A stretch of 64,000 nucleotides of DNA from Cognatundibacterium crateris (lineage in GTDB: Bacteria; Pseudomonadota; Gammaproteobacteria; Burkholderiales; Burkholderiaceae_D). The notes under the pieces are model-generated. The model saw nothing but the letters and a program-made list of their open reading frames with translations. It was not told where the DNA came from and searched no databases. Where the stretch lies: the NCBI RefSeq assembly GCF_010078235.1, contig NZ_JAABOS010000005.1, positions 137,675-201,674 of the forward strand, given 5' to 3'. How positions within the stretch are numbered: the stretch's first letter is position 1; every line of letters begins with the position of its first letter. Made by a program: the position numbers and the translations under genes. Of this stretch, positions 1-64,000 are shown piece after piece.

Positions 1-51
1 GAAAGGGTTTTTTAGCTCTTGCCGGAACAATTTTGCGTAAGTCCTGGCAAT

Positions 52-77
52 AAAAAAACCCACGCTATACGTGGGTT
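52..77 (-). terminator. Rho-independent terminator of psd
   Basis: An 8-bp stem (AACCCACG at 57-64, CGTGGGTT at 70-77) with a 5-nt loop is followed on the minus strand by a run of about seven T (plus-strand A at 52-58). It lies 22 bp beyond the psd stop codon and so should end that transcript. Confidence 0.85.
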
Positions 78-99
78 GGCTGGGAGGTGCGGGTTATTT

Positions 100-954
100 T
101 TATTGCTTTATCTGGCGCTCGGCCATTTTTTCACCCAGGCGTACCGGTCGGGCCGCATCCCACTCAGTATTAAAAGCCACCGTTGCCGGCGGGAACAACA
201 GCACCACTGTTGAGCCCAGCAGGAAGCGTCCCATTTCTTCACCCTTTTTGAGCAGGATTTGTTGGGAAGCGTAATCCCATTCCTGAATGTGACCCGGGCG
301 CGGAGGATTGACCACGCCATGCCAGACCGTCGCCATACTGCCGACGATGGTGGCACCGACCAAAACCAGCACGAAGGGGCCGAACTCAGATTCAAAATGG
401 CAGACCACGCGTTCATTCCTGGCGAATAAGCCCGGCACACCGCGCGCTGTGGTCGGGTTAACCGAAAACAGATCACCCGGTACATACACCATGCGCAGCA
501 GCTTTGCATCGCAAGGCATATGAATACGATGGTAGTCACGTGGGCTCAGGTAAATGGTGGCGAAGTGGCCATCGGCGTAACGCGCAGCGGCCTGACTGTC
601 TCCCGCCAGCAAGGCAGTGGTCGAATAATTGTGACCTTTGGCCTGGAAGATCTGATCTTTTTCAATCGCGCCAAACTGACTGATGGCGCCGTCAACCGGG
701 CAAACCCAGGCAGAATTTGCGAGCGGACGGGCACCGGCTTTCAATTCACGTGTGAAAAACTCATTGAAGGAGGCGTAACTGCTGAGGTCGGGATTTTTTG
801 CTTCCTCCATGTTCACCTGATATTTGCCAGCAAACCAGCTGATCAGATGTGTCGTCAGCTTACCTGCGCGGGCATTGGCAACCCGGCCAGCGAAACGGGT
901 CAGGGCAAGTTTAGGCAGCAGATATTGAGGAAGAACGGCAAGTCGATCAGACAC
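100..954 (-). CDS. psd: Phosphatidylserine decarboxylase (archaetidylserine decarboxylase type)
   Basis: A pyruvoyl enzyme that decarboxylates phosphatidylserine to phosphatidylethanolamine at the inner membrane. The 284-residue product has the expected family length. It carries the LGST motif near the C-terminus (in GRFLLGSTVV), where self-cleavage before the serine creates the pyruvoyl group. Other conserved blocks are visible, such as FNEFFTREL near residue 65, PVDG near 85 and YHRIHMP near 145. The frame opens with GTG at 954, preceded by AGGGG about 10 bp upstream; no better in-frame ATG is present. It is transcribed away from ahpC and stands alone. Burkholderiales annotations often use the name archaetidylserine decarboxylase for this family. 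Confidence 0.93.
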   Translation of the reverse strand: MSDRLAVLPQYLLPKLALTRFAGRVANARAGKLTTHLISWFAGKYQVNMEEAKNPDLSSYASFNEFFTRELKAGARPLANSAWVCPVDGAISQFGAIEKDQIFQAKGHNYSTTALLAGDSQAAARYADGHFATIYLSPRDYHRIHMPCDAKLLRMVYVPGDLFSVNPTTARGVPGLFARNERVVCHFESEFGPFVLVLVGATIVGSMATVWHGVVNPPRPGHIQEWDYASQQILLKKGEEMGRFLLGSTVVLLFPPATVAFNTEWDAARPVRLGEKMAERQIKQ

Positions 955-1111
955 AGTGGAAACCCCTGAAATGAATTGGTCGGGAATTATAACGTTGTGC
1001 AGTGATAGCGCCTATGATTTGTTCATGCTGCAATGCAGATAACGCAAGCGCCGGGAGCTAATCTGGAATAGAGGACATATGCAATTCACGAGTTTGCGGT
1101 ATACTTGGTAG

Positions 1112-1151
1112 TTGATAGTTAAATTTAATCGAATTGATAAATTTAATTGTC
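1112..1151. promoter_or_regulatory. AT-rich repeat upstream of ahpC, possible OxyR-type site
   Basis: The 10-mer TAAATTTAAT occurs twice (1120-1129 and 1138-1147). An ATAG element at 1115 recurs as ATAA 22 bp later at 1137, which is the period of the OxyR consensus, but the CTAT half-sites are poor. ahpC is a classical OxyR target in many proteobacteria, so the placement is plausible. The match itself is weak and this is only a candidate. Confidence 0.3.
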
Positions 1152-1226
1152 TTTGTAAATGTTGCACATGCTATTAAGATACGCACATTCCCATTCAACA
1201 AGACTTTCAACCACGAAGGAAAAGCT

Positions 1227-1790
1227 ATGTCTCTGATCAATACAACTGTTAAACCATTCAAAGCAACCGCTTACCACAACGGCAAATTCATTCCGGTTTC
1301 CAGCGAAGATCTGGCTGGCAAATGGTCGGTATTCGTGTTCTACCCAGCAGACTTCACTTTTGTCTGCCCGACAGAACTGGGTGACCTGGCTGATCACTAC
1401 GAAGAATTCAAAAAACTGGGCGTAGAAATCTACTCTGTTTCTACAGATACCCATTTCACACACAAAGCATGGCACGACACATCTGACACGATAGGCAAAA
1501 TCCAGTACCCAATGCTGGCTGATCCTACACTGCAGATTTCCCGTAACTTCGAAGTACTGATCGAAGAAGAAGGTCTGGCACTGCGTGGTACTTTCGTTGT
1601 GAATCCAGCTGGCGAAATCAAAGTCATGGAAGTGCATGACAACGGTATCGGCCGTGACGCAAAAGAATTGCTGCGTAAAGTACAAGCTGCACAATACGTA
1701 GCGAGCCATCCAGGTGAAGTTTGCCCTGCAAAATGGACACCAGGCGCGGAAACACTGACACCATCCCTGGATCTGGTCGGTAAGATCTAA
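1227..1790 (+). CDS. ahpC: Alkyl hydroperoxide reductase subunit C (2-Cys peroxiredoxin)
   Basis: Cytosolic peroxiredoxin that reduces hydrogen peroxide, organic peroxides and peroxynitrite and is recycled by AhpF. The 187-residue product has the E. coli-like length. It shows the peroxidatic site FVCPTE with Cys47 and the resolving site GEVCPAKW near residue 166, so it is a typical 2-Cys enzyme. The start is ATG at 1227 ([11 protein letters not shown]), with GAAGGA 7 bp upstream; the longer open frame from 1134 adds residues with no family counterpart. ahpF follows on the same strand after 251 bp containing a large hairpin. Codon use looks highly biased (many GAA, CTG, AAA), as expected for a strongly expressed gene. 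Confidence 0.96.
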
Positions 1791-1832
1791 GTTTTGCCTA
1801 AGTACTGATTAAGTAATCACTTAAGCAGGATT

Positions 1833-1917
1833 CCTCAGCGCAGCACTTCCTGTACCGCGACAAACTGGCTGCGATCAGCCAGTTTGCCAGCAGCAGCGCT
1901 GAGGAGCTGTACAGCTC
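1833..1917. repeat. Large nested hairpin between ahpC and ahpF
   Basis: Three nested or adjacent symmetries are present. An inner 11-bp stem (CAAACTGGCTG at 1861-1871, CAGCCAGTTTG at 1876-1886) has a CGAT tetraloop. An outer 9-bp stem pairs CCTCAGCGC (1833-1841) with GCGCTGAGG (1896-1904). A perfect 14-bp palindrome, GAGCTGTACAGCTC, lies at 1904-1917. No T-run follows, so this is not a simple terminator. It could stabilise the ahpC mRNA 3' end or reduce read-through into ahpF. Confidence 0.75.
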
Positions 1918-2041
1918 TAAAAAACAGGGAACACAAGACGACCCCAGCGGCCAGATGGCTCGCGATGCTGAGTGCTTTTGATGCACCTCCGTGATAGCCC
2001 GCCCTGGACCTCATTTTCTTCATTCCTGAGAAAGAAGCATC

Positions 2042-3589
2042 ATGTTAGACAATACGCTCAAAACGCAATTAAAAGCTTACTTAGAACGCCTGACCCGTCC
2101 GCTGCAATTGGTGGCATCGCTGGATGACAGTGATAAGTCCAGGGAAATGCACGAGTTGCTGCGCGAGATCGCCGAGTTGTCTGACAAAATTTCCGTGGTC
2201 GAACAACGCGATGATGCAGAACGCAAACCTTCGTTTGCGATCACTTCCCCTGGACAGGAAATCTCCCTGCGTTTTGCAGGCATCCCTATGGGACATGAAT
2301 TTACTTCGCTGGTACTGGCATTGCTGCAGACCGGTGGCCATCCGCCGAAAGTCGATGCGGACGTGATACAGCAAATACAGCAGCTCGATGGCGATTTCCA
2401 TTTCGAGACTTATATTTCCCTGAGCTGCCAGAACTGCCCTGAAGTGGTTCAGTCACTCAATTTGATGGCGGTACTGAATCCGCGTATTAAATCGGTCACG
2501 ATAGACGGCGCGCTGTTTCAGAGCGAAGTCGAACAGCGTCAGATCATGGCGGTGCCGACGGTGTATCTGAACGGTCAGGTCTTCGGTCAGGGCCGTATGT
2601 CAGTAGAAGAAATACTGGCCAAACTCGATACCGGTGCGACTCAGCGTGCGGCAGAAAAACTGAATGCCAAAGCGCCTTACGATGTACTGATCGTCGGTGG
2701 TGGCCCAGCTGGTGCGGCAGCAGCGATTTACGCGGCCCGTAAAGGCATACGTACCGGCGTGGTGGCTGAGCGTTTCGGCGGTCAGGTGCTGGATACCATG
2801 TCGATAGAAAACTTTGTTTCTGTGACTGAGACCGAAGGACCGAAATTTGCGGCCGCACTCGAACAGCATGTAAAAACCTATGACGTTGAAATCAGCAATC
2901 TGCAACGTGCAGAAAAGCTGGTACAAAAAGATGGCATGACGGAAGTGCAGTTAGCCAGCGGCGCAACGCTGAAAGCAAAAAGCGTGATCCTGGCGACCGG
3001 TGCGCGCTGGCGCGAAGTGAACGTGCCGGGCGAAAAAGAATACCGTAACCACGGTGTGGCTTACTGCCCGCATTGCGATGGCCCGCTGTTCAAAGGCAAG
3101 CGCGTAGCAGTAATTGGTGGTGGTAACTCTGGCGTGGAAGCGGCAATCGATTTGGCCGGTATCGTCAGCCATGTCACCTTGCTCGAATTTGCCGCAGAAT
3201 TACGTGCCGATGCCGTTTTGCAGCGCAAGTTACACAGTTTGCCGAATGTGACCGTGATCACCCAGGCGCAAACCAGCGAGATCCATGGCGATGGCCAGAA
3301 AGTGAATGGCATCAGCTATAAAAACCGCAGCGATGACAGCATTCATCGTATAGACCTGGAAGGTGTGTTTGTACAGATCGGCCTGGTACCAAATACGGAA
3401 TGGCTGAAAGACACACTGAGCCTGTCACGCCACGGTGAAATTGAAGTTGATGCACGTGGCCAGACTTCGCTGCCAGGCGTGTTTGCCGCAGGCGATGTGA
3501 CGACTGTGCCATACAAACAAATCGTCATTGCGGTCGGGGAAGGTGCGAAAGCTGCACTCAGCGCCTTTGATCACCTGATCCGCCAATAA
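2042..3589 (+). CDS. ahpF: Alkyl hydroperoxide reductase subunit F (NADH-peroxiredoxin reductase)
   Basis: FAD enzyme that passes electrons from NADH to AhpC. The 515-residue product shows the full AhpF layout. The N-terminal tandem thioredoxin-like domain has Cys129 and Cys132 in CQNCP, at the same numbers as in E. coli. A TrxR-like part follows, with the FAD-binding GGGPAG motif near residue 220, the redox pair in CPHC near 345, the NADH-binding GGGNSG near 360, and the C-terminal FAD motif GVFAAGD. The start at ATG 2042 is preceded by AGAAAGAAG. It probably forms a unit with ahpC, with expression reduced by the hairpin between them. Confidence 0.96.
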
Positions 3590-3602
3590 ACCTATCCACT
3601 CA

Positions 3603-3673
3603 GTCAGCCCTGATCACACGCGGGGCTGACTTCTGCCCCGGTTTTCCAGTGACATGGAGACCGGGGTTTTTTT
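3603..3673 (+). terminator. Terminator after ahpF
   Basis: Two hairpins follow ahpF: GTCAGCCC (3603-3610) with GGGCTGAC (3623-3630), then CCCCGGT (3636-3642) with ACCGGGG (3660-3666) directly followed by seven T at 3667-3673. The second is a standard intrinsic terminator with a long loop. Confidence 0.85.
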
Positions 3674-3745
3674 ATTTTGGGCGTGATATTCGGAAGATTG
3701 GGCGTGTCTTAAATTGCAATAAAGTATGATTGCCAAATAAATAAT

Positions 3746-3754
3746 TGTTATAAT
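3746..3754 (+). promoter_or_regulatory. Extended -10 promoter for the 608-aa gene
   Basis: TGTTATAAT is a consensus -10 hexamer (TATAAT at 3749-3754) with the TGn extension. No -35 box stands at the correct spacing (TTGCCA at 3730 is only 13 bp away), which is typical of extended -10 promoters. The start codon at 3784 would leave a leader of roughly 20 nt without a clear Shine-Dalgarno sequence. Confidence 0.6.
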
Positions 3755-3783
3755 GTGTAACTTATCTAACAATTTGTTTGGCT

Positions 3784-5610
3784 ATGGCTCTCTTTCCTCA
3801 GTGCTTGCGTAATTTTCTCGGCTGGCAATATCCTGAACGGCAATTGATGGTGAGCCTGAGTTTGCCATTGGTGAAAACGGCTGCCGCACCTGTGCTTAAT
3901 GATTTGCATCAACTACAAAAAAAGCGCGAAAACGATGAACAGGATGCGGAATTTTTGCGTTTGCTGTTACAGAAGCTGCGCCAACTGAATCGCTGTCGTC
4001 TGCGTGTCGCCGTCAGGGAAGAGTTTAATCATACGCTGGCTGCCTTGTTTTACCCGTTGGCGCAGGCAAAGCTTGCGCAGTACGGTAAAGATGGCGGGGT
4101 GCCCGATAGCCAGACCCGTGCTCAGGTGTTGGAAACACTGATCACCAGTTGTGCGGAATTCGTCAATTCTTATATCGTCATCACCCAGTACTATCAACGA
4201 TGTTCACGTTTTCGCTATGCCAGATCCATCAAAAAGTCGGATTTGGCATCGGCCCGGGTGCTGGAGTTCCTGAGGCTCAAACAAAGTCTGAAAGCCTTGC
4301 GTTATCAAGAGTTGAGTCCGCGTGCCTGGGCATTTGCCAATACTCTCATGCATCAGATCGTCGCTGCCGGGCGGCAGGATGAACTCTTGTCACCGCTGCA
4401 GCGTAGCTATGGCAGTGACACTGAGCTGGAGACCATACGCGTGCGTGATGTGTATCTGTCGCTGCACATGGTACAGCGCTTACAGCTCAGTTACTGGCCG
4501 GTGCAATGGCAAACCTGGTTGCTGCGTTCTATCGGACTGGGTGATTTGAAAATTGCGCTGGGCAATGCAGCCTCAGGCGCACCTTCACGTCATACCTCGC
4601 TGGTCTATTGCGGTGATGAGCAGCCGACCCGCTTTGTGGCTGTTCCCGGCCAAGCCGGGCCTGCGCCTTTGGTATTGCAGTGGGAGTCTTTGCAGCAGGC
4701 GCTGACTTCAGACCTGGCTCAGGTCTTGCGTACACGCCGTGGGCAAGAGGCCGGTACTTTATCGCGTCATCTGAGTCTGTTCGGCCCTACCGAGCGGCTG
4801 GCGCTGGCGCAGTTACAGTTTGAGCGTTTCATGACCTATTCGGACAGTGTGGAACTGAAGCTGGATCAGCAGCGCGAAGTGCCGGATCTGCGCATTTTTA
4901 TCGGCTTTCAAAACGTGTTTGCCTTGCTACGCCATATTGCCAAAGGCGGTGACTGGAAGGCGGTCGGCGAGCGTATGGTTGATTTGCTAGCGCGTCATTC
5001 CGCGGTGTTTTCCGATGATGCCGAGGGCAGCGTGCAAAGCTCCTGGACCTTACGTCACCAGGATGAACAGCAACTCTGTTTATCCACCCAGGAAAGTCAC
5101 CATACCACCCAGATGCAGATTGGCGATCTGGCCGCCTATATGCTGGAACAGGCAGACTGGCATGCGCCTAAGCTGGGTGTGATACAGCGCATACTACGCC
5201 CGCAGAATGGACAACTGTTGATTACGATTAAGCTGCTTTGTGAGAATTCACAAGCCGTTTTGATAGACAGTCAGGCCGGACAGTCTTCTGCGATCAGCCA
5301 TCACAATACCGATCAGCGGTCTGCGCTATTGCCTGCAATTCTGGGTGGCAGTAAAGAGTTGACGCAATTGTTGTTGCCCGTGGGTGTGCGCATGCGTGAA
5401 GAGGGGACGTTGCTACTGCAAACGCGTCAAACCCAGGAAACTGCGCAGCTGGGACATATGATCAGCGCGAGTAAGGGATTTACGCTGTATGCACTGCGGC
5501 GTCAGCCGCCGCAAGCTTTGCCAGCCGTGCAACAGGTAAAACAAGCGCCAGCCATTCAAACTGAGCAAGGGCTGAGCCTGAGCGAGACCGAAGCTGGTTT
5601 GCTGCAATAA
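3784..5610 (+). CDS. Uncharacterised 608-residue protein
   Basis: I do not recognise a family with certainty. The product is soluble-looking, has no signal peptide or membrane segment, and is rich in Leu, Gln and Arg. The first 210 residues look helical, with several basic-leucine stretches (for example KLRQLNRCRLRVAVREEF). The central part contains short beta-like stretches. The region around residues 435-520 (GDLAAYMLEQADWHAPKLGVIQRILR and following) could be a small beta-barrel of the PilZ type, but I cannot confirm the RxxxR and D/NxSxxG signature. The start is ATG 3784; an in-frame TTG at 3778 is the alternative. The gene stands alone between a strong terminator and a bidirectional terminator, with its own extended -10 promoter. 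Confidence 0.8.
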   Translation: MALFPQCLRNFLGWQYPERQLMVSLSLPLVKTAAAPVLNDLHQLQKKRENDEQDAEFLRLLLQKLRQLNRCRLRVAVREEFNHTLAALFYPLAQAKLAQYGKDGGVPDSQTRAQVLETLITSCAEFVNSYIVITQYYQRCSRFRYARSIKKSDLASARVLEFLRLKQSLKALRYQELSPRAWAFANTLMHQIVAAGRQDELLSPLQRSYGSDTELETIRVRDVYLSLHMVQRLQLSYWPVQWQTWLLRSIGLGDLKIALGNAASGAPSRHTSLVYCGDEQPTRFVAVPGQAGPAPLVLQWESLQQALTSDLAQVLRTRRGQEAGTLSRHLSLFGPTERLALAQLQFERFMTYSDSVELKLDQQREVPDLRIFIGFQNVFALLRHIAKGGDWKAVGERMVDLLARHSAVFSDDAEGSVQSSWTLRHQDEQQLCLSTQESHHTTQMQIGDLAAYMLEQADWHAPKLGVIQRILRPQNGQLLITIKLLCENSQAVLIDSQAGQSSAISHHNTDQRSALLPAILGGSKELTQLLLPVGVRMREEGTLLLQTRQTQETAQLGHMISASKGFTLYALRRQPPQALPAVQQVKQAPAIQTEQGLSLSETEAGLLQ

Positions 5611-5674
5611 GCGCTAAGGTGCCCAGTCGCATTTCAGCCTGAACGCTGAGCGAATGGCGGGAAGTGAATACAGA

Positions 5675-5701
5675 AAAAGCGGGGCAGCTGGCCCCGCTTT
5701 T
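5675..5701. terminator. Bidirectional terminator
   Basis: AAAAGCGGGGC (5675-5685) pairs with GCCCCGCTTTT (5691-5701) around a 5-nt loop. It has A and T flanks on both sides and separates the convergent 608-aa gene and SPFH gene. The T-runs are short (4-5), so it may be leaky. Confidence 0.75.
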
Positions 5702-5734
5702 GAACGGAATTGAGCAGAGTTGAGCAGAAAGATC

Positions 5735-6547
5735 TCAGCGATTCGTTTCCGCCGCCGCTTTATTGCCAATCTGCAGGAATGGAATCACGCCACCGGTCGT
5801 GGTTGGCAGACGGCCATCCCATTTTTCTATTGCTTTGGCCTGATTTTCCACTTCACGCAAACGCAGCAGTTCCGGTGTGACTTGCTGGCGTTGCAGTGCC
5901 AGCGCATCAGCTTCTGCGCGGGCCCGTGACACTTTTTGTTTGGCTTCGACTTCTATCCTTTGCAGGTCGCGCTCAGCCTTCATTTTTAACTGATCGGCGG
6001 TGGTTTTTGCTTCAATCGCTTCATTGAAGGTCTTACTGAAATTGAAGTTGACTATCGAGAATTCATCCACCACCAGACCGTGTCTGGCCATTCTCTCTTT
6101 GAGTGCCAGCACGATCTCATCGCGCACCTGGGAACGTTTGGAAATCAGTTCTTCGGCGGTAAAGCGCGCAGTCACTGCTTTCACCGCTTCCTGTACGCTG
6201 GGGATAATGATGCGTTCACCCGGCTCATTGCCCAGATCGCGGTAGATGGAGACTACGGCATCGGGACGCACATGATAATTGATGGCGATCTTGGTATGTA
6301 CGGTTTGTAAATCCTTGGAGGCTGCATCGCCATCACCTTCACCTTTTTGTATCGCGACCGAGACTCTGTGCATACGCTGAGCGACCGGCCACACAAAATG
6401 CAGACCTTCGCTGTACACCTCATCAGACGGCTTGCCAAAGGTCGTCAGTACACCGCGGTAACCGGCAGGTATGGTGGCGAATGGATTTAAAATCAGGATC
6501 AGAAGCAGGACGCCGATTGCAGCGGCGATTTTGGGGAGAGCACGCAT
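5735..6547 (-). CDS. SPFH/prohibitin family membrane protein
   Basis: The 270-residue protein has one N-terminal membrane anchor (residues 5-22, KIAAAIGVLLLILILNPF) followed by an SPFH/Band 7 domain. A charged, coiled-coil-like tail follows (near residues 175-235, rich in Ala, Glu, Lys and Gln). This matches prohibitin-like and HflK/HflC-like scaffolds that form ring assemblies in the inner membrane and modulate proteases or membrane domains. It lacks an adjacent partner gene, so it is not an hflK-hflC pair; a stand-alone prohibitin homologue is the best description. The start is ATG 6547, with AAGGAA upstream; the upstream extension to 6604 is less likely. Confidence 0.88.
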   Translation of the reverse strand: MRALPKIAAAIGVLLLILILNPFATIPAGYRGVLTTFGKPSDEVYSEGLHFVWPVAQRMHRVSVAIQKGEGDGDAASKDLQTVHTKIAINYHVRPDAVVSIYRDLGNEPGERIIIPSVQEAVKAVTARFTAEELISKRSQVRDEIVLALKERMARHGLVVDEFSIVNFNFSKTFNEAIEAKTTADQLKMKAERDLQRIEVEAKQKVSRARAEADALALQRQQVTPELLRLREVENQAKAIEKWDGRLPTTTGGVIPFLQIGNKAAAETNR

Positions 6548-6672
6548 GATTTTCCTTGTTGATGTTGTTTGGAAAGCATGCTGAGTATAGTGAGAAACAG
6601 ACAACTTAAAACGGTAATTGCTGCATCAATCCACCGTTCTGCCGGATACTGATGTGATCACGCAACAGCCTG

Positions 6673-7617
6673 TCAGCCTTCACGATCCATGTCGGCCAGT
6701 TCTGAGGCGTGTGCCCTGTGCTTGGTATTGCTTTGAAGCGGATCCTGATACAGCCAGGGCAGTACAAATTTAGTCATTTCTGAAGCCGCATGGACTGGTG
6801 CTTTGGCCTGATGCGCCACCGCACTGCAAATCGCTTCAATCAGGCACAGTGCTGCGCCTTCGGAATTCGGTGAGAATTGTCGGCGGGTTTGTGCAAACAG
6901 GGTGACATTGGCCATCGACGCCAGCGGTGAACTTGGTGCATCTGTCAGGGCCAGAATCGGCACCCCTTTTTCTTTCAGCTGGCGCAGGATAGTGACTACA
7001 TCATCGGCATAACGCGGGAAAGAGATGCCTATCACCAGGTCTTTTTCTGTGTATTTGAACAACTGCCTTGCTACGGTGGATGGCCCGGCGGTTCCCATCG
7101 TTGATTGCACAGTGTTGCAAAACGGATCTAAGCTGTGCGCCATCAAACCACCTAAAAATCCGCTGGCACCATAGCCGATGATATAGATGCGTTCGGCATT
7201 CAGTATCATGCGTACCGCCTGATTGCACAGCTCCGGGTCCAGCCCGCGGCGGGTGGCTTCCAGATTGGTCAGATCTTCATTCAGCGAGCCCGCGATAATT
7301 TCTGTGCTGGTGGCTGGCCGTTGCACTTCACTGCGCAAGTTATCAATGGGCACCAGCATCGCCTCGAAACCACTCACCAGTTCTGCACGGAACTGAGGAT
7401 AGCCTTCGAAACCCAGCGCACGCGCAAAGCGATTCGCTGTTGCGACAGAAATGCCAACGGCATTGGCCAGTTCGTCTATCGACATCGTGGCTGAGCGGAA
7501 CACATTGGTCAGCACATAATCGGCAGCTTTTTTATGGGCTTTCGACAGGTTCATATACACCTTGCCGATACGGGCATTGACGGTTCCACCCAGGGCTTGC
7601 TTGTCAGGACGATTCAT
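6673..7617 (-). CDS. MurR/RpiR family transcriptional regulator
   Basis: The 314-residue product has an N-terminal RpiR helix-turn-helix (residues 15-90, with MSIDELANAVGISVATANRFARALG). A C-terminal SIS sugar-phosphate-binding domain follows (residues 125-265, with IIGYGASGFLGGLMA). Such proteins sense sugar phosphates or related metabolites and control neighbouring or distant catabolic genes. No sugar gene lies next to it, so the target is unknown. Inverted and direct repeats just upstream (7643-7688) are candidate autoregulatory sites. The closest regulator types would be HexR or other RpiR members; I cannot assign one. Confidence 0.9.
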   Translation of the reverse strand: MNRPDKQALGGTVNARIGKVYMNLSKAHKKAADYVLTNVFRSATMSIDELANAVGISVATANRFARALGFEGYPQFRAELVSGFEAMLVPIDNLRSEVQRPATSTEIIAGSLNEDLTNLEATRRGLDPELCNQAVRMILNAERIYIIGYGASGFLGGLMAHSLDPFCNTVQSTMGTAGPSTVARQLFKYTEKDLVIGISFPRYADDVVTILRQLKEKGVPILALTDAPSSPLASMANVTLFAQTRRQFSPNSEGAALCLIEAICSAVAHQAKAPVHAASEMTKFVLPWLYQDPLQSNTKHRAHASELADMDREG

Positions 7618-7642
7618 GATGGCTGGCTTTTCCAGTGAAAGA

Positions 7643-7688
7643 GAAATGTAAATATAATTTCATTAATTTGAAATGTAAAGTAATGAAA
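7643..7688. promoter_or_regulatory. Repeat cluster upstream of the RpiR gene, candidate operator
   Basis: The 10-mer GAAATGTAAA is directly repeated at 7643-7652 and 7670-7679. ATTTCA (7657-7662) and TGAAAT (7669-7674) form an inverted repeat with 6 bp between. TTTCATTA (7658-7665) is mirrored by TAATGAAA (7681-7688). All lie within 75 bp upstream of the regulator start codon at 7617, so autoregulation is the simplest reading. The rest of the gap up to 7927 is AT-rich with nothing else I can name. Confidence 0.45.
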
Positions 7689-7927
7689 CGTATCAAGTCA
7701 GAGAGGTGCTTTTTTCTGCCCGAGTACAGATATTCTCACCAGTAATGCTGAATTATCGCCAGATAATTTTAAATAATTCAAATATTATTTATAAAAATTC
7801 AGAAATGATGCGAAAAACAGCGCGTTATCTGTGAAGTGTATAAGCAAATTTGAATTCTGAGGCAGGCCATCAGTTGCGGAATGCGCGTGCAACTGATGGT
7901 GTGGCAGGAAGTGAATGTAGGAAGCGT

Positions 7928-9022
7928 TTATCCAGCCTGATGGATGATGCCACCGCCGAGGCAGACATCGCCGTCATACAGGACGGCAGACTGGCCAGGC
8001 GTGACTGCCCATTGCGCGTCAGGGAAATGCAGTTGGAATTGTTCGGTGTCACCGGCAAACTGGCAGGCCACATCAGGCTGGCGATAACGGGTCTTGGCCG
8101 ATAACTGGGCTTGCGCAGGTGCATAACCGGCGACCCAGCTGACCTGTGTTGCTTCCAGCTGAGCGGACAGCAGCCAGGGATGATCATGGCCCTGGACCAC
8201 GTATAAGGTGTTATTCACCACATCTTTGCGCGCCACATACCAGGCATCGCTGCTGCCATCGGCATTTTGATGGGATTTAATGCCGCCTATGCCTATGCCT
8301 TTGCGCTGACCCAAAGTATAAAAACTCAGACCTACGTGTTGACCAATGACCTTGCCTTCCGGCGTCTTGATATCACCGGGCTGATACGACAGGTAACGGT
8401 TCAGAAACTCGCGGAATGGACGTTCGCCGATAAAGCAAATACCGGTTGAGTCTTTCTTTTTCGCGTTCGGCAGTTGCAGTTGTTCGGCAATTTTACGTAC
8501 TTCCGTTTTATGAATTTCACCCAGCGGGAACAGGGTATTGGCCAGTTGTTTCTGATTCAGTCTGTGCAGGAAATAACTCTGATCCTTGCTGGCATCCATC
8601 GCCTTGAGCAACTGGAATTCACCATTCACTTCGCGCACCCGGGCATAGTGGCCGGTCGCGATATAGTCAGCACCCAGCTTCATTGCATGATCGAGGAAGG
8701 CCTTGAACTTAATCTCAGCATTACACAGCACATCCGGATTCGGAGTGCGGCCAGCCTGGTATTCACGCAGGAATTCGGCAAACACACGGTCTTTGTATTC
8801 ACTGGCGAAATTCACCGCTTCGATATCGACGCCCACCACATCGGCGACGCTGACGGCATCAATCCAGTCTTCGCGTGTCGAGCAATATTCCGAATCGTCG
8901 TCATCTTCCCAGTTTTTCATAAACAGGCCGATGACTTCATAACCCTGTTCTTTTAACAGCCATGCCGAGACCGAGGAATCTACCCCGCCAGACATACCGA
9001 TTACTACACGTTTTTTACTCAT
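7928..9022 (-). CDS. mnmA: tRNA 2-thiouridine(34) synthase MnmA
   Basis: Thiolates U34 of tRNA-Lys, tRNA-Glu and tRNA-Gln, using ATP activation and sulfur from the IscS/TusE relay. The 364-residue length is typical. Visible features are the PP-loop SGGVDSSV at residues 11-18, the nucleophile Cys in [12 protein letters not shown] near residue 100, the persulfide Cys in [10 protein letters not shown] near 200, and the conserved ATGHYAR. The ATG start overlaps the stop of the upstream NUDIX gene by 4 bp (ATGA), indicating translational coupling. Confidence 0.96.
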
Positions 9023-9489
9023 AATGCGCTCGGGTGGGTAAACAGCAGCGAAAGCGGAGCACGCTTGCCGCGTAAATAGTCATCCACACATTGCAGCACC
9101 AGCGGGCTGCGATGGATGTGTTCGGAATTCAGAATATCGTTATAGCTCATCCAGACCGCTCTTAAAATGCCGTGATCCAGCGCGCGTCCGGTATCGGCGC
9201 CGGCATCACCGGTAAAGGCGAAGCGCAGATAGCTGACTTGCTCTTGCGTTACTGGGGAAGTAAAAGTCGATAAATACATTCCTACCAGTGCCGTCGGCGT
9301 AAATTCATAAGCCGTTTCTTCCAGGGTTTCACGGATCACGGCCTGTTCCAGCGATTCCTTAGGATCGAGATGGCCCGCAGGCTGATTGATGCGCACCCCG
9401 TCAGGGGTTTCTTCTTCCACCATTAAAAAGCGGTGATTGCGCTCAATAATGGCAGCGACGGTGACAGATGGTTTCCAGATGGCAGACAT
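9019..9489 (-). CDS. NUDIX hydrolase
   Basis: The 156-residue product has a full Nudix box ([24 protein letters not shown], positions about 39-62, matching GX5EX7REUXEEXGU with Ala for the last Gly). This indicates hydrolysis of a nucleoside diphosphate linked to another moiety. It most resembles the NudJ/phosphatase NUDIX group that is often coupled to mnmA in proteobacteria. The start is placed at ATG 9489, with AAAGAAG upstream; a 24-residue extension to 9561 is possible but would use a non-conserved region. It overlaps mnmA by 4 bp, so the two form an operon. Confidence 0.9.
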
Positions 9490-9664
9490 AACTTCTTTCG
9501 GTAATAGAACCTGAGCTACTGCTTTCAGGGGCGGAGTTTGCGCAGCCAGACTGTTAGCCAAAGGTTGCGTCGCGCCGGGGAAATCGTCAGTCAGATCCTA
9601 AGTAAGTCCGACATTTTACTTTGCTGTCACATTTTGTGTGGTGAAGCAGCAAATTTGACTACGC

Positions 9665-9680
9665 ATTTGCTAATGCAAAT
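9665..9680. promoter_or_regulatory. Palindrome upstream of the pnt promoter
   Basis: ATTTGC-TAAT-GCAAAT is a perfect inverted repeat with 6-bp arms, 40 bp upstream of the putative -35 box at 9721. A related AGCAAATTTG sequence lies just upstream. This looks like an operator or activator site; the binding protein is unknown. Confidence 0.4.
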
Positions 9681-9720
9681 TTTGTCTATGGGGCATTTTT
9701 TGAATGGTAAATTGTTGCGA

Positions 9721-9749
9721 TTGCACAATTCTGCTTTGTTTTTTATAAA
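9721..9749 (+). promoter_or_regulatory. Sigma70-like promoter for the pnt operon
   Basis: TTGCAC (9721-9726) and TATAAA (9744-9749) are separated by 17 bp. Transcription from about 9756 would give a leader of roughly 450 nt before pntAA, a length that suggests post-transcriptional control. Confidence 0.5.
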
Positions 9750-9908
9750 TATTTTTCAGGCTAAGCCTCTGTTTTGTATGAGAAAAAAATAAATTAGTAC
9801 GAATTGGATTGCTTTGATGAATTTCAGAAAGCTGATGAAAGTTGCAAATGATCTGAAAAAACTTCGTTTGTTCAGTCCAACAGAATCCATGTAATATCGT
9901 TGTCTAAT

Positions 9909-10071
9909 ATGACATGTAAGATTGTGGTAAGCATACTGCGCATGTCATCAGACTGTGCCGCGGAACTTAGAATTGTCCGGTTGCGATGTACAGACTGAGG
10001 ACTGGTGATCCCCAAAAGGGAATTCCGTCACGAGATTTCACAGCGGGGTAAGCCCTCAGTTTGTTGAACTG
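9909..10071 (+). ncRNA. Candidate structured leader RNA upstream of pntAA
   Basis: Within an otherwise AT-rich gap, this GC-richer stretch contains several possible helices. ATGACATG (9909-9916) pairs with CATGTCAT (9941-9948). ACTGAGG (9994-10000) pairs with CCTCAGT (10054-10060) and encloses GTGA (10005-10008) with TCAC (10028-10031) and CCC with GGG. CAGTT (10057-10061) pairs with AACTG (10067-10071). The second and last helices compete for the same bases, as in a switch. I could not match it to a known riboswitch class. It may be a new leader motif or chance pairing. Confidence 0.3.
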
Positions 10072-10207
10072 AATATGAAAGTAGGAATGGAGCCCTGATT
10101 GCGGCGGCGAACAAGTGTCGGACTCGCATATGGCTGTATTTCTGAAAGAAATTGCTTAGCGTACTAACGAGAACGATTTTATTTTTACATCATCAGGGAG
10201 CACATCT

Positions 10208-11323
10208 ATGAAAATCGGCATTCCCGCCGAGACCCGGCCGGGGGAAACACGCGTTGCGGCCACCCCCGAAACCATCAAGAAGTATGTCGCCGCAAAACAC
10301 CAGGTCATCGTGCAGTCTGGCGCGGGTGTGGCAGCCAGTATTACCGATGAGGCTTATCAGGCTGCAGGTGCCCAGATAGGCAGCGCGGCTGATGCTTTTG
10401 GCGCAGAACTGGTCCTCAAAGTACGCGCGCCGGACGCCAGTGAACGCGCGCTCATGGCATCCGGCAGCGTGTTAGTAGGGATGCTCAATCCTTTCGATGC
10501 AGACAATATCAGCGCCATGGCGGCCAGTGGCTTGTCTGCCTTCGCGCTGGAGGCTGCACCGCGCATCACGCGCGCGCAATCGTTGGATGTCTTGTCTTCA
10601 CAGGCAAACATCGCAGGTTATAAGGCGGTCATGCTGGCAGCGAACACTTACCAACGCTTTATGCCTATGCTGATGACAGCTGCCGGTACCGTGAAAGCCG
10701 CCCGCGTTCTGATCATGGGTGTAGGGGTGGCCGGCTTGCAGGCAATCGCTACTGCCAAGCGTCTGGGGGCGGTGATTGAAGCTTCTGATGTTAGACCTCC
10801 GGTCAAAGAACAAGTAGAATCGCTGGGCGCGAAATTCATTGATGTCCCCTATGAGACCGATGAGGAACGCGAAATTGCTCAAGGTGTTGGCGGCTATGCA
10901 CGCCCTATGCCTGCAGCCTGGATGCAACGCCAGGCCGCACTTGTCCATGAGCGGGCCAAACAAGCTGACATTATTATCACTACTGCTTTGATACCGGGCC
11001 GAAAAGCGCCGGTGCTGATTTCCGAAGACACGGTAAAAGCAATGAAGCCAGGCTCAGTGATCGTCGATATGGCGGTCGAGCAGGGCGGCAACTGTCCACT
11101 CTCTGAATTGGGTAAAACTGTCACCAAATACGGCGTACATATCATCGGCGAGCCAAATCTGGCTACGCTGGTTGCCGCAGATGCGTCTGCTTTGTACGCA
11201 CGTAATGTGCAGGATTTCCTCAAACTGATTATCGACAAAGAAGGTGGACTGGCGATTAACCGCGAAGACGAAATTGTCGCCGCGACGCTGATGTGTGCTG
11301 CGGGTGAAATACTCAGGAAGTAG
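10208..11323 (+). CDS. pntAA: NAD(P) transhydrogenase subunit alpha part 1 (PntAA)
   Basis: Soluble NAD(H)-binding domain I of the proton-translocating transhydrogenase, which makes NADPH from NADH at the expense of the proton gradient. The 371 residues correspond to domain I alone, so this is the split-alpha type also found in Rhodospirillum and many Burkholderiales. Visible motifs are the alanine dehydrogenase-like start KIGIPAETRPGETRVA and the dinucleotide site MGVGVAGLQAIATAKRLGA near residue 175. The start ATG has GGGAG at 10196-10200. The remaining subunits, pntAB and pntB, follow only after an inserted panD gene. Confidence 0.95.
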   Translation: MKIGIPAETRPGETRVAATPETIKKYVAAKHQVIVQSGAGVAASITDEAYQAAGAQIGSAADAFGAELVLKVRAPDASERALMASGSVLVGMLNPFDADNISAMAASGLSAFALEAAPRITRAQSLDVLSSQANIAGYKAVMLAANTYQRFMPMLMTAAGTVKAARVLIMGVGVAGLQAIATAKRLGAVIEASDVRPPVKEQVESLGAKFIDVPYETDEEREIAQGVGGYARPMPAAWMQRQAALVHERAKQADIIITTALIPGRKAPVLISEDTVKAMKPGSVIVDMAVEQGGNCPLSELGKTVTKYGVHIIGEPNLATLVAADASALYARNVQDFLKLIIDKEGGLAINREDEIVAATLMCAAGEILRK

Positions 11324-11370
11324 CTGGTAAGTCAAATTTACCGAAACACGTATCAGAAAGTTGAAACACC

Positions 11371-11733
11371 ATGCAAAGAAATATGCTCCGCGCCAAAATT
11401 CATCGCGCAACTGTAACTCAGTGCGACCTCCACTATGAAGGTTCATGTGGAATCGATGAAGATCTGCTTGATGCTGCGAATATCATCGAGAACGAACAGA
11501 TCGAGCTGTATAACGTCAATAACGGTGAGCGCTTCTCCACCTATGCCATCAAAGGCAAGCGTGGCAGTGGTGAAATCTCCCTGAATGGCGCTGCAGCCCG
11601 TAGGGTGCAACTGGGCGACCTGATGATCATTTGTACTTACGCGCCGATGACGGAAGAAGAAGCGCGTAATCACAAACCAAATGTGGTGTTTGTGAATGCA
11701 AAAAATCAGATCACCAGTTTGAAAGAGTATTGA
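11371..11733 (+). CDS. panD: Aspartate 1-decarboxylase precursor
   Basis: Makes beta-alanine from aspartate for pantothenate and coenzyme A. The 120-residue proenzyme shows the self-cleavage site Gly24-Ser25 in HYEGSCGID, at the usual position, so Ser25 can become the pyruvoyl group. Conserved blocks AWYAINGKG-like ([13 protein letters not shown]) and EINGAA-like (EISLNGAAA) follow. The gene sits between pntAA (47 bp upstream) and pntAB (137 bp downstream), an unusual location. A strong hairpin follows its stop codon. Confidence 0.95.
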
Positions 11734-11762
11734 ACCGCTATTGACTGATGCGCAAGGTGGTA

Positions 11763-11803
11763 AGCTGTGTCAGTCTGATTTGAATCAGGCTGACACACCA
11801 GCT
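11763..11803 (+). repeat. Hairpin between panD and pntAB
   Basis: GTGTCAG (11767-11773) pairs with CTGACAC (11790-11796), and inside it TGATT pairs with AATCA around a 2-nt loop. AGCT on both sides extends the symmetry. There is no T-run, so it is more likely an mRNA-stabilising or processing element than a terminator. Confidence 0.7.
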
Positions 11804-11870
11804 ACATGAAGCGTAAGTTGGTGACGGAAATGTCTTTGCATGTCTTATTCATTTAAAAAGAGAGGACATC

Positions 11871-12185
11871 ATGGAAGTTAGTCATACCCTTACCAACCTC
11901 ATCATTTTCGTGTTAGCCGTATATGTTGGCTATCACGTGGTGTGGACTGTAACGCCTGCATTGCATACGCCATTAATGGCGGTGACCAATGCGGTTTCTG
12001 CCATCATTATCGTTGGTGCCATGCTGGCTGCCGGCCTGACTGAAGGCTTGCTGGCGCAGGTGATGGGAACCCTGGCCGTCGCACTGGCTGCGGTGAATGT
12101 ATTCGGCGGTTTTCTGGTGACCCAGAGGATGCTGGAAATGTTCAAGAAAAAAGACAATAAAGCAGCAGGCAAGGAGGGCAAATAA
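11871..12185 (+). CDS. pntAB: NAD(P) transhydrogenase subunit alpha part 2 (PntAB)
   Basis: A small membrane protein (104 residues) forming the N-terminal half of the proton-channel domain II. Three hydrophobic helices are visible (near residues 8-28, 34-58 and 60-84), with a short charged C-terminal tail (KKKDNKAAGKEGK). It is preceded by AGAGGAC. Its TAA stop shares one base with the pntB start (TAATG at 12183-12187), so the two are translationally coupled. Confidence 0.94.
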   Translation: MEVSHTLTNLIIFVLAVYVGYHVVWTVTPALHTPLMAVTNAVSAIIIVGAMLAAGLTEGLLAQVMGTLAVALAAVNVFGGFLVTQRMLEMFKKKDNKAAGKEGK

Positions 12186-13630
12186 TGAGTATGAATCTCG
12201 TTACGATGCTGTATCTGATCGCATCGGTATGCTTTATCCAGGCTCTCAAAGGCTTGTCACATCCATCCACGGCGCGGCGCGGTAATGCTTTCGGCATGGC
12301 CGGTATGGCTGTCGCTGTTTTTACCACCATTGCACTCATCGTGAAACTGAAAACCGAAGCTGCGGGCTCAGGCCTCGGCTATGGCCTGGTTACGCTCGGA
12401 GTCGTGGTCGGAGGCGGTATCGGTGCCACGCTGGCGAAGCGAGTGGAAATGACCAAAATGCCGGAACTGGTCGCAGCGATGCACTCGCTGATTGGTCTGG
12501 CGGCCGTCTGTATTGCCGTCGCAGTGGTTGCCGAGCCCTGGATTTTCAATATCACCACCCGTGAAGTTGCGATCCCGTTTGGTAACCGGATCGAGCTGTT
12601 TATCGGTACCTTTGTTGGCGCGATCACTTTCTCCGGCTCCGTAATCGCTTTCGGTAAATTATCCGGTAAGTACAAGTTCCGTCTGTTTCAGGGCGCACCT
12701 GTCACTTTCTCCGGTCAGCATATGCTGAACCTGATCCTTGCGCTGGCAATGGTTGGCCTGGGACTGGTATTTTGCTTCGACGGCGGTGTCGCACCGGCCT
12801 GGACACCGTTCATTATCATGACCGCCATCGCTTTTGTGCTGGGTGTATTGATCATCATCCCTATCGGTGGTGCTGATATGCCGGTCGTGGTGTCTATGCT
12901 CAACAGTTATTCTGGCTGGGCCGCAGCAGGTATCGGCTTTTCGCTGAATAACTCCATGTTGATTATTGCCGGTTCGCTGGTGGGTTCTTCCGGTGCGATC
13001 CTGTCTTACATCATGTGTAAAGCCATGAACCGCTCCTTCTTCAACGTGATATTGGGTGGTTTTGGTGGCGCCCCCGCGGAAGCAGCAGCTGGCGGAGCGG
13101 TGCAGCGGAATGTGAAATCCGGATCACCGGATGATGTGGCTTTCCTGTTGGGGAATGCAGAAACCGTGATTATCGTTCCGGGCTATGGTCTGGCAGTGGC
13201 ACGGGCTCAGCATGCTTTAAAAGAACTGACAGAGAAACTCACGCACAAAGGGATAACTGTGAAGTACGCGATTCATCCGGTCGCAGGCCGTATGCCGGGG
13301 CACATGAATGTACTGCTGGCAGAAGCGGAAGTGCCTTATGACCAGGTGTTTGAGATGGAAGATATCAACAGCGAATTTGGACAAGCCGATGTGGTCTTGG
13401 TGCTGGGTGCGAATGACGTGGTCAATCCTGCCGCTAAAGATCCAAAATCGCCGATTGCAGGTATGCCGATTCTGGAAGCCTATAAAGCCAAAACTGTGAT
13501 CGTCAATAAGCGCTCTATGGCCTCTGGTTATGCCGGTCTGGACAATGAATTGTTCTACATGGATAAAACCATGATGGTGTTCGGCGACGCGAAGAAAGTC
13601 ATCGAAGATATGGTGAAAGCAGTTGAGTAA
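12185..13630 (+). CDS. pntB: NAD(P) transhydrogenase subunit beta
   Basis: The 481-residue product has about nine membrane helices in the first 260 residues, completing the proton channel. A C-terminal NADP(H)-binding domain III contains VPGYGLAVARAQH near residue 325, HPVAGRMPGHMNVLLAEA near 365 and NDVVNPAA near 415, all hallmarks of PntB. It is coupled to pntAB by a 1-nt overlap and ends at a strong bidirectional terminator. Confidence 0.96.
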   Translation: MSMNLVTMLYLIASVCFIQALKGLSHPSTARRGNAFGMAGMAVAVFTTIALIVKLKTEAAGSGLGYGLVTLGVVVGGGIGATLAKRVEMTKMPELVAAMHSLIGLAAVCIAVAVVAEPWIFNITTREVAIPFGNRIELFIGTFVGAITFSGSVIAFGKLSGKYKFRLFQGAPVTFSGQHMLNLILALAMVGLGLVFCFDGGVAPAWTPFIIMTAIAFVLGVLIIIPIGGADMPVVVSMLNSYSGWAAAGIGFSLNNSMLIIAGSLVGSSGAILSYIMCKAMNRSFFNVILGGFGGAPAEAAAGGAVQRNVKSGSPDDVAFLLGNAETVIIVPGYGLAVARAQHALKELTEKLTHKGITVKYAIHPVAGRMPGHMNVLLAEAEVPYDQVFEMEDINSEFGQADVVLVLGANDVVNPAAKDPKSPIAGMPILEAYKAKTVIVNKRSMASGYAGLDNELFYMDKTMMVFGDAKKVIEDMVKAVE

Positions 13631-13651
13631 GCTTTGCACATGACCAAGAAA

Positions 13652-13690
13652 AAAACCGCTGGTAAAAGCGGTTTTTTTCTTTTTTTGAGG
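13652..13690. terminator. Bidirectional terminator between pntB and arginase
   Basis: AAAACCGCT (13652-13660) pairs with AGCGGTTTT (from 13667) around a 6-nt loop, followed by a long T-rich tract to about 13686. The A-run on the left side allows it also to serve the convergent arginase gene. Confidence 0.88.
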
Positions 13691-13702
13691 GGAAAACTAT
13701 CT

Positions 13703-14614
13703 TCAGATACGTACCAGCGTCGATTTCCCGAACAGACTTTCAATCAGGTCAACTGCCAGGATCGCAGTCTGATTGCGTATATCCAGCGCAGGGTTGAGTT
13801 CAACGATATCGAGTGAGCCCATCAGGCCTGTGTCTGCGATCATTTCCATACACAATTGCGCTTCGCGGTAAGTTGGGCCGCCAAGTACCGCCGTCCCCAC
13901 GCCCGGTGCAATCTGCGGGTCCAGGCAATCCATATCGAAACTGACGTGGATATGGGTATTGGCATCGACACCGGCCAGCGCAGAGCTCATCGCATTACGG
14001 ATGCCGTATTCATCAATGTAACGCATGTCATAGACCTGGATTCCCATTTCGTGGATGAATTTTTTCTCGCCCGCATCCACACTACGTATGCCGATCTGAC
14101 GGATTTCATGCGGCAGCATGGCTGGTGTGTGACCGCCATAGCCGATCAGCTCTTTCGGACCATGTCCCATCAGGCAGGCAACTGGCATACCGTGGATATT
14201 GCCGGTGGGGCTAATCGTCGACAGATTGCTGTCTGCGTGTGCATCGAACCACAACACACGAAGTTTTTTCCCAGCCTGACGGCAATGTGCAGCCACCGCG
14301 CTGATAGAACCGATTGCGAGACAATGATCGCCACCCAGCATCATAGGAAGATGACCATCGCTCAGCGCCTGTCCGACCGTATCAAACACGGCCTGGTTCC
14401 AATCAATGGCTTCTTTCAGATGACGCAAGCCATTGACCGGCTCTTGCCAGGGATTAGCCGGACCGTGCAGGTTGCCACGGTCGACCACCTGTAACTGACG
14501 TGCCTGCAAAGCTTCTGTCAGGCCAGCGACGCGCAATGCGTCAGGTCCCATGCTTGCGCCTTTGACGCTGGCACCAACATCGGTTGGTGCTCCAATTAAG
14601 GAAATGGTTTTCAT
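13703..14614 (-). CDS. rocF: Arginase
   Basis: Manganese enzyme hydrolysing arginine to ornithine and urea. The 303-residue product contains all three metal-ligand motifs of the ureohydrolase family: GGDHCLAIGS near residue 95, FDAHADSN near 125, and SFDMDCLDP near 230. The start is taken as ATG 14614 (MKTISLIGAPTDVG); a TTG three codons earlier is an alternative, and neither has a good ribosome-binding site. It lies 49 bp downstream of the ornithine cyclodeaminase gene on the same strand, so the pair probably converts arginine to proline. Confidence 0.94.
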   Translation of the reverse strand: MKTISLIGAPTDVGASVKGASMGPDALRVAGLTEALQARQLQVVDRGNLHGPANPWQEPVNGLRHLKEAIDWNQAVFDTVGQALSDGHLPMMLGGDHCLAIGSISAVAAHCRQAGKKLRVLWFDAHADSNLSTISPTGNIHGMPVACLMGHGPKELIGYGGHTPAMLPHEIRQIGIRSVDAGEKKFIHEMGIQVYDMRYIDEYGIRNAMSSALAGVDANTHIHVSFDMDCLDPQIAPGVGTAVLGGPTYREAQLCMEMIADTGLMGSLDIVELNPALDIRNQTAILAVDLIESLFGKSTLVRI

Positions 14615-14663
14615 TCTATTCAAATAAATAAGGCAGGTTAAATAACCGTTTGCTACGCCCGGA

Positions 14664-15746
14664 TCAGGCGTGTATCGGAACGGCTGTTATTGTATTGACC
14701 GTCTGACTGGCATTGTGTACCAAGGACGAGGTATTTGCCATCCCCATACCAAACAAATCTTTAGGATCCATCATTTCCGGCACCAGATCCAGCATAGTGG
14801 AGCCAGGCTGCAACACATGTTTTTCCAGATAGCGCATGGCGGAAAAATCTTCCAGCGCAAAACCGACAGAATCAAACACCGTTACTTGCTGCGCATCGTG
14901 GCGGCCAGTGTTGCTGCCGTTGAGTATGGTCCACAGTTCGGTAACCGCAAAGTCGGCGGGCATTTGCTGTAACTCGCCTTCAATGCGTGATTGTGGTTCA
15001 TATTCCACAACAACCATTGCTTGTCTGAGTATGTCCGCATGCAGCTCGGTTTTACCAGGGCAATCGCCACCGACGCCGTTGATGTGCATGCCCGCTTCTA
15101 TCATGTCTGGCGTCAGGATGGTGGCATTGGTTTTGTCGGCGGTAACGGTCGTGACGATATCCGCGCCTTTGACGGCCTGTGCGGTTGACTCAGCGCGTAT
15201 CACAGTCAGTTCTGGATAAGCGCGCAGATTGCGTATCAGTTTTTCGGTCGCGGCCGGGTCCACGTCATATACACGCAATTCACGTATGCCCAGCATTTTG
15301 TGAAAGGCGATGGCCTGGAACTCACTCTGTGCGCCATTACCAATCAGGGCCATGACTTTACTGTCAGGACGCGCCATATATTTGGCGGCCAGTGCTGAAG
15401 TCGCTGCAGTGCGTACTGCGGTGGTGAGTGTTAATTCTGAAAGTAAGCGCGGATAGCCGGTATCCACATCGGCGAGCACGCCAAACGCTGTTACAGTCAG
15501 CAAACCATCCTGGGTGTTTTTAGGATGCCCATTCACATATTTGAAAGAGTAATTGCTGCCGTCAGAAATAGGCATTAATTCAATCACGCCCACTTCTGAA
15601 TGGCTGGCGACGCGCGCAGTTTTGTCAAACAGCGACCAGCGCAGATAATCTTCCCTGATCATTTCCGCCATATTGATAATCGCATTTTCAGGCGTAACCT
15701 GACGTAAATGATTCTGCATGTCGCGGGTGCCGATGAAGCTAACCAT
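14664..15746 (-). CDS. ocd: Ornithine cyclodeaminase
   Basis: Converts ornithine to proline and ammonia with bound NAD. The 360-residue product matches the family in length. It has the dinucleotide-binding GNGAQSEFQAIAF near residue 135 and the conserved HINGVGGDCPGKTEL segment near 225. The start is ATG 15746, with GGAG 7 bp upstream; the longer frame from a TTG is not needed. It is the promoter-proximal gene of the arginase operon and faces a divergent Lrp/AsnC regulator across 445 bp, an arrangement typical of amino-acid-induced catabolic operons. Confidence 0.94.
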   Translation of the reverse strand: MVSFIGTRDMQNHLRQVTPENAIINMAEMIREDYLRWSLFDKTARVASHSEVGVIELMPISDGSNYSFKYVNGHPKNTQDGLLTVTAFGVLADVDTGYPRLLSELTLTTAVRTAATSALAAKYMARPDSKVMALIGNGAQSEFQAIAFHKMLGIRELRVYDVDPAATEKLIRNLRAYPELTVIRAESTAQAVKGADIVTTVTADKTNATILTPDMIEAGMHINGVGGDCPGKTELHADILRQAMVVVEYEPQSRIEGELQQMPADFAVTELWTILNGSNTGRHDAQQVTVFDSVGFALEDFSAMRYLEKHVLQPGSTMLDLVPEMMDPKDLFGMGMANTSSLVHNASQTVNTITAVPIHA

Positions 15747-15924
15747 GATGTTCTCCAAGTTTTTTTAATATGGACAGGACTGACACATCTACTCCACCTG
15801 TGGGAGCAATAAGGATGGCTGTTAATCACTGAAACTCTGCACTTAACTTTGCCACGTCAGTCCTGATGTAAGAACATCGTCAATGGACTTAGCCACGCTG
15901 CTAAGCAGGCATGTCCCGAAGCTG

Positions 15925-15965
15925 TTGCGAAATTTTTCCACATTCAATTTTTCCACATTTCGCAA
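15925..15965. promoter_or_regulatory. Tandem repeat inside an inverted repeat, candidate Lrp-type operator
   Basis: The 14-mer AATTTTTCCACATT occurs twice in perfect tandem (15931-15944 and 15946-15959; period 15 bp). The pair is framed by TTGCGAAAT (15925-15933) and its exact inverse ATTTCGCAA (15957-15965). It lies between ocd and its divergent Lrp/AsnC regulator. The remainder of this gap is AT-rich (16060-16150) and probably contains both promoters. Confidence 0.6.
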
Positions 15966-16191
15966 AAGCCTCATGCACATCAGACAGTGCAGTGAAACTG
16001 ACGAGTTCTGCCTCCATTGTAGCTACGCCACCGGATAATTAGATTGCTAAATCTGCGATGAAAATCGTAGAATGAGAAATAAAATTTCATATATATGTAA
16101 ATAAATTGAAATAATTTCCCAAATCGCATTTTCAATAAAATATATCAAAATCCGGCATCTGATTGTATGTGGCCGGCAAGGAGAGAAATGT

Positions 16192-16647
16192 ATGGATAAT
16201 TATGATTTGAGTATCCTGCGTCATCTGCAGCAGGATGGGCGTATCAGCAACCTGAATCTGGCTGAAAAAATTCATCTGTCTGCGCCGCAGACTTTGCGCC
16301 GGGTCAGAATGCTGGAAGAGCAGAAGGTGATACGCGCTTACAGTGCGCAGGTGAATCCGGAGGCGGTGGGGCTGGGCGTGATGGCGTTTGTGAATTTATC
16401 GCTGGACCGTGAACAGTTCCGCAATGTACGGGAAGTGGAGCGCAAGCTGCAGGCATTCCCGAATATCATCGAGTGCCATACCATCTCGGGTGATTTTGAT
16501 TACATCCTGAAAGTGGTGGCAGCCGATCTGAAGAGTCTGTCGCAGTTTTTAACGGATACCCTGATGCAGGTACCCGGGGTGGCATCATTGCGCTCCATGA
16601 TTTGTATGGAAGAGATCAAACCGGTTTCCGGCTTACCTATCGCCTAA
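16192..16647 (+). CDS. Lrp/AsnC family transcriptional regulator
   Basis: The 151-residue product has an N-terminal winged helix-turn-helix (residues 3-60, with DLSILRHLQQDGRISNLNLA). A C-terminal RAM ligand-binding domain includes the HTISGDFDYILKV motif near residue 100. It starts at ATG 16192 with AAGGAG upstream; another ATG at 16188 is out of frame. Divergent from ocd-rocF, it probably senses ornithine, arginine or proline and controls that operon from the repeat at 15925-15965. It is convergent with polA across only 24 bp. Confidence 0.92.
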   Translation: MDNYDLSILRHLQQDGRISNLNLAEKIHLSAPQTLRRVRMLEEQKVIRAYSAQVNPEAVGLGVMAFVNLSLDREQFRNVREVERKLQAFPNIIECHTISGDFDYILKVVAADLKSLSQFLTDTLMQVPGVASLRSMICMEEIKPVSGLPIA

Positions 16648-16671
16648 AGACAAGCAAGCCGGAATGGTGGC

Positions 16672-19452
16672 TTAGTGTGCCTCTTCCCAGTTTTTGCCGA
16701 CGCCTACTTCCGCCAGTAATGGCACATCGAGTGTGGCGACATTGGCCATCAGCTCCGGCAGCTTTTGTCTGACCAGCTCTACTTCAGCATCCGCCACTTC
16801 CAGCACCAGTTCGTCATGCACTTGCATGATCATGCGGGTTTGCAGTTTTTCCTGTTCCAGCCAGTTCTGTACTGCGATCATGGCCAGCTTGATCAAATCC
16901 GCTGCAGTACCCTGCATAGGGGCATTGATCGCTGCGCGTTCAGCGCCTTGACGACGCGGGCCATTCGGGCTGTTAATTTCCGGCAGCCACAAACGGCGTC
17001 CGAACACCGTCTCTACATAACCATGTGCTTTCGCCTTGGTACGGGTATCGGCCATGTATTGCGCCACGCCCGGATAACGCTGGAAGTATTTGTCGATATA
17101 GCTTTGTGCCGCTGCGCGTTCTATACCCAGATTGCCCGCCAGACCAAACGCACTCATGCCATAGATCAGACCAAAATTAATCACCTTGGCATAGCGGCGC
17201 TGTTCATTGCTGACCTCCGCAGGCGTGACACCAAAAATTTCTGCTGCAGTCGCACGGTGTACGTCTTCGCCATCAGCAAAGGCTTTGAGCAGACTTGCAT
17301 CGCCAGAGATATGGGCCATGATGCGCAATTCGATCTGCGAGTAATCGGCCGACATGATGATATGACCCGGAGAGGCAATAAAGGCTTCGCGGATGCGGCG
17401 TCCTTCCGCAGTGCGCACTGGAATATTTTGCAGATTAGGATCATTCGAAGCCAGTCTGCCGGTGACGGCCACGGCTTGCGCATAATTGGTATGAACGCGT
17501 CCGGTAGCAGGATTCACCATCTTCGGCAATTTGTCGGTATAGGTCGATTTCAGCTTGGCCAGACCACGGTATTCGAGCAGAATTTTGGGCAGAGGATAAT
17601 CTTCCGCCAGTTTCTGCAAAACCTCTTCATCGGTGGATGGTGCGCCAGACGGGGTTTTTTTGACCACCGGTAAACCCAGCTTGCCAAAGAAGATTTCACC
17701 CAGTTGCTTAGGTGAGTTCAGGTTGAACGGCTGGCCCGCCAGCGCATAGGCATTTTGTTCTAGTTCCAGCAGGCGGATACCGATTTCATGCGACTGCGCT
17801 GCCAGCAAAGCTGGATCGATTTTTACGCCGTTGCGTTCGATTTTTTGCAGCACCACAGAGGTCGGTAATTCGATGTCGTGGTAGACCTTGAGCAGCTTGG
17901 CATCCGGTGCGATTTCTGGCCACATGGCTTGATGCAATTGCAGTGTGATATCCGCGTCTTCGGCCGCATAGTCAGTCGCGCGTTGCAGTTCGACCTGATC
18001 AAAACCTATTTGCGATGCACCCTTACCGCAGACTTCTTCAAAGCTGATGGTTTTCTTACCCAGATGGCGCAGCGCCAGGCTATCCATGTCGTGTGACTTA
18101 TGGGATTCGAACACATAGGATTCCAGCAAAGTATCATGTGCAATGCCGCGCAGCTGTATGCCATGATTGGCCAGCACATGACTATCATATTTCAGATTTT
18201 GCCCGACCTTGGCCTTGCTCGCATCTTCCAGCCAGGGGCGCAGTTTTTCCAGAACCAGTTCACGCGTAAGCTGCACCGGAGCGTCCGCATAGTGGTGGGC
18301 CACCGGAATATAGCAGGCATGACCTGCTTCGCAACACAGCGAGAGGCCGACTAACTGCGCATGCATCGGTTCCAGCGAAGTGGTTTCGGTATCGAAGGCG
18401 GTCAGGCTGGCTTGTTGTATCCGCGCCAGCCATGCGTCCAGTGCAGACTCAGTCAGCACCAGTTCATAATTTTTTTCGATGACGGCTGCATTTTCTTCCT
18501 CCTGAAACAGTCCGCCCTGTACCGGTGAATTCGCTGGCGCAGCGGCGCCCGCAAGGCTGGCTGATTTTAGTGGTGTGGCACCGGCGGTGGCATCGCCCGA
18601 TAATTCGCGCAACCAGGTTTTGAAACCGTAGCGGCTGAAGAAAGCCAGCATGTCTTCCTTGCTTTCCGGTTTCGCGACCAGGCTGTGTTGAATATCCTGG
18701 TAATGCGCACTCAGGTCGCAATCGGTTTTGACTGTGATCAGTACCCGCCCCTGAGGCAGCCAGTCCAGCGCGGCGCGCAGGTTGTCACCGACCACGCCCT
18801 TGATTTTATCGGCATTGGCCATGATGCCATCGAGGCTGTCATATTCAGTCAGCCATTTAACGGCGGTTTTAGGGCCACATTTGGTCACACCCGGTACATT
18901 ATCCACCGTGTCACCGATCAGGGTCAGATAGTCGATGATGCGCGCCGGAGGCACGCCGAATTTGGCTAATACGCCGGGTTCATCCATGACTTCATTGGAC
19001 ATGGTATTGATGAGCGTGACCTGGCTGTTGACCAGCTGCGCCAGATCTTTGTCACCGGTCGAGACTACGGTTTTCATATTCTGCCGGGTTGCAGCGACGG
19101 CCAGCGTGCCGATCACGTCATCGGCTTCCACGCCTTCTACCATCAGGATAGGCCAGCCCATTGCGGCCACAGCCTGATGGATAGGCTCTATTTGCAGACG
19201 CAGGTCGTCCGGCATCGGGGCGCGTTGAGCTTTGTATTCGGGATACAAATCATCGCGGAAAGTTTTCCCTTTTGCATCAAATACGCATGCCATGTATGCT
19301 GCCGGATAATCGCTGCGCAGACGGCGCAGCATATTAATCATGCCGTAAATGGCGCCGGTGGGCTCGCCTTGCGGATTGCGTAAATCCGGCATCGCATGGA
19401 AGGCACGGTACAGATAGCTGGAGCCATCGACTAACAAGAGGGTATTTTGCAT
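16672..19452 (-). CDS. polA: DNA polymerase I
   Basis: Repair and Okazaki-fragment polymerase, 926 residues, with all three domains. The 5'-3' exonuclease spans residues 1-290 (LLLVDGSSYLYRAFHA at the start, GVEADDVIGT near 113). A 3'-5' proofreading domain follows, with intact acidic residues in AFDTETTSL near 355 and the DAEDAD-like AAEDADIT near 490. The polymerase domain has motif A SADYSQIELR near 700, the O helix RRYAKVINFGLIYGMSAFG near 755, and motif C MQVHDELVLE near 880. The start ATG at 19450-19452 is immediately adjacent to the start codon of the divergent LOG-family gene. Confidence 0.97.
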   Translation of the reverse strand: MQNTLLLVDGSSYLYRAFHAMPDLRNPQGEPTGAIYGMINMLRRLRSDYPAAYMACVFDAKGKTFRDDLYPEYKAQRAPMPDDLRLQIEPIHQAVAAMGWPILMVEGVEADDVIGTLAVAATRQNMKTVVSTGDKDLAQLVNSQVTLINTMSNEVMDEPGVLAKFGVPPARIIDYLTLIGDTVDNVPGVTKCGPKTAVKWLTEYDSLDGIMANADKIKGVVGDNLRAALDWLPQGRVLITVKTDCDLSAHYQDIQHSLVAKPESKEDMLAFFSRYGFKTWLRELSGDATAGATPLKSASLAGAAAPANSPVQGGLFQEEENAAVIEKNYELVLTESALDAWLARIQQASLTAFDTETTSLEPMHAQLVGLSLCCEAGHACYIPVAHHYADAPVQLTRELVLEKLRPWLEDASKAKVGQNLKYDSHVLANHGIQLRGIAHDTLLESYVFESHKSHDMDSLALRHLGKKTISFEEVCGKGASQIGFDQVELQRATDYAAEDADITLQLHQAMWPEIAPDAKLLKVYHDIELPTSVVLQKIERNGVKIDPALLAAQSHEIGIRLLELEQNAYALAGQPFNLNSPKQLGEIFFGKLGLPVVKKTPSGAPSTDEEVLQKLAEDYPLPKILLEYRGLAKLKSTYTDKLPKMVNPATGRVHTNYAQAVAVTGRLASNDPNLQNIPVRTAEGRRIREAFIASPGHIIMSADYSQIELRIMAHISGDASLLKAFADGEDVHRATAAEIFGVTPAEVSNEQRRYAKVINFGLIYGMSAFGLAGNLGIERAAAQSYIDKYFQRYPGVAQYMADTRTKAKAHGYVETVFGRRLWLPEINSPNGPRRQGAERAAINAPMQGTAADLIKLAMIAVQNWLEQEKLQTRMIMQVHDELVLEVADAEVELVRQKLPELMANVATLDVPLLAEVGVGKNWEEAH

Positions 19453-20190
19453 ATGAACGGAAACAGAAAAAATGTGACCAGATTGCGTCAGATTATTGAT
19501 CAGGACAGGGCGACTTCCTTAAAAGCGCGTGAATCCTGGCATATGTTCACGATTATGGCAGAGTTTATCGAGTCTACCGAACGCCTTTCGACGATACGTC
19601 CGGCCGTCACGATTTTTGGCTCTGCGCGCATCAAAGCGGATGATCCCTATTATGTGCAATGTGTGGACTTGTCGCATCGCTTATCGGATGCCGGTTTTGC
19701 GGTGATTTCCGGCGGCGGCCCCGGCATTATGGAGGCCGCCAATAAAGGTGCGTATGAGGGGGCGTCGCCCTCAGTCGGTTTGAATATTGAACTGCCGCAT
19801 GAACAGCGCAGTAATCCCTGGCAAAACATCAGCCTCAGTTTCCGGCATTTTTTTGCGCGTAAAGTCGCGTTTGTGAAGTATGCCGATGCCTATGTGGTTT
19901 TCCCTGGCGGCTTTGGCACCATGGATGAGGTCAGTGAGGTGCTGACCCTGATGCAGACCGGTAAATCGCGCCGCATTCCTGTCATTTTGGTTGGCACCAG
20001 CTTCTGGAGTGGTTTATTGGAATGGATCAAGGTACAGATGGCAGGCAATGGCATGATCGCGCCTGAAGACCTGAATCTGGTCCAGCTGATCGATGAGCCT
20101 GCGAATATTGTCGATGCGATTTTCGCGTTCTATGAAGCGCGTGATATCGAGCCGTCTGAGGACGAGCGTCAACGCATGCTGTATTTGTAA
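19453..20190 (+). CDS. LOG/TIGR00730 family Rossmann-fold protein
   Basis: The 245-residue product has the cytokinin-riboside phosphoribohydrolase (LOG) signature PGGFGTMDE near residue 155, with the GGGPGIMEAANKGA motif near 80. These proteins cleave nucleoside 5'-monophosphates to base and ribose phosphate; many are misannotated as lysine decarboxylases. The start is taken as ATG 19453, with AGAGGG at 19436-19441. Conservation seems strong only from about KARESWHMF (residue 26), so a later start near 19543 is possible. Its upstream control sequences must lie inside polA. Confidence 0.87.
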   Translation: MNGNRKNVTRLRQIIDQDRATSLKARESWHMFTIMAEFIESTERLSTIRPAVTIFGSARIKADDPYYVQCVDLSHRLSDAGFAVISGGGPGIMEAANKGAYEGASPSVGLNIELPHEQRSNPWQNISLSFRHFFARKVAFVKYADAYVVFPGGFGTMDEVSEVLTLMQTGKSRRIPVILVGTSFWSGLLEWIKVQMAGNGMIAPEDLNLVQLIDEPANIVDAIFAFYEARDIEPSEDERQRMLYL

Positions 20191-20307
20191 ACAGATTTAA
20201 CCGGAAAACCCCGGCACGGTGCGCTGGCTATCCGTTATTTCTAGCGGGTGCCTGCCTTGCCTGTTTCAATGTGTGCGTCGCTATTCAAGCTAAAGGAAGA
20301 CTGAACG

Positions 20308-21345
20308 ATGAAGAAAAAAAACTGGATGCTGGTCAGCGCTGTGTTGCCGTTCGCTGCGCTGGCACAACAGCAGGATTGTAGCCAGCTTGCGCAGGATGCA
20401 GAGCGTCTGGCTTGTTATGACCGCTTGTATGGTAAGCCTGCAAAGCCGATTTCGGCTCAGATCAGTAATGAAACCGGCGGAGCACCACAGCGTACAGAGG
20501 CGCCTGTCGCCGCTGCCAGCCCTGCAACGCGCGAAGTGGACGGGCTCAGCGAGCGTTGGGAATTAGACTCCGCGAATGCCAAATCCCTGTTTTTTCCTAA
20601 GCCGTATAAGCCGGTGTACATCTTGCCTGTCGCGTACAGTAATCGCATCAATGCAGCTCCGTTTTCGCCCGCTCCCGGCCACCAGGCGGATAAAGTGGAT
20701 CTGGATTCAGTCGAAGCGAAATTCCAGCTCAGCTTTAAGTCAAAAATAATGGAAAATGTATTGGGGACCAAAGCCAATCTGTGGGGGGCTTATACCCAGT
20801 CCTCACGCTGGCAAGTGTATAACGGCGGTTTGTCGCGCCCGTTCCGGGAAACCAATTATGAGCCGGAGGCTATGCTGGTTTATCCGCTCAGCTTTGATAT
20901 GCTGGGCTGGCAGACCAGGATGGCTTCGCTAGGCATCAACCACCAGTCCAATGGCCGAGCTTTACCCTTGTCGCGCAGCTGGAACCGTATTATCGGTGAG
21001 CTGGCGATGGAAAAAGGCGACTGGAGTATCAGTCTGCGCCCGTGGTGGCGCATCAAGGAAAGTGAGGCAACGGATGATAATCCCAGCATTCAGGATTATG
21101 CAGGGCGCGGTGAATTGCTGGTGACACGCAAAACCGGCAAGCACATCTTCACCTTCCAGGGCCGTCACAGCCTGCGTTCCGGGCAGCAGTCACGCGGCTC
21201 GGTGCAGCTGGACTGGGCTTTCCCTTTGCTCACCGGCCTGCACGGCTATGTGCAGATTTTCAGCGGCTATGGCGAAAGCATGATTGACTATAACTTCCGC
21301 CAGACCCGGGTGGGGATGGGTGTTTCGCTGGTAGAGTGGCGTTAA
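20308..21345 (+). CDS. pldA: Outer-membrane phospholipase A (OMPLA)
   Basis: Calcium-dependent outer-membrane phospholipase that removes phospholipids misplaced in the outer leaflet. The 345-residue precursor begins with a signal peptide (cleavage probably after ALA near residue 19). The catalytic triad is visible in GINHQSNGRALPLSRSWNR: His212, Ser214 and Asn226, with the same spacing as His142, Ser144 and Asn156 of E. coli. It differs from the E. coli enzyme in a longer N-terminal region of about 70 residues with a DCSQLAQDAERLACYDRLY segment, common in betaproteobacterial members. The C-terminus (VSLVEWR) ends in a beta-strand pattern. Confidence 0.93.
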   Translation: MKKKNWMLVSAVLPFAALAQQQDCSQLAQDAERLACYDRLYGKPAKPISAQISNETGGAPQRTEAPVAAASPATREVDGLSERWELDSANAKSLFFPKPYKPVYILPVAYSNRINAAPFSPAPGHQADKVDLDSVEAKFQLSFKSKIMENVLGTKANLWGAYTQSSRWQVYNGGLSRPFRETNYEPEAMLVYPLSFDMLGWQTRMASLGINHQSNGRALPLSRSWNRIIGELAMEKGDWSISLRPWWRIKESEATDDNPSIQDYAGRGELLVTRKTGKHIFTFQGRHSLRSGQQSRGSVQLDWAFPLLTGLHGYVQIFSGYGESMIDYNFRQTRVGMGVSLVEWR

Positions 21346-21390
21346 TGTCTTAGGCTGGCCTGCGCCATGCACGTCAGCCGTAACAGTCAT

Positions 21391-21747
21391 TCAGGCCAGA
21401 TACAGCAAAGCCAGACCTATCGCGGCTGGCACCGCCTGAATGAACAGAATTTTGCGTGAAGCAGTCGCCGCACCATAGATCCCAGCGATCAATACACAGA
21501 GCAGGAAGAAGGTGCTGACCTCTTTGCCAGCCGCGCCCAGACTCAGTCCCCAGAACAGACCCGCAGCCAGAAAGCCGTTATACAGGCCCTGGTTCGCTGC
21601 CAGCGTCTTCGTGGACTTGGCCATTTCCGCGCTCATGCCGAAGGCACGGCGACCTGCCGGCTTTTCCCATAAAAACATTTCCAGAACCAGAATATACACA
21701 TGTAATACCCCGATTAGCCCTATCACGATATATGCGGCTGTTTGCAT
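21391..21747 (-). CDS. DUF1304 family membrane protein
   Basis: The 118-residue product has four predicted membrane helices (near residues 4-26, 50-70, 76-95 and 98-117). It carries the conserved FLWEKPAGRRAFGM and NQGLYNGFLAAGL segments of the DUF1304 family. The function is unknown. It is convergent with pldA and lies 53 bp downstream of the thioesterase gene on the same strand. Confidence 0.88.
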   Translation of the reverse strand: MQTAAYIVIGLIGVLHVYILVLEMFLWEKPAGRRAFGMSAEMAKSTKTLAANQGLYNGFLAAGLFWGLSLGAAGKEVSTFFLLCVLIAGIYGAATASRKILFIQAVPAAIGLALLYLA

Positions 21748-21800
21748 GCCTGACCTTTATTTGAGAAGTGAAAAGTGGAACAAAATTTTAAACGAAAAAC

Positions 21801-22247
21801 TCAGTTGGCCAGCCAGTTCACCTGCGGGAACTTGGCCATGAATTCTACCGGCATAGCAACGACTTTACTGATCTGGTAATCGAAAAATACAAAACCAGAC
21901 TTCGCCATCGCGATCAGGGTGTTGTCCGCTGGACGCGTGATGCGGAAAATAATATCGCCGCCATATTTATTGAAGTCCATCACCCCGACTTCAAACAGCA
22001 ACTGATCACGTGCATGCGCCTCGGCTTTGTAGGTCGTCGCGAGGTCGGTCACGATGATGCCCAGGCCCTCGGTGGCTGTTTCACGGATACCAAACTCAAA
22101 CATAAAGCGGGCGCGGGCTTCTGAAATCATCGACACCATAGAATCATTGCCGACATGGTTGGCCGCATTGATTTCAGTCACCCTGACATTAAGCTGGGTG
22201 CGGTAGTAATACTGATCTTCAGGAAACTGTAGTTGTAAGCGTGCCAT
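21801..22247 (-). CDS. Hotdog-fold acyl-CoA thioesterase
   Basis: The 148-residue product fits the 4HBT/YbgC-type hotdog family: NVRVTEINAANHVGND near residue 20, the central helix SMVSMISEARARFMFEFG, and the strand-rich second half. The usual active-site Asp of the 4HBT signature appears as Glu or Asn here, so substrate and activity cannot be predicted closely. It is divergent from the signalling operon that starts at 22557. Confidence 0.82.
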   Translation of the reverse strand: MARLQLQFPEDQYYYRTQLNVRVTEINAANHVGNDSMVSMISEARARFMFEFGIRETATEGLGIIVTDLATTYKAEAHARDQLLFEVGVMDFNKYGGDIIFRITRPADNTLIAMAKSGFVFFDYQISKVVAMPVEFMAKFPQVNWLAN

Positions 22248-22556
22248 AGGGATACCAAGCGGGAAAGAGTAAAAATTTTACTGACGGCGCAGTCAGATAA
22301 TGAGTTTCCTCATTGTAACGGTCTTTTACCCTTTAGAAATTCAGAAAAAGTCAGCGCAAGAATGAGAAACATTTCCTTGAGTTAACAATTGTTTGAATCT
22401 TGCTGCTTGTAAATACTTAAATACTGAGTAGTATGAAATTCAGGAAAATAGAACCAAAGCTGGGCTACGGGGGCGCAAGGGGCGCCAAAAAGATGTGAAA
22501 TAGTTGTTTTTCGGGTAATTATTTGGCAAGGCAAATCAGCTGATGTGGGGCCAGAG

Positions 22557-23906
22557 ATGGAAAATCAATTTGAATATTTCGACTTATCTGCGCCAGCACC
22601 GGCGACCACAGCGGCTGCCAGTGCCAGTCAGCCTGCGAGTGTCAGTCAGGAAGTAGCGCAACATAATCGTCTGAAATATCTGATTGATAATACGCCTGCG
22701 ATTATTTACAGCAGCGTACCGACCGGCGATTTCAAAATGACTTATGTCAGCTCCAACGCGCAGCGCATACTGGGCTACGATTCCGCGATGATGGTATCCG
22801 ACCCGAATTTCTGGTTTGATCACATTCATCCTGAGGATGTGCCGCAGATATTTTCCAGTCTGGCCATGCTGTTTTCAGAAGGCGAGCGCACTTACGAATA
22901 CCGTTTCAAAAACAGCAATGGCCATTACATCTGGATGCACGATATGTTGCGCCTGATCCGCGATGAGGCTGGCAATCCACTTGAAGTAGTGGGCTCGCTG
23001 ACCGACATCAGCGAACGCAAGGCGATGGAAGAGTCGCTGCAAAAAAAAGGCGAAGAGCAGAAACAGTTAATCCATAAGCTGCAAGAGGCGCAGGACCAGT
23101 TGATGCAATCGGAAAAAATGGCCTCGGTAGGTCAACTGGCCGCAGGTATCGCCCATGAAATCAATAATCCTATCGGTTTTGTAAATTCCAACATGGGATC
23201 ATTGCAGGGTTACGTAGAGAAGCTGTTTGAAGTCCTTGGACAATATGAGCAGTTAATTCTCCAGCCGCAGGCTGCTCAGTCAGCTGTCGCACGTGTCAAC
23301 GCCATCAAAAAAGAAGCCGATCTGGAATTCCTGCAGGAGGATGTGGAAGACCTGGTCAGGGAGTCTATGGATGGCCTGAAACGGGTGCGCGATATCGTGC
23401 AGTCACTCAAAGATTTTTCGCATGTCGGTGAAACCGACTGGCAAGAGGCGGATATCCATCATGGTATAGACAGTACGCTCAATATCGTGATCAATGAGAT
23501 CAAGTATAAAGCCACCGTGATTAAGGAATACGGCAATTTGCCAAATGTGCGTTGCGTCATTTCGCAAATCAATCAGGTGGTGATGAATCTGTTGGTCAAT
23601 GCCTCACATGCGATCAAGGAGAAAGGCAACATCACCATCAATACCGGATGCAAGGATGACTGGATCTGGATACGCATCAGTGATACCGGGTCCGGTATTC
23701 CGCCTGAAATCATGACACGTATTTTTGAACCGTTTTTTACGACGAAGCCGATAGGCAGCGGAACCGGTTTGGGTTTGTCTCTGTCATACGGAATTATCAA
23801 GAAACACAATGGACGTATCGAGGTGAAAAGCGAGCTGGGGCTTGGCACCAGCTTTACCATACATTTGCCGCTGCATCCGGATAAGGTGGATGCGAACAAA
23901 GAGTAA
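22557..23906 (+). CDS. PAS-domain sensor histidine kinase
   Basis: The 449-residue, apparently cytoplasmic kinase begins with a low-complexity Ala/Ser linker (residues 11-32). A PAS/PAC domain follows (about 38-158, ending in VVGSLTDISERK), then a coiled coil (160-188). The dimerisation domain has the phosphoacceptor His200 in GIAHEINNPIGFVNSN. The ATPase domain has N box MNLLVNASHAI near 345, G1 ISDTGSGIP and G2 GTGLGLSLSYGI. The HExxNP H-box places it with the NtrB/HWE-like complex kinases. It has no receiver of its own and is followed by genes with three receivers. Start ATG 22557; GTG at 22545 is an alternative. Confidence 0.93.
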   Translation: MENQFEYFDLSAPAPATTAAASASQPASVSQEVAQHNRLKYLIDNTPAIIYSSVPTGDFKMTYVSSNAQRILGYDSAMMVSDPNFWFDHIHPEDVPQIFSSLAMLFSEGERTYEYRFKNSNGHYIWMHDMLRLIRDEAGNPLEVVGSLTDISERKAMEESLQKKGEEQKQLIHKLQEAQDQLMQSEKMASVGQLAAGIAHEINNPIGFVNSNMGSLQGYVEKLFEVLGQYEQLILQPQAAQSAVARVNAIKKEADLEFLQEDVEDLVRESMDGLKRVRDIVQSLKDFSHVGETDWQEADIHHGIDSTLNIVINEIKYKATVIKEYGNLPNVRCVISQINQVVMNLLVNASHAIKEKGNITINTGCKDDWIWIRISDTGSGIPPEIMTRIFEPFFTTKPIGSGTGLGLSLSYGIIKKHNGRIEVKSELGLGTSFTIHLPLHPDKVDANKE

Positions 23907-23953
23907 TCTCCGTCACAGATCAAGGACAGATCAGCGATATCAGGGTGCAGGCT

Positions 23954-26731
23954 ATGAGTCAGGAAAATACAAATAAGACCAGGGATGACTTCACTGCGAT
24001 GCTCAATATCGGAACAGATGGCATGTTCGATAGTATGAGCAGTCTGCGCTTGAGTGCCAATGAAGCCAGAATGCTTGCGACTATCAGTCCGCAGCTGGCA
24101 CAGATACGCGCACAGTTTGATCAGGCCTTACGCGAACATATCGCAGATACCCCTTTCTTGTCTTATGGCTTACCTGACAGCTTACAGCAGCGCATACATC
24201 AGCGTCAGCGTAGTTACTTTGCACTGTTATTGCAATCCAGGTCGGATAGCAGCTTTCTGGTGGACCGCAGCAAAATAGAGTTTGCCCATCAACAAATGGG
24301 ACTGAACCGCGACTGGTATTTTTCTGCTTACAGAAAATATCTGGGAGCGGTATGGGCTGATCTGCAGGATATCAAAGCGGATTACCAGCTCTCCTTCAGT
24401 GGCATGATGCTGCTGGTGTTTAAACTATGCATGTTTGACCTCGGGCTGGCGCTGGAAGTCTATTCTGAAGTCGAGAAAAAGCGTTTTTTCGAAACCTATA
24501 TCGCCGATATGCAGGTCCCGCCACCTATGCTGGCAGAAACCCGCCAGGCTGGTTTGATGGATCATTCCAAACGTAAAAAGCTCGATACGCTGCTACAGTC
24601 TTCGATAGATCATTCACCGCAGATAACCGGGCATTTGAGCGTCTGCTATCTGGGGCTGGATCAATATGAGCAAGTCGCTGAAAGCTATGGTTTTGAAGCC
24701 TCAAGACTGGTGTTGCAAACCATAGAAATGCGTTTGCGTGCTGAACTGCACGATCATGATGTGATCACCCATCTTGGGGCTGGCGAGTACATGCTGATTT
24801 TGCCTGGCCATGCTGACTCTGTCGAAGTGCTGGCACTCTGCCAGCGCGTCATGAACACTTTTACGCAAGCGATTTCCCTGATCGACCAGAAACTGAATAT
24901 GTCTTGTTGCATAGGCATAGCCATGTATCCGGACGATGGGCAATTGGCAGAGGATATTTCCAGATGCGCTGAAGTCGCATTTCGCAGAGCGCGCGAATGC
25001 GGGCATGGCAGTCTGCGTTTTTATTCATCGGCCCTGAATGGCACTGTGGATGAACAGATAGCGCTGGCCTCAGATTTGCGCTTAGCGATACAGGACAATC
25101 AGCTGCAATTGTTTTATCAGCCCAAGGCGGATCTGCGCCACGGCAAAATCACTGGTTGCGAGGCTTTACTTCGCTGGCAGCATCCAACACGGGGTGAAAT
25201 ATCACCGGCAAAATTTGTGCCGATTGCAGAGCAATCTGATCTAATCATCGTGCTGGGCTACTGGGTGATACGACGTGCCTGTGAAGATATACAGCGTCTG
25301 CTGGCGCAACAGCTGGCGCTGCCGGTCGTGGCGATTAATGTTTCGCCACGCCAGTTGAAGGAGGTGGATTTTCCGGAACGTATGCTGGCTATCATGAATG
25401 AGTACGGCGTGACAGCAGCACAATTGTCGCTAGAGGTAACGGAGAGTGTGCTGATAGGCTGCGATGAGGAATTTGATGCCTTATTTTTCCGACTGAAAAA
25501 CCTGGGCTTCAGCCTGTCGCTGGATGATTTTGGAACGGGTTATTCTGCACTCGGTTATCTGAAGCGTTTTTCATTTGATTATGTCAAAATTGATCAGTCT
25601 TTTGTCAGGGAATTGCCTGGGCATCTGAGCGATGCCTCGATCTCTAAAGCTATTATCTCGATGGCGCATAGCATGGGGATGGAGGTGATTGCTGAGGGCG
25701 TAGAGACGGAAGCGCAATGTAAGTTTTTTTCAGATAATTTATGCGAACAAGTACAAGGCTATTTCTATGCACGTCCTATGCCATTTGCGCAGTTACTGGA
25801 TTTCATACGTCAGGATATCAGTCTGAATCCACATGTATTACAGGCCACACGGCCAGAGCGTACTTTACTGCTGGTAGATGATGAACCCAATATTTTGTCT
25901 GCACTTAAACGCTTGCTGCGTAAAGATGGCTATCGCATCTTGACAGGCAACAGCGCGAGTGAAGGCTTAGAGATACTGGCCAGTGAAAATGTTGATGTCA
26001 TTATGTCGGATCAGCGCATGCCTGCTATGTCAGGTGTCGAATTTTTGCGTCAGGCCAAGGCCTTGTATCCGGATACAGTCAGGATCATCTTATCCGGCTA
26101 CTCCGAACTGCAATACATTACTGATGCGATCAACGAAGGTGCGATCTATAAGTTTCTGACCAAACCCTGGGATGATGAGCAAATACGGAAAAATATCAGT
26201 GATGCATTTCAGTTTAAGGAAATTCTCAATGAGAACCGCAGATTGAATGTGGAGATACAAAGCAGTAACCGGGAACTGGTGAAAACCAATCGCCAGCTAT
26301 CAGACATTTTGAAACAGAAGCAGAATCAGATACAAAGAGATGAAGTCAGCATTGGTGTGATCCGCGAAATTCTGCATCAGATACCATTTCCCCTGATCGG
26401 GATTGATGATGAAGACCGCATCGCTTTTTGCAATCTGCAGGCGGAAGAGTTATTGCCCGGCGCTGCAGTGAATCTGGATAATGAGCTGCACCAGGTATTT
26501 CCTGAGCTGGCGCAGCGTTTAAACAGTGCTGATCAACAGGGCTTGATTTCTGTGCAGATCAGCGGGAAAACTTACCATGTCGATTGCCGCGCAATGGGAA
26601 AACACTCTGCCTCGAATGGACGTATTATTATTTTTCTTCCGGTGGCAGGAATGAGTGAAGCGGGGAGTCAGGGAACTACGTACTCTCGCGCAGAGTCTGG
26701 CGCGAAACATGATGCAATAGTGGGAAAATAA
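23954..26731 (+). CDS. Globin-coupled GGDEF(degenerate)-EAL-receiver-PAS protein
   Basis: A 925-residue cyclic-di-GMP protein. An N-terminal globin-coupled sensor spans residues 25-185, with a candidate proximal haem His112 in FAHQQMGLNRDWYFSAYR. The GGDEF domain (205-360) has GAGEY at 275-279 in place of GG(D/E)EF, so it is probably inactive. The EAL domain (365-620) keeps the catalytic signatures: Glu403 in CEALLRW, NVSPRQ, LEVTES, DDFGTGYSAL, KIDQSF and AEGVE. A receiver (636-750) has VDDEPN, phosphoacceptor Asp686 in SDQRMP, and TKPW. A coiled coil and a PAS-like tail follow. It is a likely phosphodiesterase gated by a gas ligand and by phosphorylation. Start ATG 23954; GTG 23945 is possible. 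Confidence 0.92.
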   Translation: MSQENTNKTRDDFTAMLNIGTDGMFDSMSSLRLSANEARMLATISPQLAQIRAQFDQALREHIADTPFLSYGLPDSLQQRIHQRQRSYFALLLQSRSDSSFLVDRSKIEFAHQQMGLNRDWYFSAYRKYLGAVWADLQDIKADYQLSFSGMMLLVFKLCMFDLGLALEVYSEVEKKRFFETYIADMQVPPPMLAETRQAGLMDHSKRKKLDTLLQSSIDHSPQITGHLSVCYLGLDQYEQVAESYGFEASRLVLQTIEMRLRAELHDHDVITHLGAGEYMLILPGHADSVEVLALCQRVMNTFTQAISLIDQKLNMSCCIGIAMYPDDGQLAEDISRCAEVAFRRARECGHGSLRFYSSALNGTVDEQIALASDLRLAIQDNQLQLFYQPKADLRHGKITGCEALLRWQHPTRGEISPAKFVPIAEQSDLIIVLGYWVIRRACEDIQRLLAQQLALPVVAINVSPRQLKEVDFPERMLAIMNEYGVTAAQLSLEVTESVLIGCDEEFDALFFRLKNLGFSLSLDDFGTGYSALGYLKRFSFDYVKIDQSFVRELPGHLSDASISKAIISMAHSMGMEVIAEGVETEAQCKFFSDNLCEQVQGYFYARPMPFAQLLDFIRQDISLNPHVLQATRPERTLLLVDDEPNILSALKRLLRKDGYRILTGNSASEGLEILASENVDVIMSDQRMPAMSGVEFLRQAKALYPDTVRIILSGYSELQYITDAINEGAIYKFLTKPWDDEQIRKNISDAFQFKEILNENRRLNVEIQSSNRELVKTNRQLSDILKQKQNQIQRDEVSIGVIREILHQIPFPLIGIDDEDRIAFCNLQAEELLPGAAVNLDNELHQVFPELAQRLNSADQQGLISVQISGKTYHVDCRAMGKHSASNGRIIIFLPVAGMSEAGSQGTTYSRAESGAKHDAIVGK

Positions 26732-26764
26732 CGGAAAAAATAGCGGGAATATCAGAGGTTCTAT

Positions 26765-27607
26765 ATGCGTTCCATATCTGCAGAACAGCTTGTACGTGCG
26801 CTGGAGGAACTGCCCTCCTTGCCACAGGTATTGTCTGAATTGATCGAGGCAATCGAGCATGATAATGTGGATCAGCGCTCCATCATCATGCGGATAGCCC
26901 AGGATCAGGCCTTAACTTCTAAAACTTTGCGTCTCGCAAATTCTTCTTTTTATGGCTTGTCATATCGGGTCAATTCGCTGTCTGACGCTGTCTCTATCCT
27001 CGGTTTTCGCAGTTTGCGCACACTGGTGACCAGCACTGCAATCGCCAATCTGTTACACCGCTTTGTGTTGGAGCGGAATGACGTGGACTATTTTCTCGAG
27101 CATTCTATTTCGGTCGCGATTTTTGCCAAATTGCTGGCCGCGCACATCTGTGCCAATCAGGAGCAAGCTTTTACCACCGGGCTGATCCATGACCTGGGTA
27201 AGTTAGCGTTGGTGACAAAATTCCCTGGCGAATATGCTGCGGTCAAGCGCTATCAGAAAGAGCAGGCCTGTGCGCGCTATGAGGCTGAAAATGCAGTGCT
27301 ATCTATGAGCCATGCATCGATAGGGGCAATGCTTGCGCGCAGATGGCGCTTTCCGCTCGAGATGCAGCAGGCGGTCAGTGCGCACCATGATCCGATGACG
27401 GCAGAAACCAGTGAATTGTCGATGTTGATTACGGTTGCGAATATTTTTGCCAAAGTGCATGCGAGCGATGAGGACCGCATGCGTTTGCTGCGTGAATCCA
27501 GTTATGCATGGCAGCGTCTGGAATTGAATGAAGAATTGTGTCTAAGGATTTTTGCGACGGAGAGGCAGCAATATGCCGAAATCAGCCAGATTTTACTCAG
27601 TCACTGA
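26765..27607 (+). CDS. HDOD domain protein
   Basis: The 280-residue product is a single HDOD domain (near residues 12-210), shown by ELPSLPQVLSELIEAI, SKTLRLANSSFYGL, the helix with AVSILGFRSLRTLV, and the HDLGKLALVTKFP segment. The family is related to HD phosphohydrolases and usually acts as a signalling adaptor, without cyclic-di-GMP hydrolysis. Here the HD pair (IHDLGK) is present. It lies 33 bp after the globin-EAL gene and 87 bp before the receiver/HD-GYP gene, so co-expression is likely. Confidence 0.9.
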   Translation: MRSISAEQLVRALEELPSLPQVLSELIEAIEHDNVDQRSIIMRIAQDQALTSKTLRLANSSFYGLSYRVNSLSDAVSILGFRSLRTLVTSTAIANLLHRFVLERNDVDYFLEHSISVAIFAKLLAAHICANQEQAFTTGLIHDLGKLALVTKFPGEYAAVKRYQKEQACARYEAENAVLSMSHASIGAMLARRWRFPLEMQQAVSAHHDPMTAETSELSMLITVANIFAKVHASDEDRMRLLRESSYAWQRLELNEELCLRIFATERQQYAEISQILLSH

Positions 27608-27694
27608 TCGTACTGGCTTAGGCGGAAGAGCAGGCTGAACGCTAGTGTTTTAACGCAGCACCACCAACCACTTAGCCCATTTGGGAAAGCAGGC

Positions 27695-29023
27695 ATGATG
27701 AATACAGAATTGCATGCTGAGCCGCAGACCGAACGTGTCTACCGCATATTATGCGTGGACGATGAGCCGAATATCTTGTCATCGTTGCGCCGTTTGTTCC
27801 GTGGTAAAGGATATCAGGTACTGATCGCTAATGGCGGCCAGGAAGGACTGGCTACGCTGGAAACAGAAACGGTTGATCTGGTCATTTCAGATATGCGTAT
27901 GCCGGTGATGGATGGTGCAGTTTTCCTCGAACATGTCAGGGCACGCTGGCCAGATACCATACGCCTGCTGCTGACCGGCTATGCTGACATACAATCGATC
28001 ATTGATGCGATTAACCGAGGCGAAATTTATCGCTACATCACCAAGCCCTGGGACGATAACGATATCGTCCTGATCGTGCGGCAGGCGCTGGAACGCAAAG
28101 CGCTGGAGCAGGAAAAACTCAGACTGGAAGAGCTGACCTTAAGGCAGAACGAGGAATTAAAAACACTCAATGCCAGTCTGGAAATCAAAGTCGAAGAGCG
28201 CACAGCCGATCTCAGAAAAGCGCACGAATCACTGCTGACCGCAAATGACAAACTCAAGGACAGTTTTCTGACCTCGATCAAGGTGTTTTCCAGCGTGATC
28301 GAAATGCGCGGCGGGAAGTTGATGGGGCACTCGCGTCGGGTGGCTGATCTGGCGCGCAAGATCGCGCGGCGCATGGGGCTGGAAAGCAAAGATACGCAAG
28401 AGATTTTTGTCGCTGCCTTGTTGGCAGATATAGGCAAAATCGGATTTTCTGACGAATTGCTGGAGACGCCGTTGAATCAGATGAATGGTGATCAGCTTGG
28501 TCAGTTTCACAAACACACCCTGCGCGCCGAGCAGTTACTGATGCCGCTGCAGGATTTGCAGGGCGCGGCGCGCATTATCCGCTTCCAGCATGAGCGTTTC
28601 GACGGTCGAGGTTTTCCGGATGCGATCGCGGGAGACCAGATTCCGCTGGGTTCCAGGATACTGGCGCTGGCTGGCGATTATGACAGTTTGCAAATAGGCT
28701 GCCTGGTCCCAAAACGTGTGCATCCGGATGATGCCCTGCCGCTCATCGTGCGTGGTGCCGGTAACCGTTATGATCCCAAGGTGGTTGAAGCTTTTCAACA
28801 AGTCATGGGTAACGTCAGCGAAGAACCGCACGACAAAGAAGTCATGGTGCCGCAGTTAGTGCCTGGCATGGTGTTGTCGGCAGATGTGGTATCCAAAGAA
28901 GGCATGTTATTGCTACCCGCCGACTTTGTGCTGGATGAAGGCGTGATAGAAAAGCTCAGGCTTTTCAGTGAACCTGTACATGGCCGGATGTTTGTGCGTA
29001 TCTATACCAACAGGAGGAAATGA
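27695..29023 (+). CDS. Receiver-degenerate HD-GYP response regulator
   Basis: The 442-residue product begins with a receiver (residues 16-135; VDDEPN, phosphoacceptor Asp in ISDMRMP, TKPW). A long coiled coil follows (135-195), then an RpfG-like HD-GYP domain (about 195-370). The signature HD pair is lost: LLADIGKI has Ala244 where the family has His. The GYP motif reads GFP in HERFDGRGFP. Cyclic-di-GMP hydrolysis is therefore doubtful. Its layout recalls HnoD, a degenerate HD-GYP protein that modulates an EAL partner in the Shewanella nitric-oxide network (known biology; the analogy is inference). Its stop lies within the start region of the next receiver gene. Confidence 0.92.
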   Translation: MMNTELHAEPQTERVYRILCVDDEPNILSSLRRLFRGKGYQVLIANGGQEGLATLETETVDLVISDMRMPVMDGAVFLEHVRARWPDTIRLLLTGYADIQSIIDAINRGEIYRYITKPWDDNDIVLIVRQALERKALEQEKLRLEELTLRQNEELKTLNASLEIKVEERTADLRKAHESLLTANDKLKDSFLTSIKVFSSVIEMRGGKLMGHSRRVADLARKIARRMGLESKDTQEIFVAALLADIGKIGFSDELLETPLNQMNGDQLGQFHKHTLRAEQLLMPLQDLQGAARIIRFQHERFDGRGFPDAIAGDQIPLGSRILALAGDYDSLQIGCLVPKRVHPDDALPLIVRGAGNRYDPKVVEAFQQVMGNVSEEPHDKEVMVPQLVPGMVLSADVVSKEGMLLLPADFVLDEGVIEKLRLFSEPVHGRMFVRIYTNRRK

Positions 29024-29553
29024 TGCGACGAATTCTTTTACTGGATGATGAACAAAATGTGCTCTCAGCCTTAAAGCGCAGTTTCAGAAGCATCGCAGGC
29101 AGCGATCAGCTCAGGATAGATACCTACAATGTGCCGGAGCAAGCATTGGCGCATTTGCAGGATACGGCTTACGATTTTATTATCTCTGATTATCACATGC
29201 CATCCATGAATGGCATTGCTTTCCTGGCTCTGGCCAAGGGGATACAGCCAGATGCGGTGCGCATGATGTTGAGCGCGTCTGCTGAGTTCAAAACCATACT
29301 CGGTGCGATCAATGAGGCAGAAGCGTTTCGCTATATCGCCAAGCCCTGGACACAGGAAGAGTTGACGGATACCTATCAGGCCGCTTTGCAAAAGCGCGAT
29401 CAGATACTCGAAGACCGGCGGCTGGCCGATGAGTTACGCGTGCAGCGCGGTCAGCTATCACCGCAGGAAGAGGCACTGCGCAGGCTGGAAGAGAGTGAAC
29501 CAGGTATCACCAAAGTGAAGTGGGGCGCTGATGGCTCGGTCATGCTGGAATAA
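29023..29553 (+). CDS. Response regulator, stand-alone receiver with C-terminal tail
   Basis: The 176-residue product is a receiver domain (residues 2-122; LDDEQN, phosphoacceptor Asp in ISDYHMP, AKPW) followed by a helical tail and a short beta-like end (GITKVKWGADGSVMLE). No DNA-binding or enzymatic output domain is visible, so it may act by protein contact or as a phosphate sink. The start is ATG 29023 rather than 29020, because AGGAGG at 29012-29017 sits at the proper distance. It is translationally coupled to the upstream gene. Its receiver resembles the other two of the cluster (shared KPW end), suggesting duplication. Confidence 0.9.
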   Translation: MRRILLLDDEQNVLSALKRSFRSIAGSDQLRIDTYNVPEQALAHLQDTAYDFIISDYHMPSMNGIAFLALAKGIQPDAVRMMLSASAEFKTILGAINEAEAFRYIAKPWTQEELTDTYQAALQKRDQILEDRRLADELRVQRGQLSPQEEALRRLEESEPGITKVKWGADGSVMLE

Positions 29554-29826
29554 GTCGTAGAGCTTGCGTAAAACCACCCCGGCGGCGTGGCCTCGCTTGG
29601 GGTAACTGGGCGTAAGTCCTGAATAAAATGATACTTGTCTTGATAGATTCTTTGCTGCTGTTGGGCAGGTGGACACTGCGCGACTGGCTTTGTAATGGTT
29701 TGAAACAGGCTTGGTCTGGTAAAATGCCGCCTTTCTGTCCTGTTCTGTAGCCGGTTGTCTGATCTCAGTATCGTCACTGCGATATCTTCCGCTTCACAGT
29801 ATGACCTCTTTTTACTGAAACTCTGT
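29554..29826. other. Gap of about 270 bp upstream of trmB
   Basis: Follows the signalling operon and precedes trmB. It has no convincing terminator or open reading frame. The trmB promoter is presumably near 29690-29740, but I see no clear consensus hexamers. Confidence 0.4.
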
Positions 29827-30543
29827 ATGTCCGACTCTACACCTGCTGATAACAGCAAAACGCTGTTTTATGACCCGACTGAACGTCGTATCCGTAGCTT
29901 TGTCACCCGCACTGGCCGCGTCTCTGACGCGCAGGCCCGCGCGATAGAAACCCTGGGGCCGGTCTTCTGTATTCCTTATCAAAAATCCCTGCTCGATATC
30001 GATGCGACTTTCGGTCGCCAGGCGCCGACTGTATTTGAAATCGGTTTCGGTATGGGCGAAACCAGCGCCAAGATTTCTGCCGGTATGCCAGAGAAAAATT
30101 TCATCGGCGTCGAAGTGCATACGCCGGGCGTAGGCAGCCTGCTTAAGCTGACCGATGAAATGGGCTTGAAAAATCAGCGCATCATTCAGCATGACGCAGT
30201 CGAAGTGCTGAATTACATGATCGCGCCGGAATCCCTGCACGGCGTCCATGTGTTCTTCCCTGATCCCTGGCATAAGGCACGCCACAATAAGCGCCGCCTG
30301 ATTCAGGGCCCGCTGGTACAACTGCTCGCATCGCGACTGGCACCAGGTGGCTATCTGCATTGCGCGACGGACTGGGAAGAATATGCAGTCCAGATGCTGG
30401 AAGTGCTGAGCGCTGAACCCGCTTTGGAAAATACCGCAGAGGCGTATGCGCCACGCCCTGAGTATCGCCCTGTGACGAAATTCGAAAACCGCGGCCTGCG
30501 TCTGGGTCATGGCGTGTGGGATCTGGTGTTCCGCAAAAAATAA
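29827..30543 (+). CDS. trmB: tRNA (guanine-N7-)-methyltransferase
   Basis: Methylates G46 of tRNA using S-adenosylmethionine. The 238-residue product has the SAM-binding motif FEIGFGMGE near residue 65 and the family signature [15 protein letters not shown] near 145-160. The start is taken at ATG 29827 ([10 protein letters not shown]); the upstream frame from 29755 lacks conservation. It is followed by a strong terminator. Confidence 0.95.
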
Positions 30544-30611
30544 GGCGGCGAGCCACAGTGCCAGCCGTGCTTAATGCGCAGCGCACTGTATCAAACTGCT
30601 CACTCGTAAAA

Positions 30612-30639
30612 AAAGCAGCCGTGTGGCTGCTTTTTTTTT
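30612..30639 (+). terminator. Terminator after trmB
   Basis: AAAGCAGCC (30612-30620) pairs with GGCTGCTTT (30625-30633) around a GTGT loop, followed by T to 30639. A-rich sequence on the left may let it serve the convergent hydratase gene too. Confidence 0.9.
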
Positions 30640-30644
30640 GCTCG

Positions 30645-31442
30645 TCAATCCTGTGTGAACTGCAATTGCATCTCCCCTAGCTTGCCGAAGCGGATTGATA
30701 GCGGCACATGTAGTGGCACGTCTGGGCTGCCGGCATAAGAGCCGGTGATTACAAACTGGCCTTGGCGCAAACCCATGCCCTGACTGCGCAGGAATTCAGC
30801 CAGCCAGTACAGCGGCTGACGCGGGAACCCGGCCGGATGTTCGCCGCGTAATTGCTGTATGGTTTTTGTTTGCGTCTGAATTTCGATATCCAGACAGGAA
30901 GGCTCATTGCCCAGGTAATCCGCGGGTAGCGATGGTCCAAGCACGCAACCCTGATTGTACAAACCGTCCGCCAGATGCTCGGTGTATTCGGCTGTCTCTG
31001 GTGCCAGATAACGGCTGCCTATCAATTCCAGCGCGATATGACAGGCTGAGACTGCCTGATCGACGTCCTGCATACCATACGCAGCCTCACGCGGTGGTAA
31101 ATCCTGGCCCAGTACAAAAGCCAGCTCAGGTTCTATGCGCGCCATCCCATGCAGAGGCTGCAGACTGACGCTACTTTCGCTTTTGTATACCCGGCTGGCA
31201 AAGATGGGCGCCAGTACCACGCGTCCATCGCTGGGGATACCGCATTTCCAACCTGCTATGGTTTCCCCTAACAAGGATGGAACCAGCGCCTGTATTTGCA
31301 AAGCGTCTTCTATGCTGCCAGGGCGCAAGGAGAGTGGCAGCCGCTCACCGCGTTGCTGCTGCGTGTGACGCTGCGCTAATTCGGCTGCAGCCTGTTGTTG
31401 CGTGGAGGTACTTAAGGAGGTGCCTGAGGATGTGCTGGTCAT
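30645..31442 (-). CDS. 2-keto-4-pentenoate hydratase family protein
   Basis: The 265-residue product belongs to the fumarylacetoacetate hydrolase superfamily, hydratase branch (MhpD-like): GWKCGIPS near residue 65, the metal-ligand region EPELAFVLGQDLP near 105, and ALELIGSRY near 140. MhpD-type enzymes hydrate 2-hydroxypenta-2,4-dienoate in aromatic meta-cleavage, but no other aromatic genes are nearby, so the substrate is open. The start ATG has AGGTAAG upstream. The N-terminus has a Ser/Thr/Gln-rich extension of about 20 residues. Confidence 0.85.
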   Translation of the reverse strand: MTSTSSGTSLSTSTQQQAAAELAQRHTQQQRGERLPLSLRPGSIEDALQIQALVPSLLGETIAGWKCGIPSDGRVVLAPIFASRVYKSESSVSLQPLHGMARIEPELAFVLGQDLPPREAAYGMQDVDQAVSACHIALELIGSRYLAPETAEYTEHLADGLYNQGCVLGPSLPADYLGNEPSCLDIEIQTQTKTIQQLRGEHPAGFPRQPLYWLAEFLRSQGMGLRQGQFVITGSYAGSPDVPLHVPLSIRFGKLGEMQLQFTQD

Positions 31443-31459
31443 GATCTTACCTGTCTGAG

Positions 31460-31499
31460 GATACGCTGATTCCGTATGGTCGGTGGAGATCAGCGTATC
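31460..31499. repeat. Perfect 11-bp inverted repeat upstream of the hydratase gene
   Basis: GATACGCTGAT (31460-31470) is mirrored exactly by ATCAGCGTATC (31489-31499) with 18 bp between. It lies in the 81-bp gap between the MFS transporter stop and the hydratase start. It could be the end of the sucrose-operon transcript or an operator for the hydratase gene; there is no T-run. Confidence 0.55.
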
Positions 31500-31523
31500 T
31501 TAAACCAGCTCAGCACGGATTGC

Positions 31524-32852
31524 CTAGTTAGCTTTTATTTTTACCAGTGTTACTGTGGCGGCTGCCAACAATAACAAAGCACCTGCCAGCCGGATCACGT
31601 TTTCCGGATTGCCGCCCAACAGGCTGTGATAGTACAGCGGCAGTGTGAAAATCTGAATAATCATGGGGATCACAATGAACATATTAAAGATGCCCATATA
31701 CACACCGGTTTTCGCGGCAGGTATGCAGCCCGCCAGCATGACATAGGGATTGCCCATGATGCTGGCCCAGGCCAGGCCTATGCCTATCATCGGTAACAGC
31801 AGCCAGAGTGGATCGTGAATAGCCGGTATGCTCAGCATGGCCAGGCCTGCCAGCGTCAGGCAAGTGGCATGGGTGAATTTGGGGCCGAAACGCCGTGTCA
31901 GCGGGATTAATGCAAATGCCGCGATAAAGGCGATGAAATTATAAAACGCACCAATCTGACCATTGAGCAAACCCGCATCACGAAACCCGGCAGAGCTGGG
32001 ATCACTGGTGTCGAACAAGGTACGTGCCAGTGATAACACGATGTATTGCCAGTAGCAGAACATGCCATACCACTGAAACAGCTTCATCACAGCCAGCTGG
32101 CGCATGGTCAGGGGCATTTCTTTGAACGCATTCAGTATGTCTTTGAGCGTGGTTTTCCAGCCAGCCGGTTCAGCCTGGATTGCCTTAATTTCTTCTGCAG
32201 TCAGCGGAATTTCCGGTGTGGTCTTCAAGGTCCATAAGATAGAGGCCAGCGAAAAGAAGGCACCTATCATAAATGCAGCGATCACGATGTGCGGGATATG
32301 CTGGGCGTTCACCGCATCCTTGTTCATCCCTAGCCAGACCAACAGAGACGGCGTCAGATAAGCCAGCGTCTGGCCCAGCCCGGTAAATGCGCTTTGGGTC
32401 AGAAAGCCCAGTGTATGCTGGCTGCGGTCCAGCTTGTCACTGACAAACGCGCGGTAAGGCTCCATCGTTACATTATTCGCCGCATCCAATATCCACAGCA
32501 GGCTGGCTGCCATCCATAACACCGGGCTATAAGGCATCGCCAGCAAACCCAGGCTGCACAATATGGCACCGATCAGAAAATACGGTGTACGGCGCCCCCA
32601 GCGGCTGATGGTGCGATCACTCATGGCACCTATCACCGGTTGCACCAGTAAGCCGGTGACCGGCCCGGCCAGCCACAGATAGGGCAGGCTGGCTTCATCT
32701 GCGCCCAGATACGAATAAATCGGACTCATGCTGCTTTGCTGTAAACCGAAACTGAACTGGATGCCGAAGAAACCGACATTCATGTTGACGATCTGCCAGA
32801 TATTCAGCAAAGGGCGCTGTGTGCTGCTGGCGGGTGAACTCTGAGTATTCAT
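31524..32852 (-). CDS. MFS sugar transporter, probable sucrose permease
   Basis: The 442-residue inner-membrane protein has about 12 hydrophobic helices. It carries the MFS loop motif [16 protein letters not shown] near residue 70 and the [18 protein letters not shown] segment typical of plant and bacterial sucrose/maltose proton symporters (SUT/SLC45-like). The start is ATG 32852, with AGGAAAGAG upstream. Its place after fructokinase and amylosucrase on the same strand supports sucrose uptake. The GPH or maltose branch cannot be ruled out. Confidence 0.88.
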
Positions 32853-32950
32853 ACTCTTTCCTGTCTCTTGAGGATAAGTGTCTGCTGCGCTTTGTGTTAT
32901 GCGTGTTGCGCGTATTGTGTATTTTGTGCGTCCTGAGTATTCACGGCAGC

Positions 32951-33937
32951 TTATGGCGTGTTGTTCCAGGTCTTTTCCCATACCTTTTCCCAGGCATGAT
33001 AAAACGGCTTATCGCCGACTGCACCACGCACGCCGCAAATCGCCGAGGCAAATGCCTGTGCTCTCTGCAAACTCAGCAAGCGCGGCCAGTCGCGTAACAT
33101 GCCTAGTAAAACAATCGCAGAAAAGGCATCCCCGGCTCCCACGGTGTCGACTACGTCTATGGCAGACGCAATGCTGCCGCGGCTTTCCAGGCCTTCGCCA
33201 TCTACATACAAATAGCCTTGCGCACCTAGCGTCACGATCAGTGCCTGCAGCTTGCAGGTCTGCAGTAACTCACGTAACAGCCCGATTGCTGGTATGCCCG
33301 GCGCGCTGAATTGTTGTTCCGCAGGTGTAGATAAAGCCGGATACAGTCGCAGTAAAACCTGTAATTCATCTTCATTGATTTTCAGGATATCCGCCGCAGC
33401 AATCGAGCGCAGTATGGTGTCCAGACTGGCCTGATCCTGACGCAGGTTCAGGTCCAGATAGCGCAGTGCGCTTGATTGCTTGAGTATGTCATTTAATGCC
33501 TGATGCGAAGCCGGTGCGCGCTGCGCCAGGGTGCCGAAGTAAATGATATCTCTGTCTGGTGGCGCTGCAAACGAGGCATGACGCTGCGCACAGGCCTGGC
33601 TGGCAGATGCACTGGCTATGTGATCATAGGCCTGATCAGGCAGGATGTGGAACTGATGGCTGACCAGATTGTGGGTATGCTGTATCTCCACACTGACTTT
33701 TCCAGTCGGGAAGTGGGGATCACTTTGCAGCCCGGCATCTGACATACCGAATTTGTGCATATCTTCGCGTATCCAGGTGCCGTAAGGGTCGTCGCCAATT
33801 CGTGAAATGAACAACGGATCGCAGCCGAAATAAGCCAGCGTGCGTGCCACGTTGTAGGGGGCGCCGCCGATCACAGGCCCATCCGGAAAATCATCGATCA
33901 GTACTTCACCGAATATGCAGATATTTGAGGCGGACAT
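32951..33937 (-). CDS. PfkB-family carbohydrate kinase, probable fructokinase
   Basis: The 328-residue product has the PfkB end motif DTVGAGDAFSAIVLLGML, with the catalytic Asp, near residue 255. The N-terminal GGAPYNVARTLAYFG motif near residue 24 is typical of fructokinases. It would phosphorylate the fructose freed by the sucrose-splitting enzyme encoded upstream. The start is ATG 33937, with AGGAG upstream, and it shares one base with the stop of that gene (TGATG), so the two are coupled. Confidence 0.92.
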   Translation of the reverse strand: MSASNICIFGEVLIDDFPDGPVIGGAPYNVARTLAYFGCDPLFISRIGDDPYGTWIREDMHKFGMSDAGLQSDPHFPTGKVSVEIQHTHNLVSHQFHILPDQAYDHIASASASQACAQRHASFAAPPDRDIIYFGTLAQRAPASHQALNDILKQSSALRYLDLNLRQDQASLDTILRSIAAADILKINEDELQVLLRLYPALSTPAEQQFSAPGIPAIGLLRELLQTCKLQALIVTLGAQGYLYVDGEGLESRGSIASAIDVVDTVGAGDAFSAIVLLGMLRDWPRLLSLQRAQAFASAICGVRGAVGDKPFYHAWEKVWEKTWNNTP

Positions 33938-35925
33938 CAGTTCACTCCTGTTGCAGATAAATTCGACGCGATCAGCCAGCATTGCGACCAGGCTGGAATA
34001 AGCAGTATATCCGGCGGAACTGCGCCATCCGGCGTTTTCCAGCATCCTGATATTGCGCTGCCAGATGGCTGTGCGGATGGTAGTTGCTGCGCCAGTACGC
34101 TCAGCGTCACAGTTTGTGGCTGATCAGAGAAGTTTCCAATGAAAACAAAGGGCGCATGGGCTTCGCCGCGACTGAATGCCAACAAGGATGAGGAGTTTGT
34201 ATGCAGCAGACGTCGTGCTGCCTGGGCTTGTAATTGCGGCAGCTTGCGGCGCCATTGCAGTAATCGCTGCAGACCTGAGCTGCACAGATGGGCCGCATTG
34301 CCAGCCGTTTGACTTCGTGTGGCCAGCGCCTCATTCCATTGTGGCCGGTGCAGCCAACGCGCATCGTATTGATGGGCAGCGACTGAACGGTAATCTTCAT
34401 TGTTTTCCTGAGCAAATTCATCGCCCATATAAATCAGCGGCATACCACCGAAGCAAAAACTCAAACCATATAACAGCAATTGTCGCTGCACCGCTGTGCG
34501 GCTTTGCTCAGCGTCAGTCGCACGGCTCAGACCACATAGGGCAGCGGCCATGCCTACCGTGCCATGTACCGCAGCCGGATCGCTGGCCTGAAAGCTGGCG
34601 CCGCTGGCGAAGCTGTCGCCTTGTCCCGCAAAAAACTGGCTGACGGCAGACAGTCTTTGTTCTACATCTGTCGCTTGCAGACTGGCTTCCGGGCGCAACA
34701 CATTCCAGCCTATATCGTCATGACAGCGCACATAGCTGAGCCAGCTGGTGTTCGGTGGCAGTTGCGGCGTGCCTGCGATGACTGCAGAAATCAGGCTAGT
34801 GTCTTGTTCTGCCACTGCGACCCAGGCTGCTGCCATCAGGCTGCTGTGATAAGCGAGATGACATTCCTGCACGCCGCGCTGTGCATCCCCCAGATAGGCG
34901 GGCAGATCACGCGTTGCGACGATCGCCTCTGCCTTCAACAAGACGCCCGGCATCGTGATTTCTGTGATGCAGCGCAGGCACTGCAGTATCCAATGCGCCT
35001 CCGGCTGATTCATACAAGTCGTGCCTGGCCGTTTCCATAAAAACGCAGTTGAATCAAGCCGGAATACTTCTATGCCGCGATTGGCCAGTTGCAGCATAGC
35101 TGCTGTCATGTCCAGAAACACGGCAGGATTACTGTAGTTCAGATCCCATTGATAGGGATAAAAGGTGGTCCATACCCAAGACTGCAGCGCATCGATATAG
35201 CTGAAATTGCCTGGCGCAACCTGAGGGAAAACCTGACCCAGCGTGGCTTCAAACTGATCCGGTACTGTCCGGTCAGGATAGTGGTAAAAATAATCCCGGT
35301 ATTTCGCATCGCCCGCACGTGCTGCAATCGCCCACGGGTGATCGTCGGCGACATGATTCAGGATAAAGTCTGAACAAAGACTGATGCCGGATTCGCGTAA
35401 TGCCTGAGTCAGTTGTTCCAGATCCTGCATACTGCCCAGCGTGGCTTCGACCTGATTGAAATCGGATACGGCAAAGCCGCCATCATTTTCACCGGCACGC
35501 GCTTTCAGGAAGGGCAGTAAGTGTAGATAAGTCACGCCCAGTTGCTGCAGATGTGGGATACGTTGTATGACGCCTTGCAGCGTGCCAGCAAACCGGTCGG
35601 TATAAGCGCAATAACCCAGTCTGTCTTCACGGGTGAACCAGTCGGGCTGTTGACTGCGTTGCTGATCCAGTGCCTGGAGTCCGGCCGGGCGTGCCTGTAG
35701 CGCATCGGCCATGACTTGCATCAGTTGCAGGCACCAGTTTTTCAATTGCACATCGTCGGCAAAGCGCGTTGCGTATAGCTGGCTTAAGCGCGTGATCAGC
35801 GTTGGTGCGTGCTGCGTAAAGCGCAGTTCTGCAGTGGTTCTAAGCGCAGGCGCAAGCTGCATCAGAAAAGCCTCCTTGCAGGCACTGAGCAGGGCGATGG
35901 AATTGGATGAAGAATGGACAGGCAT
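33937..35925 (-). CDS. GH13 amylosucrase or sucrose hydrolase
   Basis: The 662-residue product belongs to GH13 subfamily 4. It has an N-terminal helical domain (1-95), then a TIM-barrel with motif I CSDFILNHVADDHPW near 190, nucleophile Asp in FRLDSTAFLWKRPGT near 295, acid/base Glu in LLKAEAIV near 340, and RCHDDIGW near 400. Family enzymes either polymerise glucose from sucrose (amylosucrase) or simply hydrolyse sucrose (SUH of Xanthomonas). No signal peptide is visible, so it acts inside the cell on imported sucrose. It begins a tight group with fructokinase and transporter. Confidence 0.92.
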   Translation of the reverse strand: MPVHSSSNSIALLSACKEAFLMQLAPALRTTAELRFTQHAPTLITRLSQLYATRFADDVQLKNWCLQLMQVMADALQARPAGLQALDQQRSQQPDWFTREDRLGYCAYTDRFAGTLQGVIQRIPHLQQLGVTYLHLLPFLKARAGENDGGFAVSDFNQVEATLGSMQDLEQLTQALRESGISLCSDFILNHVADDHPWAIAARAGDAKYRDYFYHYPDRTVPDQFEATLGQVFPQVAPGNFSYIDALQSWVWTTFYPYQWDLNYSNPAVFLDMTAAMLQLANRGIEVFRLDSTAFLWKRPGTTCMNQPEAHWILQCLRCITEITMPGVLLKAEAIVATRDLPAYLGDAQRGVQECHLAYHSSLMAAAWVAVAEQDTSLISAVIAGTPQLPPNTSWLSYVRCHDDIGWNVLRPEASLQATDVEQRLSAVSQFFAGQGDSFASGASFQASDPAAVHGTVGMAAALCGLSRATDAEQSRTAVQRQLLLYGLSFCFGGMPLIYMGDEFAQENNEDYRSVAAHQYDARWLHRPQWNEALATRSQTAGNAAHLCSSGLQRLLQWRRKLPQLQAQAARRLLHTNSSSLLAFSRGEAHAPFVFIGNFSDQPQTVTLSVLAQQLPSAQPSGSAISGCWKTPDGAVPPDILLIPAWSQCWLIASNLSATGVN

Positions 35926-36018
35926 AATGGTCTGGTTAAAATGGGCTCCCCCGGTAAGTAGGGGTTACAGGGGGAGCTCAAGTGCTGCGGGGACAATCGG
36001 TGTTACTGAGTTTCAGAC

Positions 36019-38328
36019 TCAGAACGAATATTTCAAGGTGGCGCGTATGCTGCGTCCGTTGATGGAGCGCGCAGCATGTCCATCGCCTTCGACTTCGGTG
36101 TAGCCTATGGTGTTGAGCAAATTATTGATGCTCACCGACGCCTGCAGGCGTTCTGTCAACTGATAGTTGGCAAAGGCATTCAGTACATTAAAGCCACCCA
36201 GAGTCAGGGTATTGCCATCGTCGCCATAGGACTTGGACGTGCCGATCAGGCTGGCACCGAAAACGGCATCACCCATGGTGTAAGTTGGCGCGATCTGATA
36301 CACATACTTAGCCTGGCGTCTTGGCGTTTTTCCTATGATACTTTTATCGGCTGCTGCGGTGATGCTGGCATTGGTATAAGTCAGTCCGCCAGTCATACGG
36401 AATGCACCGATTTTATAGCTGGCTTCGACTTCCAGACCTTTTGCATCATAGGTGTTGGATGAAAATTTCTGCGTCGTAGCTTCGAAATTAGACTCTGAAG
36501 TTTTGGCCTGGAACAGGGTTACAAAGCTGCTGAAATCGCCGCTTTTCCACTTCACGCCCGCTTCGTTTTGTTTGACGATATTGGTACTGATCGGTGTGCT
36601 GCCATCCAGCGGGTTACCAAACATAATGCGATCGGCATTGAACGCGATACCATCGCTGGTACGTGCAAACAAGGCCAGATCTTTATTCAGGCGGTAGTTC
36701 ACACCGACCGAATACGAAGTGTGATTCACATCGTAATTGATGAACTTGGTATTGGCCTGACTGTAAGTCTGTTTAACCGCCTGATTGTAAGTGCCGCTGG
36801 CATTCTGCTTGTCATGGCGCAGGCTGGCATCGACATTCCAATCGCCTTTTTCCCAGCCCAGATTGGTGTACAGGGCATTGGTTTTGTATTGGGCATCGAT
36901 GGCGCGGTTACAGCAGCCACCCCAGACATCGGTACCTTGTGCCAGCAAACCCGGGCTGCCTGCGACGGTAGCGGCGGAATTCAGCAGTGCCGGTTTATCG
37001 CCGCTGGCCTGCATCAGGTATTGATTGAAATTCCAGGTCAGTGCGACATTTTGTATGGAGCTGAAATAACCCACTGTAGTCGCGAGTTTGCCTTCTGCCA
37101 GCTCGAACGCACGTGATAAGCGCACATCATTGGTGGTGCTGCCCAGATCATCCAGCGAGGTATTGAAGACAGTGGCAGTAAAGGCCGGGCCGCTGTAAGC
37201 CTTGCCTGCATTAGGCCCAGTTGCATATGTCATGCCGCTGCTATTGTTGGCATTATCCGCCGGGAAGATAGAAATGAAACGGCCGGTATTAGTCGACTTG
37301 CGGAATTTTTCATCCAGCGTCCAGCCATTGCCTACATTTAAAGAAGCCTCTAAGCCGAAGGCGTTGCTCACTGCATGCAAGCCATCATTCACATTTGTGG
37401 AGACTTTGTTGTTGTTTTTATCCAGTACGATATCACGCGTCCAGTAAGGCGAGTAAAAGCTGGCAGTACGCGGATCAATTCCTGCCATTTCAGAGATAGA
37501 ACCATTCACGGTACGGACAGGTACTGGCATATTCATCGGCGTTTTGTCGTCCAGATGTTTGACGCTCAGGCGGATATAGCCATTGTCCAGTTCATGCGTG
37601 ATATTGGCACGTAACTGGCCGCCATCTTCAGCGGTGACACCGGCTGGACGCGAACTGTCGCCATTACGATAAAAGCCAGCGATAAACATCCGTGTTTTTG
37701 GTGACAGCGCTGCACCATAGTCGAAATCGAAACGGGTCTGGTTAAAATCCAGACCTTTTGTGATGCCTATGCTGCCGCCTTTTTCCTTACCATTTTTGCT
37801 GATGAAGTTAATGATGCCACCTGGTGCATTGGTCGCCATAGTCGATGCGGTGCCACCGCGTACCACTTCCAGGTGGCTCAGGCTGCCATCGGCGCGCAGA
37901 TACATATCGGGTGTGGCAAAGGCGATGTCACCGAACAGCAGTACCGGCAAACCATCTTCCTGAAACTGCACATAACGCGCGCCACCGGCAGAGATCGGTA
38001 CGCCACGCACGGTCAGGTTGGCATTGCCTTCACCGCCTGAGGATTCTGCACGTACGCCTGGAACAGCGCGCAAAATTTCTGCCGCATTGGTTGGGGCAGA
38101 CTGGGAAATCTGATCCGCATCGAGCGAGCTGATGGAGACGCTGGCCTTCATTTTCGAGGTGCCGGTCGGCGTGCCGGTGACGATCACCGAATTCAGGTTC
38201 AGGGAATTTTTCTCTTTATCGCTGCTGACTGTGCCGGCTGCTTCCTGCGCCAGTGCACTGCCCATATGGAATACGGCCAGGGATACCAGACTGGCCATGC
38301 GTGTCAGTTTGAGGCTATGTGATGTCAT
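36019..38328 (-). CDS. TonB-dependent receptor, probable sucrose receptor
   Basis: The 769-residue outer-membrane receptor has a signal peptide (residues 1-27, cleavage after SALA), a TonB-box-like NSVIVTGTPTG near 45, a plug domain (60-190, with ILRAVPGVRAESSGG and the LEVVRGGTASTM motif), and a 22-strand-type barrel ending in RATLKYSF. It fits the SuxA-type receptors that bring sucrose across the outer membrane. The start is ATG 38328, with GGAGA 6 bp upstream; earlier ATG codons at 38340 and 38397 lack this. Its promoter overlaps a LacI-type operator. Confidence 0.92.
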   Translation of the reverse strand: MTSHSLKLTRMASLVSLAVFHMGSALAQEAAGTVSSDKEKNSLNLNSVIVTGTPTGTSKMKASVSISSLDADQISQSAPTNAAEILRAVPGVRAESSGGEGNANLTVRGVPISAGGARYVQFQEDGLPVLLFGDIAFATPDMYLRADGSLSHLEVVRGGTASTMATNAPGGIINFISKNGKEKGGSIGITKGLDFNQTRFDFDYGAALSPKTRMFIAGFYRNGDSSRPAGVTAEDGGQLRANITHELDNGYIRLSVKHLDDKTPMNMPVPVRTVNGSISEMAGIDPRTASFYSPYWTRDIVLDKNNNKVSTNVNDGLHAVSNAFGLEASLNVGNGWTLDEKFRKSTNTGRFISIFPADNANNSSGMTYATGPNAGKAYSGPAFTATVFNTSLDDLGSTTNDVRLSRAFELAEGKLATTVGYFSSIQNVALTWNFNQYLMQASGDKPALLNSAATVAGSPGLLAQGTDVWGGCCNRAIDAQYKTNALYTNLGWEKGDWNVDASLRHDKQNASGTYNQAVKQTYSQANTKFINYDVNHTSYSVGVNYRLNKDLALFARTSDGIAFNADRIMFGNPLDGSTPISTNIVKQNEAGVKWKSGDFSSFVTLFQAKTSESNFEATTQKFSSNTYDAKGLEVEASYKIGAFRMTGGLTYTNASITAAADKSIIGKTPRRQAKYVYQIAPTYTMGDAVFGASLIGTSKSYGDDGNTLTLGGFNVLNAFANYQLTERLQASVSINNLLNTIGYTEVEGDGHAARSINGRSIRATLKYSF

Positions 38329-38544
38329 TTCTGTCTCCATTGTTTTTGCATACCGACTTATAAGGTGTCGGCGGTTTGGCATACCTGTTAGCACCAAGTC
38401 GAACTTCTGCCGGTGTTCAGCATGGACAACTCAGGAGCAAAAGACCTCCAACAATCCTCGCCTTGCTCCGCAATGGTGAGAGCGGGGCTGGTTTTGCGAT
38501 CTGACAAGCATTCTTGAAGATCTTTTGCACTGTAGGTGAGTTGC

Positions 38545-38573
38545 ATTATGGTGCAAGTTATTTTTCTTTGCAA
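38545..38573 (-). promoter_or_regulatory. Promoter of the TonB receptor gene and sucrose operon
   Basis: Read on the minus strand, TTGCAA (38573-38568) and CATAAT (38550-38545) are separated by exactly 17 bp. Transcription would begin near 38538, giving a leader of about 210 nt. The -35 box lies within the 20-bp operator palindrome, so a bound repressor would block RNA polymerase. Confidence 0.6.
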
Positions 38574-38585
38574 TCGATTGCAAAG
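38566..38585. promoter_or_regulatory. LacI-family operator 1
   Basis: CTTTGCAATCGATTGCAAAG is a perfect 20-bp palindrome with the central CG dinucleotide typical of LacI/GalR-family operators. It covers the -35 hexamer of the receptor promoter. Confidence 0.8.
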
Positions 38586-38661
38586 ATGCGGTGCAATAAG
38601 TTTTGTTTTGGTGCGGAGAATAAAATTCTCAGTTGGCTCAAACAGGTTTGAGTAAGGATAC

Positions 38662-38681
38662 GGACGAAAACGATTGCGTCC
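38662..38681. promoter_or_regulatory. LacI-family operator-like site 2 (imperfect)
   Basis: GGACGAAAACGATTGCGTCC has matching 5-bp arms (GGACG and CGTCC) and the central AAACGATT pattern of LacI-family sites. Its centre is 96 bp from that of operator 1. The inner arms match poorly, so it is a weaker candidate. Confidence 0.45.
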
Positions 38682-38878
38682 CTCTTGCCCGTTATGTGCT
38701 AAGGGCTCAGGTTTGGTGCGCCCTTTTGACCTGTTTTTCTGATGCAAAGTTAAGTTGATGTTGTCTGCAATACGCAACGTATCAGCGCTGAATGGATGTT
38801 TTTTGATGCAGTGCACAATGAAAGAGTGGGCTGAAATGTACGGGTTTTCTGTGTTTTTGCTGGATGTGCTTGGTGTAT

Positions 38879-38896
38879 TTTGCAAACGTTTGCAAA
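38879..38896. promoter_or_regulatory. LacI-family operator 3
   Basis: TTTGCAAACGTTTGCAAA is a perfect 18-bp palindrome with central CG, close in sequence to operator 1 (TTGCAA arms shared). It lies 74 bp beyond the end of the lacI-type gene and about 312 bp from operator 1, suiting DNA looping. Confidence 0.75.
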
Positions 38897-38969
38897 TGAT
38901 GGTGTTTTTTATCTGCTCAGTCTGCCGGAGAAGAAGATGAAACAGGTTTTGAGTTGCCTCGGCGCTGGC

Positions 38970-40028
38970 TCACTGGCTGCTGCGACGTATGATGAGTTCG
39001 GTATCCAGCAAAAATGCCTGACTGGCATGCGTATCGATTTGATGTAGCAAGGCATCGACCAATGCCAGTCCGGCGACGGGCATGGGTTGCCGGATGGTCG
39101 TCAGCGGTGGATGAAAATAGCGCGCGAGCTCAATATCGTCATAACCGACGACTGCAACATCGGCGGGCACGCTGAAGTCGCGTTCGCGCAGTGAATTGAT
39201 CGCTGTCATGGCCAGCAAATCACTGCAGGCGAACAAGGCATCAAAATTCACCTGACGTGCACATAGTTCGGCTACCGCCTGTTTGCCACCATCTTCTACA
39301 AACGATGCCGCAACCACGAGTTCTGCGCGCACAGGCAGCCCGGCTTCTGTCAACGCTGCACAGTAGCCCTGATAACGCTGACTGACTTCCGGTAGCTGGA
39401 TGTCGCCAAAAAAAGCAATAGCGCGGCGGCCCTGATCCAGTAAATGGCGGGTAGCGAGTTTGCCGCCACTGATGTTATCGCTGCCTACAGTCACGTACAG
39501 TTGTTTTGGGAGTTGCGCACCCCACACCACTAAAGGCACTTTACGCAACGCGAGTTCATTGAGCTGATCATGGTGGCGCCATTGACCAATCAGGATAATG
39601 CCGGAGGCGCGGCCTGTGTCATAGATCTGCGATACGCTATCGAGCTGTTCCGCATCGACGCGCGAGACCAGCATGTCAAAACCACGCTCCGTCAATGCAT
39701 CGGCCAGACTGCCCAGCATGCCCAGAAAAAACGGATCGGTTAAATGTTGGCGGGTAGCGCTGTCAGATGGAATCACGACAGCAATGGTACGGCTCTGCTT
39801 CAGACGCAGATTTTGTGCGCCGATATTGATGGAATAATTGAGCGACTTGGCCAGTTCAGCAATGCGGGTCTTGGTTTCATCATTCACCAATTTACTGCCG
39901 CTCAATGCGCGCGATACGGTGGACGTGGAAACACCAGCCAGTCTGGCGATATCGGCCATTTGCAGGCGGCGCTGTTCCTTTTTATCGGCGCGCTGAGTCG
40001 TGTTGGCGGTGTCCGGGCTAGTCTTCAT
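38970..40028 (-). CDS. LacI-family transcriptional regulator of the sucrose locus
   Basis: The 352-residue repressor has the LacI helix-turn-helix near residues 22-75 (MADIARLAGVSTSTVSRALSGSKLV, including the hinge NYSINIGAQNLR). A periplasmic-binding-protein-like sugar domain follows (IAVVIPSDSA near 80, VVGYDDIELARYFHPPLTTIRQP near 290). The start is ATG 40028; the longer frame to 40085 is not supported and no clear Shine-Dalgarno is seen. It is just upstream of the receptor gene on the same strand, with matching palindromes in the gap, so it most likely represses the sucrose genes and responds to sucrose or fructose. Confidence 0.92.
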   Translation of the reverse strand: MKTSPDTANTTQRADKKEQRRLQMADIARLAGVSTSTVSRALSGSKLVNDETKTRIAELAKSLNYSINIGAQNLRLKQSRTIAVVIPSDSATRQHLTDPFFLGMLGSLADALTERGFDMLVSRVDAEQLDSVSQIYDTGRASGIILIGQWRHHDQLNELALRKVPLVVWGAQLPKQLYVTVGSDNISGGKLATRHLLDQGRRAIAFFGDIQLPEVSQRYQGYCAALTEAGLPVRAELVVAASFVEDGGKQAVAELCARQVNFDALFACSDLLAMTAINSLRERDFSVPADVAVVGYDDIELARYFHPPLTTIRQPMPVAGLALVDALLHQIDTHASQAFLLDTELIIRRSSQ

Positions 40029-40131
40029 CTGATCTGCGTGTAGAGTGAGCGGAGCTGTGGGCAGTAGGTTATAGGCTCCTAGCATAGCAAATCCGCTCAG
40101 CGCTTGGGTAAAGTTCCTGCTCGCTGAGGTC

Positions 40132-42024
40132 TTAGTTTGTGCTGAGTTCTGCGATCAGCTGCAGGATGTCATTGCCATAGCTCTCCAGCTTTTTATCGCC
40201 GACGCCAGAAATCGCACGTAAATCGACCAGCGTTTGTGGTGCATTTCTGGCGATTTCGCGCAGTGTCGCATCAGGGAAAATGACATAGGCCGGTACATTG
40301 TGCGTGCGTGCCGTTTCAACCCGCCACCAGCGCAGTTTATCGAACAGTTGCTGCTGCTCGCCGCTGAGTTCGCTTTCTGCGTAATCTTTGGCTGACTGGC
40401 GTTTATGTTTGAGTGCTTTTTCAGCTTTCTTATACTGCCTGAGTTGTATCTTCGTTTCGCCACGCAACACCGGCCGTGCAGCTTCGGTCAGTCGGAGTGC
40501 ACTGTAGTTCTCGTAATCCACTGCAATCAGTTCCAGCGCGATCAGCTGCCGCAACAAGGCGCGCCATTCAGCCTCGCTTTTTTCTGAGCCTATGCCGAAG
40601 GTGGATAGCTGATCGTGACGCCATTGTTTGACACGGTCAGTATCGATGCCACGCAAAATATCGACCACATGGCCGGCAGCAAAGCGCTGATCGACGCGGT
40701 AAATGGTGGACAGGATTTTTTGTGCAGCTACAGTGCCATCAAAGGAAACCGGCGGACTTAAACAGGTATCGCAATTGCCGCATGGGCTTGAAGCCTGGCC
40801 AAAGTAATCCAGGACATGCACGCGACGGCAATTGATGGTTTCACATAAAGCCAGCATCGCTTCCAGCTTGACGCTTTGTACCCGTTTATAGGTTTCATTC
40901 GCATCCGACTCATCGATCATGCGACGCTGCTGCACCACATCCTGCAGGCCATAAGCCATCCAGGCGTTTGCCGTTGCTCCATCACGACCGGCACGGCCGG
41001 TTTCCTGATAATAGCCTTCTATACTTTTCGGCAGATCCAGATGGGCGACGAAGCGGACATCCGGCTTATCGATGCCCATGCCAAACGCAATCGTCGCACA
41101 CATCACGATGCCGTCTTCGCGCAGGAATTTTGCCTGATTTTTGCTCCGTTCAGTCAGTTCCATACCCGCATGATAGGGTAGGGCGCTGATGCCGTGTTCA
41201 TTCAGAAAAGCGGCGGTTTCTTCGACTTTTTTGCGCGACAGGCAGTACACGATGCCCGCATCGCCATTGTGCTGGGCTTCGATAAAATCGAGTAATTGCT
41301 TGCGTCCATTCGCTTTCTCTACGATTTGATAGCGTATATTCGGACGGTCAAACGAGGAGACAAACTGCAGCGCATTTTCGAGTTGCAGGCGATGTATGAT
41401 TTCATCGCGGGTTTGCTGATCGGCGGTCGCCGTCAGCGCGATGCGCGGTACATGCGGAAAGCGTTCATGCAGGGTGGATAGTCGTATATATTCGGGCCGG
41501 AAGTCATGCCCCCATTGCGATACACAGTGTGCCTCATCGATCGCAAACAGGGCAATGTCGAGTATCTCCAGTAATTCCAGGCAGCGTTGGGTGAGTAAGC
41601 GTTCCGGTGCGATATACACCAGATCGAGTTCACCTTCGCGCATTTTCTTTTCCACTTCCAGGATCTGATCAAAGCTCTGGGTGGAATTCAGGAAGGCGGC
41701 GCGCACACCGACTTCCGCCAGTGCATCGACCTGATCCTGCATCAGTGCGATCAGAGGTGAAACGACGATGCCTACGCCGCGCCGTATCAACGCGGGTATC
41801 TGATAACACAGGGATTTACCACCACCGGTGGGCATCAGCACCAGGGTGTCACCGCCCTGTATCACATGATCGACGATCTGCCCTTGTTGCGAACGGAAAG
41901 CGGGGTAACCGAATACGGTCTGCAGTAAATGCAGCGCCTGATCCGCGCTTTCCCCGCTAGCGCCGCTGTGGTGGCTATCTTGGCTGTCCTGGCCGTGTTG
42001 GCTATTGAAACTGACTGAGGACAC
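40132..42024 (-). CDS. recQ: ATP-dependent DNA helicase RecQ
   Basis: The 630-residue SF2 helicase has Walker A MPTGGGKS near residue 63, the DEAH box in [20 protein letters not shown] near 155, and helicase motif VI in [12 protein letters not shown] near 335. A zinc-binding C4 region ([12 protein letters not shown] then CGNCDTC near 400), a winged-helix region and a C-terminal HRDC domain (550-625) follow. The N-terminal 30 residues are a Gln/Ser/Asp/His-rich tail. The start ATG is 3 bp after the uppP stop, so the two genes form an operon. Confidence 0.95.
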
Positions 42025-42027
42025 TAC

Positions 42028-42858
42028 TTAATCAACCCACTGAATGACACCCGTGTAGGCGGTAATCAGGATCATGACGCCGAATGCAATGCGATACCAG
42101 GCAAAGACTTTGAAGTCATGCGAACTGATATAGCGCAGTAACCAGCGTACGCAAAAGAAAGCAGAGATGAAGGCTGCTACTGTACCCAGGGTGAACATAG
42201 GTACATCGGCCATGGATAAGTCATTACGTGCTTTGTACAGCGAATAGACCGTGGCGCCGAGCAGGGTAGGGATGGCCAGGAAAAAGGAAAATTCAGTAGC
42301 CGCTTTTCGTGACAAACCAAACAGCATGCCACCAATGATGGTTGCACCCGAACGGCTGGTGCCCGGTATCAGCGCAAATGCCTGTGCCAGTCCGATTTTG
42401 ATGGCATCAGTGATGGTCATATCATCCACCGAATCAATGCGCGCGACTTGCTGATCCGCAGGTTTGCGTTCCACCCACAAAATGATGAAGCCACCAATAA
42501 TGAAAGCGAGTGCAACCGGTACCGGTGCAAACAACACGGCTTTGATATGTTTGGAAAACAGCACGCCAAGTAATGCCGCGGGTAAAAAAGCGATGATTAA
42601 TTTCAGTGCAAAAAAACGGGCTTTCGCATCCGAGCCCAGACCGCACAGCACACTCGCAATTTTTGCGCGGTATTCCCAGCAAACCGCAAAAATGGCACCG
42701 GCCTGAATGACGATTTCAAATACTTTTTGTGTTTCGCCTGTGAAGTTGAGCAAACTGCCGGTCAGGATCAGATGCCCGGTGGAAGAGATGGGCAGGAACT
42801 CAGTCAGACCTTCGACGATACCCATGATGATGACTTTGATGGCGAGTAATAAATCCAT
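42028..42858 (-). CDS. uppP: Undecaprenyl-diphosphatase
   Basis: Integral membrane phosphatase (BacA family) that recycles the undecaprenyl carrier for peptidoglycan and O-antigen synthesis; its overproduction can give bacitracin resistance. The 276-residue product has about eight membrane helices. It carries both active-site motifs: [17 protein letters not shown] near residue 17-33 and [13 protein letters not shown] near 165-177. It is the first gene of the uppP-recQ pair. Confidence 0.95.
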
Positions 42859-43314
42859 ATGCTAAATCTGTCGTTTCTATGATGAGGAAGTAAAAACCGG
42901 AGCGAAGCTTACCATGTCAGGCTGAGCGGCTGTTGAGTTTTCATAGCGAAACCAGCTTGAATTCAAGCGGGGGGCGCAGTACAGGCGGAGAAAAAATCCT
43001 AGTCACTTACGATCCAGGTGAAAGCGGTTCGCAGCAGTTCATAGCTGTTCACAACATCCTGACTTTAGCAAGCCGATCGTCGGGGTTGGATTTTCTTTTA
43101 TGCATGAATTTCACTAATTGGTACTGAAATTTAATGCCAATCAGTATTCTATTGAGCAGTATGTTGTTCTTGTCGATACTTCCGGATCCCAGTGTAGTGG
43201 CAGTGTTCTGTTCGTGTAGCACCGTACAGTCACCGCGACGAGCGCTGCTACCATGAGCGAGCGATGTTTGATGTGTACATTGGTCGCCGCTACTGAACTG
43301 ATACCGGAGGCATG
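42859..43314. other. Intergenic region of about 455 bp, with a 14-bp palindrome
   Basis: Separates uppP from the divergent 153-aa gene. It contains the perfect palindrome GCTTGAATTCAAGC at 42955-42968, about 100 bp upstream of uppP, a possible operator. The rest (42980-43310) shows nothing I can name apart from the GGAGG ribosome-binding site at 43306-43310. Confidence 0.5.
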
Positions 43315-43776
43315 ATGACTAAGAATGAAAACACTTCCCTGCACACCGAGGCTGCTCCAGCCGTAAGTGCCTGCTTTGGCGAATTTCAGCAACAAGCAGA
43401 AATTTCCTCATCCGAAACCACGCGCATGGGTGTCTATCAGTTTCAGCTGCAGCCTTTCCGTGCCGCCAAAGGGATGGTGATGGAAGTCGAGCGCGAAGGC
43501 CAGCACATTATCTCTGCGCATTTGCCGGCCTCGTTTTCACGCGGGGTGATGCGCAGCGCGAGCATTCATATTCGCGGTGCCGAGTATTTATTACTGGCGG
43601 CCAGCTCTGCCAGCCGTATGCTGGCGCATAGTAAGCGCTGGTTTGCGATGTTTCGTGCCGATGGCAAAAAAATCTATGCCACCAGTCTGGAGCAGCATGT
43701 GGCGCGGGTATTGCCGATGGAAGATGGTGTCTCCCTGCTGTTTATGAATGGTGACTCCATGCGTATCAAACTCTGA
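43315..43776 (+). CDS. Hypothetical protein, 153 residues
   Basis: I do not recognise the family. The product has no signal peptide or membrane segment. It appears to be mostly beta and helix in the second half (GVMRSASIHIRGAEYLLLAASSASRMLAHSKRWFAMF). A good ribosome-binding site (GGAGG at 43306-43310) supports ATG 43315, with ATG 43312 as an alternative. Codon use matches its neighbours. It stands alone, convergent with a cysteine-cluster gene. Confidence 0.75.
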   Translation: MTKNENTSLHTEAAPAVSACFGEFQQQAEISSSETTRMGVYQFQLQPFRAAKGMVMEVEREGQHIISAHLPASFSRGVMRSASIHIRGAEYLLLAASSASRMLAHSKRWFAMFRADGKKIYATSLEQHVARVLPMEDGVSLLFMNGDSMRIKL

Positions 43777-43782
43777 TTTAAC

Positions 43783-44052
43783 TCAGGGACAGGTCGCACG
43801 CTCCAGTGCATTCAGCCACTGTATCGCCTGTTCCTTATTCCCACCACACATTTCCGCCGACGCCTGCAAGCCTGAACAGCAGGCCGGGCGCTCAGGCCGG
43901 CCAAAAATCTGACACAAACCCTGTTCCGATAACTGCACACATGCGACTCCGGCTGCTTTGCCATTCGGCATGCCAGGTATAGGACTAGAGATCGAAGGCG
44001 CGATACAGCAGGCGGCACAGCCGGGACGACAGGAAAAAACGGGATTTTGCAT
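43783..44052 (-). CDS. YkgJ-family cysteine cluster protein
   Basis: The small product (89 residues) contains the CxxxCxxCC cluster ([13 protein letters not shown] at residues 8-20) and a later C(x)2-rich part ([17 protein letters not shown]), characteristic of UPF0153/YkgJ zinc- or iron-binding proteins of unknown function. The phrase [20 protein letters not shown] is typical. The start at ATG 44052 fits the conserved N-terminus. The longer open frame to 44199 may be real but is not conserved as far as I can tell. Confidence 0.82.
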
Positions 44053-44313
44053 GAAAAGGGGTGGCTGGCTAACGATGGGAATTGCATAAAAACTGGGTTT
44101 TCTGCAATTAAAGCACAGGATTTTGCATTTCATCGCATTTCGCTGTGTTTCCTGTGATTGCTTTGGCATGATGCATCTGCATTCCGGCTTGACGCTCATA
44201 CGGGGGCGGATTACATTACTGACTCAAGAGTAAGTTATTCAAAATTGGCATTTTCTTCTGGCGCTACGGCGCAAGTGTGGAGATGACCGACAGATACCGC
44301 GAGTAGTAGTGAT

Positions 44314-44952
44314 ATGTTATGTCCTTGTAAGCCCAAGTGGGAAAGGCGCAAAGAGGCGCGACCCCAAGAGTTATTAGCCGCTGCGCTGGATTTGTTTGTC
44401 GAGCGCGGCTTTGCCGCGACACGTCTGGACGATGTGGCGAAGGCGGCGGGCGTTTCTAAGGGTACGCTGTATTTGTATTACTCGAGTAAGGAAGATTTAT
44501 TCAAAGCGGTGGTGCGCACTAGTATCGTACCGCTGATCGGTGAAGCTGAAGAGCTGATTAACCAGTTTAGCGGTAGCAGTGAGGAATTATTCAGGATCGT
44601 GATCAGGACTTGGTGGAGCAATGTCGGTGATACCAAGTTATCAGGTTTGCCCAAGTTAATGATGGCCGAAGCGGGAAATTTTCCTGAACTGGCAAAGTTT
44701 TATCAGGATGAAGTGATTACCCGTGGCGAATTGCTGGTTGCAAATATGCTGAGACGCGGTATGGAGCGCGGAGAAATACGTCAGGTAGATTTGGAAATTG
44801 ATGCCAGACTATTAATTTCACCTATTATAATGATGATGATGTGGAAACATTCTGCGGGTGTTTGCCAGGTGGAGCCAGAAAAAATGGGACTTTACCTGGA
44901 ACATTACATAGAGATGGCTTTGCATGGCCTGTTGATCCATCAAAGTACCTGA
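44314..44952 (+). CDS. TetR-family transcriptional regulator
   Basis: The 212-residue product has an N-terminal TetR helix-turn-helix (residues 15-62, with FAATRLDDVAKAAGVSKGTLYLYYSSKEDLF). A helical ligand-binding part with a TetR_C-type region follows. It lies upstream of pcm, a rhodanese gene and tolC on the same strand. Such regulators often control efflux outer-membrane channels, but control of tolC is inference. The ligand is unknown. Confidence 0.9.
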   Translation: MLCPCKPKWERRKEARPQELLAAALDLFVERGFAATRLDDVAKAAGVSKGTLYLYYSSKEDLFKAVVRTSIVPLIGEAEELINQFSGSSEELFRIVIRTWWSNVGDTKLSGLPKLMMAEAGNFPELAKFYQDEVITRGELLVANMLRRGMERGEIRQVDLEIDARLLISPIIMMMMWKHSAGVCQVEPEKMGLYLEHYIEMALHGLLIHQST

Positions 44953-45146
44953 GCACCTTGGTCGCCTGACTAAGTTTGAAGAATTTTAAGAATTGTGTGG
45001 GGGAAATTATCCGCTAATATCCATGATTGCTGATCTTTTGTCCGAAATCCGGCTGTCACCCAGCTGAAAATGACAAGGTAATCCTCAATCTGCGCATGTG
45101 CTTTGATAAAATGCGGTTTCCCTTAATTAATGCATCGAGTGAAGAA

Positions 45147-45797
45147 ATGAATATCGAAAAAGCCCGTTTCAACATGATTGAACAACAAATCCGTCCTTGG
45201 AATGTGTTGGACAAGGACATTTTGGATATGTTGATCGTTGTGAAACGAGAAAATTACTTCCCGGACGAGCAGAAATCGCTGGCTTTTTTTGACACAGAAC
45301 TGCCTTTGCCTGGCGGTACAACAGCCATGTGCCCACGGGTAGAAGCGCGTATCGTGCAGGAACTGGCGCTGAAGAAAAATGAATCCGTGCTGTTGCTGGG
45401 AGCTGCATCCGGTTACCTGGCTGCCTTGCTGGCCCATATGACACGTCATGTTACTGTGATGGAAGCCTCCGCTGAACTCAAAGCGCTGGCGGAAAAAAAT
45501 CTGTCTGACAATGGCGTACGCAATGTCAGCGTATTGCATGCCAATGGCCTGACGACTGCGCATACCGGTACTTACGATGTGATCGTGGTTGCAGGTGGTC
45601 TGGACGTGATGCCGGAACAGTTGCAAAAGCAATTGAATGTTGGTGGCCGTTTGCTGGCGATCGCCGGTGCATTGCCAGTGATGCATGCGAATGTCGTGAC
45701 CCGTGTATCAGATGCCAGCTTCACTAGCCGTACTGCATTTGATACGGCAATCGCCCCGCTGTCAGGTTCTGTACCTGTCTCGCAATTTAAGTTCTGA
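45147..45797 (+). CDS. pcm: Protein-L-isoaspartate O-methyltransferase family protein
   Basis: The 216-residue product fits the PCMT family: N-terminal RFNMIEQQIRPWNVLD, LPLPGGTTAMCPRVEARIVQEL near 50, and SAM motif LLLGAASGYLAALLAHM near 85. Betaproteobacterial members in this rhodanese-tolC context are divergent (the classical GTGSGY is GAASGY), so the methyl acceptor may differ from isoaspartyl protein. The start is ATG 45147, with GAAGAA upstream. The rhodanese gene follows after 17 bp. Confidence 0.87.
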   Translation: MNIEKARFNMIEQQIRPWNVLDKDILDMLIVVKRENYFPDEQKSLAFFDTELPLPGGTTAMCPRVEARIVQELALKKNESVLLLGAASGYLAALLAHMTRHVTVMEASAELKALAEKNLSDNGVRNVSVLHANGLTTAHTGTYDVIVVAGGLDVMPEQLQKQLNVGGRLLAIAGALPVMHANVVTRVSDASFTSRTAFDTAIAPLSGSVPVSQFKF

Positions 45798-45814
45798 TTG
45801 AAAGCAGAGAGAGC

Positions 45815-46138
45815 ATGCAACACATTACCGCTACAGAACTTGCGCAGTGGCTCGCAGATAAGAGTAAAGAAACACCGCTATTACTGGATGTGAGGGAACC
45901 TTGGGAATATGAGACCTGTCATATCAGCGGTGCTCAGCTCATGCCTATGCAGACTGTGCCGGTTCGCGCGAATGAGCTTGATCCGGATGCTGTGATCGTC
46001 TGCATCTGTCATCACGGCGGACGCAGTATGCAAGTGGCCAATTTTTTGGAGCGTCAGGGATACAGCCAGGTCATTAATTTGACCGGTGGTGTGCATGCAT
46101 GGGCTGCGCAGGTTGATCCTGCTATGCCAACTTATTAG
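45815..46138 (+). CDS. Rhodanese-like sulfurtransferase
   Basis: The 107-residue single-domain rhodanese has the CxxxxR active loop in CHHGGRSMQVANFLERQGY near residue 65, and LLDVREPWEYETCHISGAQ near residue 23. It is probably a GlpE-type thiosulfate or persulfide sulfurtransferase. It sits between pcm and tolC in the same direction, a combination I recall from other Burkholderiales. Confidence 0.92.
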   Translation: MQHITATELAQWLADKSKETPLLLDVREPWEYETCHISGAQLMPMQTVPVRANELDPDAVIVCICHHGGRSMQVANFLERQGYSQVINLTGGVHAWAAQVDPAMPTY

Positions 46139-46252
46139 AACTGACGAAATTGGCCTGGTCAATTGAGGTGAAGCTTGCCAGCTTGCTTCTGCTGTACTGA
46201 GCCAGTAATACGTGAGTCCTGCTTAATAAACTATTTTCACTCGGAGCGTTTG

Positions 46253-47572
46253 ATGCGTAATCCTATCTTGGCAGCCTTGCTTGCCAGTGCTTTTTTTAGT
46301 CTGAATGCAGGTGCGACTGACTTATTGCAGGTCTACAAAGATGCGCTTGCAAATGACGCGCAGTTTGCCAGTGCACGTTCTGCACTGACTGCCGGGCAGG
46401 AAAAAGTGGTACAGGGCCGCGCTGGTTTGTTGCCTACGATAGGTTTGTCAGGATCGGATACCCGCTCCCGTATCACTTCACAGTCTGATCTGCCGGTTCC
46501 GGACCGCAGCTTTACCTCGACCACTAATTCCTGGACGCTGGGTCTGACTCAGCCTTTATTCCGTTGGGGTAATTGGGAGCAGTATGAGCAAAGTAAATTA
46601 TCCGTTGTCGCCAGTGAAGCGCAGTTTGCGCAGTCGCGTCAGGATCTGATCGTACGTGTAGGTCAGGCTTACTTTGACGTACTGGCAGCTCAGGATACGC
46701 TGGCTACTTTACAGGCTCAGAAAATTGCGACTGGCGAGCAACTGGCATCGGCTAAGCGTAATTTTGAAGTGGGCACATCCACCATTACAGATACACATGA
46801 AGCGCAGGCTCGCTATGATTTGATTACGGCCCAGGAGTTTGCGGCGCAAAGTGATTTGCAGGTAAAGCGCTCTGCACTGCAGCAGATCATCGGTAAAGAA
46901 GCTGGTGATCTGGCGACCTTAAAGTCGGGCGTAAAGCTCAGTGCACCTCAGCCGAATGGCATCAATGAATGGGTCAGCACTGCAGAGAAACAAAATTACA
47001 GCGTGGTGGCGAGTGAAGTCAGTGTTGAGATTGCAAAACGCAGCATCGCATTAAGCCGTGCCGGTCATTATCCAACGCTGGATCTGGTTGCGAGTACCGG
47101 TCGTTCTTCTACGGGCGGCAGTCCTGTAAGCAGTGGTGTAACTAAGCCAACCACGATAGGTGTGCAATGGTCAGTACCGATTTTTGCCGGATTTGCCGTC
47201 GATAGTAAAGTGAAGGAATCGATTGCTCTCGAAGAGAAAGCACGCAATGATCTGGAGGTTGCACGTCGCGCTGCGGCACAGGGCGCACGTCAGGCTTACA
47301 CCGGCGTCACCAGTGGCCTGGCACAGGTCAAAGCGTATGAGGCAGCGGAAATTTCCAGTCAGTCCGCACTGGATTCCAACAAGCTCGGTTATCAGGTAGG
47401 CGTGCGTATCAATATCGACGTACTGAATGCACAGCAGCAGTTGTACACCACACGCCAGACGCTGGCGAAAGCACGTTATGACACGATTTTGAATGGTCTG
47501 CGTCTGAAATCGGCGGCGGGTATTCTGAAAGAAGACGATTTGCTGGAAATTAACGCCTTGTTGCAAAACTGA
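46253..47572 (+). CDS. tolC: TolC-family outer-membrane channel
   Basis: The 439-residue precursor has a signal peptide (residues 1-22, cleavage after NAGA). Two repeated TolC/OEP domains follow, starting DLLQVYKDALANDAQF, with SLTQPLFRWGNWE-type (LGLTQPLFRWGN) and VPIFAGFAVDSKV strand motifs. It forms the outer-membrane exit of type I secretion and RND efflux systems. The start ATG has CGGAG upstream. It is followed by a very long terminator stem. Confidence 0.93.
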   Translation: MRNPILAALLASAFFSLNAGATDLLQVYKDALANDAQFASARSALTAGQEKVVQGRAGLLPTIGLSGSDTRSRITSQSDLPVPDRSFTSTTNSWTLGLTQPLFRWGNWEQYEQSKLSVVASEAQFAQSRQDLIVRVGQAYFDVLAAQDTLATLQAQKIATGEQLASAKRNFEVGTSTITDTHEAQARYDLITAQEFAAQSDLQVKRSALQQIIGKEAGDLATLKSGVKLSAPQPNGINEWVSTAEKQNYSVVASEVSVEIAKRSIALSRAGHYPTLDLVASTGRSSTGGSPVSSGVTKPTTIGVQWSVPIFAGFAVDSKVKESIALEEKARNDLEVARRAAAQGARQAYTGVTSGLAQVKAYEAAEISSQSALDSNKLGYQVGVRINIDVLNAQQQLYTTRQTLAKARYDTILNGLRLKSAAGILKEDDLLEINALLQN

Positions 47573-47580
47573 TTGTCGCC

Positions 47581-47635
47581 ATGCCAAATAAAAAAACCGC
47601 GCAACCAAGGGAGCGCGGTTTTTTTTATTTGGCAT
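47581..47635. terminator. Long bidirectional terminator between tolC and the AraC gene
   Basis: The left arm ATGCCAAAT-A7-CCGCGC (47581-47602) and the right arm GCGCGG-T8-ATTTGGCAT (47613-47635) give a stem of about 22 bp, with a loop of about 10 nt and A/T tracts inside the stem. It works for both convergent genes. Confidence 0.9.
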
Positions 47636-47666
47636 CAGCCAGTGTCCGGACAGCGCTTGTGCTTAC

Positions 47667-48509
47667 TTATACCGCGTAAAACAAATTTCTGAAGTCGTCA
47701 GGCGCAATCCGGTATAACCAGAAGCCAGTATCATCACTGGCGATCTGACGTAACAAATGTGCTGGCGAAAAGCCCGTCAGCTCAACAAATTCTTTGTGCA
47801 TATGGGCCTGATCGTAATAGCCAAACTGCTGCGCAATCTGGGTCAGATCACCACGCTGCGTTGGCTGGCTGAGCAGATGCAACAAACAAAAGCCATAACG
47901 CGACAGTTTGCGCATATCGCGCAGATTCAGACCAAACGTATCTTGTACCCTGCGTTCTAGCTGCCGCTGGCCGATATCAAAAAAACTGGCCAGTTCCAGC
48001 AGCGGTAAAAACATCTTCTGATGCGAGCGCAAAAACCGTTCACCCAAACCTTTCCCGTTTTTATAATCGAGTATCTCTGACAGGAATTTCTGAAACAAGG
48101 CCACTTGTATAGCGATGTCTTTTTGTTGATCAATGCATTCAAGAAAACGCTGTACTGTTTGGGCATCAAACGCCACCTCCATTTCCACACTGTTACCTGC
48201 CAGCGTTACCGGGGATAAGTTGCATGCCTGCGGCAGCATACCTGGCCGGAAGCAAATCGACATCGTGACTGTACCTGGTGCATACCTTGCATGGATAGGG
48301 CTCATGAACGGACCGAGTATCAGAAATCGTGGCGATGTTTGATAAGTTTGATCCGGCATACGTACCTGAGTCGCGCCGCGCAGCGTCAGCATAATCGACG
48401 GGCAGGGCGACGCAGGAATGTAAGCGTCGCAGCCATCGAGTTCGGTTACCAATACATGCATCAGCAGATGCTGTAGTTGTGGCAGAGGTGGGAAAGTCTG
48501 GTATTTCAT
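47667..48509 (-). CDS. AraC-family transcriptional regulator
   Basis: The 280-residue product has an N-terminal cupin-like sensing region and a C-terminal AraC DNA-binding domain (about residues 175-265, with ASFFDIGQRQLERRVQDTFGLNLRDMRKLSR and the second helix FGYYDQAHMHKEFVELTGFSPAHLLRQ). The start is ATG 48509, overlapping the stop of the upstream protease gene by 4 bp on the minus strand (ATGA), so the genes are co-expressed. The target and effector are unknown. Confidence 0.88.
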   Translation of the reverse strand: MKYQTFPPLPQLQHLLMHVLVTELDGCDAYIPASPCPSIMLTLRGATQVRMPDQTYQTSPRFLILGPFMSPIHARYAPGTVTMSICFRPGMLPQACNLSPVTLAGNSVEMEVAFDAQTVQRFLECIDQQKDIAIQVALFQKFLSEILDYKNGKGLGERFLRSHQKMFLPLLELASFFDIGQRQLERRVQDTFGLNLRDMRKLSRYGFCLLHLLSQPTQRGDLTQIAQQFGYYDQAHMHKEFVELTGFSPAHLLRQIASDDTGFWLYRIAPDDFRNLFYAV

Positions 48510-49372
48510 GTCGCCAGTTTCGGATAGCTGAAGCAAACGAAATGGATAAGGTTCAGTGCGGCGTGACTCAGGATCGCCATTTCGATGCGGCCGTTACGCT
48601 GATAAATCCAGCCATAGCCCAGACCAGCTGCAGTAGCAACAATCATGTAGGCTAAGCCACCACCAATATGGACCAGCCCGAATAAGATTGCAACGATCAC
48701 GATACTGATCGCTGGCGGATACTGTGCAGGTAGTTGCTGTGACAGCTTTTGCTGAAGAAAGCCACGGAAAAAAGCTTCTTCCGCGACGCAGGTTAAGACT
48801 AAGTTCACGGCCAGAAAAACCGCAATATCGGCATGCCACTTAAAGTCCCAACGTATCAGCTGCAGCATGCAGGCCAGCGTCAGCACCGTGGCGACTGTGA
48901 GTATGCCAGGTAGCAGACTACGCCTGGCGTCGCTCAGGAATTGCTTCACATCGGCTACGCGTGGACTCAGGTAAGACAGTAGCAGGAACCCTGCATAGCC
49001 TTTGTCAAAATTCGCATACAGGGTAAATGGCAGGCTGTCCGGTGCATAGCGCACGGCTGAAATTAACTTCAGATTGTGGAAGCCAGGCAGCAGATGACTC
49101 GCCATTCCCAGCACCAGCAGTGTGCTGCCCAGGCCGCTGGCTATGCGCCAGGTGGCTGACAGCTGTGGTTGCGCGCATACATGGATGAAAAACCAGCAAA
49201 GCACGCAAATCAGCAAGCCTGGCCAGCTTAGCAGTCCTGTACTTACCGCTGCAACCAGGCTGCCTGTGGCCAAGATGCGGGCGGGTTGCCAGCGCCACGA
49301 GGTTTGGTGTGGCAGCCAGCACAGAGCGATAGCGCAAAACAGTAACAGGTAGGGAAGGTAGAGCAGATTCAT
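48506..49372 (-). CDS. CPBP-family intramembrane metalloprotease
   Basis: The 288-residue membrane protein has about eight helices. It carries the three CPBP/CAAX (ABI) motifs: EEAFFRG with the Glu-Glu pair near residue 210, FGLVHIGGG near 240, and HAALN near 270. Such glutamyl proteases process membrane proteins, sometimes for bacteriocin immunity. The start is ATG 49372, with GGAA upstream. It overlaps the AraC gene by 4 bp. Confidence 0.9.
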   Translation of the reverse strand: MNLLYLPYLLLFCAIALCWLPHQTSWRWQPARILATGSLVAAVSTGLLSWPGLLICVLCWFFIHVCAQPQLSATWRIASGLGSTLLVLGMASHLLPGFHNLKLISAVRYAPDSLPFTLYANFDKGYAGFLLLSYLSPRVADVKQFLSDARRSLLPGILTVATVLTLACMLQLIRWDFKWHADIAVFLAVNLVLTCVAEEAFFRGFLQQKLSQQLPAQYPPAISIVIVAILFGLVHIGGGLAYMIVATAAGLGYGWIYQRNGRIEMAILSHAALNLIHFVCFSYPKLAT

Positions 49373-49430
49373 AAAATTCCGGATCGGGATCACTTCCGGG
49401 TAAGCAGATAGTGTTGGATGGGGAGCCTTG

Positions 49431-50102
49431 TTAGTCAGTTCCGGAGTCGGACAATCCGGGCGTGCTGGCAAGTTCTTGTAATTGCTGGGGGCTACCAGCA
49501 CTGATGACAGGCAAGTGGCGCGTGATCATTTCTATTGGCCAGTTCCACCAGGCTAGCTGTTCCAGCAAGTCGACTTGTTCTTGTGGAAAACGCTGGCGGA
49601 TTAGTTTTGCAGGATTGCCACCGACGATGCTGTATGCGGGTACATCCTGCACCACCACCGAGCGGCTGGAAATAATCGCTCCATTACCAATACGGACGCC
49701 AGGCATAATCAGGCTGTCATAGCCTATCCAGACATCATTGCCGATGACCGTGTCCCCCTTGTACGGCAGCCCAGCAAGCTGCAAGGGTGCTGATTCCCAG
49801 CCGTTGCCAAATATCGCAAAAGGATAAGTGGACACGCCTCCCATAGGGTGATTGGCACCATTCATGATGAATTTGACACCACGTGCAATGGCACAGAATT
49901 TACCGATAATCAGCTTATCGCCGATGAAAGGAAAATGGTAAAGCACATTACGTTCAAAGTTGCGCGCATCTTCCGGATCATCGTAATAGCTGTATTCGCC
50001 AACTTCAATGTTGGGATTGCTGATGGTATTGCGGATAAAACAGACTTGTGGGAAACCAGGCAGCGGGTGAGGCTGACTCGGGTCGGGGCCATATGTGTGC
50101 AT
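49431..50102 (-). CDS. CatB-related xenobiotic/O-acetyltransferase
   Basis: The 223-residue left-handed beta-helix acyltransferase has hexapeptide repeats (IGKFCAIARGVKFIM near residue 65; VIGNDVWIGYDSLIMPGVRIGNGAIIS near 115). It has the catalytic His in NGANHPMGGVSTYPF near 82 and the family end motif VGGNPAKLIRQRF. This fits the Vat/CatB group, which includes chloramphenicol and streptogramin acetyltransferases, but many chromosomal members modify sugars or unknown substrates. The start is ATG 50102. It lies 58 bp upstream of the CPBP gene. Confidence 0.88.
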   Translation of the reverse strand: MHTYGPDPSQPHPLPGFPQVCFIRNTISNPNIEVGEYSYYDDPEDARNFERNVLYHFPFIGDKLIIGKFCAIARGVKFIMNGANHPMGGVSTYPFAIFGNGWESAPLQLAGLPYKGDTVIGNDVWIGYDSLIMPGVRIGNGAIISSRSVVVQDVPAYSIVGGNPAKLIRQRFPQEQVDLLEQLAWWNWPIEMITRHLPVISAGSPQQLQELASTPGLSDSGTD

Positions 50103-50170
50103 ATTTCATTCTTATTTGTATCCACCCCGGGCAGCGTTGTGGACTTTGTAATCAGGCAGCATCCGTGCCA

Positions 50171-50482
50171 TTAGCTCAGCCAGGATCGCGTGGAGGAACC
50201 CAGAAAATGCCCGATCAGTAAGATAAAAGCGAAGGGAGCCAGTCCATAAAAAATGGATAGCAAGAAGCGCCAGAATACCCAGATTTTTTCTGAAATCAGT
50301 GCTTGCATCATCCATATGCAACCGCCGTACACCAGGGCGACCGTCAGCAGGAACAGCATGGACAGAAAATTATCAGGACGGTAGGGGGCTGCGAAAGCAA
50401 CAATGCCGCACCAGATAATCCATGCCGGAACAGCTACCAGTATCAGACGCTGAAATGCTTCCAGAAATGCCAGTGTACGCAT
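50171..50482 (-). CDS. Hypothetical small membrane protein
   Basis: The 103-residue product has three probable hydrophobic helices (near residues 12-32, 40-58 and 70-95). No family is recognised. The start is ATG 50482, or GTG 50494 four codons earlier; neither has a strong ribosome-binding site. It lies 68 bp upstream of the CatB-like gene on the same strand and may be in its transcription unit. Confidence 0.65.
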   Translation of the reverse strand: MRTLAFLEAFQRLILVAVPAWIIWCGIVAFAAPYRPDNFLSMLFLLTVALVYGGCIWMMQALISEKIWVFWRFLLSIFYGLAPFAFILLIGHFLGSSTRSWLS

Positions 50483-50652
50483 GGTCAGGCTCACTTATGT
50501 CAGGTACTTCAATGGTATTGTCCATTATAACCAAAACATTCTATGGTTTTGGATTCAGGACTAACGCAACAGCGGCTAGCGGCGTGATGCTTACGACAGC
50601 GCAGGCCTGCAGCCATGCTGCACACCTGGGTAAGTTATTTGCTTAAAGCAAT

Positions 50653-51252
50653 TTAACTTTTTTGTTGAAGATGATCAATTAAACTGTGTAAACCACGCGT
50701 CATCGCTGCCACGGAAGTTTGCATGTCCCATTGATCGTCGCCGACTTTAACAATATTTGAGATTGCACGCAATTCCAGAAATGCCTGTTGTTCTTTTTGG
50801 CAGACATGGAAAAAGGCAGCACCTTCCATGTTTTCCAAATCGGCATCGGTGATATCAATGAAGCCTGCCATTGCGGCATTCACAGAAATGCCGCGAGCCT
50901 GACGCATAGGGAAATCCGGCGGAAGGTAAGGGCAGTGTAAGACGTGACGTCGCTCAAATTCCATATCGATAGGCAGGTGGGCCATATGAACAAAACCATC
51001 CTGAGTGAAGAAACCAAGGTCAGCTTCCACTTCGCTGCTGACCAGGGCGACTTCACCCAGCGCAAAATCGCGACCTGGAAACACGCCCGCGATACCAGCC
51101 AGTATCAGCATGTCTGGCTTGTCATGGTGGATAGCGTTGAGCGTGGCATAAGCGGTTGCCGTCAGTCCTACGCCGGAAATACAGGTTTTGACATCGTCTC
51201 TGTGAAACAGGCTGGCTTCGGTCGCAGTGGGGAAAAGAACTTGAATTTTCAT
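50653..51252 (-). CDS. Futalosine-hydrolase-like nucleosidase
   Basis: The 199-residue product belongs to the purine nucleoside phosphorylase/MTA nucleosidase superfamily: ILAGIAGVFPGRDFALGEVALVSSEVEADLG near residue 52, and the catalytic-region motif LENMEGAAFFHVC near 145. The end segment RAISNIVKVGDDQW resembles futalosine hydrolase (MqnB, SNxVxxRD), and differs from RAISDxAD of MTA/SAH nucleosidase. MqnB cleaves futalosine in menaquinone synthesis, a pathway not expected in ubiquinone-using Burkholderiales, so the true substrate is uncertain. No other mqn gene is in this window. Confidence 0.8.
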   Translation of the reverse strand: MKIQVLFPTATEASLFHRDDVKTCISGVGLTATAYATLNAIHHDKPDMLILAGIAGVFPGRDFALGEVALVSSEVEADLGFFTQDGFVHMAHLPIDMEFERRHVLHCPYLPPDFPMRQARGISVNAAMAGFIDITDADLENMEGAAFFHVCQKEQQAFLELRAISNIVKVGDDQWDMQTSVAAMTRGLHSLIDHLQQKS

Positions 51253-51484
51253 ACTAGGTTAGCGCTGGAATAGTTGGGCAAACTGGGTCGCAAAGTGCGT
51301 TTGCAGAATTCAGCATACGCTAAACTTCTGATGCTGAATTGCAACACACATACTACACTGTAAAAACAAAATACTGGCTAAGTCTTGTTTAGGCTGACTT
51401 GCACTGACTATGATGGGCTCTATGTGCATGTTTCATGTATCTTGTCCTGAGTTTACATTAATCATTACGATAGGAAAGCGGGGC

Positions 51485-52651
51485 ATGCAAACCATCCGTG
51501 ATCTGGGTGTTAAACCGGAAGATCAGGCCAGAAGTGATATCGAACTGGACGTGCAGAGTTACGTCTGGCGCCGCTCGACCACTGATTTGTACATACGCTC
51601 CAAACCCGGTCCGATTTTTTATCTGCTGGCATGTGCGATCAGTTTCTGGCTGGCGGGTTACATACAACAATCGTGGTGGGTGATGCTTGCGCCAACGTTA
51701 GCATTTGGCGTGCTCGGATATTTACGTATCGCACACAAACCACCGGAAACGCATGCTACGCAACAAGTCTTTGAACGCTGGAAGCAGGTGCACTGGACTT
51801 ACATTCATATTGGCTCCGTTTTGTGGAGCGTGGTTGCAGTCACGACAGGCTGGCTGGAGAGAGAGCCGAATCAGGCGGTGATCGTTTCGGTAATCACCAC
51901 GATTACTTTTAGTACAGCAGCCAGTCATGCATTTGCTATGCACCCTTGGCATGCGCGTATCTGCGTGATGGAACTGATTTTGCCATCCATCCTGCTGTAC
52001 ATCTTTGGTACCCAGCATTTACAGGCAACGGGCGTCACACTGTGCATTTTCTTTGTTTATCTTCTCATCAATGTCAGGACAACAGTACGCGAATACCAGA
52101 AGCAGATTGATGTGGAAGTCATGCTGATACGCAGCCGTGCTGAGATTTCCAGGCTGTCTATGACGGATGTACTGACCGGTCTGCCTAACCGCCGCAAGTA
52201 TGAGCAGGCCTGGCAAAGCCTGTGGTATATGGCCGCACGCAAGCAGGAAGTATTGGGTTTGATCCTGGTCGATCTGGATCACTTTAAACGCATCAATGAC
52301 GAGTTTGGTCATCTCGCGGGCGATACCTGTCTGCAGCATTTTGCCGAGGTACTGAAACGTCACGTACGCAGGGAAACTGACATAGCAGCGCGTATAGGTG
52401 GTGAGGAATTCGTAATTATCATGCCAACCTGCAGCAAGGATCAATTGATACAGGTTGCTGAGAATTTGCGTGCGGATTTGCAAAAAACACCTTGTCAGCT
52501 AGGGGCAGTGGAAATTGTCTTCACTGCGAGTATGGGAACTGGTATCGCCGACTGGCATAGCGATGAGAGTCCTGAACTGACTTTCGAACGTATTGATAAA
52601 GCCTGTTATCAGGCAAAAGCCAATGGACGAAACCGCGTCGTTGCTGTCTAG
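51485..52651 (+). CDS. Membrane-bound diguanylate cyclase
   Basis: The 388-residue product has about six membrane helices in residues 45-205 forming an uncharacterised sensor. A short helical linker and a C-terminal GGDEF domain (about 225-388) follow, with intact GGEEF near residue 325, LTGLPNRRKYEQ and DLDHFKRINDEFGH. It should make cyclic-di-GMP. No RxxD inhibitory site is visible five residues before GGEEF (ETDIAARIGGEEF). The start is ATG 51485, with GGAAAG upstream; the frame opens earlier at 51410. Confidence 0.92.
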   Translation: MQTIRDLGVKPEDQARSDIELDVQSYVWRRSTTDLYIRSKPGPIFYLLACAISFWLAGYIQQSWWVMLAPTLAFGVLGYLRIAHKPPETHATQQVFERWKQVHWTYIHIGSVLWSVVAVTTGWLEREPNQAVIVSVITTITFSTAASHAFAMHPWHARICVMELILPSILLYIFGTQHLQATGVTLCIFFVYLLINVRTTVREYQKQIDVEVMLIRSRAEISRLSMTDVLTGLPNRRKYEQAWQSLWYMAARKQEVLGLILVDLDHFKRINDEFGHLAGDTCLQHFAEVLKRHVRRETDIAARIGGEEFVIIMPTCSKDQLIQVAENLRADLQKTPCQLGAVEIVFTASMGTGIADWHSDESPELTFERIDKACYQAKANGRNRVVAV

Positions 52652-52992
52652 TTTGTTCTTATGCCTGGCTATGCAAACAGGTGCAAAGTATGCCACTCAG
52701 CTTCGCCGGACTTGCACTGGCTTGACTAAATTCAGTTCTTATCCGGATCGGGCGACGTAAATCTGGAAATTGCCCTTATTTTCCATTGCGTACAGCGAAA
52801 TTTTTCCTGCTTGGTAGAATGCTGCGCGTATAGCATCAGCATCCAGACACTACCTGTTCCATGTCCTTTACCCACTCGGTGCAGAGCCCGGCCAGTGTGC
52901 ATTTGTGCGTATGAATGCCTGCATGCAGATGCATAGTCCAATTTCTTCATTACAAGACAACTGCGTAGCGGCTGTCAATCACAGGAGTACAC
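52652..52992. other. Gap of about 340 bp before the S9 peptidase gene
   Basis: Contains the S9 peptidase ribosome-binding site (AGGAG at 52982-52986). I see no gene, terminator or convincing repeat in it. Confidence 0.5.
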
Positions 52993-55068
52993 ATGAAGTT
53001 TCGTTTGAGCGCCTTGCTGGCGCTGGCCTTTGCCGGTGCTGCACAGGCTGAGATGCGCGGTTTGCAAATTGAGGATCTGGTTAAGATGGAGCGCGTTGGT
53101 GCTCCTGTGATCGCGCCGGATGGTAAAAAAATGCTGTACACCCTGCGTCAGACCGACCTCGAAAAAAACCGTGGCAGCACTAACCTCTGGCTGCAAGATC
53201 TGAGTCAGCCACGTCAGCCAGCGCAAAATCTGACCACGCAGGGCGCGACCGATCCGGTCTGGTCAGCCAAAGGCGACGCAATTTATTTTCTGTCCGCCCG
53301 CTCCGGCTCTTCCCAGATCTGGAAATTACCTTTACAAGGCGGTGAGGCGCAACGCGTCACCGATTTACCTTTAGATGTAGATAATTTCCGACTCTCACCT
53401 CAGGGTGACAAGCTCTTGTTCAGCATGGCGGTATTCCGCGAATGTCCTGATCTGGCCTGTACACAGAAAAAACTGGCAGACAAAGCGGCAAATAAAGCGA
53501 CTGGACGTATCTATGACCGTCTGTTTGTGCGTCACTGGGATACCTGGGCCGATGGCCGCCGCTCCGTTTTATTTACCGCCCAGCTCGATAGCAAGGGTAT
53601 CGTACAGGGTGCACCGGTGGCATTGAGCGCAGCGCTGGATGGAGATGTTCCGTCTAAACCGGATGGCGATCAGGAAGAGTATCAATTCACGCCGGATGGC
53701 AAGAGCGCTGTATTTGCGATTCGTATCGCCGGAAAAACCGAGGCCTGGTCGACTAATTTCGACCTGTATCAGGTTGCGCTCGATGGTCAGCAGGCAGCGA
53801 AAAATCTGACTGCTGACAATCCTGCCTGGGATACCCGTCCGAAATTTTCGCCCGACGGTAAAACCATGGCCTATGTGGCGATGCGTCGTCCCGGCTTTGA
53901 AGCAGACCGTTTTCAGTTAGTGCTGATGGATGTCGCTACAGGCAAGAAGCGTGAGCTGGCCGCGAACTGGGATCGCTCAGCTGCTGATTTTCGTTGGACA
54001 CCCGATGGACAGTCCTTGCTGGTTGTGGCCGATGATCTGGGACAGCACCGATTATTCCGTATCGACGTGAGCAGTGGCAAGGTCAAGGCCTTGACTGGCC
54101 TGGGTGCCGTCAATTCCTGGGATGTGCATGGCGATCAGTTACTGGTGAATTTTGGCAGCCTCAATGGCGATGGTCAGATTTATCGTTTGTCGCTGAAACA
54201 GGCGGATAACACCGATGTGAGTAAGGCTGAGCAACTGACATTTGCGAATCGTGAGCTGATGCAGAATGTGCGCCTTGGCAGTTATGAGCAATTCAGCTTT
54301 ACCGGTGCAAACGGCGATCAGGTTTATGGCTATGTGATGAAGCCATGGAATGCACAGCCGGGTGTCAAGTATCCGGTTGCTTTCCTGGTACATGGTGGCC
54401 CGCAAGGCAGCTTTGGCAATAAATGGGGCTATCGCTGGAATCCGCAGATTTATGCTGGAGCAGGGTATGCCGCGGTATTCATCGATTTCCACGGCTCTAC
54501 CGGTTATGGTCAGAAATTCACTGATTCCATCAGCGGCGACTGGGGCGGTAAACCGCTGGAGGATTTGAAAAAAGGGCTTGCTGCCGCAGCAAACAAGTAT
54601 CCATGGCTGGACACTAACCGCGCTTGTGCATTGGGTGCGTCGTACGGTGGATATATGATGAACTGGATCGCCGGTAACTGGTCAGATGGTTTCCGTTGCA
54701 TCGTCAATCACGATGGCGTATTTGATACCCGTGGCATGGCCTATGCGACTGATGAAATCTGGTTCACAGAATGGGAAAACGGCGGTGCTTACTATGATGT
54801 GCCGGAAAAGCATGAACAGTTTAACCCGGCACGTTTCGTGAAAAACTGGAAGACCCCAATGCTGGTGGTGCAGGGCGAACTGGATTTCCGTATTCCTACT
54901 GAACAGGCTTTGGGCAGCTTCACCGCCTTACAGCGCCGTGGCATAGAGAGTAAATTGCTGATTTATCCGGATGAAAATCACTGGGTCACCAAACCGGCTA
55001 ACTCCGTGTTGTGGCATCACACAGTGCTGGACTGGCTGGGTCAGCATATCGGAGCAGCCAAGAAGTAA
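52993..55068 (+). CDS. Prolyl oligopeptidase family S9 peptidase, exported
   Basis: The 691-residue precursor has a signal peptide (residues 1-19, cleavage after AQA). An N-terminal beta-propeller follows (30-440, with several TolB/WD-like SPDGK blades such as FSPDGKTMAYV). The C-terminal alpha/beta-hydrolase domain has triad residues Ser550 in GASYGGYMM, Asp631 in GELDFRIP and His663 in ENHWV. It resembles the dipeptidyl or acylaminoacyl peptidases of family S9C, probably acting on oligopeptides in the periplasm. Confidence 0.93.
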   Translation: MKFRLSALLALAFAGAAQAEMRGLQIEDLVKMERVGAPVIAPDGKKMLYTLRQTDLEKNRGSTNLWLQDLSQPRQPAQNLTTQGATDPVWSAKGDAIYFLSARSGSSQIWKLPLQGGEAQRVTDLPLDVDNFRLSPQGDKLLFSMAVFRECPDLACTQKKLADKAANKATGRIYDRLFVRHWDTWADGRRSVLFTAQLDSKGIVQGAPVALSAALDGDVPSKPDGDQEEYQFTPDGKSAVFAIRIAGKTEAWSTNFDLYQVALDGQQAAKNLTADNPAWDTRPKFSPDGKTMAYVAMRRPGFEADRFQLVLMDVATGKKRELAANWDRSAADFRWTPDGQSLLVVADDLGQHRLFRIDVSSGKVKALTGLGAVNSWDVHGDQLLVNFGSLNGDGQIYRLSLKQADNTDVSKAEQLTFANRELMQNVRLGSYEQFSFTGANGDQVYGYVMKPWNAQPGVKYPVAFLVHGGPQGSFGNKWGYRWNPQIYAGAGYAAVFIDFHGSTGYGQKFTDSISGDWGGKPLEDLKKGLAAAANKYPWLDTNRACALGASYGGYMMNWIAGNWSDGFRCIVNHDGVFDTRGMAYATDEIWFTEWENGGAYYDVPEKHEQFNPARFVKNWKTPMLVVQGELDFRIPTEQALGSFTALQRRGIESKLLIYPDENHWVTKPANSVLWHHTVLDWLGQHIGAAKK

Positions 55069-55115
55069 GCGCTTTATTTACGCATGGTATGACTGCAGTT
55101 TGAATGCAGACAAAT

Positions 55116-55148
55116 AAAAAACGGACACTGCCAGGTGTCCGTTTTTTT
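55116..55148. terminator. Bidirectional terminator between S9 peptidase and nrdJ
   Basis: ACGGACAC (55121-55128) pairs with GTGTCCGT (55135-55142) around a 6-nt loop, with A-run 55116-55121 and T-run 55142-55148 on the two flanks. It serves both convergent genes. Confidence 0.88.
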
Positions 55149-55188
55149 ACCAATGCTGTCTCAGACAGCGCAAGCAGCTAAGCCGGGA

Positions 55189-57678
55189 TTAGCCGCACGC
55201 GCCGACATAGCCACAAGAGACACAGCGGCTGCAGCCATCGATTTTTTGCAAAGCATGCGCGCCGCATTCCGGGCATTTTTTTCCGGTCGGAATATAGCTG
55301 ATCGGCGCGGTTTCAGACTCGTAGGCCAGATCGTCCAGACCATATTGCTGCAGACGTGCTTTGAATTTTTCTGCCAGCACATGCACTGGAATCTGATTTC
55401 CAGAAGCATCCAGATAGCCGCGCTTCATCAGTATCCTTTGCAAAGAGTAGCCTATCGCTGCCACTTCTGACTCATGGAACAGCGGTGCCTGACTGCCATC
55501 ATCCTTGGTGAGCATGCCGCAGCGTACCGTGCCTTTATCCCACACTACTTCGCGCATATCAGCCAGCGCTTTGGCAATGGAGCCACCGGAGCGGGCAGCC
55601 ATCGATAACAGACGCATACTCGCTGAGATCCATTGCTGGCCATCGTTTTTCTGACCGGCCGGCATAAAGAATTCAAACGGACGTTCTATCGTCACCAGTT
55701 CGCCACCGACCATGCCTTGCACATGAATAAAACTCACAGTCAGGTAGACGGTTTTCTTGCCTTCAAAAGTCATGTACTGCACTTTGGAGGTTACGGATTC
55801 CAGATCACCAAATGGACGGCCCTCGAACTGCTTACGCAATAAATCTTCATCCGCTACAGCTTTGATTTCAGGTTTGACTTCCGGTGTGCCGACTGACAGC
55901 ACACTGCCGAGTATGTTGTTTGGCCGATAGGTTGCGAGTCCTTTTAAACCTGCCTTCCAGGCATCCATGTACAGATTCTGGAAGTCCGCATACGGATAAT
56001 CGGCCGGTACATTGACGGTTTTAGAAATCGCAGAATCGATGTAGGGTTGCACCACCTGCAGCATCTTCATGTGGTCGCTGGCAGACATATTGAGCGCAGT
56101 CACAAACTGCGCAGGTAATTTGCTGTCGTCCGTTACATCATTGCCCATCGCGCGATACAGACGCCAGGCGTGATCAGCCACTTCATACACGCGTGGATCG
56201 CCGCTGGCCATGCGTTTCTTGCGGTTATAGACCCAGGAGAAAGCCGGTTCTATACCATTCGATGCATTGTCCGCGAAGGCCAGCGTGATGGTACCGGTCG
56301 GTGCGATGGATAGCAGATGAGAGTTGCGTAAGCCATGCTTCTTAATCGCCTTGCGTACCGCTTCAGGCAGGCGTTGCGCAAATGTTCCGGCCAGATATTG
56401 CTTGGCATCGAACAGGGGGAATGCGCCTTTTTCTTTGGCCAGTTCAGCCGAGGCCAGATAGGCCGTATCGCGCATCGCTTCCGATACCTGACGTGCAAAT
56501 TCGCGGCCTTGTTCCGAGTCATAGCGTATGCCCAGCATCACCAGTGTGCTGCCTATGCCGAGGAAGCCCAGTCCTACGCGGCGCTTGGACATGGCTTCTG
56601 CCTGTTGCAGTGCTAATGGCCAGGCGGTCGCATTGAGTACGTTATCGAGCATGCGGGTGGCAACGCTGACGACAGACTGGAAAGCTTCAAAGTCAAAGCT
56701 GGATTCAGTGCTGAATGGCTGGCGCACGAAGCGGGTCAGATTGACCGAGCCCAGACAGCAGCAGCCGTAATCCGGTAAAGGCTGTTCTGCACACGGATTG
56801 GTGGCTTCAATTTTTTCGCAGTAGTACAGATTGTTTTCTGCATTCATGCGTGACAGGAACAGAATGCCTGGCTCAGCATGATCATAGGTCGATTGCATCA
56901 CGATATCCCACAGCTCACGGGCGCGTACCGTTTCATAGACCCATAAGCCATCTGCACGCTGATAGGCACCTGCTGCTTTGCGATCTTCACTTGGCTCTGC
57001 TTTGTGTACCAGGCTGAAATCGGTGTCTTGTTCGACCGCTTGCATGAACTCATCGGTGACGCCGATAGAGATATTGAAGTTGGTCAGCCCACCCTGATCT
57101 TTAGAGCGGATAAATTCCAGAATATCGGGATGATCTCCACGCAGCACGCCCATTTGTGCACCACGCCGCGCGCCTGCGGATTCAACGGTAGAACAGGATG
57201 CATTAAACACCTGCATAAAAGAAACCGGTCCGGACGCGCGCGAGCGCGTGCCGCGTACCAGTGCATCTTTAGGACGGATGCTGGAAAAATCATAACCGAC
57301 ACCACCACCACGCCGCATGGTTTCAGCCGCATCGGCCAGTGCGGCGTAGATGCCTGGCTTACCATCGGTAGGATTCGAAACGGAATCCCCAACCGGTTGT
57401 ACAAAGCAATTGATCAGTGTGGCGTGCAGATCCATGCCTGCCGCAGAGTTAATTCGTCCGGCGGGTACAAAGCCATTTTTCTGCGCCCACAGAAACTGCT
57501 CTTCGTAGTAGGCACGGCTATCCTGTTGCTCAACGCTGGCCAGTGCCTTAGCCACGCGTGTTTGTACGTCATATATGCTGGCTTCATCGCCTTTAGCATA
57601 TTTTTCAAGTAAGACATCGAGCGAGATTTCTTGCGGTGCCATGGCTGTGATTCCCTGGATGTTGTCGTTGGCATTCAT
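55189..57678 (-). CDS. nrdJ: Adenosylcobalamin-dependent ribonucleotide reductase (class II)
   Basis: Reduces ribonucleotides to deoxyribonucleotides using cobalamin in place of a diferric-tyrosyl subunit, so it works with or without oxygen. The 829-residue product has the R1-type barrel with the [10 protein letters not shown] start near residue 72. It has the active-site region with [24 protein letters not shown] near 295, the [22 protein letters not shown] segment near 460, and a C-terminal zinc-like [22 protein letters not shown] region. The start is ATG 57678; ATG 57642 ([10 protein letters not shown]) has a better upstream AGGG. No nrdAB genes are in the window. Confidence 0.94.
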
Positions 57679-58183
57679 ATTGATAGTTCATTTCTCTTCA
57701 GGTTGAGGAGGAAGGCAACAGGGCGAAGGCAGTCAGCAGACTTTGTCATTCTGATCTTGACTTGCCGGAATGATATTGCCTCATTCCACTTGATCGGGGC
57801 TGTCTGTGTACACTTGTTCAGCTTACTGCTATATAAGCGAAAATCTGTCATCCAACACTATAGCGCTAGTGACGCAGTTTTGCGCGGTTGGGTTCAAGGC
57901 CAGAAAAATGCCAGACTGCGTTACAGGGCTCGTTACTAGCATCTGCCCTGACTGAAACCCGGGCCTTGCCTGTCCGGATTTTGGCCTGCATGCGTCTGCT
58001 GATTTAACTGCGAACAGGCGGCAGTAACAGGCCTCAGTATATGCCGCAAGTCTTCACCGGGCTTGAGGCTGCACAAGTCGCTTGAACATCTTTGGTTTTC
58101 GTTACGCCTTGTCGTCGCAGAAGCAAATGTAGCCGGACTTCACATAGTAGCTCCGCGTCGCCGCAGAGCTGGAACATGCAGGG
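57679..58183. other. Gap of about 505 bp upstream of nrdJ
   Basis: Lies upstream of nrdJ (minus strand) and downstream of waaA. It holds CACTATAGCGCTAGTG at 57856-57871, whose outer arms CACTA and TAGTG are inverted; this loosely recalls the NrdR box, but the inner part does not match. I looked for the conserved GCCACTG and B12-box elements of a cobalamin riboswitch on the minus strand and did not find them. Confidence 0.4.
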
Positions 58184-59467
58184 TCAGCTCTGTTTCAGCC
58201 AGGGTTGCAGCAGTTGCAAGGTGCGTGCCGTTGCGCCCTGGTGTTGCAGGAAAAAGGCATGCGCTTGCTGGCCCATCTGCAGGCGTTTGACTGGATTGCC
58301 GAGCAGGGCGATGGCGAGACTCAGCATGCTGCGCGCACCATCGGCACGCAATGCGGCCTGAGCTGCGATAGCCTGATCGGTAATTTCTGAAAAATTGAAG
58401 GTGTGGCTGCCGGTTAACACCGGTTTGCCCATGGCACAGGCTTCGATCAGATTATGACCACCCAGGGGGACCAGGCTGCCACCGACAAAGGCGACATCGC
58501 AGGCGGCATAATACATATACATTTCACCCATACTGTCGCCCAGCAAAACCTGTATATCCGACGGGATTTGCGGCGCCGAGTGTTCGAGTGCAGAGCGCCG
58601 CATATAGCGCACAGCACGCTGTTCCAACATCTGTGCCACCTGATCAAAACGCTGTGGGTGGCGCGGGGTGATAATCAGTAAAGGCTTTTCCTGCAACAGC
58701 GGGAACTGTTCCTGAAACGCTTCCAGTATCAACTCTTCTTCACCATCGCGGGTGCTGGCGCACAGGATTACCTGGCGCTTGCCAAACTGCTCACGCAGCG
58801 CACGGCCACGTGCTTCCACATCCGTCGGTGGCGTAACATCAAACTTCATATTTCCAGTGACGACAGACTGATGTACACCCAGTTGCATCAGGCGGTCTGC
58901 ATCCGGTGTGGATTGGGCTGCAACGGCATTGATCGCATGTGCAGCAGGCAGTATCAGCGCTTGCATACGCAGGGCCTTACGCAGCGATTTTTCTGACAAG
59001 CGCGCATTCACCAGTGCGACCGGAATTTCAGCCAGCTGACATTGTGCGATCAGATTGGGCCAGACCTCAGTCTCCATCAGTATGCAGATTTCGGGGCTGA
59101 AGTGACGCAGGAAACGCGCCATCATCCAGTTGATATCGTAGGGCAGGAAGGCTTGCTGCAGCCGCGCACCAACATCAGCAAATAACAGAGCGCCGGTTTC
59201 GCGACCAGTGGCTGTCATATGGGTCAGCAATATCCGGTGTTGCGGATACTGTTGCAGCAGCGCACGTATTAAAGGTTCTGCCGCCCTGGTCTCACCTGCA
59301 GACACCGCATGCACCCAGATCAGACGGGTGGCAGTGAAGCTTGGGTAGAATCCCAGGCGTTCCGGGATATGGCGGCGATAGCCGGGCTCCTGACGCCCGC
59401 GCCACCATAGCCGCAGCAGCGCAAAGGACAGAGACAATCCCCAGATCAAAGAATAAAAAAGACGCAT
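58184..59467 (-). CDS. waaA: 3-deoxy-D-manno-octulosonic acid (Kdo) transferase
   Basis: Transfers Kdo from CMP-Kdo to lipid IVA during lipopolysaccharide core assembly. The 427-residue GT30 enzyme has an N-terminal membrane anchor (residues 3-20). It carries the family motifs WVHAVSAGETRAAEPLI near 50, LMETEVWPNLIAQCQ near 130 and FVGGSLVPLGGHNLIEACAMGKPVLTG near 315-340. The start is ATG 59467, with AGGAA further upstream; GTG 59497 is possible. It precedes nrdJ on the same strand but is separated by 500 bp. Confidence 0.94.
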   Translation of the reverse strand: MRLFYSLIWGLSLSFALLRLWWRGRQEPGYRRHIPERLGFYPSFTATRLIWVHAVSAGETRAAEPLIRALLQQYPQHRILLTHMTATGRETGALLFADVGARLQQAFLPYDINWMMARFLRHFSPEICILMETEVWPNLIAQCQLAEIPVALVNARLSEKSLRKALRMQALILPAAHAINAVAAQSTPDADRLMQLGVHQSVVTGNMKFDVTPPTDVEARGRALREQFGKRQVILCASTRDGEEELILEAFQEQFPLLQEKPLLIITPRHPQRFDQVAQMLEQRAVRYMRRSALEHSAPQIPSDIQVLLGDSMGEMYMYYAACDVAFVGGSLVPLGGHNLIEACAMGKPVLTGSHTFNFSEITDQAIAAQAALRADGARSMLSLAIALLGNPVKRLQMGQQAHAFFLQHQGATARTLQLLQPWLKQS

Positions 59468-59822
59468 CTGTTTGTTTTTCCTGAAATTCAACAGCACGAT
59501 ACCACCGGAGCCTGCCTTTGCGCTAAGCGCACAAGCGGTTCAGACTCAAGTACCAAACCAGTTTGGCGCGAAAGTGCATAGTAAATTGCCATAGAGCGCA
59601 CATCGTTGCAGCCAGAACCATGCCAGCGTATCAGCGGTTTATAGCATCCTGCCTGGCAGGAATGGACGATACCGGCATTTTAAAGAAGCAGGACTATACC
59701 TGAAGTTTTACTCAGACCGGAATTCTAATTGAGCTCTGCAGGCATAAGCTGAGATTTGATGTCCGCGTCGCGATGCCTTGCCGGGGCAAATGTGCTTAAG
59801 GGCTAAAGCAACGTTTGCTTAT
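59468..59822. other. Gap of about 355 bp between waaC and waaA
   Basis: No open reading frame is convincing here. A short perfect inverted repeat, TCCTGCC-T-GGCAGGA, lies at 59647-59661. A waaA promoter must lie in this gap if the two genes are not co-transcribed. Confidence 0.45.
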
Positions 59823-60815
59823 TTAGTGAGTAGTCTCAACAGCGCTTAACAACTGTGTCATTGCACGACATACTTCATCGACAGATGGCGGAGCTCCATC
59901 ATCGCCAAGATTGATAATACGCTCTGACCAGTTACCTTCAGTTTTCCATTTAGGCGAAGCGCAGTAGAGTTCTATGGTCGGTGTCTCATACGCCGCGGCA
60001 ATGTGGGTCAGGCCGGTATCGACGCCTATTGCCAGCGTGGCGGAATAGGCAAGTAAGGTCGCTTCCTGCATAGAAAGCGCGGGCAGTACGCGCGCATTTG
60101 GCATGGCTGCAGCCATGGCTTCTGCTTCGGCTTTTTCTTCTGCATTCCCCCACGGTAGCAGCACTGGTAATGCTAATGTCTGCAAGTATTCTGCAACTGC
60201 AATCCAGTTGGATCTGGCCCATTTTTTTGCCGCACCTGCAGTGCCATGGAAAAAAACCACAAAGGGATGTGCCGGCATCCAGGCCGCATCACAAATGGGT
60301 GGCTGTATACCAAACACAGCCGGGCGGTCGACGGTATAGCCTGCAGCAGCCGCTGCGACCAGCCGGCCGCGTAATACAGCATGGGTATAGGGATCAACTG
60401 CTACGCTCTGGTCGTGGAAAATTCTGGATATGCCTTCATAGCCGGAACCTACGGTACCATTCGCGAGTCCGGCTTTTTTCCCGTTCTGGCTGGTTTGAGC
60501 CCAGCCCATCAGCAAACCGGTTTTGAGCAAGCCCTGAGTATCGAGGATCAGATCATACTGTTCTTCACGCAAGGAACGCAGAAACTGCCGGATTTCAGCG
60601 CGGTTTTGGGAAGATAGCAGTTTCTTTCTCCAGCGCCGTAATGCAAACGGGATGATGCGTCTTACTCCCGGGTGCAGACGCACCAAATTTACGTAGGCTT
60701 CTTCTACCACCCAATCTATGCTCGCATCCGGAAAATGCTGCAGTAAATCGCTGACGACCGGCATATTGTGCAGGACATCCCCGAGGGAGGAAACACGGAT
60801 GATGAGGATTTTCAC
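59823..60815 (-). CDS. waaC: Lipopolysaccharide heptosyltransferase I
   Basis: Adds the first heptose to Kdo2-lipid A (GT9 family). The 330-residue product starts with the GT9 N-terminal motif ILIIRVSSLGDVLHNMPVVSDL. It contains FFHGTAGAAKKWARSNWIAVAEYL near residue 195, and IGVDTGLTHIAAAYETPTIELY near 260 with the conserved Asp and His. It is part of the minus-strand surface-polysaccharide block. Confidence 0.94.
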   Translation of the reverse strand: MKILIIRVSSLGDVLHNMPVVSDLLQHFPDASIDWVVEEAYVNLVRLHPGVRRIIPFALRRWRKKLLSSQNRAEIRQFLRSLREEQYDLILDTQGLLKTGLLMGWAQTSQNGKKAGLANGTVGSGYEGISRIFHDQSVAVDPYTHAVLRGRLVAAAAAGYTVDRPAVFGIQPPICDAAWMPAHPFVVFFHGTAGAAKKWARSNWIAVAEYLQTLALPVLLPWGNAEEKAEAEAMAAAMPNARVLPALSMQEATLLAYSATLAIGVDTGLTHIAAAYETPTIELYCASPKWKTEGNWSERIINLGDDGAPPSVDEVCRAMTQLLSAVETTH

Positions 60816-60861
60816 TGAATACTAAAGAAAAAGTCTGTGGCTGAAAAAAGGGTGAGTGCCA

Positions 60862-60901
60862 GGACAAGCATGCATCCGGTGTTCAGGATGTCAGCTTGTC
60901 C
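60862..60901. repeat. Hairpin between phosphomannomutase and waaC genes
   Basis: GGACAAGC (60862-60869) pairs with GCTTGTCC (60894-60901), with an inner ATCC/GGAT pairing. The short T-run on the minus strand (60844-60849 region) is about 12 nt away, so termination would be weak; partial attenuation is possible. Confidence 0.5.
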
Positions 60902-60918
60902 CCTGCATATTCAGATAC

Positions 60919-62295
60919 TCAGAATGGCATCTGTGCATCAGGTTTGACGGCTAACACGGCTGCTTTGAGCGCAGCTTGTATGCGTTGCAGTGCTGCCGGA
61001 TTTTCTGCTTCAAAGCGCATCACGATCACCGGGGTGGTGTTGGATGAGCGTGCCAGGCCAAATCCATCCGGGTATTCGACACGCAGACCATCGATGGTGA
61101 TGACTTCATCTGCGCCCGGGAAATCGGCATTCGCCTGCATGGCAGAGATGATGCTGAAATTCTCGCCTTCATTGAGCTTCAATTGCAATTCCGGCGTCGA
61201 TGGCGATTGTGGCAAATTATTCAGGGTAGCAGTCATATCTGGCACGCGGCTGATGATTTCCAGTAAACGCGCACCGGCGTACAAGCCATCGTCAAAGCCA
61301 TACCAGCGGTCTTTAAAGAAAATGTGACCGCTCATTTCGCCACCCAGCGGCGAGCCTGTTTCGCGTAATTTCGCTTTGACCAGAGAGTGACCGGTTTTCC
61401 ACATCAGCGGTACGCCACCGCGCGCTTTGACCCATGCCGAAATATGACGGGTGCATTTCACGTCATACAGGATTTGGGCGCCAGGATTACGTGTCAGTAC
61501 ATCTTCGGCAAACAGCATGAGCTGACGATCCGGATATATAATCTGACCATCTTTAGTCACGACACCCAAGCGGTCGCCATCACCGTCAAACGCCAGGCCG
61601 ATTTCTGCATCCGTCGTTTGCAGGCAGTGGATCAGGTCTTGCAGATTTTCCGGATGGGCCGGGTCAGGATGGTGGTTCGGGAAAGTACCATCCACTTCGC
61701 AGAACAGCTCGATGACTTCGCAACCCATGCCGCGATACAGATCTGCCGCAAACGCACCGGCCACGCCATTACCGCAATCCACTGCAATTTTTAAAGGGCG
61801 GGCGAGTTTGACGTCGCTCAGTATGCGTTCCAGGTAAGTGGCTTTGATATCGTGGGTGTGGTATTGACCTTGTCCACTGACGAAATCCTTGTTCAGGATA
61901 CGCTGATACAAAGCCTGAATCGCATCACCATAAATCGCTTCGCCAGCCAGTACCATTTTGAAGCCATTGTAATCAGGTGGATTATGGCTGCCAGTCACCA
62001 TGATGCCGGAAGTCGCACCCAGTACATTGGTGCCGAAGTAAACCATCGGTGTGACCACGACGCCCAGGTCGATTACATCCACGCCGGTAGCTTGCAAGCC
62101 TTTAGCCAGTGCCGTGATCAGATCCGGCCCGGACAGACGGCCATCGCGGCCTATCACCACGGTTTTCTCGCCTTTAGCGATGGCCGCAGAACCAAAGGAC
62201 TGACCGATCAGATAAGCGACATCGGCATCCAGCGTTTTGCCAATGATGCCGCGGATATCATAAGCCTTGAAGATGCTAGCTGAAAGTAGGGACAT
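60919..62295 (-). CDS. Phosphomannomutase/phosphoglucomutase
   Basis: The 458-residue alpha-D-phosphohexomutase is similar to AlgC/ManB, interconverting mannose or glucose 1- and 6-phosphates for nucleotide-sugar synthesis. It has the phosphoserine loop SGIMVTGSHNPPDYNGFK near residue 98, the metal loop DGDGDRLGV near 240, and the sugar-binding GGEMSGHIFFKDRW near 320. It lies 18 bp downstream of the CapD-like gene and before waaC on the minus strand. Confidence 0.93.
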   Translation of the reverse strand: MSLLSASIFKAYDIRGIIGKTLDADVAYLIGQSFGSAAIAKGEKTVVIGRDGRLSGPDLITALAKGLQATGVDVIDLGVVVTPMVYFGTNVLGATSGIMVTGSHNPPDYNGFKMVLAGEAIYGDAIQALYQRILNKDFVSGQGQYHTHDIKATYLERILSDVKLARPLKIAVDCGNGVAGAFAADLYRGMGCEVIELFCEVDGTFPNHHPDPAHPENLQDLIHCLQTTDAEIGLAFDGDGDRLGVVTKDGQIIYPDRQLMLFAEDVLTRNPGAQILYDVKCTRHISAWVKARGGVPLMWKTGHSLVKAKLRETGSPLGGEMSGHIFFKDRWYGFDDGLYAGARLLEIISRVPDMTATLNNLPQSPSTPELQLKLNEGENFSIISAMQANADFPGADEVITIDGLRVEYPDGFGLARSSNTTPVIVMRFEAENPAALQRIQAALKAAVLAVKPDAQMPF

Positions 62296-62313
62296 GATGA
62301 ATTACCTGTTTGT

Positions 62314-64000
62314 TTAATGTAGGGTTGATGTGTGGTTCGTCGGTTTGCGTGACCTGGCTTGCCACAGCAAGTCCTCGATCCCGCATTGTGGCTGATATTC
62401 TGCCACTGTCTTGAGTAGTAAAGCACGTAACTGAGCAAAATCGAATTGTTCGCAAGCCTGTTCTATCGCTGTCAGGCTGGCTTCCAGCTCAGACCAGGGG
62501 AGTTCGTTTTCACGTGCGCGCATGATCAGCGGATGCGTGGTGCCTTCAACATTGTCACCTATTAGCAATTCTTCATAGAGTTTTTCGCCCGGACGTAAGC
62601 CCACGTGCTGAATCTCTATCTGGCCATCTGGTGTTTCTTCGCATTTCACTTCGAGACCACTCAGATGTACCATGCGCCGCGCCAGATCAATGATGCGGAC
62701 CGGATCGCCCATGTCGAGCACAAACACGTCGCCACCTTCGCCCATGGCACCGGCCTGCAACACCAGTTGGGCGGCTTCCGGTATGGTCATGAAATAGCGT
62801 GTGATTTCGGGGTGGGTGAGTGTGATCGGTCCGCCAGCCTGGATTTGTTTTTTGAAAAGGGGAACAACAGAGCCGGATGAACCCAGCACATTCCCAAAAC
62901 GCACCATGCAAAAACGCGTCGCAGACTGGCGTCTGGCACAGGCTTGTAAAACCAGCTCAGCCATGCGCTTGGTCGCTCCCATAATATTGGTCGGACGTAC
63001 AGCCTTGTCAGTAGAAATCAGGACAAACTGGCTGACACCGGCACGCATGGCGGCACTGGCCACACTCAGGGTACCAAATACATTATTGCGTATACCTTCT
63101 ATAGGATTATGCTCGACCAGTGGTACATGTTTATAAGCGGCTGCATGGTAGACGGTATCAATCTGCAGGGTCGTAAAAATATTATCCAGCTTCTTGCTAT
63201 CTAAGACAGAACCCAGGAAAGGCAAAATGCGCAGCGCTATCTGTTCCTGCCTGGCGAGCTCTGATAATTCCTGTTCGATCGCATACAAAGCGTATTCCGA
63301 CATATCCAGCAGGATCAGGCTGGCCGGACGCTGGCGCAGGATCTGACGACACAGTTCTGAACCGATAGAACCACCCGCCCCGGTGACCATTACTTGCTTA
63401 TCACGAATACATACGCTCAGCAGTTGCGGATCCGGTGCGACTTGATCCCGGCCCAGCAAATCATCGATTTCCACATCCCTGACATCCTGTACTCTTAGCT
63501 CTCCGTTCACCAGGCTGGTGAGCGATGGCGTCATACGTATCTTGAGCTTCAGTGGTTCCAGCTGATCCAGTACCTGTTTATGGCGCGCCTTGGAAATCGA
63601 AGGCATGGCCAGCAGAATTTGTTCTACGCCAAAACGTGCTACGACTTTGGGTATGTCTTGTGGTGCATAGACTTTGATGCCAGCGATCGTCGCACCATGA
63701 CGGTTAGGGTTGTCATCAACAAAGGCAACACACAGATAATCACCGCCTGAGCGCATTACAGACGCCAGTTGCGCGCCGGCTTTACCGGCGCCATAGATAC
63801 AGACTGGAACTGTATTTTCATTGATGTCGGTACGTACCAGCCAGGCGCGTGCGATAAAGCGGCTCGCGCATAAGTAAAAAATCGAGCCCGCCCAGAAAAA
63901 ACCAAACACCGCACGTGATAAGGGGAAAATGTGCAGCATCAGACTGATAAAAGTCAGTAGCAGCACCGAAATTGTGGCACCAAACACAACTACCCCCAGA
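62314..64000 (-). CDS. CapD/WbpM-family nucleotide-sugar dehydratase, 5' end outside the window
   Basis: The visible 560 or so residues begin in the membrane region (two or more helices, LLLTFISLMLHIF and AVFGFFWAGSIFYL). A CoA-binding-like Rossmann domain follows (VCIYGAGKAGAQLASVM), then an extended SDR domain with VTGAGGSIGSELCRQIL near visible residue 200 and catalytic-region ATKRMAELVLQA. Such enzymes are UDP-GlcNAc 4,6-dehydratases for capsule, O-antigen or glycoprotein sugars. The gene runs off the window end, and family length suggests 50-100 residues are missing. Confidence 0.9.
   Translation of the reverse strand, partial: LGVVVFGATISVLLLTFISLMLHIFPLSRAVFGFFWAGSIFYLCASRFIARAWLVRTDINENTVPVCIYGAGKAGAQLASVMRSGGDYLCVAFVDDNPNRHGATIAGIKVYAPQDIPKVVARFGVEQILLAMPSISKARHKQVLDQLEPLKLKIRMTPSLTSLVNGELRVQDVRDVEIDDLLGRDQVAPDPQLLSVCIRDKQVMVTGAGGSIGSELCRQILRQRPASLILLDMSEYALYAIEQELSELARQEQIALRILPFLGSVLDSKKLDNIFTTLQIDTVYHAAAYKHVPLVEHNPIEGIRNNVFGTLSVASAAMRAGVSQFVLISTDKAVRPTNIMGATKRMAELVLQACARRQSATRFCMVRFGNVLGSSGSVVPLFKKQIQAGGPITLTHPEITRYFMTIPEAAQLVLQAGAMGEGGDVFVLDMGDPVRIIDLARRMVHLSGLEVKCEETPDGQIEIQHVGLRPGEKLYEELLIGDNVEGTTHPLIMRARENELPWSELEASLTAIEQACEQFDFAQLRALLLKTVAEYQPQCGIEDLLWQARSRKPTNHTSTLH

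Follow-up and report, generated by a model that had tools for sequence, protein, structure and literature searches.

A two-component/cyclic-di-GMP operon recurring across a bacterial family, and its Undibacterium version with a globin fused to a predicted phosphodiesterase

Results

The operon and its proteins

Five co-directional open reading frames occupy positions 22557-29553 of the Undibacterium window, i.e. of the whole 64,000-nucleotide stretch of DNA that was analysed:

22557..23906, + strand: gene of the PAS histidine kinase HK1; ATG start, with a longer GTG start at 22545
23954..26731, + strand: gene of a 925-aa protein with globin, degenerate GGDEF, EAL, REC and PAS parts, predicted to be a phosphodiesterase and response regulator; ATG start, alternative GTG at 23945
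26765..27607, + strand: gene of an HDOD protein (Pfam HDOD, 187.2 bits)
27695..29023, + strand: gene of a REC-degenerate HD-GYP protein (Pfam Response_reg and HD_5; NCBIfam NF053512)
29020..29553, + strand: gene of a lone receiver (Pfam Response_reg alone; no output domain found)

The intergenic gaps are, in gene order, 47, 33, 87 and -4 nt, the start of the lone receiver gene overlapping the end of the HD-GYP-type gene by 4 nt. The ORF calls and Pfam domains bear out the description in an earlier note of a five-gene, one-strand module with short gaps, and Pfam likewise finds a single kinase without a receiver of its own and three receivers elsewhere in the operon. Compared with two sister species, the genes show dN/dS values of 0.016-0.097 (NG86), and the five-gene set is not a product of chance, because the same set recurs in many genomes. 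A scan for promoters and terminators barely exceeded shuffled sequences (11 promoter-like sites against a mean of 9.3, and 8 terminator-like sites against a mean of 6.2). Among the open-licence papers listed by the searches, no title or abstract opening on this operon was found.

HK1 consists of PAS_3, HisKA and HATPase_c domains (Pfam), has the H-box AHEINNP and lacks a receiver. The protein encoded next to it contains the following features:

24035..24478, + strand: Protoglobin domain, residues 28-175 (Pfam, 45.7 bits, cut-off 25)
24131..24133, + strand: Arg60, in the alignment column of the distal B10 Tyr
24287..24289, + strand: His112, in the column of the proximal haem ligand, aligned with the His of HemAT and 2w31
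24572..25003, + strand: GGDEF domain with the degenerate motif GAGEY (Pfam and motif check)
25073..25777, + strand: EAL domain with intact catalytic motifs (Pfam EAL, 240.3 bits, and motif check)
25868..26197, + strand: receiver domain (Pfam Response_reg)
26360..26524, + strand: weak PAS-like C-terminal domain (PAS_8, E 0.032, below cut-off)

The globin, degenerate GGDEF, EAL and REC parts of the architecture given in the earlier note were thus recovered by Pfam; its PAS domain is sub-threshold in the window and is supported by the orthologue in locus L057, where PAS_GdpP scores 29.8 bits against a cut-off of 27. The EAL motifs that matter for catalysis are present as EALLRW, NVSPRQL, EVTES, DDFGTGYS, VKID, EGVE and QG. 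In the HD-GYP-type protein, AD stands for HD, QHE for HHE and GFP for GYP, and the protein passes the NCBIfam NF053512 'NosR family' model with 569.6 bits (cut-off 400). Of the 38 HD-GYP-type proteins aligned, 7 have an intact HD pair, so the catalytic loss should not be extended to the whole family.

Inspected by eye in the translations, all three receivers retain the receiver motifs, namely the acidic pair, the phospho-Asp and the Lys. They match one and the same family model and are 38-51% identical to each other. Outside the window clade, the receiver of the EAL protein shares 69-80% identity with its counterparts in the ten module relatives that were compared.

Recurrence of the module in relatives

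The NF053512 cut-off is passed by HD-GYP-type proteins of 16/43 genomes in the genus and 152/392 in the family. The comparison of gene order in relatives suggested in the earlier note did not refute its reading, many genomes carrying the same gene set; the window operon represents, in Undibacterium, a type of two-component/cyclic-di-GMP operon encountered repeatedly in the family. We compared 40 module loci from 38 genomes, G025 and G074 contributing two each; 20 genus loci were picked because they match the EAL protein, the other 20 because they match NF053512, and the counts of these two proteins are therefore partly a matter of selection. Loci L053 and L066 sit on short contigs; L010 and L013 duplicate L068 and L062 and entered neither the alignments nor the trees. 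The HDOD protein is present in 26/40 loci and the lone receiver in 30/40 (including L117, set to present by hand, the ORF call being too long). On these frequencies we rejected that the two are accidental neighbours, and the view of them as unexplained additions found no support. In L108, L116 and L127 the corresponding ORF encodes a REC-PAS protein without an EAL domain, so cyclic-di-GMP hydrolysis by this protein is not universal in the module; our own thresholds miss the L113 protein, an EAL-REC form that has no PAS.

We rejected the idea that the operon is tied to its chromosomal site. The thioesterase gene and trmB adjoin without the operon in L138 (genome G002), L142 (G023) and L146 (G012), and G023 carries a module elsewhere on the same contig as this empty site. 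Other genes occupy the site in L139 and L145, and in Undibacterium squillarum (L021) it holds a lone 672-aa globin-like GGDEF-EAL protein. The module is missing from all 10 trmB regions compared, five of which (L137, L140, L141, L143 and L144) are uninformative, no thioesterase having been seen there.

The globin domain

The Protoglobin score, 45.7 bits against 25, supports the earlier claim that a haem-type sensor domain is fused directly to the predicted phosphodiesterase, and its N-terminal fusion to an output domain is the arrangement of a globin-coupled sensor. The window globin matches HemAT by profile (E 7.9e-13), and its structure model, of middling confidence (pTM 0.70, mean pLDDT 73, four sequences), is all-helical. 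The best structural alignment (VIA-align) was with the AfGcHK globin (Z 6.8, rmsd 4.2, 133 aligned residues), tied with other globins and with Z below 8 throughout; Foldseek with this model gave no match with E below 0.001.

The N-terminal input of the EAL protein varies among module loci, being a globin, MASE1-PAS, HAMP-PAS-GAF or nothing. A tentative history, to which we give somewhat less than an even chance, may be proposed: the module family would form a series in which a haem globin on the phosphodiesterase was turned haem-free and then deleted, several times, while the kinase, the receivers and the HD-GYP-like partner stayed. The window globin, which keeps its haem ligand and has Arg at the distal Tyr position, would stand early in this series as a non-canonical sensor of gas or redox state. 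Alternatively, the window globin may already be haem-free or a structural spacer, leaving the EAL enzyme under the control of phosphorylation and other partners only. This is consistent with the presence of Gln or Leu instead of the proximal His in half of the 10 module globins (a number that counts three closely related window-clade species separately), with close relatives that lack the globin altogether, and with the missing B10 Tyr of O2 sensors, there being no Tyr in residues 45-64 of the window globin. In comparison with L052-L055, the globin and GGDEF domains are also the least conserved of the EAL protein, and REC the most. However, His is retained at the H112 column in the globins of the window and of its two sister species, in those of L052 and L053, and in the stand-alone U. 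squillarum protein L021, which is the eleventh globin in the alignments and lies outside any module. The globin also shows dN/dS of 0.05-0.06 against the two sister species (NG86); we regard a globin that is already haem-free or a mere spacer as rather unlikely. The window globin probably still binds haem, with a non-standard distal pocket, and its residues suggest that NO, CO or redox state may be at least as likely an input as stable O2 sensing. We found no support for recombination between the globin and an L021-like protein, the identity of 34% comparing with 25-38% for the five genus module globins outside the window clade.

Kinases and NO-related loci

In the kinase tree, the window HK1 clusters with the remaining HK1 sequences. 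A second kinase, HK2, is present in 28/40 module loci and missing from the window operon, so HK1 is the operon's only kinase. HK1 was scored in 29/40 loci by thresholds of our own; these overlook the L120 kinase, which has a split HK1 match, and they assign HK1 to L109 and L116, whose kinases the tree places on the side of HK2. Locus L056 holds HK1, EAL-REC and HDOD genes without an HD-GYP-type protein, lone REC or HK2 (20 kb read), which suggests that HK1 pairs with the EAL receiver; the HK2 gene overlaps that of the HD-GYP-type protein by 4 nt in L052 and L062, which suggests that these two pair.

Other kinases of the window genome could feed the same receivers, and this counts against an HK1-centred explanation. 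The genome carries a separate H-NOX/kinase pair (its only HNOB match, on contig C1) and a FIST/NosP locus (FIST match on contig C34), whose REC-HD-GYP protein has intact HD-GYP motifs and reaches 156.4 bits against the NF053512 cut-off of 400. It is conceivable that the H-NOX/kinase pair, together with the NosP locus, feeds the module receivers, with the globin as an accessory input for NO or O2: H-NOX is accompanied by a 315-aa HEINNP kinase, near which profiles found no receiver over the 16 kb read, a FIST/NosP gene lies divergently next to module copy L056, and copy L065 adjoins a nitrate reductase gene. L056 and L065 are single cases, however, H-NOX occurs in only 3/43 genus genomes, sister species G017 has the module without H-NOX, and the H-NOX-linked kinase forms a very long branch in the kinase tree (6.48); such an NO circuit appears improbable to us. 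That a pilus or secretion ATPase is the real output, with cyclic-di-GMP turnover secondary, is very improbable. In its favour, the modules of L118, L123 and L124 contain three inserted genes, which encode an Arf/MglA-like GTPase, a kinase and a REC-MshEN-T2SSE ATPase, and Marinobacter (L011) has a relative of this ATPase (54% identical) encoded upstream of its EAL-REC, HD-GYP-type and lone REC genes. Against it, full-length matches to the REC-MshEN-ATPase are confined to 3/43 genomes of the genus, the window genome not being among them.

Discussion

Taken as a whole, the mechanism centred on HK1, the receivers, the globin-EAL protein and its HD-GYP-like partner seems to us about as probable as its opposite. 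HK1 would sense through its PAS domain and then phosphorylate the operon receivers, as suggested by operon structure and receiver similarity. The EAL enzyme, judging by its intact motifs, would degrade cyclic-di-GMP and would combine, within a single polypeptide, signals from the globin at its N-terminus and from REC-PAS at its C-terminus, the globin being an exchangeable and dispensable input. By analogy with known proteins, the REC-degenerate HD-GYP protein may be a partner without enzyme activity that adjusts the EAL protein in line with its phosphorylation (as HnoD does HnoB), the HDOD protein a non-catalytic partner or effector, perhaps cyclic-di-GMP-binding, and the lone receiver a phosphate sink or shuttle.

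One genus offers a signalling core with swappable inputs: a globin with or without the haem ligand, membrane and GAF sensors, or none. The module allows direct tests of how a haem sensor can be gained, retuned and lost with the pathway left intact, and of the contribution that the poorly defined HDOD and degenerate HD-GYP proteins make to a cyclic-di-GMP circuit.

In Shewanella, according to excerpts of two reports, HnoK acts with HnoB, HnoC and HnoD, and HnoD suppresses HnoB (PMC6335343, PMC8846402). The likeness to this logic pointed out in the earlier note is supported by domain content: the window operon, likened here by description, has one kinase, a REC-EAL protein with intact motifs and a REC-degenerate HD-GYP protein. 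In contrast to the Hno network as these excerpts present it, none of the five window proteins matches HNOB, the H-NOX lying elsewhere in the genome; the EAL protein bears its own globin and GGDEF; and HDOD and a lone REC, in which only a receiver was found, stand where Hno has a transcription factor. The proposal that the locus is an independently assembled version found no support: the module recurs family-wide, and the globin, one input among several, is missing or has no proximal His in many relatives.

As far as the excerpt of PMC12570481 goes, Burkholderia NosK phosphorylates a degenerate REC-HD-GYP protein. The window operon resembles that NosP-NosK-NosR system in its kinase and REC-degenerate HD-GYP protein, the latter passing NCBI's NosR model, and differs in that its operon has no FIST gene and its kinase has a PAS domain. 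SadB, composed of HDOD and a YbaK-like domain, is reported to bind c-di-GMP, the binding domain not being settled in the part of that source used here (PMC6543031). The globins without the proximal His recall the non-haem globin sensor RsbR of Bacillus, as portrayed in part of PMC4976288; unlike there, the module globins act on an EAL-REC output, and a single genus contains both forms, those that have the His and those that lack it. Finally, the fusion of a globin to GGDEF-EAL is itself already known from DcpG, as cited in the excerpt of PMC10882959. In the window, by comparison with that account, the GGDEF is degenerate, REC-PAS is added C-terminally and the gene lies inside a kinase operon; the window protein is a variant of this known fusion, with REC-PAS and in a kinase operon.

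Conservation of the operon

The five genes form a real, conserved signalling operon of an ordinary kind; its globin front end is unusual and evolving.

22557-29553, + strand: kinase HK1; globin-GGDEF-EAL-REC-PAS protein (the EAL protein); HDOD protein; REC-HD-GYP-type protein; lone REC

ORF calls gave the five genes with the strand, order and short gaps of the earlier note, and Pfam confirmed the domain content as PAS-HisKA-HATPase, Protoglobin-GGDEF-EAL-Response_reg, HDOD, Response_reg-HD and Response_reg. The PAS that it had also placed at the C-terminus of the EAL protein was sub-threshold in the window itself (E 0.032) and over the cut-off in an orthologue (locus L057). Both proposed degeneracies were found: the GGDEF motif of the EAL protein reads GAGEY, with the EAL motifs intact, and the HD-GYP-type protein has AD for HD, QHE for HHE and GFP for GYP. 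The nearest named records of the globin-EAL protein are those of U. curvum (95% identity) and U. rugosum (90%), and the genome was therefore judged to be Undibacterium. Against the two sister species (L050, L051), the five genes gave dN/dS values of 0.016-0.097.

Forty loci were compared. The 20 from the genus (19 genomes) were picked because they matched the EAL protein, and the 20 from outside it (19 genomes, 16 genera) were taken from matches to NF053512, the NCBIfam 'NosR family' model.

Module components, genus loci; outside loci (presence calls rest on score thresholds that we set)
REC-PAS protein: 20/20; 17/20
EAL on REC-PAS protein: 20/20; 14/20
GGDEF: 13/20; 11/20
Globin: 8/20; 2/20
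HDOD: 9/20; 17/20
HD-GYP type: 18/20; 20/20
Lone REC: 17/20; 13/20
HK1: 19/20; 10/20
HK2 (second kinase): 12/20; 16/20

The window and its two sisters have no HK2. In the kinase tree HK1 rows are separate from HK2 rows, with deep forks modestly supported and the bootstrap unsettled.

The HD-GYP-type protein passes NF053512. This model was over its cut-off in 152 of 392 family genomes, including 16 of the 43 in the genus, and matched at E 1e-100 in 21 of 44 genera. In an alignment of 38 HD-GYP-type proteins, among them that of the window and those of Marinobacter L011 and L133, the HD pair begins with H (17 proteins), A (14), L (3), K (2), V (1) or I (1); HHE starts with Gln in 26 of them and with His in 12, and the Tyr of GYP is Phe in 30. 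Degeneracy is thus common and not uniform, and the seven proteins with an intact HD pair count against the mechanism proposed below. In genome G021 the REC-HD-GYP gene is split between two ORFs (L060 6067-7379), either because the gene is broken or because the sequence contains an error.

Evolution of the globin input

A profile built from 11 globins matched HemAT (E 7.9e-13), the globin of AfGcHK, and 2w31, 8h17 and 7o0i, the last annotated as an anti-anti-sigma factor. The AlphaFold model (pTM 0.70, mean pLDDT 73, four sequences) is helical save for short stretches; the top six Foldseek rows were globins, all with E above 0.2, and the top seven VIA-align rows were globin sensor domains or the 8h17 globin (Z 6.8-6.4, rmsd 4.0-4.5), scores equalled by ordinary haemoglobins. 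These searches with a predicted structure support a globin fold and nothing beyond it.

At the proximal His column, His is present in the window, in L050-L053 and in the separate protein of L021; L054, L065, L109 and L115 have Gln, and L055 has Leu. At the B10 Tyr column the window and its sisters L050 and L051 have Arg, L052 has Phe, L053 Met, L054 and L115 Ser, L109 His, L065 Glu and L021 Val. The readings for L065, L115 and L109 are less certain, as these are weak members of the set (47.5, 36.1 and 99.5 bits). Among the 11 aligned globins, Tyr occurs at B10 only in L055, whose proximal His is gone.

In a tree of 39 EAL-REC cores, a 16-row clade (support 95/99) brings together L056, L115, six proteins lacking the N-terminus and all eight globin proteins found in the genus. 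L065 sits on a long branch, and L109 falls outside the clade. With L109 counted, the His-less label takes four changes, and four are forced by starred branches; its clustering was no tighter than that of shuffled labels (96 of 500 shuffles as low). The best reading is that the globin was ancestral in this clade, with His or the whole domain then lost repeatedly. The haem-binding sensor globins whose structures are known carry the proximal His, which makes its gain the less likely course.

The arrangements at the start of the module's EAL proteins include globin-GGDEF, globin without GGDEF (L065, L109), MASE1-PAS-GGDEF (L057), HAMP-PAS-GAF-GGDEF (L066, L067) and no input part at all (L059-L063, L068, L114). 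In the six genus loci of the last kind (L059-L063, L068), only 46-85 nt separate the kinase gene from the EAL start, so an overlooked globin cannot fit. Protoglobin was over the cut-off in seven of 43 genus genomes, always inside the module; two weaker matches (G010, G037) resemble flavohaemoglobin genes.

Neighbourhood and other sensors

The window genome has one H-NOX match, adjoining a 315-aa HEINNP kinase (L128 6850-8396), with no receiver found near the pair by profile search of the 16 kb read, and one FIST match, adjoining a large hybrid kinase and a REC-HD-GYP protein with intact MHDIGK, HHE and GYP motifs. Together with the globin, these make three potential haem sensors in one genome. 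H-NOX occurs in 3 and FIST in 25 of 43 genus genomes. The FIST-linked regulator scores 156.4 bits against NF053512 (cut-off 400), so the NCBI name 'NosR' gives no link here between module and NosP. A module copy in L056 (10979-15814) is divergent from a FIST/NosP gene, behind which comes a GGDEF-EAL-REC protein; in G042 (L131) and G028 (L132) a similar GGDEF-EAL-REC neighbour adjoins a FIST gene apart from any module. In L065 (2758-6492), a copy with a His-less globin-like domain adjoins the gene of the respiratory nitrate reductase alpha subunit. That a link between module and NO is based on single neighbourhoods counts against the proposed reading.

What lies between the thioesterase and trmB genes (window 22248-29754) varies: L138, L142 and L146 have nothing there, L139 and L145 have other genes, and L021 has a GGDEF-EAL gene. 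In three loci (L118, L123, L124) a trio sits inside the module, and G023 carries it on a separate contig (L136).

Trio of Arf/MglA-like GTPase, histidine kinase and REC-MshEN-T2SSE ATPase (L118 was scanned for domains; the ATPases of the others are 71-76% identical)
L118 6747-10857
L123 7622-11756
L124 8065-12196
L136 3462-7666

Full-length matches to the ATPase were found in three of 43 genus genomes and not in that of the window; in Marinobacter L011 an ATPase of 54% identity lies upstream of the EAL-REC, HD-GYP-type and lone REC genes.

Proposed mechanism and known systems

Beyond the gene content, motifs, recurrence and selection observed for the module, HK1 would pass its signal to the operon receivers, placing the EAL enzyme under dual control; the HD-GYP-like protein may act as a tuner, HDOD and the lone REC would have roles in the module, and the window globin would probably bind haem. 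REC-PAS proteins without EAL in otherwise similar modules (L108 8261-9109, L127 9788-10684, L116 6416-7261) count against this mechanism. Published work describes HnoK/HnoB/HnoD (PMC6335343, PMC8846402), NosK-NosR (PMC12570481), SadB (PMC6543031), DcpG and a V. fluvialis globin-PDE (PMC10882959), RsbR globins both haem and non-haem (PMC4976288), and DosC, with distal Tyr43 and proximal His98 (PMC5549716).
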